From positions 1-64,000 of the forward strand of contig JAILDV010000046.1 of the NCBI GenBank assembly GCA_024688885.1: a stretch of DNA of 64,000 nucleotides, given 5' to 3'. The stretch comes from Bacteroidaceae bacterium (GTDB lineage: Bacteria; Bacteroidota; Bacteroidia; Bacteroidales; Bacteroidaceae). Of the stretch, positions 1 through 64,000 are shown piece by piece. Numbering within the stretch: position 1 is the first letter of the stretch; every line of letters starts with the position of its first letter. Below the pieces are notes generated by a model. It was given only the letters and a program-made list of their open reading frames with translations, ran no database searches and was not told the DNA's origin. A program made the translations under genes and the position numbers.

Positions 1-192
1 ACCTTTTCTTCAGGCTTAATTGGGAAAGATACGAAAGGAGAATATATTGTCCTTCAGAAGAGAGATGGAATAGAGTGCATGAAAATAGAAAATCTCACAG
101 ACCACACTCTGAAAGTTGTCATAGAAGCAAGTAAGGAGACGTATAGGAGTGGTAACTTCAGTACAATCTTCACATTGAAAAGAATTCGATAA
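1..192 (+). CDS. 3' fragment of a hypothetical protein (starts upstream of window)
   Basis: Frame 1 open from base 1 to TAA at 190-192 (…STIFTLKRIR*). Confidence 0.5.
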   Translation, partial: TFSSGLIGKDTKGEYIVLQKRDGIECMKIENLTDHTLKVVIEASKETYRSGNFSTIFTLKRIR

Positions 193-310
193 AATGGCCC
201 TTAATAAGTTAGACGCACTTAATAGGTATGGCTATACTGCAGAAGAATGGACATATCGAATGCTTGAAATTGTAAGTAATAGTCCTGTATTTTAGATGTA
301 ATTAGAGATT

Positions 311-805
311 ATGAAAACTAGTAGGTTGATATCTTTCATATTGGGATTGCTTTTATTCTATAGCTGCCAGAAGAATCCTGTTATTCACAACATTCATGTG
401 GATGCGACAGAGAATCATCAAGACACGATTGTGCTGACGAACTATACGGACTTTGATTGGGACAGGGCATTGTTCTTTAACGACTATCTCACATGTGCCT
501 ATCATGAGAAAGACTTCATAGAGAAGACTTACAACTTCAGTCTTAATGCACTCTCTCTTTCTAAATATGAATTCGCAATCCCTGTTGTCTTCATCAAGGA
601 TGGAAGGATAGTTCATGTGGAAGTGAATGGTGAGGAAACCTTCCCTGATGATGAGAAAAAGTGGGAAATGGAAACCATCGAATTCATCTATCCTCAAGGG
701 AAAGCACCTCTGATTCAGGAGGTGAAGAGGGAGAACTGCAAATTTAAGGCATGGACTGATGGCTATCAAAAGCATCATGCCATCATGCTTGAAAATATTC
801 CATGA
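311..805 (+). CDS. hypothetical lipoprotein
   Basis: ORF with signal peptide and lipobox-like LFYSC. Confidence 0.7.
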   Translation: MKTSRLISFILGLLLFYSCQKNPVIHNIHVDATENHQDTIVLTNYTDFDWDRALFFNDYLTCAYHEKDFIEKTYNFSLNALSLSKYEFAIPVVFIKDGRIVHVEVNGEETFPDDEKKWEMETIEFIYPQGKAPLIQEVKRENCKFKAWTDGYQKHHAIMLENIP

Positions 806-922
806 ACAGTAATAGCTTTTTTATTGTATAGAACAGATGACACGTGGAAATAAGTAATGTGATATATATATACGGGCAATGAGTCCATAAAATATTTACG
901 ATGTATAATAATTTGCAATAAA

Positions 923-1498
923 ATGAGAAGAATTTGGCCAATCTCTATTTTGTCGATCCTACTAGTTTCATGTATATATGATGCCATGTATTTTCTCTCG
1001 GATAAAGATATGGAGTGGATGGCGCCATATAGTACCAATGACACTATTATCTTTACATCTTCGAGAGGACAAGACACTATGATTGTCGAAAGCAAGACTT
1101 TGTATAACGATCATTGGCCATTTGTACAAAATGAAGGAACAGATATGTATCTGGGCAATGCTTCAATCAAATATGGCATACAGCATGATGGGGAATTGCT
1201 TAAAGGCGACATTGTGATAATAAAAAAGGAAGAGGATTGCTTATATTTGGGCATTCACTTTGGGAACAGACATTATAAATGTGAGAATGAAAAAGAATTG
1301 CACTTTGATAGTTTCACTTTTGAGGGAATCAAATACATGGATTTAATAAAAGTGGAGAATTCTAATTCCGTTCTTTATGATGATTATTATTTGAATACTG
1401 TGTACTTCATCTGGAGCAAATCCAAAGGATTGGTTGAATATAAGTACCTGAATGGTGATGTCTATACGTTTTACAAGAAAATACCACGTAAGAAATGA
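923..1498 (+). CDS. hypothetical lipoprotein
   Basis: ORF with N-terminal hydrophobic segment and LLVSC lipobox. Confidence 0.65.
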   Translation: MRRIWPISILSILLVSCIYDAMYFLSDKDMEWMAPYSTNDTIIFTSSRGQDTMIVESKTLYNDHWPFVQNEGTDMYLGNASIKYGIQHDGELLKGDIVIIKKEEDCLYLGIHFGNRHYKCENEKELHFDSFTFEGIKYMDLIKVENSNSVLYDDYYLNTVYFIWSKSKGLVEYKYLNGDVYTFYKKIPRKK

Positions 1499-1691
1499 TA
1501 AGAACCGTAAGAACCGAGGGACTCTTTGATCCGAAAGTGACGCTTAAGACTGAAGATGTCAGAAGGTTTTGACAGTTGGTAGTTGACACCAATATCATTG
1601 GGTTCTATCTACTTTAACTCCTCTAACTCTCTTTCCGTCGTTTTCTCTCCTTCAAGACCTGCGTTGACCCTCTTCCACAACCTCCGAGTCG

Positions 1692-1760
1692 ATGTCGTCG
1701 ACGTCGGTGCATCGATGTCGACGATGTCGGCAAACCGACGTCGACGATGTCGATTTTGAG
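1692..1760. repeat. degenerate 23-bp tandem array (3 units)
   Basis: ATGTCGTCGACGTCGGTGCATCG / ATGTCGACGATGTCGGCAAACCG / ACGTCGACGATGTCGATTTTGAG, each 23 bp. Confidence 0.75.
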
Positions 1761-1774
1761 GTTCTTACATTAAC

Positions 1775-1884
1775 CTTAACGTCAGTTCGGTATAAAAGAA
1801 AGTGCTTTCTTTCGGCGCTAACGGCTCAACCTCTTATACCGACTTCTCGTTAAAAAAAATTTTGTTATATCGAACTCACGTTAA
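1775..1884. repeat. three copies of a ~20-bp motif TTATAycGAacTcaCGTTAA (one inverted, two direct)
   Basis: CTTAACGTCAGTTCGGTATAA (inverted), TTATACCGACTTCTCGTTAA, TTATATCGAACTCACGTTAA. Confidence 0.65.
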
Positions 1885-1942
1885 AACCGCACGAAACGGA
1901 GCTTGCGAAAGTTGAGTTGGTGAAAAGTGATGAAGGAATGTG

Positions 1943-2686
1943 TTAGGTGCGGTATTTCTCATCCAGTCCTCCGTTGATGATGTCGAAGACTTCCTGCATG
2001 ACGACCTTGGTTTGCTTGCCTTGACGTTCTTCTGCAGTGATGGGCTTGTGGATGGTCAGGGTGACGGTGCCGAGATTGACGGATTTGTCGTTGCGGCTGA
2101 ACACGTCGAAGGAGCCGTTGATGGTCATGGGCACAATGGGTAGCCCGATTTCGTTGGCAAGCATGAAGGAGCCGCGTTTGAAGGGCGACATCTTGCCTGT
2201 GCGGGTGCGGGTGCCTTCGGGAAAGATAATCATGGACATGCCGCCTTGAAGGGTTTCACGTGCCTGCTGCACGGCTTTGGCGATGCCGGAGATGCCGTCG
2301 GGCAGGTAGATGTGTTTGGATTTCTCACAGGCATAGCCGACGAAGGGGATTTTCTTGAGGTATTCTTTCATCATCCACTTGAAGTTGTGGCCTAAGTAGC
2401 CATAGGCGAGGAAGATGTCGTAGTAGCCTTGGTGGTTGGCAAGGAACACGTAGCTTTCGTCTTTCTTGATGTTCTCCCGCCCTTCCACCTTGACGCGGAG
2501 GAAGAAGAGCCAGAAGGCGCATTTTGACCAGAACTTGGGCAGATAGTATGCCACGACATCGGTGTCGCCAAAGAAGCTGGCGATGATGACGCTGCTGGCT
2601 ACGAAAATGGTGATGACTACGAAGATGGGTAGTGCAATGGTGAAGGAGTAAACCTTGTAGAGAATGTTGAGTATGGTTTTCATCAT
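1943..2686 (-). CDS. 1-acyl-sn-glycerol-3-phosphate acyltransferase (PlsC/LPLAT family)
   Basis: LANHQGYYDIF (NHxxxxD-type motif) and FPEGTRTRTGKMSPFKRG; start moved to MMKTIL downstream of a promoter-like motif. Confidence 0.9.
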   Translation of the reverse strand: MMKTILNILYKVYSFTIALPIFVVITIFVASSVIIASFFGDTDVVAYYLPKFWSKCAFWLFFLRVKVEGRENIKKDESYVFLANHQGYYDIFLAYGYLGHNFKWMMKEYLKKIPFVGYACEKSKHIYLPDGISGIAKAVQQARETLQGGMSMIIFPEGTRTRTGKMSPFKRGSFMLANEIGLPIVPMTINGSFDVFSRNDKSVNLGTVTLTIHKPITAEERQGKQTKVVMQEVFDIINGGLDEKYRT

Positions 2687-2714
2687 GCTATATTTTTGTG
2701 CAAAGGTAAGGAAA

Positions 2715-2847
2715 ATAAGTGAAAAGTGAAAAGTGAAGAGTGAAAAATCTAAGTTACTTGTTGCTAACAAGGAACACTCCGGATGGCAGGTAATATAGAT
2801 TTTTCACTTTTCACTTTTCACTTTTCACTCCTCACTTTTCACTCCTT
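2715..2847. repeat. inverted-repeat element with (GTGAAAA)n heptad arms, copy 1
   Basis: GTGAAAAGTGAAAAGTGAAGAGTGAAAAATCTAAGTTAC…GGTAATATAGATTTTTCACTTTTCACTTTTCACTTTTCACTCC. Confidence 0.75.
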
Positions 2848-4040
2848 CTGAGCGTAATCACATTGACTTCTGGCCATGCACCGAATCGGAAGGGGAACAT
2901 GACGGCTCCGATGCCATCGCTGACGTTGAGGATTTGGTTGCCTTCGGTGTAGGCGCCTGACCATTCGCGATAGACGTAGGAGACGGGTGACCAGCCAAAG
3001 ACTTTGAACTGCCCTGCGTGGGTGTGACCTGAGAGGGTGAGTTGGATGTTTGTCTGTGGGATGATGTTGCGTCGCCAATGGGTGGGGTCGTGGCTGAGGA
3101 GCACGGTGAAGCAACTGCGTTTGAGTCCTTTCATGGTTTTGGGCAGGTCGCCATAGGCAGGGAAGGGTGGACGCCCATCGTTTTCGACTCCTGCGATGAT
3201 GAGCGAGTCGGTGCCGCGTCGGATGACTCGGTGTTCGTTGAGGAGAAGTGTCCAACCGTAGCTGCGGATGCGGTGTTGCAGTTCTTTCACATCGGCTGCC
3301 CGTTCTTCTTCTTTTGGGTAGCGGATGTACATGCTGTAGTCGTGATTGCCCATGACGGCATAGACGCCGTCGGGTGCGTGGAGTTTGTTGAGGTCACGTC
3401 GGAACCCGTCGAGTTCTGCGCTCTGGTGGTTGACGAGGTCGCCTGTGAAGAGGATGGCGTCGCACTTCTGGGCGTTGATGAGGTCAACGATGGTGCGTGC
3501 GTCTTCTTCATGCCCGTCGCGCAGGGTGCCGATGTGCATGTCGGAGAACTGTGCGATGCGGTAGCCGTCGAACTGTTTGGGCAGGTCGGCGAAGTAGAAG
3601 GTTTGCTGATGGACGACATAGTGGTTGCGTCCGATGAAGTAGCCGAAGGAGAGGAGTGCGATGGTAAAGAGTGCGATGGCCATGGCGATGATGCGGATGA
3701 TGCGCACGAAGAGGCAGTCGTAGCCGTCGCGGGTTTTCATTCCTCCTGTGACCATCCAGTTGATGCCTTGTCCGATGCCGTCGATGACCATGAAGAGGGC
3801 TTTGGGGGCACAGAAGAGGAGGAAGGTGTACATGTAGATGCTGACCCATGCCTGATGCTCCGGAAGCATGTCGTTACTGGCGATGATGACGGCGGTGGCG
3901 ATGGTGATTCCGATGGACGGCAGGAACCAAAGGAACCGCAGCCATTTTTTCTGTGTCCAATGACGTATGTAAACCAGATAGATGTAGATATCTGGCAGAA
4001 TCAACAGGAGGATGATGAGTAGAAGTATTCTTAACAACAT
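2832..4040 (-). CDS. membrane metallophosphoesterase
   Basis: N-terminal TM helices; FSDMHIG, TGDLVNH, MGNHDY, LSGHTHAGQ metallophosphoesterase motifs. Confidence 0.92.
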   Translation of the reverse strand: MLLRILLLIILLLILPDIYIYLVYIRHWTQKKWLRFLWFLPSIGITIATAVIIASNDMLPEHQAWVSIYMYTFLLFCAPKALFMVIDGIGQGINWMVTGGMKTRDGYDCLFVRIIRIIAMAIALFTIALLSFGYFIGRNHYVVHQQTFYFADLPKQFDGYRIAQFSDMHIGTLRDGHEEDARTIVDLINAQKCDAILFTGDLVNHQSAELDGFRRDLNKLHAPDGVYAVMGNHDYSMYIRYPKEEERAADVKELQHRIRSYGWTLLLNEHRVIRRGTDSLIIAGVENDGRPPFPAYGDLPKTMKGLKRSCFTVLLSHDPTHWRRNIIPQTNIQLTLSGHTHAGQFKVFGWSPVSYVYREWSGAYTEGNQILNVSDGIGAVMFPFRFGAWPEVNVITLRRSEK

Positions 4041-4870
4041 TGGATGTATTTGTTGATTTCGTCAAGTGTCATGTGGCGCCGTTGGGCGTAGTCGGCGAGT
4101 TGTTCTTTGTCTATCTTACCGACGGAGAAGTAGTGTGCCTGTGGAAGGCTGATCATGAGTCCGCTCACGGAGGCGTGGGGTTGCATCATGGCGGAGGTGG
4201 TGAGGGTGACTCCGATGCTTTTGAATCCTATCAATTGGTCGATGAGGAAGTTGATGGAGATGTCGGGCAGACTGGGGTAACCCACAGCGGGACGGATGCC
4301 CTGAAACTTCTCTTGGTGCAGCTCGGCAATGGATAGCTGCTCGTTGGGTGCATAGCCCCAGATGGTTTTGCGCACTTCTTCGTGAAGCCGTTCTGCTCCT
4401 GCTTCTGCCAAGCGGTCGGCAAGGGTTTGGAGGAGCATTTGGTTGTAGTTGTCGTCGGGGAAGGTTTTTCCCACGTCGATGCTGGTGGAGGTGGCGAAGA
4501 TGCCTATCTGGTCTTTCCTTATGGCGGAATGGGGACGCACGAAGTCGCTCAGACATAGGCATACCCCTTCTTGATTGGGCACTTGCTGCCGCAGCATGGG
4601 CAAATGGACGGGTTCTCCGCAGGGATGACTCTGTCCGCACTCGCAGGGACGCATGGGTTGCACCACGATATCATCACCTTCGCTCCATGCAGGGAGGATT
4701 TCCACGACGGTCTTCACTTTGAGGTAGGGCTGGAGACGCTGAAGCATGTGTTGTGCCTCGTCGTAGAGCCGTTGTCCTTCTTCCGACTGCTGTGGTAAGG
4801 ACCATGCATGGAAGAAATACACCCAATTGATGTAGTCTTTCAGGTCGCTGATGCGATAGTTCCGTCTCAT
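4031..4870 (-). CDS. stand-alone B12-dependent methionine synthase activation (SAM-binding) domain protein
   Basis: WGYAPNEQLSIAELHQEKFQGIRPAVGYPSLPD resembles the MetH activation domain core. Confidence 0.8.
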   Translation of the reverse strand: MRRNYRISDLKDYINWVYFFHAWSLPQQSEEGQRLYDEAQHMLQRLQPYLKVKTVVEILPAWSEGDDIVVQPMRPCECGQSHPCGEPVHLPMLRQQVPNQEGVCLCLSDFVRPHSAIRKDQIGIFATSTSIDVGKTFPDDNYNQMLLQTLADRLAEAGAERLHEEVRKTIWGYAPNEQLSIAELHQEKFQGIRPAVGYPSLPDISINFLIDQLIGFKSIGVTLTTSAMMQPHASVSGLMISLPQAHYFSVGKIDKEQLADYAQRRHMTLDEINKYIQCC

Positions 4871-4873
4871 CCC

Positions 4874-4960
4874 TCACAACTCTAAACTCTAAGCCCTAAA
4901 CTCTAAGCCCTAAACCCTAAACTCTCAACTCTCAACTGTCAACTGTCAACTGTCAACTGA
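4874..4960. repeat. heptanucleotide tandem array (12 diverging units)
   Basis: CTCACAA CTCTAAA CTCTAAG CCCTAAA CTCTAAG CCCTAAA CCCTAAA CTCTCAA CTCTCAA CTGTCAA CTGTCAA CTGTCAA. Confidence 0.9.
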
Positions 4961-6290
4961 ATCTCAACTCCTTGCCTCTGACGCCATCTACGACAACTCC
5001 GTCGCTGAAGACGGTGATGCCATTGATGATGGTGCGTCGCACACGCCATTTGAAGAACCGCTCATCCATAGGTGTCCAACCGCACTTGGTGTAGTAGCGT
5101 CCTTCTCTCACCTGCCAGTTGGCTTCGGGGTCAACGAGTGTCAGGTCGGCATAGTAGCCAGGACGGATGAATCCGCGCTTCTCGATGCGGAAGAGCTTGG
5201 CAGGGTTGTGTGACATGAGGTCGGGAATGCGCTCGATGGGTAAGACCTCCATCTCACTCAGTTCGAGCATGGACACGAGTGAGAACTGAATCATGGGCAT
5301 GCCAGAAGCGGCTTTGAGCGCACCACCCAGTTTCTCGTTTTCGAGATGAGGCGCATGGTCGGTTGCCACCACGTCGATGAGCCCGTTGGTGAGTGCTTCA
5401 CGCAGGGCTGCTCGGTCTTCGGGGGTTTTGACGGCAGGGTTACACTTGATGCGTGTGCCGAGGGTGTCGTAGTCTTCGGTGCTGAACATCAGGTGGGCAA
5501 TGACTGCCTCTGCCGTTATCTTTTTCTCTTCAATGGGTTTCTTCTCAAACAACTCCAGTTCTTTGGCGGTGGAGATGTGGGCGATGTGCAGACGTGCGCC
5601 TGTCTCCTTTGCCATCTGCACGGCTAAGGAAGAGGACTCGTAGCAGGCTTCCACACTGCGGATGCGAGAGTGGTAGCGCACGGGGAAGTCGTTCTGTCCT
5701 TTGTATCTCTTCTTGAATGCCCGTATGTTGGCTTCGATAACGTTGGTGCTTTCGCAGTGTGCCATCAGCAATAGGGGAGAGGTGGCGAAGATGCGGTAGA
5801 GGGATTCCTGACGGTCAACGAGCATATTGCCTGTGCTGCTTCCCATAAACACCTTGACACCTGGCACCCGCGTGCGGTCGAGGATGGGTAACGTGTCCAC
5901 ATTGTCGTTGGTGGCTCCGAAATAGAAGGAGTAGTTGACACGGCTGTCTTGTGATGCTATCTGGAATTTCTCTTCCAACAGGTCGAGTGTGGTGGTGGGA
6001 GGATTGGTGTTGGGCATCTCCATATAGGAGGTCACACCTCCAGCGGCTGCTGCACGGCTCTCGCTGCCAATGTCTGCCTTGTAGGTCATGCCTGGCTCGC
6101 GGAAATGCACGTGGTCATCAATGACTCCTGGGAACAGGTACAAGCCTGTCGCGTCAATCTCAAGGTCATAGGCTTGAGTGGAATCATCACCTTCTATCAC
6201 TTGCTGGATATATTCACCTTCTATCACGACGGAGCCGACGAACTGGCGTCCCTCGTTCACGATGGTTGCGTTTCTGATGATTGTCTTCAT
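4953..6290 (-). CDS. pyrC: dihydroorotase
   Basis: GVIDDHVHFREPGMTYKADI, MPNTNPPTTT, VATDHAPH, HNPAKLF motifs. Confidence 0.94.
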   Translation of the reverse strand: MKTIIRNATIVNEGRQFVGSVVIEGEYIQQVIEGDDSTQAYDLEIDATGLYLFPGVIDDHVHFREPGMTYKADIGSESRAAAAGGVTSYMEMPNTNPPTTTLDLLEEKFQIASQDSRVNYSFYFGATNDNVDTLPILDRTRVPGVKVFMGSSTGNMLVDRQESLYRIFATSPLLLMAHCESTNVIEANIRAFKKRYKGQNDFPVRYHSRIRSVEACYESSSLAVQMAKETGARLHIAHISTAKELELFEKKPIEEKKITAEAVIAHLMFSTEDYDTLGTRIKCNPAVKTPEDRAALREALTNGLIDVVATDHAPHLENEKLGGALKAASGMPMIQFSLVSMLELSEMEVLPIERIPDLMSHNPAKLFRIEKRGFIRPGYYADLTLVDPEANWQVREGRYYTKCGWTPMDERFFKWRVRRTIINGITVFSDGVVVDGVRGKELRFS

Positions 6291-6310
6291 AGGTTTTCGT
6301 TCGGGTAGCC

Positions 6311-7087
6311 TTATTTTGTGGTTTGTTGCTCAGGTTGGGTGTCTATGGGTTTGGGGTATTTCCTGAACCAGCCATCCCAACGCAGCTTCATCACACCAAA
6401 GAATGCCTCGCCAAAAATGCTGCCATTCATCTTCGACACACCTTCGACACGATTGACAAAGATGACGGGCACTTCCTTGATTTTGAAGCCACACTTGTAG
6501 GTGGTGAATTTCATCTCAATCTGGAAAGCATAGCCCTTGAAACGGATGGCATCGAGGTCGATGGTCTCCAACACTCGGCGCTTGTAACACTTGAATCCGG
6601 CTGTGGTGTCGTGTACCTTGAACCCTGTGATGAACCGCACATATTTGGAGGCGAAATAAGACATCAGCACTCTGCCGATAGGCCAGTTGACCACATTGAC
6701 GCCTGAGACATAACGGCTTCCGATGGCGAGGTCAAAGCCTTCGTCGGCACAGGCGGAGTATAATCGTGGCAAGTCGCTTGGAGCATGGGAGAAGTCAGCG
6801 TCCATCTCAAAAATGTAGTCGTAGCCATGTGATAACCCCCATTTGAATCCTGCAATATAAGCCGTTCCCAAGCCGAGTTTGCCCGTACGCTCCATGATGA
6901 ATAATCTGTCTGGAAACTCCGTCTGAATCAGCCCCTTCACGATGGTTGCAGTGCCATCGGGAGAACCATCATCAATCACGAGAATATGGAAGCACTTTTC
7001 TAAAGCAAACACTGCACGGATAATCTTCTCGATATTCTCTTTCTCGTTATAGGTTGGTATAATAACTATGCTGTCGCTTTCGTTCAT
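6311..7087 (-). CDS. polyprenol monophosphomannose synthase-like family 2 glycosyltransferase
   Basis: VIIPTYNEKENIEKI, DDGSPDGT, EMDADFSH motifs; start MNESDS. Confidence 0.9.
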   Translation of the reverse strand: MNESDSIVIIPTYNEKENIEKIIRAVFALEKCFHILVIDDGSPDGTATIVKGLIQTEFPDRLFIMERTGKLGLGTAYIAGFKWGLSHGYDYIFEMDADFSHAPSDLPRLYSACADEGFDLAIGSRYVSGVNVVNWPIGRVLMSYFASKYVRFITGFKVHDTTAGFKCYKRRVLETIDLDAIRFKGYAFQIEMKFTTYKCGFKIKEVPVIFVNRVEGVSKMNGSIFGEAFFGVMKLRWDGWFRKYPKPIDTQPEQQTTK

Positions 7088-7113
7088 GTACGATACTAAT
7101 TGGTCTTTACGTT

Positions 7114-7121
7114 GCAAAGTT
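7114..7121 (-). promoter_or_regulatory. Bacteroidetes-type -7 box (TAACTTTG) upstream of the GT2 gene
   Basis: Matches TAnnTTTG, 27 bp upstream of ATG. Confidence 0.5.
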
Positions 7122-7407
7122 AGCACAAACCATTCATTCATCAAAATAAAAGCACTTATTTTTTGTTAAAGCGGCAACTTTTTGTATTTTAAGGTAAAAT
7201 GGGCGGTTAAACATTGTTAAATGCGAGAAATGAAGAAGAAATGTGGTGTATTGGAAGGCTCTTATTTGTCTGATTTTACTTAACTTTGTAGCCGATATGT
7301 TTTTCTGAGTAAAAGCATCAATGGCAAAATGAAATTCGTGGAATTTTTATTTTGTGGTATGGTGTGTTTGCTAAAAATGGCATATAAGTAAAATCAAGAA
7401 AATAGAA

Positions 7408-8736
7408 ATGGAAAATCAAAATGTAAAGCCTGCTGAAGGTAAATTGGGCATCATGGTCGTGGGCCTTGGTGCCGTTTCTTCCACCTTTATGACAGGCGTG
7501 TTGATGGCTCGCAAGGGACTTGCCAAGCCTGTGGGGTCAATGACTCAGTATGACAAAATCCGCGTCGGTCGTGGTGCCGACAAGAAGTATCTCTCTTATG
7601 GCGAAATTGTGCCGATGGCAAAACTGGACGACATCGTGTTTGGTGCATGGGATGTGTATCCCGGCAACGCTTTCCAGAGTGCCATGTATGCAGAGGTGCT
7701 GCAAGAGAAAGACATCCTGCCCGTGAAGGATGAGTTGGAAAAGATAGTTCCGATGAAGGCTGCTTTCGACAAGAACTTTGCCAAGCGGCTGACGGGTGAC
7801 AACGTGAAGGACTGCAAGACGCGTTGGGACATGGTGGAGCAGATTCGTCAGGACATCCGCCAGTTCAAGGTCGACCACAACTGCGCCCGCATCGTGGTGG
7901 CTTGGGCGGCTTCCACCGAGATATATGTGGAGCCGAACATGCAGGTGCATGACACGCTGGCACATCTGGAGGCTGCCATGAAGGCTGATGACCGTGTGAA
8001 CATCGCTCCTTCCATGTGCTACGCATACGCAGCTCTGGCTGAAGGCGCACCTTTCATCATGGGTGCTCCTAACACCACGGTCGATATTCCTGCCATGTGG
8101 GAGATGTCGGAGAAATTGGGTTTGCCAATCGCTGGTAAGGATTTCAAGACTGGTCAGACACTGGTGAAGTCAGGCTTTGCCCCCATCATCGGCACTCGCT
8201 GTTTGGGTCTCAGTGGTTGGTTCTCGACCAACATCCTCGGCAACCGCGACGGACTTGTGCTCGACGAACCAGCCAACTTCCGCACGAAGGAGGTCAGCAA
8301 ACTCTCCACTCTCGAAACCATCCTCAAGCCCGATGCACAGCCCGACCTCTACGGCCACGGCAACGACACCGACGACCAGTACTACCACAAGGTGCGCATC
8401 AACTACTATCCTCCGCGCAACGACAATAAGGAGGGATGGGACAACATCGACATCTTCGGCTGGATGAACTATCCCATGCAGATTAAGATTAACTTCCTCT
8501 GCCGCGACTCCATCCTTGCCGCACCTTTGTTGCTCGACCTCTGCTTGCTCAGCGACCTGGCCGCCCGTGCCGGCCGCAGTGGCATCCAGCGTTTCCTCTC
8601 CTTTTTCCTCAAGGCTCCTATGCACGACTACACCAAGGGCGAGGAACCTGTCAACCACCTCTTCCAACAGTACACCATGCTGAAGAACGCTATCCGCGAA
8701 ATGGGCGGCTACGAGGCTGACGAGGAGATTGATTAA
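7408..8736 (+). CDS. ino1: inositol-3-phosphate synthase
   Basis: GLGAVSSTFMTGV NAD-binding start; GKDFKTGQTLVKS; SGWFSTNILGNRDGLVL. Confidence 0.92.
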   Translation: MENQNVKPAEGKLGIMVVGLGAVSSTFMTGVLMARKGLAKPVGSMTQYDKIRVGRGADKKYLSYGEIVPMAKLDDIVFGAWDVYPGNAFQSAMYAEVLQEKDILPVKDELEKIVPMKAAFDKNFAKRLTGDNVKDCKTRWDMVEQIRQDIRQFKVDHNCARIVVAWAASTEIYVEPNMQVHDTLAHLEAAMKADDRVNIAPSMCYAYAALAEGAPFIMGAPNTTVDIPAMWEMSEKLGLPIAGKDFKTGQTLVKSGFAPIIGTRCLGLSGWFSTNILGNRDGLVLDEPANFRTKEVSKLSTLETILKPDAQPDLYGHGNDTDDQYYHKVRINYYPPRNDNKEGWDNIDIFGWMNYPMQIKINFLCRDSILAAPLLLDLCLLSDLAARAGRSGIQRFLSFFLKAPMHDYTKGEEPVNHLFQQYTMLKNAIREMGGYEADEEID

Positions 8737-8784
8737 CCAGCCCACGCGCTGGGCGATTCTCTTCGGAAAGCAAATACAAAACAA

Positions 8785-8818
8785 GAGAGGGACGCGAGTA
8801 ATCGTGTCCCTCTCTTTT
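8785..8818 (+). terminator. Rho-independent terminator after ino1
   Basis: GAGAGGGAC…GTCCCTCTC followed by TTTT. Confidence 0.8.
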
Positions 8819-8937
8819 CGACGTTACGGCAATGCAGAACTTCACAGTCCTGCATGCCCAATGATGAAGTCTTCATCTCCTATACTATTTGTTATGAAAT
8901 TATAATGAAAAATCTGTCTTTATGCCTTGTTTGTATG

Positions 8938-9930
8938 TCACTTCTTCTCCACCTTCCTCGCAGCCAGTGTCAGCATGTCGTAGATGTACGAGTCTTCGTT
9001 GATGTCGAAACATTCAGCCACTTGATAAAGGCGGTTGGCGACTATCTTGCGCTCGTCTTCGTCCAGAGGGGCATTCTTGCAGAGGTCGAGGATGATGCCT
9101 GCTGCCACCACCATATCCTCCTTTGATTGCTTGTTGGCCTTGTCCATCATCTGCTGCGTCAGGAGTCCAAAGAAGCGGTGCCAGTCGGTGTTGCTCAGAT
9201 TGGAAACTCCACGTTGCAAAGCCAAAGCCATCCAAGAATCCTTATTCCCATCGAAGGGGATGTCTTCCTTTTGATGTCCGAATGCATCCTCCAACTGCTT
9301 CTTAAAGATATCCTTGCCCAGAACGTCGGGCATCGACACCGTAGCGAAATGGTTCGGAGGCCCAACTGATGCAATGCCATGTGCGGTTTTGGGCTGCTGG
9401 CCATAGACATAGACGAGCTTTACCGTATAGACCTCAGGGTTGTCGGCGTTGCTCCACTCGGCAGCATAACAGGTGCGATAGCCTTTGTGCTTCTTGTCGT
9501 TGAAGTTGGCAATGTAGTAGGTGCTGTTCTTCATGCTTCCGATGAGGACAGCGTCGTCTTCATCCCTCCAGATGCTCCACATGCGACGCAGACCGAGGTC
9601 GTGGACGAGCGCTGAATCAAGTTCGAGTTTTTCGCCGCTCATCTCTTCCTCAAACATCGATGTTTTGCTGGCCTCGTTCCTGAAAGCATCCCTCAGTGTT
9701 TCGGACACGGAATGCTGATACCTTCTCTCCACCTTGACAGTGATGACTTTGCTCTCGATGGCAATGCCGTTCGTGTCCACTTTTTCGGTATTATGCTCTC
9801 CTACTTTGGTGACGCCCGCAAGTTCGTCGGTCACTTCCTGAAACGCCTTCTTGATTTGCTCCTGTGCCGAGGCGGTTGGCACGATGGCCATCAGGACGAT
9901 GGCTGCGATGATAATACTCTTTGCTTTCAT
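8938..9930 (-). CDS. hypothetical secreted protein in sigma/anti-sigma operon
   Basis: Signal peptide MKAKSIIIAAIVLMAIVPTASAQ; co-directional with the sigma/anti-sigma genes. Confidence 0.75.
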   Translation of the reverse strand: MKAKSIIIAAIVLMAIVPTASAQEQIKKAFQEVTDELAGVTKVGEHNTEKVDTNGIAIESKVITVKVERRYQHSVSETLRDAFRNEASKTSMFEEEMSGEKLELDSALVHDLGLRRMWSIWRDEDDAVLIGSMKNSTYYIANFNDKKHKGYRTCYAAEWSNADNPEVYTVKLVYVYGQQPKTAHGIASVGPPNHFATVSMPDVLGKDIFKKQLEDAFGHQKEDIPFDGNKDSWMALALQRGVSNLSNTDWHRFFGLLTQQMMDKANKQSKEDMVVAAGIILDLCKNAPLDEDERKIVANRLYQVAECFDINEDSYIYDMLTLAARKVEKK

Positions 9931-9948
9931 AAATGAATAGTTTTAGAT

Positions 9949-10611
9949 TTATATCTCGATGATTGTTTTGGTCTCAATCACTTCATAGTCGCCCGCCTCG
10001 TTGGTCACGAGCACCACATTGGCAGGTTGCGGCGTGGCGTTGAAGGTGGCTTGGATGATGTGGTTGCGCATCTCCTGCTCCTCGCGCAGGATGGTTTCCT
10101 CGCACTCGCTCAGCATCTGAATGGCAATCGCCACGTTCCGTTCCGAACGCCAGATGCCGTTGCCGAGCGTGTCGGAAATCTCAGTCGAGCGTGCCCGATT
10201 GCTTGATTGGTGCGCCCCGATTGCTCGATTGGTGCGCCCCGATGGCTTAGTTGGTGCGCCCCGATTGCTTAGTCGGTGCGCCCCGATGGCTTGATTGGTG
10301 CGCCCCGATTGCCTGATTGGTGCGCCCCGATTGCTCAATTGGGTGCACTCAGTTTTATTATCGGGTGCACTCAGTTTGGCAATCGAGTGGGGAGCCTTAT
10401 TGAACTCATAGTACACTCCTACGCCTATCGCTATCAACAGACAGGCAGCGGCAGCAGACATCCAGCCCCACCAATGTCTCCGATGGCTGGCAGCAGGCTT
10501 CGTGTCCATCCGCTCCCTCAGACGTTCTGTGAAGTCCGTAGGCAGTGACGGCGTATTGGCATATCGGCGTCGCAGCGCTTCGCGCAAGTCGGTGTCTTTA
10601 TTTGTTTTCAT
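9949..10611 (-). CDS. putative membrane anti-sigma factor with 22-residue repeat linker
   Basis: Single TM after ~45 residues; start overlaps the end of the ECF sigma gene. Confidence 0.7.
   Translation of the reverse strand: MKTNKDTDLREALRRRYANTPSLPTDFTERLRERMDTKPAASHRRHWWGWMSAAAACLLIAIGVGVYYEFNKAPHSIAKLSAPDNKTECTQLSNRGAPIRQSGRTNQAIGAHRLSNRGAPTKPSGRTNRAIGAHQSSNRARSTEISDTLGNGIWRSERNVAIAIQMLSECEETILREEQEMRNHIIQATFNATPQPANVVLVTNEAGDYEVIETKTIIEI
10210..10341. repeat. 22-bp tandem repeat, 6 units, inside the anti-sigma gene
   Basis: GTGCGCCCCGATTGCTCGATTG and variants, contiguous. Confidence 0.93.
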
Positions 10612-11183
10612 GTCTTTTGAAGTTGCTTGTGGAGTTTCTTACGTATTCGGTAGAGGCGGTTGGCCAATGCGTGAGGGCTTGCATCCATGATGAACGAGCA
10701 TTCGTCCAGCGGACGCTCTTCGAAGTAGTGGAGCATGAGCAGCAGACGTTCGTCGGGCGGTAGCTGGTCTATCAACTCTTCCAATCGGCTGATTCGCTCC
10801 TCATTGCCTGTCGAAAGCTCCGCCTCCAGCTGCTCGTCATTGATGTCCGTCTGCCACACCTCGGAATCTTCTATCGAAACAAGCAGTGGACGACGACGTT
10901 TCATGAAGTCGAGCGTCAGGCGGTAGGCAATGCGACAAAGCCATGTGCCGAGCGATGCCCGTTGCGGGTCGTAACTGTCCATGCAGCGGAATGCACGGAG
11001 AAACGTGTCCTGCGTCAGTTCCTCAGCATCCATCACGTCGCCCACGAGTCTCACAACCATGCCAAAGACCTCCAGCCCGTAGCGACCCACCATCAGGTCT
11101 TGCCCCTTGCGTTGGTCACTCATCACGGCATCCACTATCTGTTTGTCTGTCTTCACTATCGATGAACTTTTCTTCATTTTCAC
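10608..11183 (-). CDS. ECF RNA polymerase sigma-70 family factor
   Basis: DAEELTQDTFLRAFR, WLCRIAYRLTLDF, C-terminal region-4-like helices. Confidence 0.92.
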   Translation of the reverse strand: MKMKKSSSIVKTDKQIVDAVMSDQRKGQDLMVGRYGLEVFGMVVRLVGDVMDAEELTQDTFLRAFRCMDSYDPQRASLGTWLCRIAYRLTLDFMKRRRPLLVSIEDSEVWQTDINDEQLEAELSTGNEERISRLEELIDQLPPDERLLLMLHYFEERPLDECSFIMDASPHALANRLYRIRKKLHKQLQKT

Positions 11184-11239
11184 TTGTTATACGACAAAAA
11201 TCAGAAAATATCCCGCCCCTGCACGGGTTTTCTTTTTTG

Positions 11240-11247
11240 TACCTTTG
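11240..11247 (+). promoter_or_regulatory. -7 box TACCTTTG upstream of small ORF 11272-11388
   Basis: TTTTTTGTACCTTTG, ~25 bp before ATG. Confidence 0.5.
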
Positions 11248-11271
11248 CCCCCGAGAACAAAACATCATGAT

Positions 11272-11388
11272 ATGAATCCAACAATTGACACATATCGTTT
11301 GACAAGTATGGAGGAGCCTTCGGATGCCGTTCTTTCACAACTGATGAAAGAGGCTGCAGAGGAAGCTACGAGGCTGACGAGGAGATAG
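11272..11388 (+). CDS. small ORF, 38 aa (MNPTIDTYRLTSMEEPSDAVLSQLMKEAAEEATRLTRR)
   Basis: Own promoter-like motif; codon-like composition; not overlapped by another gene. Confidence 0.5.
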   Translation: MNPTIDTYRLTSMEEPSDAVLSQLMKEAAEEATRLTRR

Positions 11389-11413
11389 ACTGATTTCTTC
11401 GTCATTCTTCGTA

Positions 11414-11530
11414 AGTGAAAAGTTAAAAACTAAAAGTGAAAAATATAAGTTACCCACCATACGGGATGTTGGTACCCCGTTTGCAAAGGTAACTTATATT
11501 TTTCACTTTTAGTTTTTAACTTTTAATTTC
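11414..11530. repeat. inverted-repeat element with heptad arms, copy 2
   Basis: GTGAAAAGTTAAAAACTAAAAGTGAAAAATATAAGTTACC…GGTAACTTATATTTTTCACTTTTAGTTTTTAACTTTTAATTT. Confidence 0.85.
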
Positions 11531-14500
11531 TAAAAATCCCCTCCATCGCTTCCAGCACACTCAATCCTCCTTCCATAGTGCTGACGTTCTTGATGAGCAG
11601 CGATTTCCTCTCTCCATCTCTCAATGTGCATCCTCTTCCGTGACTGCCCACATAGTTGAGCACCTTCTCGAAGGCGCGGCTTTGGAAGTAGGCGTCTTCG
11701 AGGGCGAAATAGAGAATCATGCGTCCCATCTTGAGCACCACTTTCTCGATACCGAGACGTTGAGCCGCCCACTTGATGGGCATAACGGTGAGGAGCGATT
11801 CGCCCACGGATGGTATTTGTCCGAAGCGGTCGATGAGGCGCTTCTTGTAGTCTTCCAATTGCTTAGGCGAGGTGAGGGAGTCGAGTTCGCGGTAGAGACT
11901 CATGCGCTCACCGCTGTTGGGCACATACTCTTCAGGGAAGAAACCCTGGATGTCGCTTTCGATGTTGGTTTCCGTCACAAACTTCTCACCGCTGATTCTG
12001 CCCTCTTCATCCTTGTCCTCTTCGGCAAAGAGTTCGGTGAACTCGTTTTCCTTGAGTTCTTCTACAGCCTCATTCAGTATCTTCTGGTAGGTTTCATAGC
12101 CGAGGTCGGTGATGAAGCCGCTCTGTTCTGCTCCTAACATGTTTCCTGCACCACGGATGTCAAGGTCTTGCATGGCGATGTGGATGCCGCTGCCGAGGTC
12201 GCTGAAGTTCTCCACGGCTTGCAGACGGCGACGGGTTACATCGTTCAGGGCTGCGAGTGGGGGAGCGATGAGGTAGCAGAACGCTTTCTTGTTGCCTCGT
12301 CCCACACGTCCACGCATCTGGTGAATGTCGGAGAGCCCGTAGTTCTGTGCGCTGTTGATGATGATGGTGTTGGCGTTGGGCACGTCGATGCCGTTCTCCA
12401 CAATCGTCGTGGAGAGCATCACGTCGTAGTCGTAGTTCATGAAGTCGAGAATGATTTTCTCCAAGTCCTGCGGATTCATTTGCCCATGACCTACACACAC
12501 GCGCGCATCAGGTACATATTTGTGTATCATCTCCTCCAATTCGCGGAGGTTGCTGATTTTGTTGTTCACGATAAACACCTGTCCGTTGCGGCTCATCTCG
12601 AAGTTGATGGCTTCGGCAAAGATTTCGGGCGAGAAGGTGTGTATCTCTGTCTGAATCGGGTAGCGGTTGGGTGGGGGAGTCTGGATGATGGACAGGTCTC
12701 TGGCTCCTAATAGCGAGAACTGCAACGTGCGTGGAATAGGAGTGGCAGTCATCGTGAGGGTGTCCACATTCACTTTCATGGCTCTCAACTTCTCTTTCGT
12801 TGATACGCCAAACTTCTGTTCCTCGTCGATGATGAGCAATCCCAAGTCCTTGAACTGCACTTGTTTGCCAATCAGTTTGTGGGTGCCGATGATGATGTCC
12901 ACCTTTCCTTCCTTGAGGTCGTCCAACACCTCTTTGGTTTCTTTGGCGGTACGGGCACGGGTAAGGTATTCCACCCTGACGGGAAACTCTTTCAGACGTG
13001 ATGAGAAGGTCTGGTAGTGCTGATATGCCAACACCGTTGTGGGCACCATCACCGCCACCTGTTTGCCGTCTGTGGCTGCCTTGAATGCTGCACGTATTGC
13101 CACTTCCGTCTTGCCGAAGCCTACATCGCCGCACACCAGCCTGTCCATCGGACGCGGCTTCTCCATGTCTGCCTTCACGTCCTGAGTGGCTTTCAGTTGG
13201 TCGGGTGTGTCCTCATACACGAAACTTGCTTCCAATTCCTGTTGCAGGTAACTGTCCTTGCTGTAGGCAAACCCTTGCTCTTTCAGTCGGGCAGCATAGA
13301 GTTTGATGAGGTCACGGGCGATGTCCTTCACCTTGCTCTTCACCCGTTCCTTCATGCGTTCCCAAGCACCGCCACCAATCTTGTTCAGACGGGGAGCCTC
13401 ACCCTTCTTGCCTTTATATTTGGAGATTTTATGCAGGGAGTGGATGGACACATACACCGTGTCTTCATGCAGGTATGTAATCTTGATCATCTCCTGCATC
13501 ACATTGCCCTGTGGCACTCTCACCAGTCCTCCGAACCTTCCCACGCCGTGGTCTATATGCACCACATAATCGCCAATCTCAAACTGCTGTATCTCCTTCA
13601 GCGTCAGTGCCACCTTACCTCGATGTGCCTTGTCGCTCTTGAGGTTATATTTGTGGAAGCGGTCAAAAATTTGGTGGTCGGTGAAGAAGCACAGCTTCAG
13701 CGTATGGTCAATGAATCCCTCATGAATGGCTTTGTTGACGGGGATGATGACCGAATTAGGAATTAGGAATGAGGAATGAGGAATTGAATGTTCTGCTGAT
13801 GAATGAGTGTTAATTCCTAATTGGCTACGCCGAGCTAAAGGTTCCTCATTCCTCATTCCTAATTCCTCAAGAATGCTCTGCAGACGTGCAATCTGTTTCT
13901 CGCTGTCGGCAAAGATGCAAATCTTGTAGCCTTCGTCCATCAGTCGGTGAAACTCCTGATTCACTAACTCAAAGTTCTTGTGGAAAAGAGGTTGCGGAGA
14001 GGTGTTGAAGTGTACGGACTTCTCATCCGTTGATGTGCCTTGTTTCACTTCCAAATGCCTGAACTGCACTACCTGCTTCAGGAATGTCTCCTCATTGACG
14101 ACGAGACTTTCCCAATCAGCAAGGTCTCCCTCCCCATCACGGGGGAGGGTTGGGGAGAGGGTCTTCGCCTGACTCGAAAAGCCCTCATCGTGTATCTGCG
14201 CAATTTTGTCACACACAAACGTGAAGTCCTGTGTGATAATCAGCGTGTTCTTGGGCAAGAACTCCAAGAAGGAGATGTATTCAGCATTGTCCTTCTTGAT
14301 GTCTGGCACTATCGTCATCGTCTCCACCTTTCCCTGACTCAGCTGGCTCTGTACGTCAAACGTTCTGATGCTGTCCACTTCGTCGCCGAAGAAGTCGATT
14401 CGGTATGGCATGTCCGATGAGAATGAATACACATCCACGATGCTTCCTCTGATGGCAAACTGCCCAGGCTCATACACATAGTCCGTATGTTCAAAACCCA

Positions 14501-15083
14501 ACTCGAAGATGCGCTTCTCCAATTTGCTGATGTCAAACTCATCGCCCACCTTCACCGTCAACGTGTTTTCATCTAGTTCCTTCTTCGACACCACCCGTTC
14601 CGCCAAAGCATCGGGGTAGGTGACGATCAAAAGACCCTCTCTGTCCTGTCGGACATCTCCCCCATGATGGGGAGAGCCATCCGGCGTGTTTGTTATCGGA
14701 AAAGACTCCGCATGGCTTCCCTCCCCATGATGGGGGAGGGTCAGGGAGAGGGTCTGCATCCTCAGAATCTCATTACCTGCATCCTTCTGGTTGTATTTGA
14801 TGGCACGTTTATATGACGAAGGGAAGAACAGCACCCTTTCGTCACCCATCATCTGTGTCAAGTCGTGGTATAGGTAGCCCGCATCGTCCATATCGTTCAT
14901 CACCACCAGCATGTTGGGGTTGTTGCCCCTTCCGTTCATGATGGATGCCAACAACAGAGCAACTGACGAACCGCATAGTCCGTCAGCCCTCAATTCTTTA
15001 GCCTTGCCAGTTCTGATGCGCTTGGCAAGTTCTCTCACCTCCTCCGAGGAGGCAAGAGCAGAAAGTACCTTACTTGTTTCCAA
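11523..15083 (-). CDS. mfd: transcription-repair coupling factor
   Basis: GDYVVHIDHGVGRF, GDVGFGKTEVAIRAAFKA, DEEQKFGV, TATPIPRTL, MRGRVGR; 1186 aa with three in-frame repeat insertions. Confidence 0.96.
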   Translation of the reverse strand: METSKVLSALASSEEVRELAKRIRTGKAKELRADGLCGSSVALLLASIMNGRGNNPNMLVVMNDMDDAGYLYHDLTQMMGDERVLFFPSSYKRAIKYNQKDAGNEILRMQTLSLTLPHHGEGSHAESFPITNTPDGSPHHGGDVRQDREGLLIVTYPDALAERVVSKKELDENTLTVKVGDEFDISKLEKRIFELGFEHTDYVYEPGQFAIRGSIVDVYSFSSDMPYRIDFFGDEVDSIRTFDVQSQLSQGKVETMTIVPDIKKDNAEYISFLEFLPKNTLIITQDFTFVCDKIAQIHDEGFSSQAKTLSPTLPRDGEGDLADWESLVVNEETFLKQVVQFRHLEVKQGTSTDEKSVHFNTSPQPLFHKNFELVNQEFHRLMDEGYKICIFADSEKQIARLQSILEELGMRNEEPLARRSQLGINTHSSAEHSIPHSSFLIPNSVIIPVNKAIHEGFIDHTLKLCFFTDHQIFDRFHKYNLKSDKAHRGKVALTLKEIQQFEIGDYVVHIDHGVGRFGGLVRVPQGNVMQEMIKITYLHEDTVYVSIHSLHKISKYKGKKGEAPRLNKIGGGAWERMKERVKSKVKDIARDLIKLYAARLKEQGFAYSKDSYLQQELEASFVYEDTPDQLKATQDVKADMEKPRPMDRLVCGDVGFGKTEVAIRAAFKAATDGKQVAVMVPTTVLAYQHYQTFSSRLKEFPVRVEYLTRARTAKETKEVLDDLKEGKVDIIIGTHKLIGKQVQFKDLGLLIIDEEQKFGVSTKEKLRAMKVNVDTLTMTATPIPRTLQFSLLGARDLSIIQTPPPNRYPIQTEIHTFSPEIFAEAINFEMSRNGQVFIVNNKISNLRELEEMIHKYVPDARVCVGHGQMNPQDLEKIILDFMNYDYDVMLSTTIVENGIDVPNANTIIINSAQNYGLSDIHQMRGRVGRGNKKAFCYLIAPPLAALNDVTRRRLQAVENFSDLGSGIHIAMQDLDIRGAGNMLGAEQSGFITDLGYETYQKILNEAVEELKENEFTELFAEEDKDEEGRISGEKFVTETNIESDIQGFFPEEYVPNSGERMSLYRELDSLTSPKQLEDYKKRLIDRFGQIPSVGESLLTVMPIKWAAQRLGIEKVVLKMGRMILYFALEDAYFQSRAFEKVLNYVGSHGRGCTLRDGERKSLLIKNVSTMEGGLSVLEAMEGIFRN
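13754..13868. repeat. in-frame inverted-repeat insertion with heptad arms (AATTAGG/AATGAGG) in mfd
   Basis: AATTAGGAATTAGGAATGAGGAATGAGGAATT…TTCCTCATTCCTCATTCCTAATTCCTC. Confidence 0.85.
14121..14165 (-). repeat. half palindromic element (AGACCC class) in mfd
   Basis: Minus strand: AGACCCTCTCCCCAACCCTCCCCCGTGATGGGGAGGGAGACC. Confidence 0.75.
14632..14755 (-). repeat. full palindromic element (AGACCC…GGGTCT) inserted in frame in mfd
   Basis: Terminal AGACCCTCTC/GAGAGGGTCT; inner CCCCCATCATGGGGAG hairpins. Confidence 0.85.
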
Positions 15084-15112
15084 ATGATTAAATCCTCAAA
15101 AATGTATCCTCG

Positions 15113-15160
15113 CCGCATGGCTTCCCTCCCCATTACGGGGGAGGGTCGGGGCGAGGGTCT
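15113..15160 (-). repeat. half palindromic element, intergenic, upstream of mfd
   Basis: CCGCATGGCTTCCCTCCCCATTACGGGGGAGGGTCGGGGCGAGGGTCT, near-identical to 14708-14755. Confidence 0.8.
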
Positions 15161-15392
15161 TCTTTATGCCACGCCCATCACCATTTTGGGCTCATACACT
15201 CTTGCAAACAACTGCAGGAAGAACAGCGTGTCTTTCGATGGGCTCACCAGCTTCTTCAGTTCGGCAATCTTGGATGTCTTGTTGTCGGATGGAGTAGAAT
15301 CGTTCATAGGCAGATTTGCTTTTACGTTTTCTCTTTCTACAATCAATAACGAGCAGAAAAAGCGTTTATTATGCAAAACTGCATATTTATTT

Positions 15393-16106
15393 TTATGCAC
15401 TTATCTCTCCAGCCTTGTCAAGTGCCAGTTGCGCCATGATTTTCTTCTTGCACTTCTTATGCATCCAGATGCAGAAGACAATCAACAGGACGATGATGGG
15501 CAACACGAGGTAGTCGCTGATGCCTACATTCATCACGATGGAGTCGTAGATGCCGTGTGCAATCACAGGCACTGCCAAGATGCTGACACCATTCAGGAAG
15601 GAACGCTTCACGAAGTGGTATTGTGCATAGTAGAAACCCATCAGCACGGCAAAGGCATAATGTCCAGGCACAGAGAAGATGGCACGCATGATGCCGACTG
15701 ATGCCCAGTTGTCATCCAGCACCACATAACCGATGTTCTCGACGGTGGCAAAACCCAAACCCACGCACACCGCATACACGATGCCGTCGTAGTGCTCGTC
15801 GAAATACGGATTCTTCCGCAACACCAGCCACAACGCCAACAGTTTGAAACACTCCTCAGGAATGGCAGCCACAAAGAACGCATCCGCACAATGACCGATG
15901 AATGACTGTGACTCTCCACCTTCTCCAAACAAGATGGTGCTCACAAACTGTTCCACACAAATGATGGGGATGACCGTGGCAGCACCCAGCAGAATGGCTT
16001 TCCAAATCTTCCCCTTCGGTTCAGGTTTCGCATCCTTCTTGAAGATGTAAATCAACAACAGGACGGCAGGCAATACCGCAATTGCCAAAGCAATAAAAAA
16101 TGGCAT
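15393..16106 (-). CDS. PrsW-family intramembrane protease
   Basis: Multi-TM; AIPEECFKLLALW, YDGIVYAVCVGLGFATVENIGYV, PGHYAFAVLMGFYY motifs. Confidence 0.9.
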   Translation of the reverse strand: MPFFIALAIAVLPAVLLLIYIFKKDAKPEPKGKIWKAILLGAATVIPIICVEQFVSTILFGEGGESQSFIGHCADAFFVAAIPEECFKLLALWLVLRKNPYFDEHYDGIVYAVCVGLGFATVENIGYVVLDDNWASVGIMRAIFSVPGHYAFAVLMGFYYAQYHFVKRSFLNGVSILAVPVIAHGIYDSIVMNVGISDYLVLPIIVLLIVFCIWMHKKCKKKIMAQLALDKAGEISA

Positions 16107-16130
16107 AATGATGAATAGTTTATTTTGTTT

Positions 16131-17258
16131 TTATTTGAAAATCATCTGTGCGAACTGATAGATGCTTTCACGCCATACAGGCCATGTGTGGCCGCCTGGG
16201 TACTCATAGTAGTCATACTTGATGCCGATTTCATCGAAACGGCGGCGCATCTCCTTGCAGTTCTCGTAGGCGATGTCTTCCTGACCTCCCATCGACATCC
16301 ACAACTTCTTGATGTTCTTATTGTAGAGGTCTTTCTTCTCTTTCAAAGTCGTGTAGTTCTTCTCGTTGTCACCACCCCTGCCAGGACCACCATTATTCTT
16401 GAACCAACCCGAACTGAACACACCTACGTAACTGACGAGGTCTGGCTGTGCGATGAGCGTGTTGAGGGTGTGGATGCCTCCCATTGAAAGACCTGCCAAT
16501 CCTCGGTTCTCCATTCCCTTTTTGGCACGGAAATTTTTCTCCACAAAAGGAATGCCTTCCTGAGTCAGTTCAGCGGTGAAGTCACGTGTGTTGCCGTCGA
16601 GCATGGCGATGATCATGGGCACAGCCTTGCCTTCAGCGATGAGGTTGTCGAGGATGATGTCGGTGAGTCCCTGCTGATTCCAGCCACGTTCATCTTCACC
16701 ACCGCCATGTTGGAGATACAACACGGGGTAGTCCCTTTTCTCTTGGTCATACATGGGTGGAGTATATACATACATGGTTTTCCATGCGTTATCTACATGC
16801 GAGTAGTAGCGTTTGCGGTGCACGTCGCCATGAGGCACATCTTTGAAGGCGAAGCGGTCTGCCTTCGTGGCATCGTATGGAATCTCCAAACCGCTCGACA
16901 TCATGCTACATCCGTAGAATGACTCGCTGTTGGGGTCTGCCACCTGCACACCGTCAATATATAGGAAATAGTAATGAAAACCTTCTGTCTGCGGGTCGGT
17001 GGTGCATGTCCACACGCCATTGTCACCCTTCTGCATGTCATAGCGTTTTCCGAGGTCTATCTGTACTTGCTGGGCATTGGGTGCCTGAATGCGGAACACA
17101 ACACGGTTGTCGGGCAGCACTCGTGGGTATTGCTTGCCACGGATGTTCCATAACGAAGGCTTGCCTGGCAGGTCTTGCTGTTGACGGGCAGGACCGAACT
17201 GTGCGCTGGCTGTGAGCGACATGACGCACAATAGGATTGCTGATAAAAGGTGTTTCAT
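16131..17258 (-). CDS. secreted esterase (esterase D/feruloyl-esterase-like) with N-terminal CBM48-like domain
   Basis: Signal peptide; YLQHGGGEDERGW; GLAGLSMGG nucleophile motif; YPGGHTWPVWR. Confidence 0.88.
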   Translation of the reverse strand: MKHLLSAILLCVMSLTASAQFGPARQQQDLPGKPSLWNIRGKQYPRVLPDNRVVFRIQAPNAQQVQIDLGKRYDMQKGDNGVWTCTTDPQTEGFHYYFLYIDGVQVADPNSESFYGCSMMSSGLEIPYDATKADRFAFKDVPHGDVHRKRYYSHVDNAWKTMYVYTPPMYDQEKRDYPVLYLQHGGGEDERGWNQQGLTDIILDNLIAEGKAVPMIIAMLDGNTRDFTAELTQEGIPFVEKNFRAKKGMENRGLAGLSMGGIHTLNTLIAQPDLVSYVGVFSSGWFKNNGGPGRGGDNEKNYTTLKEKKDLYNKNIKKLWMSMGGQEDIAYENCKEMRRRFDEIGIKYDYYEYPGGHTWPVWRESIYQFAQMIFK

Positions 17259-17349
17259 GTTTTTGTTATTGATAAATGAATAAATAGTAGTTTTGTTCTT
17301 GCAAAGATACGATATTTTTTCTTACCTTTGCACACAAAGCACAACAGAA

Positions 17350-18744
17350 ATGATTGATTCGAGCATATTGCAGGGTAAGAAGGCGGCATTTTTCACGCTG
17401 GGCTGTAAATTGAACTTCGCAGAAACGAGCTCCGTGGCGCAACAGTTGGAGCGTTATGGGGTAAGGAAGGCGCAGAAAGGTGAGGTGGCTGACTTGGTGG
17501 TGGTGAATACATGCAGCGTGACGGAGGTGGCTGACCACAAGTGCAGGCAGGCGATTCATCGGTTGGTGAAAGCGCATCCGGGTGCATTTGTGGTGGTGAC
17601 AGGTTGTTATGCGCAGTTGAAGCCACAAGATATTATCGAAACGGAGGGTGTGGATTTGGTGTTGGGGAGTGAACAGAAGGGGAACATCATACCGATGATT
17701 CTCGAAGGCATGACCCAGACCCTCCCCTCACCCTCCCTACAGGGAGGGAGTGGTATCCCTATCAATGAGAATACAAACGAGCAAGGTAACTGCTCCCTCC
17801 CTGTAGGGAGGGTGAGGGGTGGGTCTGCATGGTCTTTTTCCCCTGCCTGTTCCCGTGGCGACCGCACCCGCTATTTCCTGAAGGTGCAGGACGGCTGCAA
17901 CTACTACTGCACCTATTGCACCATCCCGATTGCCCGTGGACGAAGCCGCAACGGCAGTATTGCCTCTATGGTGCAGCAGGCAGAGCAGGTGGTGCAGGAG
18001 GGTGGCAAAGAGATTGTCATCACGGGTGTGAACATCGGTGACTTCGGACGTTCCACAGGTGAGACCTTCTTCGACCTCGTCAAGGCACTCGATGGGGTGG
18101 AGGGCATCGAACGCTACCGCATCTCAAGCATCGAACCGAACTTGCTCACTGATGAAATCATTGAGTACTGTGCGCAGTCACGTGCCTTTATGCCTCACTT
18201 CCACATTCCCCTCCAGAGCGGATGCGATGAGGTGTTGAGGCTCATGCACCGCAAGTATGATACGGCACTCTTCCGCCACAAGATAGAGAAGATACGTTCC
18301 GTCATGCCCGATGCCTTCATCGGAGTCGATGTCATCGTCGGCACGCGTGGCGAGACGGAGGACTATTTCCAACAGGCATACGACTTCATGGAGAGTGTCG
18401 ATGTTTCCCAATACCATGTCTTCTCCTACTCCGAACGTCCTGGCACTAAAGCCCTCGAAATCCCCCATGTGGTCACGCCGCAGGAGAAGCACGAGCGCAG
18501 TCAGCGTGTCCTCGCTCTCTCGGCACAGAAGACCCGCGACTTCTACAGTCGATTCATCGGCACCACCCGTCCCGTCCTCCTCGAACATGCCTCCCCCCGC
18601 AAACCCTTCATGAACGGCTTCACCGACAACTACATCCGTGTCGAAGTGCCCAACCGCCCCGACCTTGACAACCAAATCGTACAGGTCATCCTCGGTGCCA
18701 TGAACAAGGAAGGCGATGCGCTGATAGGAGAACTGGTGGATTGA
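17350..18744 (+). CDS. mtaB: tRNA t(6)A37 methylthiotransferase MtaB
   Basis: TLGCKLNFAETS, VVNTCSVTEVADHKCR, radical SAM CNYYCTYCTIP; start moved to MIDSSIL after TACCTTTG promoter. Confidence 0.93.
   Translation: MIDSSILQGKKAAFFTLGCKLNFAETSSVAQQLERYGVRKAQKGEVADLVVVNTCSVTEVADHKCRQAIHRLVKAHPGAFVVVTGCYAQLKPQDIIETEGVDLVLGSEQKGNIIPMILEGMTQTLPSPSLQGGSGIPINENTNEQGNCSLPVGRVRGGSAWSFSPACSRGDRTRYFLKVQDGCNYYCTYCTIPIARGRSRNGSIASMVQQAEQVVQEGGKEIVITGVNIGDFGRSTGETFFDLVKALDGVEGIERYRISSIEPNLLTDEIIEYCAQSRAFMPHFHIPLQSGCDEVLRLMHRKYDTALFRHKIEKIRSVMPDAFIGVDVIVGTRGETEDYFQQAYDFMESVDVSQYHVFSYSERPGTKALEIPHVVTPQEKHERSQRVLALSAQKTRDFYSRFIGTTRPVLLEHASPRKPFMNGFTDNYIRVEVPNRPDLDNQIVQVILGAMNKEGDALIGELVD
17717..17826 (+). 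repeat. palindromic element, copy A, in frame in mtaB
   Basis: 34-bp inverted arms AGACCCTCCCCTCACCCTCCCTACAGGGAGGGAG / CTCCCTCCCTGTAGGGAGGGTGAGGGGTGGGTCT (33/34 match), 110 bp total. Confidence 0.95.
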
Positions 18745-18760
18745 TGATAAAAATACAATC

Positions 18761-19855
18761 ATGAAGAAATTAGCAATTGTCATATTGAATTGGAACGGTG
18801 CTGACATGATGCGCCAGTATCTGCCTACGGTGCTGAAGAACAGCGTGGGCGATGTCATTGTGGCAGACAATGCCTCCACCGACGGAAGTGTGCAGATGCT
18901 TCAGCAGGAGTTCCTCGAAGTGCCCGTCATTGTACTCGAAGAGAACTTTGGCTTCGCCGAAGGCTACAACCGTGCCCTCGCACAACTCCCCGACTACGAA
19001 TACTACCTTCTCCTCAATTCCGATGTGGAGATACGTCAAAAGGACTGGGATGCCCCCATGATTCAGTATATGGATGCACACCCCGATTGTGCCGCTTGTC
19101 AACCCAAACTGCTAAAGCTCCAGACCCTCCCCTCACCCTCCCTAGAGGGAGGAAGTAGTATCCCCGCTAATGAGGACAAAGACGCCCAGCGCGTGGGCTG
19201 GTTCGAGTATGCAGGTGCTGCAGGTGGTTTCCTTGACAAATACGGTTACCCCTTCTGTCGTGGACGTGTGTTCGACACCATCGAGCCCGATGAAGGACAG
19301 TACGATGACATCGTTCCCCTCCTGTGGGGTACGGGAGCCGCCCTTATGGTACGTGCCTCTGATTGGTGTGAGAGTGGGGGACTCGATGCCCGTTTCTTTG
19401 CCCACATGGAGGAGATTGACCTCTGCTGGCGACTCCGCACGATGGGCAAGAGCATTGTCTGCATTAGTGAGAGTAAGGCGTACCACCTCGGAGGAGCCAC
19501 CCTCAATCAGGGCAATCCGCGCAAGACCTTCCTCAACTTCCGCAACAACCTCCTCATGCTCTACAAAAATCTTCCCGACGCAGAACTCAAGAGTGTGATG
19601 CGTACTCGCTGCTTCCTTGACTACCTCGCTGCCCTCCAGTTCCTCCTCAAGGGCGACACCAAGAATTTCTCCGCCGTATTCAAGGCACGCCGAGCCTTCT
19701 GCGACCTCCGCCCCGATTTTGAGAAAGACCGTCGCCACATTCAGCAGCTTCGCAAGAATGAGCGCGTCCCCGAACGTGTCAACTTCTCCCTCCTCTGGCA
19801 ATATTATGTGAAAGGAAAGAAAAAGTTTAGCGAGTTGACAGTTGATAGTTTATAA
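18761..19855 (+). CDS. family 2 glycosyltransferase
   Basis: VILNWNGADMM, DNASTDGS, LLLNSDVE, FFAHMEEIDLCWR. Confidence 0.93.
   Translation: MKKLAIVILNWNGADMMRQYLPTVLKNSVGDVIVADNASTDGSVQMLQQEFLEVPVIVLEENFGFAEGYNRALAQLPDYEYYLLLNSDVEIRQKDWDAPMIQYMDAHPDCAACQPKLLKLQTLPSPSLEGGSSIPANEDKDAQRVGWFEYAGAAGGFLDKYGYPFCRGRVFDTIEPDEGQYDDIVPLLWGTGAALMVRASDWCESGGLDARFFAHMEEIDLCWRLRTMGKSIVCISESKAYHLGGATLNQGNPRKTFLNFRNNLLMLYKNLPDAELKSVMRTRCFLDYLAALQFLLKGDTKNFSAVFKARRAFCDLRPDFEKDRRHIQQLRKNERVPERVNFSLLWQYYVKGKKKFSELTVDSL
19122..19180 (+). repeat. palindromic element, copy B (right arm missing), in frame in GT2 gene
   Basis: AGACCCTCCCCTCACCCTCCCTAGAGGGAGGAAGTAGTATCCCCGCTAATGAGGACAAAGAC. Confidence 0.9.
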
Positions 19856-20039
19856 TTGAAAGTTTTAGCCTGTTGAGCGGATGAGTGAAGGAGAGGTATT
19901 AATGGAGCTTGCAAACTGTTTGTAAACTCCGTTTTTTGTTTCTTTTTGTAAATGCAAAGTATTTGCAAACTGTTATTGTTGGCGAGAAATATGGAAAACT
20001 GTAACTTTGTCGTCGAAAACCTACAACAAAAATGAAACA

Positions 20040-21128
20040 ATGAAAAAGATTCTGTTTTTATTTGCTCTGCTGCTGGCTGTGTCGGCACAGGCACAGGAGT
20101 CAGTCAAGGCTCAGCAAGTGAAGTACACCGTCAAGGGTGTCAGCAAGGAAAACGGCAAGACGGTCTATTTGGAAGACAAGTTGACCTCCCGAGTGGTAGA
20201 TAGTGCCGTCGTAGCCAAAGGCAAGTTTGTGTTCAAAGGTGTGGCAGATAAGGATGCCATCTTTGCCATCACCTTCGACAAAGACAACTGGCAGAGTTGG
20301 CACACCCTGTTTTTCAATGACGGCAAAGCCATCAGCGTCAACATGAACGACAGCACACTGAAGGGCTCGCCGCTGAACGAACGGCTGGCCTATTATAACA
20401 AGGAAATTCTAGGTCTGCCTGGTAGTTATTATCCAGAATATAAATATAAAATGGTGAAAAAGATGTTTGAAGAGGAACACGAAACGTTGCTGCCTGCTGC
20501 GCTCATTGTGGAAGGTCAAAGGACTTTTGGGTCAAAAGGATTGCTTCGTATGTTGGAAAAGAAGCCCGCCTATGCTGAGCATCCAAGGGTTAAACAATAT
20601 GCGGAGGGGATAAAGAGGATGGCTACGGCAGCAGTTGTCGTGACATCGGGCAGAACAGATGAGCAGAAAGCAGCCGACAGGGATGCGAAGGATGCCTTCA
20701 TCGGTCAGCAGTTCACCGACTTCGAGATGGCAGACACGCTGGGCACTGCGCACAAACTCAGTGAATACGTTGGCAAAGGGCGTTGGGTGCTCATCGATTT
20801 CTGGGCCTCATGGTGTGGCCCTTGTCGTGCCGAGATGCCCAATGTGGTGGCGGCATACGAGAAATACCATCCAAAAGGGCTTGACATCGTTGGCGTGTCT
20901 CTTGATGGAAACAGGATTCCGTGGGTGAAAGCCATCGCCAGTCTAAAGATGCCGTGGGTGCATCTTTCTGACCTGAAGGGAAGGGAATCGCTGGTCACTA
21001 AGGTCTATAAAATCAACGCCATCCCCGACAACCTGTTCATCGACCCGCAAGGCAAGATTGTGGCGCGTGACCTTATGGGAGAAGAATTGTACACCAAATT
21101 GACGGAAATCTTTGATGGAAAAAATTAG
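20040..21128 (+). CDS. TlpA-family thiol:disulfide redoxin with N-terminal DUF4369-like domain
   Basis: Signal peptide; IDFWASWCGPCRAEMPN. Confidence 0.92.
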   Translation: MKKILFLFALLLAVSAQAQESVKAQQVKYTVKGVSKENGKTVYLEDKLTSRVVDSAVVAKGKFVFKGVADKDAIFAITFDKDNWQSWHTLFFNDGKAISVNMNDSTLKGSPLNERLAYYNKEILGLPGSYYPEYKYKMVKKMFEEEHETLLPAALIVEGQRTFGSKGLLRMLEKKPAYAEHPRVKQYAEGIKRMATAAVVVTSGRTDEQKAADRDAKDAFIGQQFTDFEMADTLGTAHKLSEYVGKGRWVLIDFWASWCGPCRAEMPNVVAAYEKYHPKGLDIVGVSLDGNRIPWVKAIASLKMPWVHLSDLKGRESLVTKVYKINAIPDNLFIDPQGKIVARDLMGEELYTKLTEIFDGKN

Positions 21129-21164
21129 ATGTTATGAACATTTTTTGTAAAGTATAAGACCGAT

Positions 21165-22223
21165 ATGAAAAAGATGATGATTGTAGCCTTGTGTCTTGGT
21201 TTGTTGTCGTGTCAGCAAACGGTACCGAGGCAGGATGTGCTGGAAGTCATTTTCCCCACGGGTACGGAAGGCTTTGTGGAGGTAACTTTCGGTGCGGAAG
21301 GAGAGCGATGTGACACGTTGCCGATAGTGGATGGACGGCTACTGATGGAAAAAGACAGTCTGCCAGTGACAGTCACATTGAAGTATCTGAAAGAACGAGA
21401 TGCCGACGACAAGGTGTGGTTGGCGGTGCAGGGCGCCCATGCACGATGGGGAAGCATCCCATTGGGGTATGGCCGCACGGAGGTTACATTCGATTCGCTT
21501 ACGCCTCAGGTGTCCGTGGGACGCATTGCAGACGAGTATGGCGATTTTGATGCCAACGATGTGTTCTTCAATGCCCCTCAACATTTTCGGAGTCAAGACT
21601 TCCTGAAAGCCCATTCTGAAAGTGTCCAGGCATTGCACCTCTTGTCGAAATCGTGGGATGCCGACACCTTGCAGATGGCTCTGGATTGTTTCTCTGAGTC
21701 TCTGCGCAATTCCCAACGAGGACAAGAACTGCAGCAACTCATTTTGGCTCGCAAAGAGCGGGGTGGGGTGGCAAGGCTTTTCCCCATGTGGGACACGGCA
21801 GGGAGAGCCCATACTTTCGAGGAGTGTCTGGATGGGAAAGAATATATGCTGCTGAACCTGTGGGCGAGTTGGTGTGGCCCCTGTCGTGCCGAGATACCCG
21901 AACTGATAGCATACGAGGAAGAATGTCGTGACCGTGTGGCATTTGTCAGCGTGACCATCGACGAAGACAGAGACGCTTGGCTGAAAGCGGTGGATGAACT
22001 GCCGAAATGCACATGGGCAAACCTCTCTACGAAGTTTGATGGCAGCCCAAAAGGACGACCACGTCCCCCTCTCTTCAACAATGGCTTCGTTCCTTTCTTC
22101 TATATTCTCGACCACGACGGAAAGACGGTGTATAGCTCGCTCGAAGCGGATGGAGATGAGAAGCCATTGGATGGTGCTAAGAAACGGCTCAAAGAACTGC
22201 TGACAAAGTCAAATGGGCTTTGA
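21165..22223 (+). CDS. TlpA-family lipoprotein redoxin
   Basis: LGLLSC lipobox; LLNLWASWCGPCRAEIPE. Confidence 0.9.
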   Translation: MKKMMIVALCLGLLSCQQTVPRQDVLEVIFPTGTEGFVEVTFGAEGERCDTLPIVDGRLLMEKDSLPVTVTLKYLKERDADDKVWLAVQGAHARWGSIPLGYGRTEVTFDSLTPQVSVGRIADEYGDFDANDVFFNAPQHFRSQDFLKAHSESVQALHLLSKSWDADTLQMALDCFSESLRNSQRGQELQQLILARKERGGVARLFPMWDTAGRAHTFEECLDGKEYMLLNLWASWCGPCRAEIPELIAYEEECRDRVAFVSVTIDEDRDAWLKAVDELPKCTWANLSTKFDGSPKGRPRPPLFNNGFVPFFYILDHDGKTVYSSLEADGDEKPLDGAKKRLKELLTKSNGL

Positions 22224-22413
22224 TAAAAGCCGATGCTTTTGCGAGTTGACAGTTGATGTTCTTCTCGTTGTCAGGTATCATCGTAAACTCCCTTAACTTC
22301 GATTACTTCGAGCGGAGCGATAACTTCAGCCAATAGAAAGTTGAAAATTTCTTCTCAAAAGTTTGTTAATGTGAAAGAAAAGCCCTACCTTTGCGAAAGT
22401 TAACAATCTTATT

Positions 22414-24183
22414 ATGAAGAAACCCTGTCGCTCTATACTCCTTTCGGTGATGTTCATCACCTTTTTGACGTGTGGCATGAAGGCACAAGAACGCGTGGTG
22501 CAGATGCCTAATCGCGACCAACTCATGTCTGCCCATATCCGGGTACTTTTCCAAGATAAAGAAGGCTATATGTGGTACGGTATGAAGTCCGACGGACTCT
22601 ACCGCGACGACGGCTACAACCTCGTCTCCTTCCGTGCCGACTACCTCCATCCCGAGTTGCAGATGAACAACAACATCATGTCACTCTGCGAAGACCAATC
22701 CAACCGACTCTGGATAGGTACCAAACGCGGACTCTATGTGCTCGACAAGCATGACTACAACATCCGTCCCACAGGTGACCAAAAACTGCAGATATGGACG
22801 ATGGATGCCCTCAAGGCAAGCACCGGCGATTCCATTTGGGCATTCGCCAACAACCATCTGCTTACCTATGACCGCGACGGAAACTGCACCACTCAGACAC
22901 CCGTTGAGTCCAACCCCCTCATCACCCCCGACCGCAAGCAAATCACCGACCTTCGTGGCAACGTGTGGCAGATTGACGACTATGGAATGGCAACCGTGCG
23001 CACACGCCCATTCGTCATCTGTGAAGAAGTGAACCTCGACACAGTTCCCCTGCGTCATTTGGTGCCCGTCAGTCGTGCAGGCACTCTGCCGCCCGACACG
23101 AAAGTACATGCCGTCTGGCATGCCACCGACGATACCAAGTGGATAGGCACCAGCATCGGAATCATGAAAGTGGCGCCCGGCGCTGAACCCGAAGAGGTGG
23201 GTCCCCACTTCGGAGTGGTCAACACCCTCTCCCCCTCCGATGACGGCACCATCTACCTGAACACCGAATGGCAAGGACTCATCAGCTACAAGAATGGCGT
23301 CATCGCCAAGCTCGACTCCACCATCCGCAACGCCTCCGCCCTCTGCCTCGACAACCGTAACCTCTGGATTACCACCTCCGACGGCAGATTGCTCGTCTAT
23401 GATGTGGTGGAAAAGACCATGGAGGATAAATCAGCCGACTGCCGTCTGCGTGGCGATACACCTTGGGGCATCGTGGTCATTAACAGCTACGTGTGGGTGC
23501 TCTTTAACCAGTACATCATCCTCTATTCTCCCTGTCAGAACTTGCTGCAATACGTCTTTCCAGCCGACCTCGACCCCCACCCCCTCTTCTTCCGGGGCAT
23601 CTATACCGACGGTGACAGGCGCATCTTTATTGAGTGTGAAGAAAAGGCCTACGAACTCAAATGGGCATTCAGCGAGGAAAAGCCTGTCATGCAGGAGAAA
23701 GTAACCCTCTCCGCCTACGAGACCATCCACGGAACCTTCTGCTTGGGCTTAGGTCAACGTGAGCTACACTTGGCAGCCAACGAACGTGTGGTACACCTCT
23801 TCTTCACCACCTTCGACCACCTCCACACCAGTCACATCCGCTTCGCCTACCGCCGTGGCGGCGAAGAAGACGGTGGAGAATGGCAATACCTCGAACCCGG
23901 TCAGAACGATGCCCGCATCACCCAGCTCACCCAAGGCGAAAACATCATTCAGGTGAAAGCCACCGATGCCTTTGGCGAATGGAGCGACCAAATTACCACC
24001 ATCACCATCCACGTCGAAGCCTACTGGTACGAAACCGTCTGGGCATTCATCACCTACGGCGTCCTCGCTGCCATCCTCATCGGTTGCATCATCTGGTGGA
24101 GAAATAAGGTGGTAAAGAAAAAAGCCCAAAAGAAAAAGGAATTGGAGGAAAAAATGAAGAAGGTGGAAATTGTGGAAGAGTAG
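22414..24183 (+). CDS. two-component-regulator-propeller/Y_Y_Y sensor-like protein lacking a kinase
   Basis: DKEGYMWYGMKSDGLYRDDG and LWIGTKRGLYVLD propeller motifs; C-terminal TM and short Lys/Glu tail. Confidence 0.8.
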   Translation: MKKPCRSILLSVMFITFLTCGMKAQERVVQMPNRDQLMSAHIRVLFQDKEGYMWYGMKSDGLYRDDGYNLVSFRADYLHPELQMNNNIMSLCEDQSNRLWIGTKRGLYVLDKHDYNIRPTGDQKLQIWTMDALKASTGDSIWAFANNHLLTYDRDGNCTTQTPVESNPLITPDRKQITDLRGNVWQIDDYGMATVRTRPFVICEEVNLDTVPLRHLVPVSRAGTLPPDTKVHAVWHATDDTKWIGTSIGIMKVAPGAEPEEVGPHFGVVNTLSPSDDGTIYLNTEWQGLISYKNGVIAKLDSTIRNASALCLDNRNLWITTSDGRLLVYDVVEKTMEDKSADCRLRGDTPWGIVVINSYVWVLFNQYIILYSPCQNLLQYVFPADLDPHPLFFRGIYTDGDRRIFIECEEKAYELKWAFSEEKPVMQEKVTLSAYETIHGTFCLGLGQRELHLAANERVVHLFFTTFDHLHTSHIRFAYRRGGEEDGGEWQYLEPGQNDARITQLTQGENIIQVKATDAFGEWSDQITTITIHVEAYWYETVWAFITYGVLAAILIGCIIWWRNKVVKKKAQKKKELEEKMKKVEIVEE

Positions 24184-24186
24184 GAA

Positions 24187-24270
24187 ACTTCCACTCGCGC
24201 ATGTTTGTGTTCCCCACTCGTGAACGTAAGTGTTCCCCACTCGCGAACGTAAGTGTCCCTCACAAACGAG
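24187..24270. repeat. 23-bp tandem array
   Basis: TTCCCCACTCGTGAACGTAAGTG / TTCCCCACTCGCGAACGTAAGTG plus degenerate flanking units. Confidence 0.8.
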
Positions 24271-25768
24271 TTGCAAACTGTTTGTGTCGTGTAAAGAAAT
24301 AGGTTAAGGTCAGCAGGAGAGTATAGCAGAGGATGGTCGTGAGTGTGTTGGGATGCCATTCAATTGTTGCGAAAGGAAATGAGGCTATGGCTTCGGTGAT
24401 ACTGTTCATGGTGGTGGCTGTCCAGTTGAGCAGGTCGGTGAGGAAACTATTGATGGGGGCGCACCAGAGAAATGCCCACCAGAGGATGGAACTCCACATG
24501 AGGAGATAGACAAAGAGGGTGAGGACAAGGTTGCTGAAGATGGAGAGAGTGGAGAAACTGCCGAAGTGGTAGGCTACGAGTGGTGCTGTGAAAAGGGTGC
24601 AGATAAATGTGATGGCAATGATTTGGAGAATAAAAGGCGTTCTGGCGTTGATGAAGTGCTGGCTTAAAAGACCGATGCCGAGAATGGAGGCAAAAGATAG
24701 CTGGAAACCGATGTCATACAAATAGAAAGGATTGATGCAAAGCATGACGAAGAAGGCAATGGCGCAGGGGTTGAGGGATATGGCTTCTCGGGAGAAGCTT
24801 TGGCAGAGCAGGAGAATGGTGAACATAAGGCTGGCTCGAATGAGCGAGGGTGATGCACCCGCTATGAAGGCATAGAGCCAGAGGACTGCAATGATGAAGA
24901 GGTTGCTGACCCATTGCCAACGAAGGGGAAGCAAGGGCTTGAGGAAGAAAAACTGTATGATGAGGATGATGATGCCGACGTGGAAACCTGAAAGGGCAAG
25001 TACGTGACTGACACCCGCATGGGCATAAGCCGTGCGGGTGTCTTTGGAGAGGTGGGACTTCTGCCCGATGGTCATGGCTTCGATGATGTTGCCAGCTTCT
25101 CCGTTGATACCATGCTCATCATAGATGGTGTGCAGTTTTCCTTGCAAAGATTTTGCTATGGAGAAGAGCGACGGGGATGATTGGCAAGAATGAACAAACC
25201 ATTGGTTGGGTGGAGTATAAGCAGTAGCGCAGATTCCTCGATGGAAAAGATAAGTGTTGTAGGTTTTGAAGGTGTCGTTCTCGCAGGTGTTGGTGGCGTT
25301 GAGGTGACGAATGTTGGCAAAAATGGTGTCACCAATATGAATGGTGGAGAACGTGATGCTGTCATGCTGGGGCGCTACCTTGTCTTTTCCAATATATAAA
25401 AGAAGTTGCACCCCATTTTCTTGTTCCAACAATAGTGCCCACGAACGGGCTTTTTCTATTGGTGCTTCTGTCAGGACACCTTGACAGAAGGTGGTATCTT
25501 GGGGCGTTCCTTGTTCTATGTGTCGATATTTTTCCGTGTGAAACGTCATGCCGATGAGGAAGAAGAGGAACATGACAATCACTCCGAACTTACTATCTCT
25601 ATAAATATCGGAGGTCTTGATGAAGAAAAAGGAGAAGGCGAGTACGGCACAACAAAGAATGAACAAAACCACCAAGTCCATGTGGCTAACAAATAGATTC
25701 GCCCCAATCATTCCCAAGGTGAAAGGAATGATGAGGCGAATAAGAGGGTACAGTTCCCACTTCATCAC
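24260..25768 (-). CDS. comEC: ComEC/Rec2-family competence membrane protein
   Basis: Multi-TM; ALSGFHVGIIILI; GASPSLIRASLMFTI. Confidence 0.9.
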   Translation of the reverse strand: MMKWELYPLIRLIIPFTLGMIGANLFVSHMDLVVLFILCCAVLAFSFFFIKTSDIYRDSKFGVIVMFLFFLIGMTFHTEKYRHIEQGTPQDTTFCQGVLTEAPIEKARSWALLLEQENGVQLLLYIGKDKVAPQHDSITFSTIHIGDTIFANIRHLNATNTCENDTFKTYNTYLFHRGICATAYTPPNQWFVHSCQSSPSLFSIAKSLQGKLHTIYDEHGINGEAGNIIEAMTIGQKSHLSKDTRTAYAHAGVSHVLALSGFHVGIIILIIQFFFLKPLLPLRWQWVSNLFIIAVLWLYAFIAGASPSLIRASLMFTILLLCQSFSREAISLNPCAIAFFVMLCINPFYLYDIGFQLSFASILGIGLLSQHFINARTPFILQIIAITFICTLFTAPLVAYHFGSFSTLSIFSNLVLTLFVYLLMWSSILWWAFLWCAPINSFLTDLLNWTATTMNSITEAIASFPFATIEWHPNTLTTILCYTLLLTLTYFFTRHKQFATRL

Positions 25769-26412
25769 AACCCCTTTAATTCTTTGATGCGTTCTTCTGG
25801 GTTTTCGGCTCCGAAGACGTAGCTGCCGGCTACGAGGACATCGACGCCTGCGGCGACGAGCCGGGGGGCGGTGTCGTGGTTGACGCCACCATCCACTTGG
25901 ATGAGGGCATGGCTGCCGCTGCTCTGTATAAGCTGCTTGAGTTTCTTGACTTTCTCGATGGAGTGTTCGATGAATTTCTGTCCTCCAAAACCGGGGTTGA
26001 CGGTCATGAGGAGCACCATGTCAACGTCTTGGATGATGTCGTCGAGCACACTCACGGGTGTGTGGGGGTTGAGGGTGACGCCTGCCTTCATGCCGGCATC
26101 GTGTATCTGCTGGATGGTGCGGTGAAGGTGGGGACAAGCTTCGTAGTGCACGTTCATCATGTAAGCTCCGAGTGCCTTGACCTGCTCGGTGAATTTGCCG
26201 GGGTCAACAATCATCAGGTGTACGTCGAGGGGCTTCTTGCATATCTTGGCGACGGCTTGGAGAACAGGGAACCCGAAACTGATGTTGGGCACGAAGACGC
26301 CGTCCATCACGTCGAGGTGGAGCCAGTCGGCTTCACTGCGGTTAAGCATGTCGATATCTTTTGTCAAATTGGCAAAGTCGGCTGCGAGGAGGGAGGGGGA
26401 GAGAGTTATCAT
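25765..26412 (-). CDS. rpe: ribulose-phosphate 3-epimerase
   Basis: SLLAADFANL, LHLDVMDGVFVPNISFG, MTVNPGFGGQKFI, VDGGVN. Confidence 0.96.
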   Translation of the reverse strand: MITLSPSLLAADFANLTKDIDMLNRSEADWLHLDVMDGVFVPNISFGFPVLQAVAKICKKPLDVHLMIVDPGKFTEQVKALGAYMMNVHYEACPHLHRTIQQIHDAGMKAGVTLNPHTPVSVLDDIIQDVDMVLLMTVNPGFGGQKFIEHSIEKVKKLKQLIQSSGSHALIQVDGGVNHDTAPRLVAAGVDVLVAGSYVFGAENPEERIKELKGL

Positions 26413-26451
26413 TATATTTAGTTAGGAATTTGGAGTTTTTAACATCAACTT

Positions 26452-27375
26452 TCATTTCAGGGTGAAAGTGGTTTGTCCTATCATCTGTTTGTCACAGAAG
26501 AGGAAGAGTTTGTAGGTGCCGGCTTCGAGGAATTCGGTGACGTCGGTGTACATGGTCACTTTCTCTTCTTCGCCTGTGTAGTCAATGTATTTCTTTTCGG
26601 TGTACTCAAGGGTGGTGTTCTCATAGGGGAACGTGCCTTTATTGCCCATGACGGAGTTGTCGGGCTTGAGAATGCGGGCGTAGAGGGTGCGCTGTCCGTT
26701 CTGTGCGGTGACGTTCTTGACGATGGTGAAGCCGAAGGCGAGTTTCTTGACGTCCTTGACTTTCTTGGCGTCTTTGCTTTTCTTGTCTTTGGGAGTGACC
26801 CAGAATCCAGTGGCATCGAGTTGGGCGGCGATGTTCACCTTGTCCTTGAGTTGGTTGCGCTCGGTGGAGAGGTTGGTGATCTGGGTGTTTGCCACGCTGA
26901 TCTGTTCCTTGATTTGGGTGTTCTCTTCGTGGAGCGACTGGTTGATGCGGTTGAGGGAATCAACCTGCATGATGTAGCTGCGGAGGACTTCGCGCAGAGA
27001 GGCGATTTCGGCTTTGAGCCGTTTGATTTCAGCAGCGTCTGTGGCTTTGGTGCGTTCGAGCTCTTCAAGCAACTGTTGGGTGTGGCGACGCTCGTTTTCT
27101 ATCTGCGCGATGAGGCTGTCGTTGCTGAGCTGGCTCTGCAGCATCTCATATTGGAGGTCGAAGTCGCGGTATTGGGTTTCCATCTCCTGCTTTTCGAGTT
27201 CGGCAAGTTCCTTGAGGTCTTCGTTCTCCTGCAGGAGGGGTTTGGTGTAGAAGTGGTGGTAGGTGAGCACAGCGGCGGCGATGGCGATGAGTGCCACGAC
27301 GACTCCGATGATGATGAGGAGGGTGCTGTGCTTCTTTCCCTGTTGTTCTGTCTGTATGTTTGTTTGTTCGTCCAT
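26452..27375 (-). CDS. coiled-coil membrane protein, hypothetical
   Basis: N-terminal TM and long heptad coiled coil. Confidence 0.75.
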   Translation of the reverse strand: MDEQTNIQTEQQGKKHSTLLIIIGVVVALIAIAAAVLTYHHFYTKPLLQENEDLKELAELEKQEMETQYRDFDLQYEMLQSQLSNDSLIAQIENERRHTQQLLEELERTKATDAAEIKRLKAEIASLREVLRSYIMQVDSLNRINQSLHEENTQIKEQISVANTQITNLSTERNQLKDKVNIAAQLDATGFWVTPKDKKSKDAKKVKDVKKLAFGFTIVKNVTAQNGQRTLYARILKPDNSVMGNKGTFPYENTTLEYTEKKYIDYTGEEEKVTMYTDVTEFLEAGTYKLFLFCDKQMIGQTTFTLK

Positions 27376-27418
27376 GTCTTTTGGGTGGTAATTGCTATAT
27401 TCTTTGCAAAGGTAGTAA

Positions 27419-27453
27419 AGAATTAGGAATTAGGAATTAGGAATTAGGAATTA
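27419..27453. repeat. heptanucleotide array (AATTAGG)n
   Basis: GAATTAGGAATTAGGAATTAGGAATTAGGAATT. Confidence 0.9.
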
Positions 27454-27487
27454 TTTTCATACCTTTGCAAAAAATAAGTGGAAGTAC

Positions 27488-28525
27488 ATGCTGAAAAGAG
27501 TGATTACGCCGCAGGAAGTGGCGATGGCGAAGAAGGATTTTGATGAGTGCAGGAACGTGGTGGCGGTGTGCCACACGTCGCCTGATGGTGATGCGATTGG
27601 CTCGTCGTTGGGCTTGTATGAGTATCTGAAGCGGAAGGGAAAGCAGGTGACGGTGATTGTTCCGAACTATTTCCCCGATTTTCTGCACTGGATGAAGGAT
27701 GCGGACAAGATTGTGCGTTTTGACCGTCAGAAGGCGGCTTCGTATGCGGCGCTGAAGTTGGCTGACTTGATTTGCTGTATGGACTTCAACGATATGAGGA
27801 GGATTGACGAGCTGGGTGTGGCTGTGGGGAGGATGCGCTGCAAGCGGTTGCTGATTGACCACCATCTTGACCCTGTGCGTGAGCAGTTTGGTCATATCAT
27901 CTCGCACCCGGAAATGAGCAGCACGAGTGAACTGCTGTTCCGTCTGCTGGATGCGATGGGGGAGACGAAGAACCTGACCTTCGCGGCGGCGGAGGATTTG
28001 TATGCGGGCATTGCGACGGACACGGGCTTCTTCTCGTTCAACAGCAATGACCCCGACTTGTTTGTCATTGTGAGTGAACTGATGAGGAAGGGTATAGACA
28101 AGGACCGCATCAACCGCAACATCCAGAATAACTACTCGGCTGACCGACTGAAGTTCATCGGGTATGTGCTGTATGAGAAGCTGCAGGTGTTTCCCGACCT
28201 GCACGCTTCGGTGTTTGCCATCAAGAAGGAGGAGCTGGCGCAGTTCCACTATGTGAAGGGTGATATGGAGGGTGTGGTGAACATGCCGCTGCAAATCAAG
28301 GGGCACAAGCTGAGCATCGCTTTGCGGGAGGATACGGAACGTCCGCTCATTAGGGTGTCAACACGTTCGGTGGATGACCTGCCTTGCAACGAGTTCTGTG
28401 AACAGTTCTTTAATGGTGGCGGTCACAAGAATGCGGCTGGCGGCACACTGGAGTGCTCGATGGAGGAGGCGGTTGAGCTTACGATGAAGGCGCTGGAGGA
28501 ATGGAGAGAAAGGCTGGAGAATTAG
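27488..28525 (+). CDS. DHH-family phosphoesterase (NrnA-like oligoribonuclease/pAp phosphatase)
   Basis: HTSPDGDAIGSSLG, LIDHHLDP, GGGHKNAAGG. Confidence 0.92.
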   Translation: MLKRVITPQEVAMAKKDFDECRNVVAVCHTSPDGDAIGSSLGLYEYLKRKGKQVTVIVPNYFPDFLHWMKDADKIVRFDRQKAASYAALKLADLICCMDFNDMRRIDELGVAVGRMRCKRLLIDHHLDPVREQFGHIISHPEMSSTSELLFRLLDAMGETKNLTFAAAEDLYAGIATDTGFFSFNSNDPDLFVIVSELMRKGIDKDRINRNIQNNYSADRLKFIGYVLYEKLQVFPDLHASVFAIKKEELAQFHYVKGDMEGVVNMPLQIKGHKLSIALREDTERPLIRVSTRSVDDLPCNEFCEQFFNGGGHKNAAGGTLECSMEEAVELTMKALEEWRERLEN

Positions 28526-28656
28526 GAATTGAATCCCTGAACTTTAACTAAGCAAACGTCGATAACTCCGAGCGAAGCGCTCACTTTTATAACTCTATAA
28601 CTCCCATAGAAGTCGAGTTTGCGAACTTATATGAAATAAATAAAATTCTATATGAT

Positions 28657-30663
28657 ATGAAGAAAAAGGTTGTGTTTTTAATGACGATGCTGGCTGCGTT
28701 GGGTGTGAGTGCTCAGGTGGCGAGTGTGGCAAGTCCTGACGGACGACTGAAAGTGAATGTGGATGTGAAAGGTGGAAAGCCTGTGTATGAGGTGACGTAT
28801 GACGGAAAGCAGATGCTGGATGAGAGTCCCCTGGGTTTTGTGGCAGACAATGGTGACTTCTCGCAAGGGGTGAGCTTTGTGGAGAAGAAGGAGGCGCATC
28901 TGGCGTTTGATTATGACCTCTCGCGCTCGAAGTTCAGCAAGGTGCATGTTGATGCGAACCAGCTGGTGGTGACGCTGAAGAATGCGCAAGGCAATCCGTA
29001 TGACGTGGATTTCCGCGTGAGCAACAATGACGTGGCGTTCCGCTATGCCATTCCGAACCATCCGAGCCGCCGCAACGAGAAGAAGTTCTCCATCCGTATC
29101 ATGAAGGAGGCGACGGGCTTTGATTTCCCAAGTCAGACGACGACGTTCCTCACGCCCCAATCTGATGCAATGATTGGTTGGAAGGGCACGAAGCCCAGTT
29201 ATGAGGAGGGTTATGGCTATGACGAGCCGATGAACAAGCGGAGCCAGTATGGACATGGATATACGTTCCCAGGGTTGTTCCATATCGGGAACGCGTGGGT
29301 GCTGGTGTCGGAGACGGGTGTGGATTCACGCTATTGTGCTTCACGTCTCAGCGACATGAAGGGTGACGGTCTCTACACCTTGGAGTTCCCCATGCCGGAG
29401 GAGAACAACGGTAACGGTACGGTGGAGCCAGCGTTTGCCCTGCCCGGTGCAACTCCTTGGCGCACTATTACGGTGGGTACATCGCTGAAGCCTATCGTGG
29501 AGACAACGATTCCTTGGGACTATGTAGAGGCTCGTTATGACACGCCTCATCATTATGAGTTTGGTAAGGGTACATGGAGCTGGATTGTGTGGCAGGACAA
29601 CTCCATCAACTACGACGATCAGGTGAAGTACATCCAGCTGTCGAAGGCGATGGGCTTCAAGTATGTGCTGATTGACAACTGGTGGGACACGAACATCGGT
29701 GAAGAGAAGATGACGGAGCTGGTGAAGTATGCGCAGAGCCAAGGTGTGGATGTGTTCCTATGGTACAGCTCCAGCGGTTGGTGGAACGATATTGAGCAGG
29801 GACCTATCAATGTGATGAGCGACCCCATCAAGCGTAAGCAGTATATGCGTTGGATGAATCTGATTGGTGTGAAGGGCATCAAGGTGGATTTCTTTGGTGG
29901 TGACAAGCAGGAGACGATGCGCCATTATGAGCAGATTCTTTCTGACGCTGATGACAACCACATCATGGTCATCTTCCACGGATGCACGATTCCCCGTGGA
30001 TGGGAAAGGATGTACCCCAACTATGTGGGCAGTGAGGCGGTGCTGGCTTCGGAAAACATCTATTTCAGTCAGGGCGCTGCGGACAAGGAGGCTAAAGATG
30101 CTGCCACGCATCCGTTCATCCGTAATGCCATTGGTTGCATGGAGTTCGGTGGCTGTTTCATGAACCGCCACATCCGCAAGGGTAACCGTGGGGGCAACAC
30201 CCGCAAGACTTCGGATTGCCACGAACTTGCCACTTGCATCCTTTTCCAGAATCCTATCCAGAACTTCGCCATCACGCCCGAGAATCTCCCAGCTGACGGT
30301 ACTGACATGTCAACCATCGACTACAACGCCCCCGGTGCTCCTGCTCCTGCCATCAGCATGGACTTCCTCAGAGATGTGCCGACCACATGGGACGAAACGG
30401 TGTTCATAGATGGTTACCCGGGCAAGTATTGTGTGCTTGCCCGCAGGAATGGTGACACGTGGTATATAGCAGGCAATAATGCCACGGGCGCACCGCTTAC
30501 TCTCAAACTGAATCTTCCCATGCTGCAGAAGGGTGACAAGGCAACACTCTATAGCGACAACCTCAAAGACCGTGAGCCTCAGAAGACGGAACTGAAAGTG
30601 AGCAACCCGAAAGCTGTCAGTGTCACGATGGTGGATCAGGGAGGATTTGTGATTATTAAGTGA
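28657..30663 (+). CDS. glycoside hydrolase family 97 (SusB-like)
   Basis: Signal peptide; SPDGRLKVNVDV; VLIDNWWDTN; GVKGIKVDFFGGDKQ; FHGCTIPRGWERMYPN. Confidence 0.93.
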   Translation: MKKKVVFLMTMLAALGVSAQVASVASPDGRLKVNVDVKGGKPVYEVTYDGKQMLDESPLGFVADNGDFSQGVSFVEKKEAHLAFDYDLSRSKFSKVHVDANQLVVTLKNAQGNPYDVDFRVSNNDVAFRYAIPNHPSRRNEKKFSIRIMKEATGFDFPSQTTTFLTPQSDAMIGWKGTKPSYEEGYGYDEPMNKRSQYGHGYTFPGLFHIGNAWVLVSETGVDSRYCASRLSDMKGDGLYTLEFPMPEENNGNGTVEPAFALPGATPWRTITVGTSLKPIVETTIPWDYVEARYDTPHHYEFGKGTWSWIVWQDNSINYDDQVKYIQLSKAMGFKYVLIDNWWDTNIGEEKMTELVKYAQSQGVDVFLWYSSSGWWNDIEQGPINVMSDPIKRKQYMRWMNLIGVKGIKVDFFGGDKQETMRHYEQILSDADDNHIMVIFHGCTIPRGWERMYPNYVGSEAVLASENIYFSQGAADKEAKDAATHPFIRNAIGCMEFGGCFMNRHIRKGNRGGNTRKTSDCHELATCILFQNPIQNFAITPENLPADGTDMSTIDYNAPGAPAPAISMDFLRDVPTTWDETVFIDGYPGKYCVLARRNGDTWYIAGNNATGAPLTLKLNLPMLQKGDKATLYSDNLKDREPQKTELKVSNPKAVSVTMVDQGGFVIIK

Positions 30664-30765
30664 AAAGTGAAGAGTGAAAAGTGAAAAATCTAAGTCACCT
30701 GCCATGTGGGGTGTAGGCGTCGCATTAGCCTAATTTTCAACTGTCAACTGTCAATTATCAACTTA
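30661..30765. repeat. heptad inverted-repeat element, copy 3 (truncated), followed by (CAACTGT)n heptads
   Basis: GTGAAAAGTGAAGAGTGAAAAGTGAAAAATCTAAGTCACCTGCCATGTGGGGTGT…TTTTCAACTGTCAACTGTCAATTATCAACTT. Confidence 0.7.
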
Positions 30766-30772
30766 AAATTTC

Positions 30773-31819
30773 ATGGCAAATAAGGTAGTTATTTCGACGA
30801 ATATAGCGCAAGCACTGACGGAGGCTGTGGGAGAGGTGAAGCACGACAGGCTGTTTCTCCTGATGGATGAAACCACCCATCAATTGTGTCTGCCTGTGGT
30901 CAAGGACATCCCCTGCCTCAGTGAGGCTATACATATCATTATTGGTGCCACTGACACCCACAAGACATTGGACACGCTGGCAAAGGTGTGGACAGAACTG
31001 GGCAATGGAGGTGGTACCCGCCACTCACTGATGGTGAATCTCGGTGGAGGTATGGTCACCGACCTCGGTGGCTTTGCTGCCAGCACGTTCAAGCGTGGCA
31101 TCAAATACATCAACATCCCCACCACACTCCTCAGTATGGTGGATGCCAGTGTGGGTGGAAAGACGGGCATCAACTTCAATGGTCTGAAAAATGAAATCGG
31201 CGTGTTCAATGCTCCTGAGACCGTGATTCTCGACGCGGAGTTCCTGAAGACGCTCGACCATGAGAATATCCTTTCAGGCTATGCCGAGATGTTGAAGCAT
31301 GGACTCATCTCCAATAACGAGCACTTTGCGGAACTTCTTAATTTTGACCTCAACTCCATTGACTATCAGCACCTTGCTCAAATGGTGGGCACCTCCGTTG
31401 CTGTGAAGGAGCGCATTGTGGAGGAAGACCCGCTGGAACATGGCATCCGTAAGGCTCTGAACCTCGGACATACAGCAGGTCACGCTTTCGAGAGTTGGGC
31501 ACTGAGCCGCAAACCCTATCTGCATGGTTATGCGGTGGCTTGGGGACTCATCTGCGAACTCTATTTTTCTTGCATCAAGACTGGATTCCCCACTGACAAG
31601 ATGCGCCAGACGGTGCGTTTCATCAAGGAGCATTATGGCATCTTGCCCGTCACCTGCGATGACTACGAGGAGTTGTATGGCTACATGACGCACGACAAGA
31701 AGAACACTGCTGGTATCATCAACTTCACCCTTTTGGGAAACATTGGAGACATCCGCATCAACCAGACAGCCAATAAAGAGGAGATCTTTGAAATGCTGGA
31801 CTTCTTTAGGGAAAGTTGA
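30773..31819 (+). CDS. aroB: 3-dehydroquinate synthase
   Basis: NLGGGMVTDLGGFAASTFKRGI, PTTLLSMVDASVGGKTGIN, LNLGHTAGHAFE. Confidence 0.95.
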   Translation: MANKVVISTNIAQALTEAVGEVKHDRLFLLMDETTHQLCLPVVKDIPCLSEAIHIIIGATDTHKTLDTLAKVWTELGNGGGTRHSLMVNLGGGMVTDLGGFAASTFKRGIKYINIPTTLLSMVDASVGGKTGINFNGLKNEIGVFNAPETVILDAEFLKTLDHENILSGYAEMLKHGLISNNEHFAELLNFDLNSIDYQHLAQMVGTSVAVKERIVEEDPLEHGIRKALNLGHTAGHAFESWALSRKPYLHGYAVAWGLICELYFSCIKTGFPTDKMRQTVRFIKEHYGILPVTCDDYEELYGYMTHDKKNTAGIINFTLLGNIGDIRINQTANKEEIFEMLDFFRES

Positions 31820-31847
31820 ATGTTATTATATTTAATAAGGAATAGTT

Positions 31848-32417
31848 ATGATTAACGTGATTGACACTGAGATAGAGGGTGTGAAGATTATTGAGCCTAA
31901 GCTCTTTGGCGATGCTCGGGGATACTTCTTCGAGTCGTTCTCGCAGCGTGAGTTTGAAGAGAAGGTGTGCAAGACGGTGTTTGTGCAGGACAACGAGAGC
32001 CAGTCGGTGGCTGGTGTGGTGAGAGGCTTGCACTTTCAGAAACCTCCGTTCACACAGGCGAAATTAGTGCGTGTGGTGAAGGGCGCTGTGCTGGATGTGG
32101 CTGTGGACATTCGCAAGGGAAGTCCTACGTTTGGCAAGCATGTGGCATGTCTGCTTTCAGCGGAGAATCATCGTCAGTTCTTTGTGCCTCGTGGTTTTGC
32201 ACACGGATTCGCTGTGTTGAGCGATGAGGCTGTATTCCAATATAAATGTGATAATTACTATGCCCCTCAGAGTGAGGGCGCCATTGCGTGGGATGACCCA
32301 GATTTGGGCATAGACTGGCAAGTGCCTACGGAGAACCGCATCCTCTCGGAGAAAGATGCGCATCACCCACGACTGAAGGATGCCGAACTGGTGTTCGACA
32401 TCAACGTGCCTATTTGA
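31848..32417 (+). CDS. rfbC: dTDP-4-dehydrorhamnose 3,5-epimerase
   Basis: GYFFESFSQREFE, VRGLHFQKPP, VPRGFAHGFAVLSDEA. Confidence 0.95.
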   Translation: MINVIDTEIEGVKIIEPKLFGDARGYFFESFSQREFEEKVCKTVFVQDNESQSVAGVVRGLHFQKPPFTQAKLVRVVKGAVLDVAVDIRKGSPTFGKHVACLLSAENHRQFFVPRGFAHGFAVLSDEAVFQYKCDNYYAPQSEGAIAWDDPDLGIDWQVPTENRILSEKDAHHPRLKDAELVFDINVPI

Positions 32418-32429
32418 TTCAGATTGTAA

Positions 32430-33434
32430 TTATGCTTTTCTGGAAGATTTGTCCAATGCAATTCTAAGGGCAATCTTCCAAGCATCCTTACCTCCCAACA
32501 TCGTGTAGAAGCGGAGGAGGTTGCCGATGAACTTTTGACTGGCAGTCGGGTTGAAGTTGTCTTTTCTGAAAAGGGTTAATGACTTGACCGCCAATTTGTA
32601 GTTGTTGGACTTACCCCTTGACTTTTCACGTTGCATGTGTCCTAACAGGATGCTGGTGCGCAGATAGAGTGGATACATCAGCAGGTCGAGATGTGGATAG
32701 AGGCATGACAAATGCTGTGCGTGATAGTGAGAGAGGGGTTGAAGTATAGAAGACTGCATATCGTTGATGGCCGCCATCAAGGTGCGGTTGAAGTTCTTGT
32801 AGTTCAGAGAATAATTGTCACTCAGCACACTGTCCTTGCTGGCAATGATTTCGTGGAAAGCTTTCTCCTTGAACCACAAAATTTTGGGCTGATGCAACAT
32901 CACACGTAAGCCCAGTTCCCAGTCTTCCCAAGCACGACAAGCCGTGTTCCAAGCACCGATGGACTTCAAGAAATCTGTACGGAACAGCATGTTTGCAGTA
33001 CCTAACACATCACCCAAAATCTGCACACGTGGGTCTTCGGTAGGGATGTAGGTGCGGATGAAGGACTTGCCGTTGACCACCCGTTTGGTGGGGACTGCAA
33101 TCATGTCATAACCTTCGACGTTGGCATTGTAGAAAGTGGACATGAAGTTGTAGTCGAAGATATCATCGCTGTCAAAGAAATACACCCATTCGGTCTTGCA
33201 AGACTTGAGTCCCTTGTTGCGTGCAGCGGCAGCACCGGGGAAGGTCTCTCGGAGAAGCGTGGTGTTGGGACGGTTCTTGATGTATTGTTCGCAGAACTGG
33301 TATGTGCCGTCCGTGCTTTCGTTGTCCACAATGATGACCTCCTTGGGAGCGATGCCCGATTTCAGAATGCTGTCGAGCGTCTTTCCTATGTGATCTCGTC
33401 TGTCTTTTACAGGGATGATAACGGTGATGTCCAT
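32430..33434 (-). CDS. family 2 glycosyltransferase
   Basis: VIIPVKDRRDHIGKTLDS, VDNESTDGT, FFDSDDIFD. Confidence 0.92.
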   Translation of the reverse strand: MDITVIIPVKDRRDHIGKTLDSILKSGIAPKEVIIVDNESTDGTYQFCEQYIKNRPNTTLLRETFPGAAAARNKGLKSCKTEWVYFFDSDDIFDYNFMSTFYNANVEGYDMIAVPTKRVVNGKSFIRTYIPTEDPRVQILGDVLGTANMLFRTDFLKSIGAWNTACRAWEDWELGLRVMLHQPKILWFKEKAFHEIIASKDSVLSDNYSLNYKNFNRTLMAAINDMQSSILQPLSHYHAQHLSCLYPHLDLLMYPLYLRTSILLGHMQREKSRGKSNNYKLAVKSLTLFRKDNFNPTASQKFIGNLLRFYTMLGGKDAWKIALRIALDKSSRKA

Positions 33435-33474
33435 GTTGATAGAATTATTTTGGTTGCAAAGATAAGTAATTTAA

Positions 33475-33502
33475 ACTAAAAACTAAAAACTAAAAACTAA
33501 AA
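33475..33502. repeat. heptanucleotide array (ACTAAAA)4
   Basis: ACTAAAAACTAAAAACTAAAAACTAAAA. Confidence 0.9.
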
Positions 33503-33586
33503 GTTTTAATAACTGGTCTTTTTTTGTAGGTGCAAGTATACTTTTACGTTTAGTTTTCCTACCTTTGCAAAAATTATAGGAAAAAG

Positions 33587-34681
33587 ATGCGGATTCTTCT
33601 GTTAGGTGATTATTCCAATGTGCATGCAACACTTGCCGAGGGTTTCAAAGCCTTGGGGCATGAGTGTGTGGTGGCCAGCGATGGTGACGGATGGAAGGAT
33701 TATCCGCGTGATATTGATTTGAAACGTGCATATGGTTTGAAGGGCAATGCCAGTTACTTGTGGCGACTGGTGAAGGCTTTGCCACAGATGAAAGGATTCG
33801 ATGTGGTGCAGCTCATCAACCCGATGTTTCTGGAACTGAAAGCAGAACGCATCTTCCCCATATACAAGTATTTGCGCCGTAATAACAAGAAGGTGGTGTT
33901 GGGCTCTTTCGGCATGGATTATTATTGGGTGTATGTAAACTCCTATCAGCGCCCTCTCCGATACAGCGATTTCAACTTCGGCGACACTGTCCGAACGGAT
34001 GAAGAGGCGGAACTGTATCGCCGTGAATGGGTTGGCACTGCAAAAGAAAGGCTCAATAGGATGATTGCCGACGACTGTGACGGCATCACTGCGGAACTTT
34101 ACGAATATTGGGTGACTTATCAACAGTTTAAGGACAAGATGAGGTTCATCCCAGCCCCCATCAAGATGCCACATGCGAGGGCAGAAGGTTCTTACAGGAA
34201 GAATGGGGTGGTGAAGCTATTTGTGGGCATCAGTAAGAATCGAAGTGCCTACAAGGGTACGGACATTATGCTGAAAGCAGCGCAAGCTGTGCAGGAGAAG
34301 TATCCTGAGCGGGTGCAGTTGCAAGTGGCTGAGGGTGTTCCTTTTGCCCAATATCAGGAGATGCTGAATGGCTCAGATGCCATTCTCGACCAACTCTACA
34401 GCTACACTCCAGCCATGAATTCCCTTTTGGCGATGTCGAAAGGTATCATCAACATCGGAGGTGGAGAACCTGAAAACTACGAGATTCTGGGTGAGGAGGA
34501 ACTGCGCCCCATTGTCAATGTGCAACCCACCTACGAAAGCTGCTACGAGGAAATTGAGCAATTGGTGCTTCACCCTGAGCGTATTCCTCAACTTCAAGAA
34601 CAGAGCATCGCCTATGTGAAGAAGCACCATGATTACATCAAAGTGGCGCAGCAGTACTTAGACTTCTACACCACTTTGTAA
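33587..34681 (+). CDS. putative glycosyltransferase (GT1/GT4-like)
   Basis: MRILLLGDYSNVHATLAEGFKALGHE; Rossmann-type second half. Confidence 0.65.
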   Translation: MRILLLGDYSNVHATLAEGFKALGHECVVASDGDGWKDYPRDIDLKRAYGLKGNASYLWRLVKALPQMKGFDVVQLINPMFLELKAERIFPIYKYLRRNNKKVVLGSFGMDYYWVYVNSYQRPLRYSDFNFGDTVRTDEEAELYRREWVGTAKERLNRMIADDCDGITAELYEYWVTYQQFKDKMRFIPAPIKMPHARAEGSYRKNGVVKLFVGISKNRSAYKGTDIMLKAAQAVQEKYPERVQLQVAEGVPFAQYQEMLNGSDAILDQLYSYTPAMNSLLAMSKGIINIGGGEPENYEILGEEELRPIVNVQPTYESCYEEIEQLVLHPERIPQLQEQSIAYVKKHHDYIKVAQQYLDFYTTL

Positions 34682-34792
34682 CGTATCCGAATAATATATG
34701 ATGCGTTTTCCCTCGCTCCATCATCACTGACAGGGCGAGGGGTGTACACTTAGAGCTTAACTAATCTTTGATAAATTACTAACACGTGTATG

Positions 34793-36820
34793 CTATTGTA
34801 GACGGAAAGTAACCGGGAGGGTGTACTTCAACCGAACCACCTGACCACGTTGCTTGGCGGGTGTCCAGTTGGGCATTCCGCGAAGGACTCTGAGGGCTTC
34901 TATGTTCAGCGCACCATAGGCTTCCTGTGGAATATCGTTTCCTTCAGCTGTTGTGCCCTGTGCATTGACAGCGATGCCATCTGATACGGGTTTCGCGTCC
35001 TTGACGACCTTGAAGTTGCTGAGTGAACCGTCTTTCTCGATGACGAATTGTACGAGGATACGTCCCTGAACACCATGCTCTGCGGAAATCTTAGGATAGC
35101 GGATGTTCTGGGCAAGGTACTGCATGAGGGCTGCCGGACCGCCGGGATACTGCGCTGGCTCTTCAACGACTTCGAAGATGGGATCATCGTGGATGGCGTT
35201 CTGGATGGTAGGTGGTTCAACATTCCATGTGGCAAGTTTTTCCTGATCATCTCCTACTGCTTTGTAGTATTCCCTGCCGTTCACAAGGATTTTCTGAACC
35301 TTCTTGCCGTTGATGGAGTAAGAGCCGTCCTCGTTCTTCTGAACGCCTGGGAGCCTATCCACAAATGAGGATTTCACCTTGATCTCAATCACTCCATTCT
35401 TGCCTTTCTCGCCATAGACGGCTGTGGCGGCTCCATCCTTGAGGACGGTGATGCTCTCAACATCATCTTCCTTAATGTTAAGGGCTTTGGAGATGGCTTC
35501 ATTGTCGAGCGTCCTGATGTCGGCAGGAAGATTGATTTCGACACCATTGACGATCACGAGTGGGTTGTCGTCATCAGGAGCTGTTGATGCTTCTTGGGTG
35601 TGGATGACGATGATGCCGTGCTTTTCCTTGTAGTTGTACTTTGCCGTTCCTTTCTCGGTCTTCAGCATTTCAAACTTGGAATTGGCGAGCAACGTCTTGT
35701 AGTTTCTCAGTTCGGCTTCAGTGGCTTGTCGCCCATCGATGAACACATATTCAGCGGTGCACTCGAAGAAGCCGTCGGCAGGCTTTCCTTCATGAGTGAA
35801 GCCAGTGATTCTGCCATACTGGTCAACGACGGGATGGATGGCGAAAGGCGTTTCGTCAACACTTTCCACGGTCGTGAGCACATTCTCTGTCACCTCGTTG
35901 ATGGTTGGCACGTTGGTGGTTTCCAATGTCTTCACCATATCTTCCACGGGGTCGGTCTCAATAGGTGTGGCGAAGGTATTGATCGTCAATGCCGCCACGG
36001 GGATGGCGCAAAGTGCTTTGAGCATGAGCCATCGGTTAGAAGGTTTCTGGTACATCATAATAATACGTTTTTTGAGTGAGCCGTGATTCAGATTGTTGGT
36101 GAAAGGCTGCAGTCGATTCCCGACCACCTTCATCACGAGAAGTTGTTGATATGATTTTGCATCGATGCCTTGATTGATAACAGCCTGGTCTGCCTCATAT
36201 TCATGCACCGCCTTGAGGTCGCGACTGAGGAACCAGATGAAAGGGTTGAACCACATGAGGGTCTTCATGCCTTGGAGCAGCAGGAGGTCGTAGGTGTGTC
36301 CCAAGCGGATATGCTCCTGCTCGTGGGTGAGGATATACTGACGACTACTCTCATAGTCCTTCACACTCATAACGATGTAGCGGAAGATGCTGAAGGGAGG
36401 TACGTCGTTGTTGTGCAGAATGACGGTGTTGCCTTGTGAGTCGGTGTGTCGCACGCCGCTGCTCATGAAGCGGATGAGTGAGGTGGCTTGCACCAATGTG
36501 AGGATGAGTATGATGGTGACTCCAGCCAAGTAGATCCACGTGAGTGCTTGAATCCACGTGATGCCTTGTGCTTGCTGTGCTGTGACGATAATGGGGGTCG
36601 TGTCGTGCTCAATGTAGTTCTGCACGATGTACACCTCTTCGTTCAGGGTAGTGGGGTGGGAGGTGGTGAAGTGGAACATCGGCATGACGATCGACACGAG
36701 CATGATGCCCACCAGCATGCAACGGTTGAACCGATGGAAGGTTTCTTTGCTTAGAAAGATAAAGAAACAACTGTATAGGAGTGCCAGCGTGATGGCGGCT
36801 TTGATAACGTACAACATCAT
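34793..36820 (-). CDS. BlaR1-like M56 metallopeptidase with plug-like and C-terminal TonB domains
   Basis: LTHEQEHIRLGHTYD (HExxH-type); ITVLKDGAATAVYGEKGKNGVIEIKVK; YPGGPAALMQYLAQNIRYP…GRILVQFVIEKDG. Confidence 0.88.
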   Translation of the reverse strand: MMLYVIKAAITLALLYSCFFIFLSKETFHRFNRCMLVGIMLVSIVMPMFHFTTSHPTTLNEEVYIVQNYIEHDTTPIIVTAQQAQGITWIQALTWIYLAGVTIILILTLVQATSLIRFMSSGVRHTDSQGNTVILHNNDVPPFSIFRYIVMSVKDYESSRQYILTHEQEHIRLGHTYDLLLLQGMKTLMWFNPFIWFLSRDLKAVHEYEADQAVINQGIDAKSYQQLLVMKVVGNRLQPFTNNLNHGSLKKRIIMMYQKPSNRWLMLKALCAIPVAALTINTFATPIETDPVEDMVKTLETTNVPTINEVTENVLTTVESVDETPFAIHPVVDQYGRITGFTHEGKPADGFFECTAEYVFIDGRQATEAELRNYKTLLANSKFEMLKTEKGTAKYNYKEKHGIIVIHTQEASTAPDDDNPLVIVNGVEINLPADIRTLDNEAISKALNIKEDDVESITVLKDGAATAVYGEKGKNGVIEIKVKSSFVDRLPGVQKNEDGSYSINGKKVQKILVNGREYYKAVGDDQEKLATWNVEPPTIQNAIHDDPIFEVVEEPAQYPGGPAALMQYLAQNIRYPKISAEHGVQGRILVQFVIEKDGSLSNFKVVKDAKPVSDGIAVNAQGTTAEGNDIPQEAYGALNIEALRVLRGMPNWTPAKQRGQVVRLKYTLPVTFRLQ

Positions 36821-36850
36821 GGGATTGACAATTTAACGATTTACAATGTA

Positions 36851-37237
36851 CTATTTGCTTTTAATCATTTCCATGATTTCCTGCAAATCCTTTTCCGACA
36901 CTTCTTCCTGTTTGGCGAAGAAGGAGAGCATGGATTTGAGAGAGTTTCCGAAGAAGGTGCTCTTCACTTCTTTCATCACGCGGTTGGTGTATGCCTCCCT
37001 GCTGATGGTGGGTGTGAACACGAAGGTCTTGCCGCCTCCTTCCTGCTTACGCGACTGGATGAAGCCTTTGTTGGTTAATATCTTCAGGAATGTGGCGATG
37101 GTGGAGTAGGCGGGTTTGGGTTCAGGGTACTCTTCGATGATTTCGTGGGTGGTCATCCCTTCCGCTTTCTCCCAAAGCACATTCATGATTTCCATCTCGG
37201 CTTTGGTCAGTTGTCTTTCTTCCTCGTTTCGTTTCAT
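36851..37237 (-). CDS. BlaI/MecI/CopY-family transcriptional repressor
   Basis: LTKAEMEIMNVLWEKAEGMTTHEI; YSTIATFLKILTNKGF. Confidence 0.93.
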   Translation of the reverse strand: MKRNEEERQLTKAEMEIMNVLWEKAEGMTTHEIIEEYPEPKPAYSTIATFLKILTNKGFIQSRKQEGGGKTFVFTPTISREAYTNRVMKEVKSTFFGNSLKSMLSFFAKQEEVSEKDLQEIMEMIKSK

Positions 37238-37464
37238 GTTTATTTAATGTTTTAGATATTTTTATTTAAGTTTTTAGATTTTCTGTGGCAAAGGTAATCT
37301 AAACTTTTAGATAACTCCAAATAAAAAGATGGAAAAATGCACATTAAACGAGAAGTTTAACTTTTTTTGTTAGATATTCAGCGACTTTTATTAGATATTA
37401 AGAAGGGTATTGGGATTTTTTTGTACCTTTGACGCGCAAAAAATGAACTATAAATAGTAGATAT

Positions 37465-38361
37465 ATGAATACAAGGAAATTCTTTGGGGCGGTGCTGCTG
37501 TTGCTGTGCACCGTAACCCTCCAGATGAGTGGTCAGAATGCGAATGAGACTCTGCGCCAGAAGTATGAGCGTTTGGAAAAAGATGCTGATGCCAACCCGA
37601 CTGATTGGCAGAAACAGTATGCTGTGGCACAGATGCTGATACAGAAGGACAGCGAACTGCATGATCAGGAGAAGGCGAATAAGTTCTATGAACGCATCTA
37701 TCATATAGTGAGTGATATCAACGATGTTGTGCCTGATTCTGTGTACAATGAAGGCTGTTACATCCTGATGCTGAATGCCATGACTAAGAGTGACATAGAA
37801 AAAACGGTCTTCTATGCAGATGAACTCATTCGCCATGCTAAGCTGAAGAATGACATACAAAACTCATTTTATATTGGTGCTAATGCCCTTATGGCTCCTA
37901 TCATGATCATGCTTGAGCGTTCGGCTGGTGGATTAGATAAACTACTGGAGTTGCGCAAAATTATGGAAGAACGAAACTACAATGGTGTGGAAAACACCGA
38001 TGCGATGCTGGCGTTCTTCTATGACCAGACGTATAGTGAGTATCGTGAATGGGTGGCAGACAAATTGATGGAAGTCACCATCGAGGGGAAACCTTATGTG
38101 CTGATTGCCATGGGTGACTGGAATGTAGGGCAGCCCCTTATGGGATGGTCGGTAGACAAGCCTGATAGCAAGGTGGTGCTCGTTGATGAGAATCTGAAGG
38201 TGTATGACAATCTGCATGGCGCCATGCAGTTCAACTTCAGTTGGGACGGACAAAATACTGCCATCGTGAAGGCAGAAAACACCACGGTACGTCTCATCAC
38301 CGTCACGCCAGAACGGCGCCAGCAAATGGTTGAGGCATACAAAAAGTATCTCATGAAGTAA
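37465..38361 (+). CDS. hypothetical secreted protein
   Basis: Signal peptide; -7 box TACCTTTG near 37424. Confidence 0.7.
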   Translation: MNTRKFFGAVLLLLCTVTLQMSGQNANETLRQKYERLEKDADANPTDWQKQYAVAQMLIQKDSELHDQEKANKFYERIYHIVSDINDVVPDSVYNEGCYILMLNAMTKSDIEKTVFYADELIRHAKLKNDIQNSFYIGANALMAPIMIMLERSAGGLDKLLELRKIMEERNYNGVENTDAMLAFFYDQTYSEYREWVADKLMEVTIEGKPYVLIAMGDWNVGQPLMGWSVDKPDSKVVLVDENLKVYDNLHGAMQFNFSWDGQNTAIVKAENTTVRLITVTPERRQQMVEAYKKYLMK

Positions 38362-38382
38362 AATCGCTTCAAGTTTCGGATA

Positions 38383-38520
38383 TTTTTCACAACGGATTAC
38401 ACTGATTTCACGGATTTTTCGTCGCAGGGGCGACGATGGCCGGGTGCAGAAAATCCGAATGGCAGGAGCCGCCGAGGCTCAAAAAAAGCCGTATAATCCG
38501 TGCAATCCGTTGTGGAAAAA
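38383..38520. repeat. MITE-like inverted-repeat element between convergent genes
   Basis: TTTTTCACAACGGATT…AATCCGTTGTGGAAAAA, ~138 bp, with nested ACGGATTTTT/ATAATCCGT. Confidence 0.8.
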
Positions 38521-38545
38521 CACTTGCGAGAGTTGAGTAAATCGC

Positions 38546-40591
38546 TTACTTCAGGAATTCTTTCATTGATTCGTGATAGATGTTGCCATAGCCTGCTACA
38601 TTATAGAGTGTCACGTGGCTACCTACCGTGTTGATGAAGAGACGGTAGTAGAGGTCGCGCAGTGGGATTTCAGGTGAATTGATGATGCAGTCGTGCAAGG
38701 TGGCAGTGTAACGGTTGGTCATCCATACGTGGAGGTCGGTGTTGTAGATGTCTGCCTTCGATGTCTCGTAAGGATTGGCTGCTGTGATGGCGAGGATGCC
38801 AGGGATTCCTTCTGTAGCACTCATCACACTACCTGAATAGCAAGCTTCAGTGAGGCAGAGGAGTTTGCGGTATTTTTGTCCCTGATGCATTGCCTCGAAG
38901 GTTTCTTTGGCGAGTTGGGTGGTGAACCCCTCTTCTCGTTCGAGCCAAACCATTTGTCCGGGAACACCGTGACCGCTCCAGAAGACAAGCACGTTATCAT
39001 CTTTGTCAGCTTGAATGACAGCTGGCAATTTATCACTTTTTTCTCCACAGAGGATGTGCTTGATGTCGGAAGGCTCCAACTGGCTTGTATGGTAGTCAAT
39101 GTTCACATTCTGGTAGAGGTTATCACCATTCGGGCGCACCTGCACGATTCCCTTTTGGGGGTTGCTGGCATTGTTGGCGATGTCATCCTCTATGATAAGC
39201 ACGATATGGTCATCGTCATAACCCTGTTTGCGCAGGATTTGATACATCTGCAGCACATCTGCCTGATGGCGGTAATTGCTCCATCCATTGCTTCCAGCTA
39301 CCAACAATGCCCACTTTTGGTCAAGGGCAGGGTAGGTCATACCCGAATCATCCTCATCTTTGAATTCCTGCATGAGCTGCGTTTTCCAGTTCCATGCACC
39401 TAAAGTCGCATCGGTACGGTGAGAACCCGTAGAGGAGATGTAGTCGAGGATGATGTAACGTCCTTGATAGAGCAGATAATGATAATATGTGGTGGAAAGC
39501 ACGGTGGTGTAAACATTGCGGTCAAATGCAATAGGACCACAAGCACCGGCAATGTGTGCATCGGCAACTATCTTCAATGAATTGTTCAGCGACTCATTGC
39601 CCGAAGCGGAGAGTTGGTTAATGAGTGCCCAATTGAGCATGACCACTGCATCGTAGATTTGTGCAGCACCTAAGGTGGGCTGCTGACCGTATTTGATTTC
39701 GTAGAGAATGTCGAAGCCAGACTCTGGTGCTGCTCCGAAGGTGATGCCCTCGATGCCTTCTGCTTTGGCACCAAACCGGTCAAGTACATCCACTCCATAG
39801 GCGGTGTCACTGTAAAGTCTGCGCGATTGGCTGTTGGCACGCTTGAACGCTCCTTCGATGGTTTCGATTTCTTTCGACACACAAATCACCACGTCTGCAT
39901 TCTCTTCAGCTGCCTTCTGGCTTTCTTCTGCAAGTGTCTCGGGACGGAAATCATGGATGCCTTTCACCTCCAACCCCAATTCTTCTGCTTGGAAACCGAA
40001 CCACTCCACGAAGGTTCTGCCATAGAGGGTTTCACGATTGGCAAGCAAAGACACAGTCTTGGCACCATAATAGAGGGCGCGGCTGAGTAGAATTTCACAC
40101 TGTGTGATGTCACTTTCCACCATTGCCCAAAGGGAACCTGTGGATGCATAAGCGCGTGTCAGTTCTTCGGCAGTGGCAATGGTGAGGAAAGGTTTGTGGG
40201 CAGGGCAGAGCGAAGCAGCGAGTGTGGGTGCGTCAGCGCTGTATTTGCCGCCTATCACAGCCACAATGTCGTCACGTTGAGCCAATTTTTCAGCCAGTTC
40301 CTCTATGTTCTCCTCTTCTTCGTCATACCACTCAAATTCCATCTTCACCATCTGTTTCTCCTTCTTGTTGGGCGTGTTGAGGATGTTCTGTTTTTGTACT
40401 TCATTCACGCCATTGACAGCCATTTCGATGGTTTGTTCCCAATGTTTCTGCTGCTCATGGTTCATTGGAAGCACCACAGCCACTTTACGCACCTGCCAAT
40501 CAATGTGCTCGTCAGATGCAACGTCGTTTTTGTCGGTGCATGCCATCAGCAGCAATGCCACCAACCCTATCAGCCATTTATTTCGCTCCAT
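38546..40591 (-). CDS. surface lipoprotein: periplasmic-binding-protein-like domain fused to C13 legumain-like protease
   Basis: Lipobox LLMAC; WALLVAGSNGWSNYRHQADVLQMYQIL; catalytic-type VFWSGHG and LTEACYSGS. Confidence 0.85.
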   Translation of the reverse strand: MERNKWLIGLVALLLMACTDKNDVASDEHIDWQVRKVAVVLPMNHEQQKHWEQTIEMAVNGVNEVQKQNILNTPNKKEKQMVKMEFEWYDEEEENIEELAEKLAQRDDIVAVIGGKYSADAPTLAASLCPAHKPFLTIATAEELTRAYASTGSLWAMVESDITQCEILLSRALYYGAKTVSLLANRETLYGRTFVEWFGFQAEELGLEVKGIHDFRPETLAEESQKAAEENADVVICVSKEIETIEGAFKRANSQSRRLYSDTAYGVDVLDRFGAKAEGIEGITFGAAPESGFDILYEIKYGQQPTLGAAQIYDAVVMLNWALINQLSASGNESLNNSLKIVADAHIAGACGPIAFDRNVYTTVLSTTYYHYLLYQGRYIILDYISSTGSHRTDATLGAWNWKTQLMQEFKDEDDSGMTYPALDQKWALLVAGSNGWSNYRHQADVLQMYQILRKQGYDDDHIVLIIEDDIANNASNPQKGIVQVRPNGDNLYQNVNIDYHTSQLEPSDIKHILCGEKSDKLPAVIQADKDDNVLVFWSGHGVPGQMVWLEREEGFTTQLAKETFEAMHQGQKYRKLLCLTEACYSGSVMSATEGIPGILAITAANPYETSKADIYNTDLHVWMTNRYTATLHDCIINSPEIPLRDLYYRLFINTVGSHVTLYNVAGYGNIYHESMKEFLK

Positions 40592-41648
40592 ATTCTACCT
40601 CCTTCTTGATGGCTTCCTGCCGGTTGGCTTCCACACCCGCTTTCAGCTGTGGGTAGCGGTCAGCAATCTGCCAATTGATGTAGCCACTCTCCAACCCGTA
40701 GTGCTGATAGCGAGGCAAATCTTTTTGGTTATACCAATTGGTGAGATGGTCATAGAGTACGAGGTCAATACGTTTCACCATCGAACCGACAATCAGCGTT
40801 GAATAGGCACTTTGGTCTGTATCCATTCCCGCTGTGTAGATGCCACAATCGGGGTTTTCACGCAAGTAGCGGTAGGCTCCCATGTTAGAGCCTCCTGCTA
40901 CTGCGTAAATAAAATCGTATTGACCATCGTAGTCATACATTTTCTTATACAATTCTGTAGGCATGCCATATCCTGTCCAATCGTCGGCAATTGCACCGAC
41001 AACAGCCACAGAGCCGTCTTCTGCCTTTCCGAAACCTTCCACAAAACCGTCTCGGGCATCGTAGGTGGTGGTGTTCTGTCCGTTGCCGAGTAAAACGAGC
41101 GGATGTTTGCAGCCCAATTCCCGTGCTGTCTTACCAGCCAGCCACGAGGCACCATACATGCTGATGCCAAATGTCCTGATCTGTTCCGTTTCGTCTCCGC
41201 TGTCTTCAGCTTCGAAAGCCAACACACAGCGATTGATGTTCATCTCGGCATTAGCAAACACCTGTCGGGCAATGTCAACATAGTCGGAAGACGCAAGCAC
41301 CAACAGACGACGAGGAACAGTACCTTTATCGTCAATGGGCTTGTCAATATTCTCCCACCACGACTTGCAGGCAGACTCCACATCTTCCAAACTGGTGGGG
41401 GTGATGAATCGGATGGTCATGCCCTGACTGTGCTCATTCTCCATCAGTTTGATGCCACGCAGAATCTGGTCGTTGTAACTGCCGTCACCTAATCCGTCAA
41501 TCGAGAACAGCACAAGCACTTCAGCTTGCACAGTTGGTGTCTCTGTGTTGGATGCGTCATCGTCTTTATTGCAGGAGGTAACACAGTGACCTATCGTCAG
41601 CAGCATGACTGCTGCCAGCAGCTTGGTGAGGATATAGCTTGTCTTCAT
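40578..41648 (-). CDS. BMP/PnrA-type substrate-binding lipoprotein
   Basis: Lipobox VTSC followed by NKDDD; FSIDGLGDGSYNDQILRGI; GMDTDQSAYSTLIVGSMVKRID; 14-bp overlap with the next gene. Confidence 0.75.
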   Translation of the reverse strand: MKTSYILTKLLAAVMLLTIGHCVTSCNKDDDASNTETPTVQAEVLVLFSIDGLGDGSYNDQILRGIKLMENEHSQGMTIRFITPTSLEDVESACKSWWENIDKPIDDKGTVPRRLLVLASSDYVDIARQVFANAEMNINRCVLAFEAEDSGDETEQIRTFGISMYGASWLAGKTARELGCKHPLVLLGNGQNTTTYDARDGFVEGFGKAEDGSVAVVGAIADDWTGYGMPTELYKKMYDYDGQYDFIYAVAGGSNMGAYRYLRENPDCGIYTAGMDTDQSAYSTLIVGSMVKRIDLVLYDHLTNWYNQKDLPRYQHYGLESGYINWQIADRYPQLKAGVEANRQEAIKKEVEYGAK

Positions 41649-41654
41649 GCTTTA

Positions 41655-42851
41655 TTATAATCTTACTCCGAATGCTGCATTTGCGAACCAGTCATTCAGT
41701 CGTCCGCTATTACCTTTGTGATGATAACCGAAGTTGTAGAACTGACCGTTCAAGTTCACGAAGTAGCGGCTCCAACTATAGGTGAGCGAAAGGCGTGCAT
41801 TGAAATTCAGTCTGATGCGGTTGTTGTGTGCATCAGTACCCATTGCTTGAATACGGTAATCCTCAGGTTCCAATTCGTCTGCATCATGTTCCTCTTCATC
41901 TATTGCCAACTGACGCAAATTTGAGTCAAAGTTATATGCCTTCACTCGGTTGTAAAGCGTGACCATTGGCATTGCCATTGCGCTGATGAGCCAACCTTTG
42001 GCAGGCACATAGTTGTAGCCGTATCCGGCTCCTACATTCGCTTCCCACTGCTTGATGCGTCCTACATCATTCATGAATAGAATCATGTCTGCATTAGTGT
42101 TGTCATCGAAGCGGAAGTCCGAATAGTAGAACATGGCACCAGCCAGCCAGGAACCAGCCGACCGTTTCTGAATCACACTTTGGCGATAGGCAGCTTTATA
42201 GGAAAAACGTCGTTTGTTGAAGATGTAGTAACCGTCCAGCACCATCGTCTTGGCTTTGATGGGGGAGGCGAGAATCCATTTGTGGGTTTGGCTCTCCCAT
42301 TCAGGGTCACCACCATCTTCAGGATAAAAATTTCCCTCTAATTTCACTTGAGGCTCTTTCGTCTTAAACTCGTGTAGGCGAAAGTGCACGCAGTACCACG
42401 TGCCCGAACTACTCAACGAAAAGTCTCTACCTTTGTCACCTGCAACGTTGAAGGCATAGTGTGCTGCAAGTCCCTTGTATCCTACACGTACACCTACAGA
42501 GGTGGATACATCGGTGCGGATACGCGGCTGGCATTTCACATCACCTTCGGCACCGAAGTTTGCACCATCGATAGTCGATTTCATCTGAAGGTCGGATTGG
42601 CTGAGGTAGCTGTCCAAACTGATGCGCCAGACTTGTTTTGGGTTCTGGATATAGAGCGTATCTACATTCTTTACCCACTTTTTATCAACAAAATCTTTGG
42701 CCTTGTTGAAGAGCTTGTTCTTGTTTGTACTCTCAACAGGCTGCGTTTGCGCCTCTTGGCGAGTGTTCCCCGCGTCCACATCCACGTCCAGTTGGGCATA
42801 CCCCATCAGGGATGTCAGTGTCAGACAACTGTAAATGAGTAATTTTTTCAT
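41655..42851 (-). CDS. DUF4421-like outer-membrane protein
   Basis: Signal peptide; aromatic-rich alternating beta strands, C-terminal NAAFGVRL. Confidence 0.7.
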   Translation of the reverse strand: MKKLLIYSCLTLTSLMGYAQLDVDVDAGNTRQEAQTQPVESTNKNKLFNKAKDFVDKKWVKNVDTLYIQNPKQVWRISLDSYLSQSDLQMKSTIDGANFGAEGDVKCQPRIRTDVSTSVGVRVGYKGLAAHYAFNVAGDKGRDFSLSSSGTWYCVHFRLHEFKTKEPQVKLEGNFYPEDGGDPEWESQTHKWILASPIKAKTMVLDGYYIFNKRRFSYKAAYRQSVIQKRSAGSWLAGAMFYYSDFRFDDNTNADMILFMNDVGRIKQWEANVGAGYGYNYVPAKGWLISAMAMPMVTLYNRVKAYNFDSNLRQLAIDEEEHDADELEPEDYRIQAMGTDAHNNRIRLNFNARLSLTYSWSRYFVNLNGQFYNFGYHHKGNSGRLNDWFANAAFGVRL

Positions 42852-42900
42852 GGTCTCTCTATTTTTTGTGGTTACTCTATTTATGGTTACAGTTTCTTTA

Positions 42901-43449
42901 TTATTGTGGCTTTTCTATGTTAGTTTTGCCACAACTTGGACAAACTTTTGCCGCTTTATTAGGGAGTTTGAAAGAGGCGCTGCAATCGTTACATACGTAA
43001 GTGGACAGAATCTTGATTTTGTTCTCGCCTTCCATATAGTTGGGCTCGACCACCTGCAGTGTCATTTGAGGAATGCCCGTCACTGCAAATTTCACGTTGT
43101 AGTAAACACCGGCTACGTCGCCTTTGTCCACATGCACTGTTCCACGTGCGTCGGGCAACGTATAAGTGTAAGTGGCTGCGTTGCCATCATAGTTCTTTGC
43201 ATATTGGCCAACTAACTTCTGAGCATCAGTCTGAGTCTCAATGCCAATCTCGTAGCAGCCCTGCTCGTTGAGTTCACCGAACACAACAGCGCCGTCCTCA
43301 TCAATCAGTCGGGTCTTCAATTCCTTTACAGCCTTGTCGCCCAGTTCCTTACTGTTGTTGTCATCGTCATCGCTGCTGCATGAGATGAACGCACTTGTTG
43401 CACATACCATTAAGGTTGCCAAAGAAAGAAAAAATTTGTTTGTTTTCAT
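42901..43449 (-). CDS. lipoprotein with C-terminal zinc-ribbon-like CxxC…CxxC
   Basis: SAFISC-SSDDDD lipobox/LES-like tail; YVCNDCSASF…VCPSCGKTN; start placed at MKTNKFF. Confidence 0.75.
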   Translation of the reverse strand: MKTNKFFLSLATLMVCATSAFISCSSDDDDNNSKELGDKAVKELKTRLIDEDGAVVFGELNEQGCYEIGIETQTDAQKLVGQYAKNYDGNAATYTYTLPDARGTVHVDKGDVAGVYYNVKFAVTGIPQMTLQVVEPNYMEGENKIKILSTYVCNDCSASFKLPNKAAKVCPSCGKTNIEKPQ

Positions 43450-43504
43450 TTGTTTTTGATTTTTAGGTTTGACATTAATATAAATAATTGATAAATAATT
43501 GTTG

Positions 43505-44506
43505 TTAAAATTGCTCAAGGATTCTGATTCGCTCTGCAGTGCTCGGATGGGTGCTGAAAAGCGATTGTAGTTTGTCGAAAAAACTCTGTGTCGTTTTCTT
43601 TGGATGAATGATGTAGAGTTGGGCAATGTCTTCACGTTGGATGTGCCCAAGTCCAGGATAAGCAGAAATCTTTCGGAGGGCAGAAGCAAGGGCAAGAGGG
43701 TTGCGTGTCAGTTCTGCACCACCTGCATCTGCCATGAATTCACGTTTGCGTGAAATGGCAAAACGTGTGAGGAGTGTGAGGAAATAAGCAATGGCAGCAC
43801 AGACGATGGCTGCTATAATGACCACGATGATGGCAACACCACCACCTCCCTTACCATTGGAACGGCGTGAAGAGCCTCCACTCCAAAGGAAAACACGAAG
43901 TACACCACGAGTCAGGACAGTCAGCACAGTGGAGAGGATGCCCACAAACACGATGCTGACAATAAGTACACGGGTATCACGATTGCGGATATGAGTCAAT
44001 TCATGTGCAATCACCCCTTCTAGTTCTGCATCATCCAGATATTCGATGATGCCTCGAGTCAAGGTCACTGTGTAACTCTTCTGATTGATGCCCGAGGCAA
44101 AGGCATTGAGTTGAGGATCCTCAATGATGTTCACTTTTGGCATTGGCATACCGCAACTCATGCAGAGATTCTCCACTAGGTTATACACACGTGGATTCTC
44201 CTTGCGCTCGAGTGGCTTTGCTCCTGTAGCATGCTGAATCATCTGGGCATTGAACGTGTAGGCAATAGCGAGCCAGATAGCCACAATGATAACTGCCCAG
44301 GGTGCCCACCCGAGCCACATCTCATTGATGATGCTGGTGTCGAGGTAGAACTGTTCATTGCCGTACATGTCGTAGGTGCTCTGCACACCAAAAATGCAGC
44401 AGAACACCCACAACATGCCGAGGATGATGCATGGGAACATCAGGAGCAACATCATGCTGTTCCAGTTGTTCCTTACAATTTGAGATTGTATGCCGACGTA
44501 TTGCAT
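43505..44506 (-). CDS. M48-family metallopeptidase (HtpX-like)
   Basis: GVIAHELTHIRNRD; NAFASGINQKSYTVTLTRGI; REFMADAGGAELT. Confidence 0.93.
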   Translation of the reverse strand: MQYVGIQSQIVRNNWNSMMLLLMFPCIILGMLWVFCCIFGVQSTYDMYGNEQFYLDTSIINEMWLGWAPWAVIIVAIWLAIAYTFNAQMIQHATGAKPLERKENPRVYNLVENLCMSCGMPMPKVNIIEDPQLNAFASGINQKSYTVTLTRGIIEYLDDAELEGVIAHELTHIRNRDTRVLIVSIVFVGILSTVLTVLTRGVLRVFLWSGGSSRRSNGKGGGGVAIIVVIIAAIVCAAIAYFLTLLTRFAISRKREFMADAGGAELTRNPLALASALRKISAYPGLGHIQREDIAQLYIIHPKKTTQSFFDKLQSLFSTHPSTAERIRILEQF

Positions 44507-44515
44507 TCGGGGCTT

Positions 44516-45079
44516 TTAGAACTTGATTTCAGGTGCCTTCTCCACTTCTGCACGCTGAGAAGCCTCGATTTCGTACATGGCTTCCTTGTGGAATCCGAAC
44601 ATGCCAGCAAAGATGTTGCTTGGGAAACTCTGCACAGCGTTGTTCAGTTCACGGGTAGCAGAGTTGAAGAAGCGACGAACAGCAGCCAACTTGTTCTCGA
44701 TGTCTGCCAATTCGCCTTGCAACTGCATGAAGTTCTGGTTTGCCTTCAGGTCAGGATAAGCCTCCACCTGCACCTTCAAGCCAGCCAGAGCAGAAGTCAA
44801 CTGCTGGTCAGCCTTGATCTTGTCATCGATGCTTGATGCATTCACACCCGCTGTACGTGCAGCAGTGATGTTCTCCAGAAGTTCCTTCTCATGAGTGGCA
44901 TAGCCTTTCACCGTAGCCACCAACTGGGGCACAAGGTCAAAACGCTGCTTCAACTGCACATCGATGTCAGCGAAAGCATTCTCACGATTGTTACGCAGTC
45001 TCACAAGGTTGTTGTACATGCCGATGATGGCAAGGATAATCACAACAACAACCGCAATAATGATAATAGTTGTAACCAT
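44516..45079 (-). CDS. lemA: LemA family protein
   Basis: YNNLVRLRNNRENAFADIDVQLKQRFDLVPQLVATVKGYA. Confidence 0.95.
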   Translation of the reverse strand: MVTTIIIIAVVVVIILAIIGMYNNLVRLRNNRENAFADIDVQLKQRFDLVPQLVATVKGYATHEKELLENITAARTAGVNASSIDDKIKADQQLTSALAGLKVQVEAYPDLKANQNFMQLQGELADIENKLAAVRRFFNSATRELNNAVQSFPSNIFAGMFGFHKEAMYEIEASQRAEVEKAPEIKF

Positions 45080-45149
45080 AGTTGTTTGATAGTTTAGTAG
45101 TATATAGTTATTAGTAATGATGTTCTTTACGATTCATCATATTTGGTTG

Positions 45150-45157
45150 CAAAGGTA
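45150..45157 (-). promoter_or_regulatory. -7 box TACCTTTG for the lemA cluster
   Basis: CAAAGGTA on + strand upstream of lemA. Confidence 0.5.
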
Positions 45158-45277
45158 GTGTAAAAATGGTAACCGACCAAATTTTTAACGAATTTATATA
45201 AAACTCGCCTATGGGGTGTTCTGTTTTTGTTTTTTGTGACAATGCCTCAATATTCCACAAACGAAACAAAGCATCAC

Positions 45278-45379
45278 GAATACACATACTCGCGCAACAC
45301 GAAGTCATAAGGGAGTCCATGTGGAAGTCACAAGGCGGGGCATCATGAAGTCACACGTTAGAGAGTACGAAGCAGCCTG
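45278..45379. repeat. degenerate 22/23-bp tandem array (GAAGTCA…)
   Basis: GAATACACATACTCGCGCAACAC / GAAGTCATAAGGGAGTCCATGTG / GAAGTCACAAGGCGGGGCATCAT / GAAGTCACACGTTAGAGAGTAC / GAAGC…. Confidence 0.75.
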
Positions 45380-45434
45380 TTGTGGAATAAGATAGTTATG
45401 TCACAGCCTTCTAATTATATGAAAATCATTTTCT

Positions 45435-47291
45435 TCATTTTATCTTAATACCATAGAATTTCCAACTACTATCCTCGGACTCTATTAAATCTATTGAAGT
45501 CGTAGAGGCAGGAATAGGTGGAAAATATAATGTGAAGGTTATATCATTCGTAAAGGTAGTTCTTTCAGGTGCAATTTTTATCCCTTCTGCCTTTGTCATG
45601 GTATATGTAATCCCATCTACCATTATATAGGTTTTTCCATCTATATTACACCACTGATTCTGACCGATGTATGGGATTTCGAGGGTTACGGATGTGTAAT
45701 CATTTCCCGTATAGACGCTTTTAATTTTCACTCTTTCTGCTGTAGTACTTCTTACTGTAGGAGAATTAACCGTAGTGACCGAAGGTGTGGAATTCCCAGA
45801 AGAAGATAAACTTTCATCACTTGTATTTGAACATTTTATCAGATAGACAAAGTTCTTTATTTGTTTCACCTGTTCTTTTAATTCCTTTCCATTAATAGTG
45901 GAAATTGTAGGAAGAATGGCGGAAGACGCCACACTCTCTACCAAGTTTTTTAGGTAGGACGTTTTTATAGCATAATTAGCATTCTCTGCATCTGCATGTT
46001 TTGCACACACAATGCCTACTAAATTACCTTTCATGTCAAACATAGGGCCACCACTATTACCAGGCTGCACTGGCACAGAAATCTGATAAGTGGTAACATT
46101 TCCTTCATATCCACTTCGCGAACTTACAATTCCATTTGTTAACTTAACTTCTTCACCCATCGTTTGAGTTAACGGATAACCTAAGACATACACATTTTCA
46201 CCAACATCTACCATTGAAGATTTGAAGGCATATGGGGGATTGCCAAAGCCAGAAAAATCTTTATCCGAAATTTTAAGTAATGACAAATCACTTACTTTGT
46301 CTACACCAACAATGGTTGCTTTATACCCTTTTGAGAAATCTCCTTTTACACCAAAAATCTCTATCGTTTTAGCCTCTCCTGCAACATGATAGTTTGTGAC
46401 AACATAACCATCTTTCAAAGCAAAACCACTTCCAGACCATTGCGTTATACTCTCTGTCGTCGCATTTGAAGTATTTCTACCCTCCATTCTTATATATTGA
46501 GATTCCCCATCCTCTTCTTTTATGGTCATAACTCCATCATCAAAAGCAACAGTAATATTCTTTTGTGTTCGATTACTAATAATTCTTCTCCCTTTGAATA
46601 TATTGGGATATGCCGTGGGGGTTAATGTAGCCCAAACACTCATGATGTCCCAACCTACAAGTTTCTCTCTATTAAGAAGAGCATAATGACCCTCACTTTC
46701 CACAAACGCCAATTTCCAAGGGTCATCAAGACCCTCATATTTTCCTGCATAAATACTTTTTGCACCTTCAATAATCTCTTGTAAAATCTCATTTGCTTCT
46801 TTCTCATCTTCTGGATATAGGCATTCTTCTATTTGAATACCATACCAATAGGGATCAGATGTACTTTCACCCATAATAGATATTTCTCGTACTCCTACTG
46901 GAATCGGAGGGAAAAACACACGCATCATCCAACGTACAGGACGACCTCCAAAATCGGTAGAATAATCGTATTTTACATCAAACACTGATTCTTCATATCG
47001 CCCTTGATTATTTATTAAGCGTTCAACACCTATTGCCTTCTCCTTCATAATTTCCCCACTATCGGGGTCTGTATATTGAAGAAAAGTGTTCGATTTGATA
47101 CGTATCCAAGATTTCCCTCCTGACAAGATATAATCTTGGAAATCTATATTTACTGCAGTGCATTCACTATTAACGGATACAGCATATATGCTAATAGCAT
47201 TCTTTTGTTGCTTAACATAAGGAGTTTCCGAGATTTGAGAATACAAATTTACAGATATACAAACCATTAATAGGAATAAAATCTTTCTCAT
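45435..47291 (-). CDS. secreted trypsin-like (S1C) serine protease
   Basis: VVTNYHVAG, SDLSLLKI, QPGNSGGPMFD triad motifs. Confidence 0.85.
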   Translation of the reverse strand: MRKILFLLMVCISVNLYSQISETPYVKQQKNAISIYAVSVNSECTAVNIDFQDYILSGGKSWIRIKSNTFLQYTDPDSGEIMKEKAIGVERLINNQGRYEESVFDVKYDYSTDFGGRPVRWMMRVFFPPIPVGVREISIMGESTSDPYWYGIQIEECLYPEDEKEANEILQEIIEGAKSIYAGKYEGLDDPWKLAFVESEGHYALLNREKLVGWDIMSVWATLTPTAYPNIFKGRRIISNRTQKNITVAFDDGVMTIKEEDGESQYIRMEGRNTSNATTESITQWSGSGFALKDGYVVTNYHVAGEAKTIEIFGVKGDFSKGYKATIVGVDKVSDLSLLKISDKDFSGFGNPPYAFKSSMVDVGENVYVLGYPLTQTMGEEVKLTNGIVSSRSGYEGNVTTYQISVPVQPGNSGGPMFDMKGNLVGIVCAKHADAENANYAIKTSYLKNLVESVASSAILPTISTINGKELKEQVKQIKNFVYLIKCSNTSDESLSSSGNSTPSVTTVNSPTVRSTTAERVKIKSVYTGNDYTSVTLEIPYIGQNQWCNIDGKTYIMVDGITYTMTKAEGIKIAPERTTFTNDITFTLYFPPIPASTTSIDLIESEDSSWKFYGIKIK

Positions 47292-47773
47292 AATAAAGTA
47301 TATTTAATTCTAATTTTTGACATATTTACTTTTCCTTTCAAATTCATATTGTCTTCCAAAATCCTTTTCTGGATTATAGTTGCACCTTTGTGCATAAAAG
47401 GAAACAACGTTACAGTTTTTATTGAAGCATGAGGGCTTATTTTAAATTAACACCAATTTTTCTTTCATTTTCATGCTTTCTTCTGCTGCAAATTCTTTAT
47501 TATGTTGAAAATAAAATCGAAATTCACGTTTGTCCGTGTAATACTTCTCTTTAGAGTTGATCACACATGCAAAGATACAGTCATTTATACGCTTTACCAA
47601 ATAATATTACACAAAAACTTATTTTTTCTCTCAATATTAACCTTTTTTGTTGCATTTTTCTCTTTCACATGCTCTTCCTTCTCTCTTCCACACTCGTATT
47701 TACGTCCCTTTCGTGCTCATTTATATCACTCCTGCGTATTAAATTTGTAGTGTTGCCGTATCGCGTTTTATTT

Positions 47774-47853
47774 TGAAAGTTGCAAATTTATTTTTGAAAG
47801 TTTCAAATATTTTTTTGCAACTTTCAAATTATTTTTTCAAAGTTTCAAATTAT
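47774..47853. repeat. four copies of GAAAGTTkCAAAT-type 13-mer in mixed orientation
   Basis: GAAAGTTGCAAAT, GAAAGTTTCAAAT, TGCAACTTTCAAAT, CAAAGTTTCAAAT separated by T/A-rich spacers. Confidence 0.7.
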
Positions 47854-48079
47854 ATTCGATGTGGGCAAGACATAAAAATGGATGCGCAGGAGGCTTGTAA
47901 ATGGGTGTGGGGGAGCAGTTGAAAGGGGCGTGTCGAAGACATGAATAGGGGAGTGGAGGAGATGTTTTTTCATGTGTTAGTTTCGTTTTTTCCGTACCGT
48001 TGGCTTCGCCGAAGGTACTTGCGTTCGACAATAAAAGTGAAAAAAGGCTTTTTCCCTTTGTATTGTGCTCACTTATTCG

Positions 48080-48087
48080 TACCTTTG
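48080..48087 (+). promoter_or_regulatory. -7 box TACCTTTG upstream of alaS
   Basis: TTCGTACCTTTGCAG. Confidence 0.5.
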
Positions 48088-48140
48088 CAGTCGTTTTTGT
48101 AAAATAGTGAATTGTAAATTGTCAAATAGTCAATAAATCG

Positions 48141-50867
48141 ATGACAGCAAAAGAAATACGTGAGTCTTTCAAGAAGTTTTTTGAAAGCAAGGAGCACTTG
48201 ATTGTGCCATCGGCTCCGATGGTGGTGAAGGATGACCCCACACTGATGTTCACCAATGCGGGTATGAATCAGTTTAAGGATATCATTCTGGGTAATGCCA
48301 CTCCGAAATGCAGGCGTCAGGCTGACTCGCAGAAATGTCTGCGTGTGAGCGGTAAGCATAACGACTTGGAGGAGGTGGGACACGACACCTACCACCACAC
48401 CATGTTTGAGATGTTGGGTAACTGGTCGTTTGGCGACTACTTCAAGAAGGAGGCCATCTCGTGGGCTTGGGAGTACATCGTAGATGTGCTGAAAATTGAC
48501 CCGAAAGACCTCTATGCGACGGTGTTTGAGGGCAGTCCAGAGGAGGGTCTGTCCCGTGATGATGAGGCTGCCAGCATCTGGGAACAGTTCTTGCCGAAAG
48601 ACCACATCATCAATGGCAATAAGCACGACAACTTCTGGGAGATGGGCGACACGGGTCCTTGTGGCCCTTGTTCTGAGATTCATGTGGATTCTCGTTCGGA
48701 GGAAGAGAAGGCAAAGGTGCCTGGTCGTGAACTGGTGAATAAAGACCACCCGCAGGTGATTGAGATATGGAACCTCGTGTTCATGCAGTATAACCGCAAG
48801 GCTGACGGTTCGCTTGAAGGACTTCCTGCCAAGGTGATTGACACGGGTATGGGCTTTGAGCGTCTGGTGCGCACGCTGCAAGGTAAGACTTCTAACTATG
48901 ATACTGACGTTTTCCAACCGCTCATTAAGGTGCTGGGTGATATGGCGGGATGCAAGTATGGTGAGGATGAGAAGACGGACATTGCCATGCGTGTGGTGGT
49001 GGATCACTTACGTGCCATCGCTTTTGCTATTGCTGACGGTCAATTACCATCCAACGCTAAGGCTGGCTATGTGATTCGCCGCATTCTTCGTCGTGCTGTC
49101 CGCTATGGTTACACGTTCCTTGGTCAGAAAGAGGCATTCATCTATAAACTTGTGCCCACGCTCGTGGACGAGATGGGTGAGGCATTCCCCGAAATCGCTG
49201 CTCAACAGAAACTGGTGATGAAGGTGATGCAGGAGGAGGAGAGTTCGTTCCTCCGTACACTGGAAAACGGTATCAAACTCTTGCAAGGTGTCATTGACGA
49301 GACGAAGGCTGCTGGCAAGACGGAAATTGCGGGCGACAAGGCTTTCACCCTCTTCGATACATTCGGTTTCCCGCTCGACCTCACCGAACTCATTTGCCGC
49401 GAACAAGGTCTCACCGTCGATGAGAAAGGCTTCGACGTGTGCATGCAGGAGCAGAAAAACCGTGCCCGTAATGCCGCCGAAGTGAAACTGGGTGACTGGG
49501 TAAGCCCCCTCCCAACCTCCCCCAAGGGGGAGGAGTCTTTTACCTCCCCATCCCTCCCAACCTCCCCCAAGGGGGAGGAGTCCCGTCCGGATGGCAGTCT
49601 CTCCCCCTTGGGGGAGGCGGAAGGGGCTGAGTCCGTCTTTGTGGGTTACGATTTTACCGAACATCCTGCCCACATCGTCAAGTACCGTGAGGTTCAGCAG
49701 AAGAAGCGCACAGCCTATGAGGTCATCCTCGACAAGACTCCATTCTACGGAGAGATGGGTGGTGAAGTCGGCGATTCGGGTGTGCTTGTGAGCGAGAACG
49801 AGGAAATCAAGGTGCTTGACACGAAGAAGGAGAATGGTCTTTCCATCCATATTGTTGACAAACTGCCAGAGCACCCTGAGGCTGAGTTCATGGCGTGTGT
49901 GGATGTAGAACGTCGTCGTGCTATCGAGGCGAACCACACTTGTACACACTTGCTTGACGAGGCGCTGCGTGAGGTGCTGGGCACTCATGTGGAACAGAAG
50001 GGTTCGCTCGTCACAGCAGATGGTCTTCGTTTCGACTTCTCTCACTTCGAGAAGGTGACACCCGAGCAGTTGCGTGAGGTGGAACATATCGTCAATGCCA
50101 AGATTCGTGAGGACATCCCGTTGAAGGAGTATCGCGACTACCCGATAGAGAAAGCCAAGGAATTGGGTGCCATTGCCCTCTTTGGTGAGAAATATGGTGA
50201 CAAGGTGCGCGTGGTGCAGTTCGGCACCAGTGTGGAGTTCTGTGGTGGTTGTCATGCACAGAGCACTGGTCGCTTGGGTATGGTTCGTATCACAAGCGAA
50301 AGCAGCATTGCTGCAGGTGTGCGCCGCATCGAGGCCATCACGGGTAAGGCAGTGGAAGAAACCCTCGACAAGATGCAGGACTTCATGACAGACTTGAAGG
50401 GCTTGCTCAACAATGCGCCAGACTTGATGGCAACCATTCAGAAAGCCATTGCAGAGAACAAGGAACTGCAGGCACAGGTGGATGAGTTCAAGGCTCAGAA
50501 GGCTCAGCAGTTGAAGCAGGTGCTCATTGAGAAGGCACGTGAGGTGAATGGCGTGAAAGTCATCGCTGGTGTGCTCCCGATGGAGGCTCAGCACGTGAAG
50601 GACATCGCCTTCCAGCTTCGTGGTCAGTTCCCGGAACACCTGTTGGTGGTTATTGGCAGTGAGGCAGCTGGCAAACCCGCACTCACCGTGTCCCTCTCCG
50701 ATGACCTGGTGGCTGAGGGCAAGAATGCAGGTCAGTATGTTCGCGAGGCAGGCAAGCTGATTCAAGGTGGTGGTGGTGGACAACCTCACTTCGCTACAGC
50801 AGGCGGTAAGAACCCTGAAGGCTTGAAGGCTGCTGTTGACAAGATTGTAGAACTTGCCATCGGATAA
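48141..50867 (+). CDS. alaS: alanyl-tRNA synthetase
   Basis: [53 protein letters not shown]. Confidence 0.96.
49503..49628 (+). repeat. palindromic element (AGCCCC class), in frame in alaS, with duplicated left arm
   Basis: AGCCCCCTCCCAACCTCCCCCAAGGGGGAGGAGTC… (x2) …TCTCTCCCCCTTGGGGGAGGCGGAAGGGGCT, 126 bp. Confidence 0.92.
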
Positions 50868-50884
50868 GACTAACATGATTGAAT

Positions 50885-50921
50885 GCGGCAAGCTGCGACT
50901 CTGCGGCTTGCCGCTTTTTTT
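50885..50921 (+). terminator. Rho-independent terminator of alaS
   Basis: GCGGCAAGC…GCTTGCCGC + TTTTTTT. Confidence 0.9.
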
Positions 50922-51068
50922 GTTTTTGTAAACAGCTATCATTGAGCAAGTTGTTATATAATGGGGTGCGGTAGGCATGCCGAATGAAAGGATAGCATTC
51001 ACCGAACTTACATTAAAATTCACAGGGACGCCTCTTAACTTTAGGATAGTTTGTAGGTCTATATCAAT

Positions 51069-54000
51069 ATGAAACAGCCTTTATTTTTACGCCATATTTG
51101 TATAATCCTTGTCCTCCTTGTGGCTGGGGTGCTACCTGTCTTGGCTCAACAGAATAAGAATGAGTCCATTAGTGGTCGCATCATCGACAATGCAACAGGA
51201 GATCCGCTTCCAAGCACCACGTTGCAACTCTATGAAATCACAACCCGACGCAACAGGAAGGACACCACTTTTGTCAAAGGAGTTTATTCTGAACAGAACG
51301 GACATTTTGGCTTTTCTTCAGTCGGGGCTGGTTCCTATTTGCTGAAGTTGACATTCCTCGGCTATCAGGAAAGACAGATTCCATTTGAAAGGAAAGGACG
51401 TCAGAACACGTCTTTGGGCACCATCTCCATGTTCCCTGAAATCAAGGAGCTTGACGAAACGATTGTTACAGCAAATATCCCCAAGATGGTGGTCAAGGAT
51501 GACACCTTGATTTATAATGCCGATGCGTTCACATTGCCCGAGGGCTCTGTCATTGAGGCGCTGGTGGAAGCGTTGCCTGGCGCTCAAATTGACGAGAATG
51601 GAGGCATCACCATCAATGGTAAGAATGTGAAGCGATTCAAACTGGATGGTCGTGACTTCATGACAGGCAACAACAGTGCCGTGATGAAGAACCTGCCTTC
51701 GTATGTCATCGAAAAGGTGAAAGCGTATGACGAGAAGAGTGACCTTTCACGACTGACAGGCATTGATGATGGAGAAGATGATTTCGTGCTGGAATTCACC
51801 ACCAAGCGAAGTGCCCGAAGAGGTCTGCAGGCCAACCCCGATTTCGGTTATGGAACAGACAATCGTTATGGCATCCGACTGACGGCGATGAAGCCCTTCG
51901 GAGCGATGCGCTACACGTTCATGGGCAATGCCAACAATGTGAATGACCGCAACTTCTCTGGACGTGGAGGACGAGGAAGGGGTAACCGCAATGGACAAAG
52001 GCATACGCAGACGGCTGCTTTGGATGTGAGCTATGAGAACAATAAAGACATCAAATTGAGCGGACGTGTGACTTGGACTCATGGTACGGCTGACAACTGG
52101 AACCGTACAGGCTCTGAAAACTTTGTCAATACACGTGGCGGCTCTTTCTCCAACAGTGTCAACCAGAGCTATTCACGCAACAACAGCTGGACGGGAAACA
52201 TGAACTTGCAATGGGCCATCGACTCGGTCACCACACTCTCGTTCCGTCCCAACCTGTCTTTCTCGACCAACGACAGCCGCAGCCATTCTTCTTCAGCTTC
52301 CTTCAATGCCGATCCCTTTGAGCATACGGAGCAACCTCTGAGCAATGAGGGTAGGGACTTGATGAATAGGCTTGGACTGATTGTGAATGGCAGGCAAAAC
52401 AAGTCGATGAGCTATGGCGAGAGCAAAGACCTCAGCACGCAGTTGCAGCTGCATCGCCGTTTTAGCAATAGTGGACGCAATATGGCGGTCAACGGAAGCA
52501 TCAGCTATCGTGACAACAGTAACCGAAACGCCAACCTCTCACAAGTGCATCTTTACAAGACACAAACGCGTGCGGGCAATGACTCGACTTATCAGACCAA
52601 CCGATACACCTCTTCGCCCAACAATAGCTTCAACTATAATGTGAGCATCACCTATACAGAACCGCTTTACATCTTCAAGCCTAAGCCTGTGCCTGTGGAT
52701 ACTTTGAGCACTGACAGCATCCCGACTCCTGACAATCGTGGAGGTAATGGACGAGGTAATATGGCAGGCGGTCGTGGAGGTGGCAGAGGAGGTGCTGGCG
52801 GGGGCAACCAACGCAATTCGGGTTCGCAAGGCATCTTCCTGCAGGTGAACTACAATTTCCGCTATAGCTATCAGAAGAATGACCCGTCGACTTACGACTT
52901 CCCCGATTTGGGTGAAGAGGCATTCGATGCTGTGTTGCGGGACTACCGCGATTGGAACCGTTTGTTTGGTTTCTTGGAAAATCCTTATGAAGAATATCTC
53001 TCCACTCGTCTGAGCCGCTACTCGGAACGTAAGGAGTATGGACACAACATCAATGTGCAGCTGCGATTGGTGCGCAACAAGCTCAACATGAATGTGGGTG
53101 TGTCTGCCCAACCTCAGCGTTCGCACTACATTCAGCAATATCTGGGACGTCCAGTTGACACTATTCGCTCGGTTGTCAACTATTCGCCTACGCTCAATAT
53201 GCGCTATCGCTTCACTCAGCAGACCAATCTGCAGGTGACACTGCGTGGACAAACCCAACAACCATCCATCACTCAACTTCTGAACATCTACGACGACACC
53301 AACCCACTCAACATCACGATGGGTAATCCGGGCTTGAAGCCTTCCTTCACCACCAGCATGGATGTCACTTTCCAGAAACAACGCACACCGAAATACGTGA
53401 CTGACAGTTTGGGCAACAATATCCCTAAGGCTTATCGTCACGGGAGTTTCAGCACCAACGCAAGTGTACGCCGCACCACCAATTCGGTGGGCAACATTGT
53501 CACCTATGATGAGGATACGGGTGGGCGCATCTCACGACCAGAAAACTTTGACGGTAACTGGAGCACCAGCGGAGGCATCACATACAACACGGCTCTTGAC
53601 ACCTTGAACCGCTGGGATGTCAGTGGCTCCATCCGAGGCAGCTACAACCACCATGTCTCGTATGTGAATCTGAACCGAAGCGCATCGTCAGAACGCAATG
53701 TCACGCATACCTACAATCTCACCCCTTCGACTTCGCTCAGCTTTCGCAACAAGTGGCTCAGCGTCTCCCTGAATGCCAATGTCACTTTTGCCCGAACGGA
53801 GAACGAACTGCAGGCTTCGCGCAATCTGTCCACGTGGAATTTCCAGTATGGCGGCAACACCCGAATCACCTTCCCTTGGGGTTCCAGTCTTTCAACCGAC
53901 TTCCACATGTACAGTAAACGTGGTTACAGCGACAAGTCGCTCAATACGAATGAGTTGCTTTGGAATGCACAGCTGTCACATTCCTTCCTGCGTGGCAAGA

Positions 54001-54194
54001 AATTGACGGTGATGTTCCAATGGTATGACATCCTTCATGAAGAGTCAAACTTCACCCGAACCGTCAATGCCAACGGTTGGACGGATCGTGAGGTGAATGC
54101 CATCACCAGTTATGCGATGCTACATGTCAGCTATCGCCTCAATGTCTTTGGAGGTCGCAATAGCGCAAGAGGTGGGGGTGGCGGAAGATTTTAG
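51069..54194 (+). CDS. TonB-dependent-receptor-like outer-membrane beta-barrel protein with Gly-rich C terminus
   Basis: Carboxypeptidase-regulatory-like N domain, plug-like PGAQIDENGGITINGKNVKRFKLDGRDF; ends RGGGGGRF. Confidence 0.88.
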   Translation: MKQPLFLRHICIILVLLVAGVLPVLAQQNKNESISGRIIDNATGDPLPSTTLQLYEITTRRNRKDTTFVKGVYSEQNGHFGFSSVGAGSYLLKLTFLGYQERQIPFERKGRQNTSLGTISMFPEIKELDETIVTANIPKMVVKDDTLIYNADAFTLPEGSVIEALVEALPGAQIDENGGITINGKNVKRFKLDGRDFMTGNNSAVMKNLPSYVIEKVKAYDEKSDLSRLTGIDDGEDDFVLEFTTKRSARRGLQANPDFGYGTDNRYGIRLTAMKPFGAMRYTFMGNANNVNDRNFSGRGGRGRGNRNGQRHTQTAALDVSYENNKDIKLSGRVTWTHGTADNWNRTGSENFVNTRGGSFSNSVNQSYSRNNSWTGNMNLQWAIDSVTTLSFRPNLSFSTNDSRSHSSSASFNADPFEHTEQPLSNEGRDLMNRLGLIVNGRQNKSMSYGESKDLSTQLQLHRRFSNSGRNMAVNGSISYRDNSNRNANLSQVHLYKTQTRAGNDSTYQTNRYTSSPNNSFNYNVSITYTEPLYIFKPKPVPVDTLSTDSIPTPDNRGGNGRGNMAGGRGGGRGGAGGGNQRNSGSQGIFLQVNYNFRYSYQKNDPSTYDFPDLGEEAFDAVLRDYRDWNRLFGFLENPYEEYLSTRLSRYSERKEYGHNINVQLRLVRNKLNMNVGVSAQPQRSHYIQQYLGRPVDTIRSVVNYSPTLNMRYRFTQQTNLQVTLRGQTQQPSITQLLNIYDDTNPLNITMGNPGLKPSFTTSMDVTFQKQRTPKYVTDSLGNNIPKAYRHGSFSTNASVRRTTNSVGNIVTYDEDTGGRISRPENFDGNWSTSGGITYNTALDTLNRWDVSGSIRGSYNHHVSYVNLNRSASSERNVTHTYNLTPSTSLSFRNKWLSVSLNANVTFARTENELQASRNLSTWNFQYGGNTRITFPWGSSLSTDFHMYSKRGYSDKSLNTNELLWNAQLSHSFLRGKKLTVMFQWYDILHEESNFTRTVNANGWTDREVNAITSYAMLHVSYRLNVFGGRNSARGGGGGRF

Positions 54195-54213
54195 ACGGTA
54201 AACTTCAAATCAT

Positions 54214-54708
54214 TTAAGCGTCAGCAAACACTTTTCCGTCTTCAAGCGTGATTTTCAGTTTGGTGTATTCACTGTGGAAATCGTGTTCCAGACGATTCAG
54301 ATAGCGGGCGCTTTCCCATTTGCACATCGGGAGGTCATGTAGCAGATAGTTGCCGCAAGCCTCAGGTCGTGTGGCAGGTATTTCAGTCTGTGTGAGAATC
54401 CATTGGAGGCACTCGATGGTCAAGCGTCGCATGTCCTCCACAGTGTAGGTTCCTGTCATGATGATATACATGCCCGTGAGACACCCCATGGGACCTACAT
54501 ACACCACATCCTCTTTTACGTCAGAATTACGGAACCATGTTGCCATCAGGTGTTCCAGACTATGTATGGCTGCTGGAGCTACAGCTGGCTCTTTGTTGGG
54601 TTCTGTGATACGTAGGTCAAAAGTGGTGAAACCCTTATCCTCACGTGACACGTAGATGCCGGGTTTCAAGTGGGTGTGGTCGATGGTGAAACTTTGTACG
54701 ACTTCCAT
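54214..54708 (-). CDS. luxS: S-ribosylhomocysteine lyase
   Basis: SFTIDHTHLKPGIYVSR, HSLEHLMATWFRN, VGPMGCLTGMYI. Confidence 0.96.
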   Translation of the reverse strand: MEVVQSFTIDHTHLKPGIYVSREDKGFTTFDLRITEPNKEPAVAPAAIHSLEHLMATWFRNSDVKEDVVYVGPMGCLTGMYIIMTGTYTVEDMRRLTIECLQWILTQTEIPATRPEACGNYLLHDLPMCKWESARYLNRLEHDFHSEYTKLKITLEDGKVFADA

Positions 54709-54765
54709 AATGATGCTTCTTTAGGATGATAGAATGATTTGCGGTGCAAAGGTACAAATTTCTTT

Positions 54766-56454
54766 TCAACCCTCCAACATTTTCTCCATCACTTGTTCTT
54801 TCGGCCAGTTGACAAAAAACACCCGTGTCGTGGCTCGTGTGATGGCTGTGTAGAGCCAACGGAAATACTCAGGAGTGAGCATGTCTTCTGTGATGTAGCC
54901 TTGGTCGATGAAGACGTTGATCCATTGTCCGCCTTGGGCTTTGTGGCAAGTGACGGCATAGGCATACTTGATTTGCAGGGCGTTGTAGTAAGGGTCTTGA
55001 CGCAGAGCTTTGAGCCTGTCTTGCTTGGAGCGTAGGGTAGGGTCGCCAGCGTAGTCTTCCATGATATTATTATATAATGTGTCCTGCTGCTCTTTGTTGA
55101 GGGCTGGTGCTTCGGATTGGAGGGTGTCAGTGAGAACAGTCAGTTCCATCTGGAAGTTGTCGAAGTCGGGAAACTCCAAAGTGGCATCAACGAAAGTGAA
55201 ACCATAGAAGTTGCGCTCGTTACGCACTCTTTTGATGATGGCTGTGTCACCATTGGCAATGAAGTCCATAACAGACCCCTTTCCCGTTTCCCCTTGAGGG
55301 GAAAGGCGGTTACCTTGCTCGTCTGTTTTCTCATTAGCAGGGATACTATTCTCTCCCTGTAGGGAGGGTGAGGGGAGGGTCTGGTTGTACTTCTCCACCC
55401 AATAATAATTGTTTTTTGCCACCATGAGCATGTCGCCACCTTCAAGTGGTTCTTCTCTCCACAGGATTCTGGAGCGGATGCCGTTGTTGTAGAGATTGGC
55501 GCGTTTGTTGCTGCGGGTGACGACGATGGTTTCATCCTCTCCGTCACGTTGGTAGCACTCCTCGAGAACTTCAATCAGGTCGTTGCCAGAGATGTTTTTC
55601 ACGTCTGGAAAGCCTTTGAAAAGAATCTGGGGTAAAGACCCTCCCAAATGGAGGGGGCGATTTCTTGGTTCGTTAGTTGTTCTATCGGCAAAGATGCTAC
55701 TCCCTCCATATAGGGAGGGTGAGGGGAGGGTCTGTCTCAAATGTGTGGCATTCCAGAGGATGCCAGAGGCATTGGCTTGTCTGACCACTTGAGTGAGGGT
55801 GTGGCTGATGACATGGAAACCATAACCACCCATATATTCATCGCTGAGGGCAGGACTTTCATCATCACCCACAGGGGGCAGCTGGGCAGTGTCACCCATC
55901 AGAATGAGTCTGCATCCTTTACCTCCATAGACAAAGTGAACGAGGTCGTCAAGCAAACGTCCAGTGCCGTAGCTCATCCCTCCTTGGGGGGACAGGAGGG
56001 GGGCTTCATTGGCTATCATGGAGGCTTCATCACAAATGAAGAGGAGGTTCTGCCGCATGTTGAAATTCAGGGTGAAGATGGAATCCTTGTCAATGGATTT
56101 CTGACGGTAGATGCGCTTGTGAATGGTGAACGAGGGATGGTCTGCATATAAGGAAAAGACCTTGGCGGCACGCCCTGTTGGTGCCATCAGCACACATTCT
56201 CGTTCAAGTTGCTCCATCGTCTTGACGAGGGCACTGACGAGCGATGTTTTTCCTGTGCCTGCAAAACCTCGGAGAATGAACACCGAATCAGCATCGGGCG
56301 TGAGGATGAATTGGCAAAGCGAGTCAATGACTTTTTTCTGGTCGTTGGTCGGTTTATGCCCGAAATGGTGCAAAATAAGGTCTTTTAAGTAGTCTTTTAT
56401 CATCTTTTTTGAAAAAAATGCGGAAAGTTGTGGGTGCAATTCAAAATTTTGCAC
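54766..56454 (-). CDS. RecD-like AAA ATPase/helicase
   Basis: RGFAGTGKTSLVSALV, CDEASMIAN, GDTAQLPPVGDDESPA, AYAVTCHKAQGGQW. Confidence 0.92.
   Translation of the reverse strand: MQNFELHPQLSAFFSKKMIKDYLKDLILHHFGHKPTNDQKKVIDSLCQFILTPDADSVFILRGFAGTGKTSLVSALVKTMEQLERECVLMAPTGRAAKVFSLYADHPSFTIHKRIYRQKSIDKDSIFTLNFNMRQNLLFICDEASMIANEAPLLSPQGGMSYGTGRLLDDLVHFVYGGKGCRLILMGDTAQLPPVGDDESPALSDEYMGGYGFHVISHTLTQVVRQANASGILWNATHLRQTLPSPSLYGGSSIFADRTTNEPRNRPLHLGGSLPQILFKGFPDVKNISGNDLIEVLEECYQRDGEDETIVVTRSNKRANLYNNGIRSRILWREEPLEGGDMLMVAKNNYYWVEKYNQTLPSPSLQGENSIPANEKTDEQGNRLSPQGETGKGSVMDFIANGDTAIIKRVRNERNFYGFTFVDATLEFPDFDNFQMELTVLTDTLQSEAPALNKEQQDTLYNNIMEDYAGDPTLRSKQDRLKALRQDPYYNALQIKYAYAVTCHKAQGGQWINVFIDQGYITEDMLTPEYFRWLYTAITRATTRVFFVNWPKEQVMEKMLEG
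55273..55382 (-). repeat. palindromic element, copy C, in frame in recD-like gene
   Basis: Minus strand AGACCCTCCCCTCACCCTCCCTACAGGGAGAGAATAGTATCCCTGCTAATGAGAAAACAGACGAGCAAGGTAACCGCCTTTCCCCTCAAGGGGAAACGGGAAAGGGGTCT. Confidence 0.95.
55636..55733 (-). repeat. palindromic element, copy D, in frame in recD-like gene
   Basis: Minus strand AGACCCTCCCCTCACCCTCCCTATATGGAGGGAGTAGCATCTTTGCCGATAG…CCCCCTCCATTTGGGAGGGTCT. Confidence 0.95.
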
Positions 56455-56569
56455 TATTTTTGCAACGAATATAGTGATTATTCATGAACTGGACTATAAG
56501 CGAGGCGAAAAACTTGCTTTTAGAACGGTAAAAAAGCGTGGAAACAATAAAAAATTAACAAAACATATC

Positions 56570-57319
56570 ATGAAAAAAAGTGTAATAAATGGACTTCTTG
56601 TCGTTTGTACATTAGGTCTGGTCGCTGCATGCATCTTTAGCATCTACAGCGATATTGCCTTTGATGAGGAGAAGGCAGAACGTGAGAAACTGGTTATTGC
56701 CCGTCTGATGCAGATTCGCGATGCAGAGGAGCAGTACAAGATGACGTTTGGTGAATACTGCGGCACCATCGACTCTCTGATTGATTTTGTGAAGAACGGC
56801 AAGACTGTTGACAAGATCATCAAGGAAGGTGAGCTGACAGATGACCAGTTGGAAGCCGGTATGACCGAAAGAGAAGCTGTCGCTCAAGGTCTCATCAAGC
56901 GTGACACCATTTGGATGACTGCTGCAGAGAAGTTGGGCATCGCTAATCCAGACTCTATGAAGTATGTGCCAGTTGGTCGTCCTGCTGATGGCACATTCTT
57001 CGTGGTTCACTCCACTTTTGACCCCTCTTTGTACGACACCATTTATCAGGGTGTGATCGAATTGCGTAAGAAGGCTCAGTTCAACATGAAGTCCAATGAG
57101 TTCGACATGCTGGTTGAGTTCCGTGCTCGTCTGGAAGATTACATGGACGGCATGAACGAGAAGAAGGTCAAGAGCGTGAAGGCTGACTTGAAGAAGCGTC
57201 ACAGAAACCGTGCTGAACTGATGCTCGACAATGAGGACCAGACTGATGGTGAATGGTACGGACTCCGTATCGGTGACCTTGAGGATACGAACAACAAGAT
57301 GGCTGGTAACTGGGAATAA
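56570..57319 (+). CDS. hypothetical protein with N-terminal TM
   Basis: ORF from MKKSVINGLLVVCTLGLVAACIF; precedes DUF3822-like and rsmD genes. Confidence 0.75.
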   Translation: MKKSVINGLLVVCTLGLVAACIFSIYSDIAFDEEKAEREKLVIARLMQIRDAEEQYKMTFGEYCGTIDSLIDFVKNGKTVDKIIKEGELTDDQLEAGMTEREAVAQGLIKRDTIWMTAAEKLGIANPDSMKYVPVGRPADGTFFVVHSTFDPSLYDTIYQGVIELRKKAQFNMKSNEFDMLVEFRARLEDYMDGMNEKKVKSVKADLKKRHRNRAELMLDNEDQTDGEWYGLRIGDLEDTNNKMAGNWE

Positions 57320-57345
57320 TCAAGTTGACAAATGATAGTTGACAA

Positions 57346-58161
57346 TTGATGGCAGATATTCAGATTAACAATAAAAGTTTGTCCATTCGGGTCTGCTCGA
57401 ATGGACTTTCTTTTTGTACTTATACGCCCGGTCAGGAAAATCCGTTCGAATATAAAGTGTGGGATGTAAACCACACCATCTCGCTGACAGCGAACCTGAA
57501 GGATGCGCTGATGAATGAGCTGATGCTGAAACAGGAGTATCAGCGAGTGAATGTGCTCATCACCACTCCTCACTTCACAACGGTGCCTGTTGCCGCATTC
57601 AAGAAGGAGGACATTCATGCTGTGTATCAGTTCACTTTCCCGAAGGATAAGCCCCAGCATGTCAGTTACAATGTGTTGCGCCGTTCGGGCATTGCCATTG
57701 TGTTCGGGTTGGAGCGAAGCATCTATCAGCTCTTGCTCGATGACTTCCCTCGTGCTCGTTTCTATGCCTCTGCCAGCACGCTGATAGAGTTTTTCAGCGA
57801 GAAGAGTTTGTTCGGTCCCGGAAAAAAGATGTTTGTCTATCTGCACGAGAAAGAGATTACTCTTTATGCCTTTGAACAAGGACGTATGCTCTTTGTCAAT
57901 AATTTCGAATGCACCAGTGTGGCAGATATGCAGTACTACACCCTCAATGTATGGAAAGAACTGGGTTTCGACCAGGTGGACGATGCTCTTTGCGTGGTGG
58001 GTGATATGGAGAAACGCACTGTTGAACTGTCTGAGAAAATCAAGTATTTCCTGCAGAATGTCTCTGTCATTGACCGCAGCGAAGATTTCAAAGACCGTCT
58101 GACGATGGGCAACAGCTTTATTCCTTATGATTTGCAGACCTTGCTCATCTGCGGTTTCTGA
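57346..58161 (+). CDS. DUF3822 family protein
   Basis: FTLIVEFFSEKSLFGPGKKMFVYLHEKEITLYAFEQGRMLFVNNFE-type sequence and position next to rsmD. Confidence 0.75.
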   Translation: MMADIQINNKSLSIRVCSNGLSFCTYTPGQENPFEYKVWDVNHTISLTANLKDALMNELMLKQEYQRVNVLITTPHFTTVPVAAFKKEDIHAVYQFTFPKDKPQHVSYNVLRRSGIAIVFGLERSIYQLLLDDFPRARFYASASTLIEFFSEKSLFGPGKKMFVYLHEKEITLYAFEQGRMLFVNNFECTSVADMQYYTLNVWKELGFDQVDDALCVVGDMEKRTVELSEKIKYFLQNVSVIDRSEDFKDRLTMGNSFIPYDLQTLLICGF

Positions 58162-58184
58162 GTTCTTTAACTTCTATCATCTTC

Positions 58185-58715
58185 ATGCGAATCATTCGAG
58201 GAAAATATAAGGGACGTCATGTCCCTACACCGACAGGTTTCAAGGCACGCCCCACCACAGACTTTGCCAAGGAGGGACTGTTTAATATCTTGGAGAATGT
58301 CTATGTGGATTTTGAATCGTCACCCACAGCTCTTGATCTCTTTGCTGGCACAGGCTCAATCGGTTTGGAATTGGCATCGCGTGGATGCAGAAAGGTGGTG
58401 TCAGTGGAGAAGGATTTCAAGCATTGGCAGTTCCTGATGCGTGTGCAGAAAGAGTTGCAAGTGCAGGAATGGCTGCCGCTGAAAGGTGATGTATTTAAAT
58501 ATGTACAGACGTGCAAAGAACATTACGACATCATCTTTGCCGACCCTCCTTACGCATTGGAGAACCTGAAAGACATTCCTGATGTGGCTTTGCCGTTATT
58601 GGCGGAAGACGGATTGCTTGTTCTGGAACATGGCAGCAACGATGATTTCTCTGCTCATCCCCGTTTTGTTGAGCATCGTAACTACGGAAGTGTAAACTTC
58701 TCATTCTTCCAATAA
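58185..58715 (+). CDS. rsmD: 16S rRNA (guanine966-N2)-methyltransferase
   Basis: MRIIRGKYKGRHVPTP, ALDLFAGTGSIGLELASRG, IIFADPPYAL. Confidence 0.95.
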   Translation: MRIIRGKYKGRHVPTPTGFKARPTTDFAKEGLFNILENVYVDFESSPTALDLFAGTGSIGLELASRGCRKVVSVEKDFKHWQFLMRVQKELQVQEWLPLKGDVFKYVQTCKEHYDIIFADPPYALENLKDIPDVALPLLAEDGLLVLEHGSNDDFSAHPRFVEHRNYGSVNFSFFQ

Positions 58716-58757
58716 CTCCTTTATATTAAATGATTGAAGGTTCGTATATTTTATTGG

Positions 58758-58875
58758 GGGGAGTTAAAGGAGTTAAGGAGTTATCGCTACGCTCAGGAGT
58801 TAAAGCCGTTACCTTGCACAAGAGGAGTTTCCACCTGCCAAAGTATCGGCTCTAACTCCTTAACTCCTTAACTCC
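58758..58875. repeat. inverted-repeat element with GGAGTTAA arms
   Basis: GGAGTTAAAGGAGTTAAGGAGTTA…TAACTCCTTAACTCCTTAACTCC. Confidence 0.8.
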
Positions 58876-58916
58876 ACAATAAATAGCGTTAAGCTTAAAG
58901 CGAAAGTGTCAAACAA

Positions 58917-58943
58917 AAGGCTCGACCGGTTTGGTCGAGCCTT
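58917..58943. terminator. bidirectional hairpin terminator
   Basis: AAAGGCTCGACC-GGT-TTGGTCGAGCCTTT between convergent genes. Confidence 0.85.
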
Positions 58944-59024
58944 TCTTGTGTTCTTTGTAATTGAGAACAGAAGTTATATAATAATTTAAGTTTAGTAATC
59001 TTGGGATGTTGATGGAGTAGGGGA

Positions 59025-62000
59025 TTATCTCATGCCTCCGAAGCCTCCACCGAAGCCACCGCCTCCGAAGCCACCGCCGAAGCCTCCACCGAAGCCACCG
59101 CCTCCGAAGCCGCCTCTACCGCCGCCACCGCCGAAGATGTTCAGCTTGTAGATGACGTGTATCATACCGTAAGAGTAGATGGCGTTGTAGCGTGAGTCGC
59201 TTTGCTGGTAAGCGCTGATTTGACGGCTGATGTTGCTGCGGTTGTGCAGGATATCATTCCACTGGAGTGTGACGGTCAATGCGTTACCCTTGAGGAAGGA
59301 CTTACCGATTTGAGCGTTCCAAAGCAATTCGTTGGTGTTCATGTTTGCAGAGGAGAAACCGCGACGGCTGCTCTGGCTGATGTCTGTCGAGAAGGTAAGA
59401 CCGTTGTTGAAGACAAGGTTCATGTCAGCACCGTAGCTGAATGTCCAAGTTTCCATGTTACCAGTTGTCAAGACTGAGTTCTTAGAGCTGTTGTAGTTCA
59501 TGCTACCGTTGATACCCATTTCGAACCAATCCTTGCGGAAGTCGAAACCGAGGTTCTCGTTCACACCGACAGTGTTAGTGGTTGACTTGTCCTCTGTGTA
59601 CTGTTGAGGGTCGAGGTAGCTGACCTGATGGTTGTAGTTGAAGCTTGTGAAGGTGTTCATTGTGAAGTAGCCTTCTCTGTCGAGTGCTGTGTTGAAACCT
59701 GCACCGAGGTTACCGCTCCAGTTACCGTTGATATTCTCAGGCTTAGTTGTTCTAACACCAGTTTCTTCGTTATAGCTGGTACGATTCGCTGTGCTATTTC
59801 TTGTGAAGTTAACACCACCCCAACCGAAGATGCTTCGCTGATGATCCATCTGGAATGTGTTGAAGTTCAAGTTGATGTTGTGGGTGATTGAAGGCTTCAA
59901 ACCTGGGTTACCCTTTGTGATGTTCAGTGGGTTAGAGTCATCCGTGATGTCCAACAAGTTGGTCATGCTTGGCTGCTGAGTACGAGCGCGATAGTTCAGA
60001 CGCAGGTTTGTCTGCTGGGTGAAGTTATAGCGGAAGTCAAGGCTTGGAGCAAAGTTGAACACGTTGCGGGTAATGGTTGGGTACTTGGTGCCCATATACT
60101 TGTAGTCCAACACGCTGCGCTGTGGCAAGAAGTCCAGACCAATGCTGAGGTTAAAGTAGTCAGAAATCTTGCGGAAGCTGATGCTTGCCGTGTGGTTGTA
60201 GTTTTTATATTCTGAGAACTGGCTCAGTTTTTCTGCCTCTTCGTTCTCGTCAGCGCCCATCATCTCGTTACCATTGCTCAACAGATAGTCAATGGCACCG
60301 TTGATGTTGTAACGATAGTTGTTCAGAGCGTATGCCAAGTCTGTGTAAGCAGTTGGGCTCATGACGAATGCCTGGCGGTCTGACTTGTTGTAGCTGAAGT
60401 CATATCTGTAAGAGAACTGCAGATAAGTTCTGTTGGCAATAGGCTCAGAATAGGTCAACTGTGCGCCATAAGACCTGTTTCTGCCAGGAGTAGTGTAGTA
60501 ACGGTTGTTCTTAGTGTCAGTACCCGTCTTCTTATATTCGATGTTAGCAGCAGAGAGCTGTTTGCTTTCAGAGCTTCCGAAGTTACCTGTAGCACGGAGG
60601 GTGATGTTACGTCCGTAGTCGTTCAGACGGCGGTTTGCCTGCAATTCACCAGCCAGACGTTTGTTTTCGCTGTAAGTCTGCTGAGTGTTCACGTTCGTGT
60701 TGACAATCATGGCCATCAAATCTTCAGGGATAGTAGCACCTTCTCCCTTAGGAATTGCATCCTCCAATGGGTCATTGCTCACCGAATTCGGATCATCGCT
60801 GAAGTTGGCAGATTCGTTGTCGCTGTAGCCCTTATTCTTGGTAAGGTTTCCTGATGGACGGAAGATGATGTTAGTCAGTGAGTCAGGAGTCCATTCAAAA
60901 CGGAACTGTGCGTTCCAGTTGTGGGCGCTGCTGCGGCTCAAGCTTTCGCTGTTGCTAAATGCACCCTGTGAGGTGACGAAGCTCTTGGTGGATGACCAGT
61001 TTCTGGTGTCATTACCATTATACTGATAACGTGCGCTACCACCCATTTCCAGATTCTTAACCTCTGTGGCGAAGTTGAAGCCGATGTTCTTAGAGTTGCG
61101 CAGGCCACCGCCCATGCCGCCACCGCCAGCGAAACGGCCGCCACCGCCGCCGAAGCCCATGTCACCGGTGTTATTGGCACCACCCATCAAGGTGTACTGG
61201 TTGCTGTTGTTGAAGCGGTTGATAGTTGCACGACTAGACCAGCGGTCTTTTGTACCATAACCTAAATCGATGTTACCGAACCAACCATTGTTCATACCCT
61301 TCTTCACAGTCAGGTCGAGCACAGTTTCGTCTTCACCATCGTCAATACCTGTCACACGTGCAAAATCACTCTTGCGGTCGTATGCTTTGAGCTTGTCAAT
61401 CATGTTGGTTGGGATGTTCTTCATTGCTGCACTTGCGTCATCGAAGAAGAATTCCTTACCATCCACAAGAATCTTGTTCACTTTCTTACCATTGATGGTC
61501 ACACCACCATTCTCATCCACCTGTGCACCAGGGAGCTTCTTCACGAGGTCTTCCAGTACCGAACCTTCTGGCACGCGGTATGCGTCTGCATTATACACGA
61601 TGGAGTCACCGCTCACCTGCACTTTCGCAACATTGGCGGTCACTGTCACGTCGTTCATCAGCTTAGAGTCTGGTGAGATGTGAAGATAACCCACATTGAC
61701 ATTCTTGTCTTTCTTGTTGGTCAGGTCAAGTGGAAGCACCTTTGTCTGAAAACCCACATACGTGATTTTCATGGCATACTTTCCAGCCTTCACGTTCTTG
61801 ATGTTGAAACTGCCGTCAAACCCAGTAGCTGCACCGGCAACCATGCTGCTGTCGGGCAAGTTAAGGATACGTACTGTGGCTGAGATGACAACTTCGTTTG
61901 TTTCTTCTTCGAGGATTGTTCCCGAAACATTAAATTTGGACTGAGCCATTGCGCTGAGTCCCACAAAAGTGAGAAACAAAGCGATGAGTGATTTTTTCAT
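59025..62000 (-). CDS. TonB-dependent-receptor-like outer-membrane beta-barrel protein with long Gly-rich C-terminal tail
   Basis: Homologous to the 51069 ORF (PGAQVDENGGVTINGKKVNKILVDGKEFF); ends GGGGGRGGFGGGGFGGGFGGGFGGGGFGGGFGGMR. Confidence 0.9.
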   Translation of the reverse strand: MKKSLIALFLTFVGLSAMAQSKFNVSGTILEEETNEVVISATVRILNLPDSSMVAGAATGFDGSFNIKNVKAGKYAMKITYVGFQTKVLPLDLTNKKDKNVNVGYLHISPDSKLMNDVTVTANVAKVQVSGDSIVYNADAYRVPEGSVLEDLVKKLPGAQVDENGGVTINGKKVNKILVDGKEFFFDDASAAMKNIPTNMIDKLKAYDRKSDFARVTGIDDGEDETVLDLTVKKGMNNGWFGNIDLGYGTKDRWSSRATINRFNNSNQYTLMGGANNTGDMGFGGGGGRFAGGGGMGGGLRNSKNIGFNFATEVKNLEMGGSARYQYNGNDTRNWSSTKSFVTSQGAFSNSESLSRSSAHNWNAQFRFEWTPDSLTNIIFRPSGNLTKNKGYSDNESANFSDDPNSVSNDPLEDAIPKGEGATIPEDLMAMIVNTNVNTQQTYSENKRLAGELQANRRLNDYGRNITLRATGNFGSSESKQLSAANIEYKKTGTDTKNNRYYTTPGRNRSYGAQLTYSEPIANRTYLQFSYRYDFSYNKSDRQAFVMSPTAYTDLAYALNNYRYNINGAIDYLLSNGNEMMGADENEEAEKLSQFSEYKNYNHTASISFRKISDYFNLSIGLDFLPQRSVLDYKYMGTKYPTITRNVFNFAPSLDFRYNFTQQTNLRLNYRARTQQPSMTNLLDITDDSNPLNITKGNPGLKPSITHNINLNFNTFQMDHQRSIFGWGGVNFTRNSTANRTSYNEETGVRTTKPENINGNWSGNLGAGFNTALDREGYFTMNTFTSFNYNHQVSYLDPQQYTEDKSTTNTVGVNENLGFDFRKDWFEMGINGSMNYNSSKNSVLTTGNMETWTFSYGADMNLVFNNGLTFSTDISQSSRRGFSSANMNTNELLWNAQIGKSFLKGNALTVTLQWNDILHNRSNISRQISAYQQSDSRYNAIYSYGMIHVIYKLNIFGGGGGRGGFGGGGFGGGFGGGFGGGGFGGGFGGMR

Positions 62001-62152
62001 ATTGTGATGTTATTGATTGATTTTTCTTCGCTATTGTACTCAAATTGACTATAAAGTGGAGAAAAGGTTTAATGGAATGCTGAAAATTTGAGTTTTTATG
62101 TGTAATTTTGCAGCGATTTTAAGAGGTTCAATCAGTTAAAGCCCCCTGATTC

Positions 62153-62782
62153 ATGAGAAAAGTATTACTGTTATTCCTTTTTTTGCAGACATCCTTCATC
62201 CTCTCCGTGCAAGCTCAGTTCGCACGTTTGGAGAAATACCCCAACATACCCGGTCAGTACGATGCGGCATTTGTTGATTATGTAAAAGACTTTGCCAGTG
62301 GAGTCGCCAAATCCTCCTATGGTCAGTATTTTGGACAAATCACCAAAGAACGTAACATCTACGGCTTTGGTGCCTATTACACTGACAACGACGGTGTCAT
62401 CTACGGACAATATCGTCTTGGCAATTTCCTTTTTGGCATCAAGATGGGCACGCAGATTGCCAAGGTGGGCAGTAATGACCACTATATCTGCTACGACCTC
62501 ACGACGGGTAACCCGCTTTACATCATGAAGGATGGTGACAAGTATTCTCTCCCTGCCGACTACGAGAAGACCTACCGCTTCGAGTCGCTCACCTATCAGA
62601 ATGGTGATAAATATGTAGGCGAGACCGTCAACGGCAAGCGTGAAGGTGTCGGTCTATACTATTATAATAATGGTAACTACTATTATGGTCGCTACAAGAA
62701 CAACGACCGTCAAGGTTTCGGTGCCATGTTCTACACTAACAACACCCTGACCATCCAATATTGGAAGAGCGAAGACGAGTGA
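62153..62782 (+). CDS. secreted MORN-repeat-like protein
   Basis: Signal peptide; YQNGDKYVGETVNGKREGVGLYYYNNGNYYYGRYKNNDRQGFG. Confidence 0.82.
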   Translation: MRKVLLLFLFLQTSFILSVQAQFARLEKYPNIPGQYDAAFVDYVKDFASGVAKSSYGQYFGQITKERNIYGFGAYYTDNDGVIYGQYRLGNFLFGIKMGTQIAKVGSNDHYICYDLTTGNPLYIMKDGDKYSLPADYEKTYRFESLTYQNGDKYVGETVNGKREGVGLYYYNNGNYYYGRYKNNDRQGFGAMFYTNNTLTIQYWKSEDE

Positions 62783-63801
62783 TGGTCAAGACAAATTCTT
62801 TGAAAGCGTGGTTTCTTGCAGCACGCCCCAAGACACTCACAGGAGCCATTGCTCCCGTTCTTGTCGGTGCTGCCTTTGCCTTTGCTTCCTCCAACTCCCA
62901 ACCCCCAACTTTCAACCCCCAACTCTCAACTTTCAACTTTCAACTTTCAACTTTCAACTTTCAACTCCTCCTCCTTCTTCTCTGTCTGCTGTTTGCCATC
63001 TTCATGCAGATTGATGCCAATTTCATCAACGACTATTTCGATTTCAAGAAAGGAACAGACCGTGAAGACCGTCTGGGACCCGAACGTGCCTGTGCACAAG
63101 GTTGGATAACGCCGCGTGCCATGCAATGGGGCATAGGAGTGATGACAGTCCTCTCCTGTCTGGTGGGACTTGCCATCCTGTTCATTCACATGCAGTGGGA
63201 GCTGCTCCTTGTGGGCATCTTATGTGTGGTCTTCTGTTTTCTCTACACCACAAAGCTTTCCTATCTCGGTTGGGGCGATGTGCTTGTGCTCATCTTTTTC
63301 GGATTTGTACCCGTGGTGTTTACCCACTATGTCATGACCGATGGTGGATGGAATGTTCCTCTGCTCATTGCCAGTCTTGCCATGGGACTTGCCACCGACA
63401 ACCTCCTGATGGTCAACAACTATCGTGACCGCAATCAAGACAGGGTGAGTGGCAAGCGCACCATCATCGTGCACATCATCGAGGCACAAATTCGCAAATA
63501 TGGTGATGAGGAAGGTCAGAAGAAAGCTAAAAACATTTGTCTCGACATCTATCTATGGATAGGCATTGCAGCCACGTTTCTCGCCTTCACCGCACTTTTC
63601 CTGTTCTCTCCAATCAGCATTCGGCATCCGTTGATGTTCCTCTACCTCATCCTCCACTTTCGTGCCTTCCAACAGCTCAAGACACTCGATGGGCGTGACC
63701 TCAACCAAGTGCTTGGCACCACAGCCCGCAACATCTTCCTTTTCGGTGTCCTCCTCGCCTTTGGAGTGCTGCTACATAGTGGCTTAGTTCTTTCGGAATA
63801 A
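62782..63801 (+). CDS. menA: 1,4-dihydroxy-2-naphthoate polyprenyltransferase (UbiA family)
   Basis: FLAARPKTLTGAIAPVLVG, MQIDANFINDYFDFKKGTDREDRLGP, NNYRDRNQD; ATG overlaps upstream TGA. Confidence 0.93.
   Translation: MVKTNSLKAWFLAARPKTLTGAIAPVLVGAAFAFASSNSQPPTFNPQLSTFNFQLSTFNFQLLLLLLCLLFAIFMQIDANFINDYFDFKKGTDREDRLGPERACAQGWITPRAMQWGIGVMTVLSCLVGLAILFIHMQWELLLVGILCVVFCFLYTTKLSYLGWGDVLVLIFFGFVPVVFTHYVMTDGGWNVPLLIASLAMGLATDNLLMVNNYRDRNQDRVSGKRTIIVHIIEAQIRKYGDEEGQKKAKNICLDIYLWIGIAATFLAFTALFLFSPISIRHPLMFLYLILHFRAFQQLKTLDGRDLNQVLGTTARNIFLFGVLLAFGVLLHSGLVLSE
62892..62968 (+). repeat. heptanucleotide array (CAACTTT)n in frame in menA
   Basis: CAACTCC CAACCCC CAACTTT CAACCCC CAACTCT CAACTTT x5 CAACTCC. 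Confidence 0.92.
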
Positions 63802-63888
63802 GATTACTCACCTTTCATTCCTTCATTTCAGCGTAGCGCATTTCATTCTTTCATTTTCTCATTTTTTCATTCTTAAAACATACCCTTC

Positions 63889-64000
63889 GAGGATAGCCCT
63901 TACACAGACTTGAGAATGCCCCTTAAGCAGAAGTGAGAATAGCCCTTAAGCACGAGCGAGTATAGCCTTGACACAGAATCGAGTATGTTAGTGACATCGA
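63889..64000. repeat. degenerate 23-bp tandem array (4 full units + partial, runs off window)
   Basis: GAGGATAGCCCTTACACAGACTT / GAGAATGCCCCTTAAGCAGAAGT / GAGAATAGCCCTTAAGCACGAGC / GAGTATAGCCTTGACACAGAATC / GAGTATGTTAGTGACATCGA. Confidence 0.88.

Follow-up and report, generated by a model that had tools for sequence, protein, structure and literature searches.

The window, meaning the whole 64,000-nucleotide stretch of DNA analysed here, comes from a rumen Bacteroidales bacterium and carries a four-gene cassette on its minus strand. One of these genes (38546..40591) encodes a lipoprotein of 681 residues in which a type-I periplasmic-binding-protein (PBP) domain is fused to a legumain-type protease of peptidase family C13; upstream of it lie, in this order, genes for a Bmp-like lipoprotein, a DUF4421 protein and a small Cys4 lipoprotein. 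The motifs quoted in the first-pass annotation all fall within this single open frame, and it is the only C13 gene in the genome.

The fusion protein begins with a signal peptide and lipobox (40538..40591, minus strand; LLMAC, with the lipidated Cys18 followed by TDKND), and Cys18 is invariant in an alignment of 16 sequences. Acidic residues at positions +2 to +6 after the lipidated cysteine are common among the aligned relatives; in the window protein, where the lipobox is clear, this stretch is moderate and weaker than in its neighbours; it hints that the lipoprotein may be exposed at the cell surface. The PBP domain occupies residues 30-395 (39407..40504, minus strand), within which Pfam Peripla_BP_6 matches residues 83-359 (E 2.3e-10; 41.1 bits against a cut-off of 31.7). 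The protease domain follows at residues 426-661 (38609..39316, minus strand), with a Peptidase_C13 match at E 1.7e-53 that spans profile positions 1-240 of 258 and scores 182 bits against a curated cut-off of 22.8. Both domains therefore lie above the Pfam gathering scores. The best matches among solved structures are mammalian legumains (E about 1e-38; 1.3e-38 for the C13 domain), followed by plant AEPs (1e-31) and GPI8 (1e-22 to 1e-25). Pfam gave no Peptidase_C11 match in the protein, and matches to LytB and caspase/EACC1 were set aside as weak or below their cut-offs.

An AlphaFold2 model of the fusion, built from 16 relatives, reached a pLDDT of 86.7 and a pTM of 0.81. When compared by Foldseek, its C-terminal half matches human legumain (7FQH) with a TMt of 0.91, an rmsd of 2.1 Å and 32% identity. 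The structure prediction that had been proposed as a check on the protease thus returned a caspase-like legumain fold with a correctly placed dyad, and nothing in it spoke against the original assignment. The catalytic residues are His541 (codon 38969..38971, minus strand; legumain His148) and Cys584 (codon 38840..38842, minus strand; legumain Cys189), each conserved in 120 of 121 relatives with one gap. These 121 alignment rows are relatives from the fetched neighbourhoods and include near-duplicates, as some loci came from two collections; 104 are distinct. With its C13 domain and a His-Cys dyad in a caspase-like fold, the fusion is a member of peptidase family C13, as the first-pass annotation had claimed when it described a legumain-like protease.

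Around the dyad, the S1 pocket is kept only in part. The arginine of this pocket, Arg441 (legumain Arg44), is present in all 121 relatives; the equivalent of legumain His45 is kept in 110, with Phe in 9, and at the Glu187 position 105 have Glu and 15 have Asp. The position of legumain Asp231 is Asn in the window protein and in 111 of the 121 relatives, with Asp in 9. As at least 120 of the 121 relatives retain the dyad and the S1 arginine, the protease is probably active. With one S1 acid lost, the balance between cleavage at Asn and at Asp may be altered, and the P1 preference of the enzyme therefore cannot be carried over from legumain. The Asn/Asp specificity suggested in the first-pass annotation is a hypothesis.

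The comparison with mammalian and plant legumain (MEROPS C13) accordingly shows shared and divergent traits. A full C13 domain, the dyad and equivalents of Arg44, His45 and Glu187 are common to both. Unlike legumain, the fusion is a bacterial lipoprotein with an N-terminal PBP domain; its relatives extend a median of 1 residue beyond the protease domain and the window protein ends there, so the inhibitory, death-fold-like (LSAM) C-terminal prodomain is absent. Because both this prodomain and Asp231 are missing, the fusion does not strictly qualify as a legumain orthologue. Family C13 also covers GPI8 and the plant peptide asparaginyl ligases, and one might ask whether the fusion is a transpeptidase of the GPI8 or butelase kind, linking surface proteins through Asn to an acceptor. 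Given a GPI8 match (1e-22 to 1e-25) clearly weaker than that to legumain (1e-38), we regard this as very improbable.

The binding domain proposed in the first-pass annotation is likewise borne out. The N-terminal binding-protein part is carried by all 121 aligned relatives, joined to the protease by a linker of 25-34 residues, and for that reason the architecture is not a product of misassembly. Compared as a profile with the PDB, the N-terminal half is closest to branched-chain amino-acid binding proteins (4GNR, E 1.4e-10; 3TD9, 7e-9), followed by the ligand domain of T1R3, a class C GPCR (2e-6), all of the homologous type-I fold; unlike in these proteins, the binding domain here is joined to a protease. 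Its hydroxyl positions are kept, Ser118 in 108 and Thr/Ser140 in 117 of the 121 relatives. That the domain binds an amino acid is a guess from homology, and the ligand control suggested in the first-pass annotation is a hypothesis; we infer that the domain may have replaced the prodomain as regulator of the protease. The constant fusion, the short fixed linker, the absence of any other prodomain and the retained hydroxyls would also suit a surface sensor or a shedding switch gated by ligand, in which ligand binding triggers the cleavage of surface lipoproteins generally, in the manner of fragipain, which releases many surface proteins of B. fragilis (PMC9308784). We consider so general a role quite unlikely, as the close association of the fusion with specific partner genes argues for dedicated substrates.

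The closest of these partners is the Bmp/PnrA-like lipoprotein (356 residues; 40578..41648, minus strand; Pfam Bmp, E 6e-12), whose gene shares its last 14 bp with the start of the fusion gene. In 96 of the 104 distinct relatives the gene immediately upstream of the fusion is Bmp-like, with a median overlap of 17 bp. The next gene encodes a DUF4421 protein with a signal peptide (41655..42851, minus strand; E 1.5e-42), which is shared with the cassettes of near relatives and is probably an outer-membrane beta-barrel. The last member is a small lipoprotein with a C-terminal Cys4 motif (42901..43449, minus strand), assigned to the ZnR/cl2 superfamily and homologous, with an hhalign probability of 98%, to the cl2 group of lipoproteins found at the same position in other loci. 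The window's clade carries this small Cys4 lipoprotein, mostly together with DUF4421. It is the fastest-diverging member of the cassette, with a mean identity of 61% among nine near relatives against 84% for the C13 domain; such divergence is compatible with a substrate, immunity factor or surface target, and relaxed constraint would produce it too. One relative (L087) has 97-99% identity in the small lipoprotein and DUF4421, compared with 87% for Bmp and the binding domain, and this difference between gene blocks suggests that the cassette is exchanged in blocks.

A more prosaic role in nutrient scavenging deserves consideration at this point. Under this explanation the protease would trim proteins from the diet or the host at Asn/Asp, and amino acids and nucleosides would be captured by the PBP and Bmp lipoproteins. 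The kinship of the PBP domain with branched-chain amino-acid binding proteins and of Bmp with PnrA, the gut or rumen origin of most relatives and the DUF4421 envelope protein in the cassette are consistent with it. However, no ABC permease is evident among the open reading frames at 30-50 kb, part of which were profiled, or among the recurrent neighbour families. Scavenging also leaves the strict pairing and the variable, toxin-like partners unexplained, and we judge it decidedly unlikely.

Several other genes were recorded on the minus strand around the cassette. LemA and an M48 (HtpX-like) peptidase (43505-45079) lie directly upstream of it in the window and in several near relatives. They do not adjoin it in some relatives (L090 and L091), and the four-gene cassette therefore appears separable from them. 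Further along, a trypsin-like (Trypsin_2) serine protease of 618 residues (45438-47291) lies where the GC content falls to 35-43%, compared with about 50%; no counterpart was found among the compared loci, and the gene was perhaps recently acquired. On the other side, at 34793-37237, a BlaI-like regulator adjoins an M56 (BlaR1) peptidase that also contains TonB C-terminal and TonB-receptor Plug-like segments.

Comparison of 40 same-family neighbourhoods and 80 named loci revealed a modular lipoprotein operon built around the Bmp-fusion pair. Neither the near-constant Bmp-like partner nor this operon, nor the association with MACPF genes in relatives, features in the first-pass annotation. Small Cys4 (ZnR) and cl2 lipoproteins, taken together by BLAST clustering, occur in 53 of 102 loci. 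The kinship of cl2 and ZnR rests on this clustering and on the first profile comparison, the iterated profiles having been discarded when they drifted into unrelated lipoprotein signal peptides. The remaining partners vary between loci and comprise MACPF lipoproteins, cl7 lipoproteins or DUF4421. The cl7 proteins are lipoproteins of 657-805 residues found in 13 related loci, mostly paired with cl2 (e.g., L115:4833-7064), for which no Pfam or PDB profile relatives were found. Their candidacy as another type of pore-former was dropped after the model (pLDDT 61.5, pTM 0.55) gave no meaningful fold match. In Bacteroides cellulosilyticus, the lipoprotein run that holds the C13 fusion also includes a C11 clostripain-family lipoprotein (L163:1325-3352), and the small lipoproteins adjoining it share part of the C11 sequence.

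Most fusion relatives belong to gut or rumen bacteria, and the cassette is patchy within the window's genus. A phylum-wide sample, which held few gut Bacteroidales, yielded no strong C13 outside the family; a larger collection added relatives labelled with other Bacteroidales names, as well as some in Treponema and Fibrobacter metagenome-assembled genomes (MAGs). A plasmid search found no fusion gene on plasmids. On two Treponema MAG contigs (L173 and L174), the fusion belongs to a cl2-Bmp-C13 operon, and a MACPF-labelled gene lies upstream, with Pfam support for MACPF in L174 only (4e-11). If the Treponema bins are correct, binning errors being possible in MAGs, these contigs suggest transfer of the operon across phyla.

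MACPF lipoproteins, often with BACON domains according to Pfam, adjoin the Bmp-fusion pair in about a quarter of the loci, including those of cultured Paraprevotella and the two Treponema MAGs; the labels come from a cluster profile, and the MACPF motif is missing in 3 of the 25 labelled loci. They often form arrays of three genes, of about 480, 600-670 and 790 residues, and in Paraprevotella xylaniphila the order is MACPF-MACPF-cl2-Bmp-fusion, with gaps of at most 12 bp or overlaps. Of the 51 MACPF genes in 301 family genomes, 32 have a strong C13 gene at most 15 kb away. Seventeen genomes hold both, and the two are co-located in 15 of these, the exceptions being assemblies of about 150-160 contigs. 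A genome-level Fisher test gives p of about 1e-8, ignoring shared ancestry, and the co-location does partly reflect such ancestry. On a tree of the 104 fusions, the motif-supported MACPF link changes at least 10 times.

At the same time, no MACPF was found in the whole genome from which the window comes, and 27 of the 44 family genomes with a strong C13 have no detected MACPF. Because the window's genome and most relatives, at least nearby, are without MACPF, this link is not the whole function of the family; it informs the family and cannot alone explain the window copy. The many MACPF-free genomes could instead point to a resistance protease, a surface enzyme that destroys or disarms the pore-forming toxins of competitors (or of the cell itself) and persists as an orphan defence where no MACPF is encoded. 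The patchy occurrence of the cassette and its fast-evolving Cys4 lipoprotein agree with such a role, and surface lipoprotein immunity genes such as BcdI can sit in toxin operons (PMC11169675). BcdI, the described immunity lipoprotein of this kind, is nevertheless not reported there as a protease, and the binding domain and the constant Bmp partner are left unexplained, which makes resistance an unlikely account.

Precedents for a protease acting on partner lipoproteins come from family C11. C11 surface lipoprotein proteases of Bacteroidales, which also belong to clan CD, activate BcpT (PMC9308784) and CDCL pore-formers (PMC11169675). For MACPF proteins, a precedent is perforin-2, which mammalian legumain cuts (PMC7614779). 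Like fragipain and DpnB, the fusion is a Bacteroidales lipoprotein that carries a clan CD cysteine protease, and its relatives are likewise linked to pore-forming toxin genes. Unlike these C11 enzymes, it belongs to C13, is not predicted to cut after Arg/Lys, is encoded with likely partners and is joined to a binding domain. The loci of BSAP (MACPF) and CDCL pore-formers also encode surface-type lipoproteins, and MACPF genes occur in the operons of many fusion relatives; the window and its genome differ from those loci in having no MACPF. No mention of a C13 protease was found in the consulted passages of the BSAP and CDCL papers, and a literature search confined to open-licence papers found nothing on C13 proteases of Bacteroidota. 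The fusion architecture and its operon appear undescribed in the open-licence literature searched; databases may already list the PBP-C13 domain combination, unaccompanied by a study.

Building on the observed fold, dyad conservation, lipobox, conserved operon and MACPF co-location in relatives, we tentatively favour a role in which a surface C13 protease and its Bmp partner mature, release or inactivate the lipoproteins of their operon by limited cuts; its surface location, substrates, gating and biological effect are what we infer. The enzyme would be a lipid-anchored, probably surface-exposed and catalytically competent clan CD cysteine protease, in which the N-terminal amino-acid-type binding domain stands in for the C-terminal inhibitory prodomain of legumain. 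It would act together with the Bmp-like lipoprotein from the overlapping upstream gene, and the pair would make limited cuts in lipoproteins of the same operon. The candidate substrates in relatives are MACPF pore-formers or cl2 proteins, and in the window the Cys4 lipoprotein with its fast evolution. Cleavage may mature, release or inactivate these partners, in parallel with the action of C11 lipoprotein proteases on Bacteroidales toxins, and binding of a ligand or partner by the PBP domain may position or switch the protease.

A bolder version, which we hold to be somewhat unlikely, is a bacterial legumain-perforin system. In this case, a dedicated lipoprotein protease gated by its binding domain would mature multi-subunit complexes of MACPF lipoproteins on Bacteroidales cells, and the window's lineage would have put the protease-Bmp core to use with different surface partners. 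Such a system would be the counterpart of the cut that mammalian legumain makes in perforin-2.

The protease gene that recurs in MACPF lipoprotein operons is a direct candidate for the activation of BSAPs; proteolytic activation of BSAP-1 was raised as a possibility and left unsettled in a 2025 BSAP paper (PMC12853789). The binding domain in place of the prodomain may represent a natural small-ligand switch for a caspase-fold protease. The fusion family would also extend the biology of legumain to bacteria.
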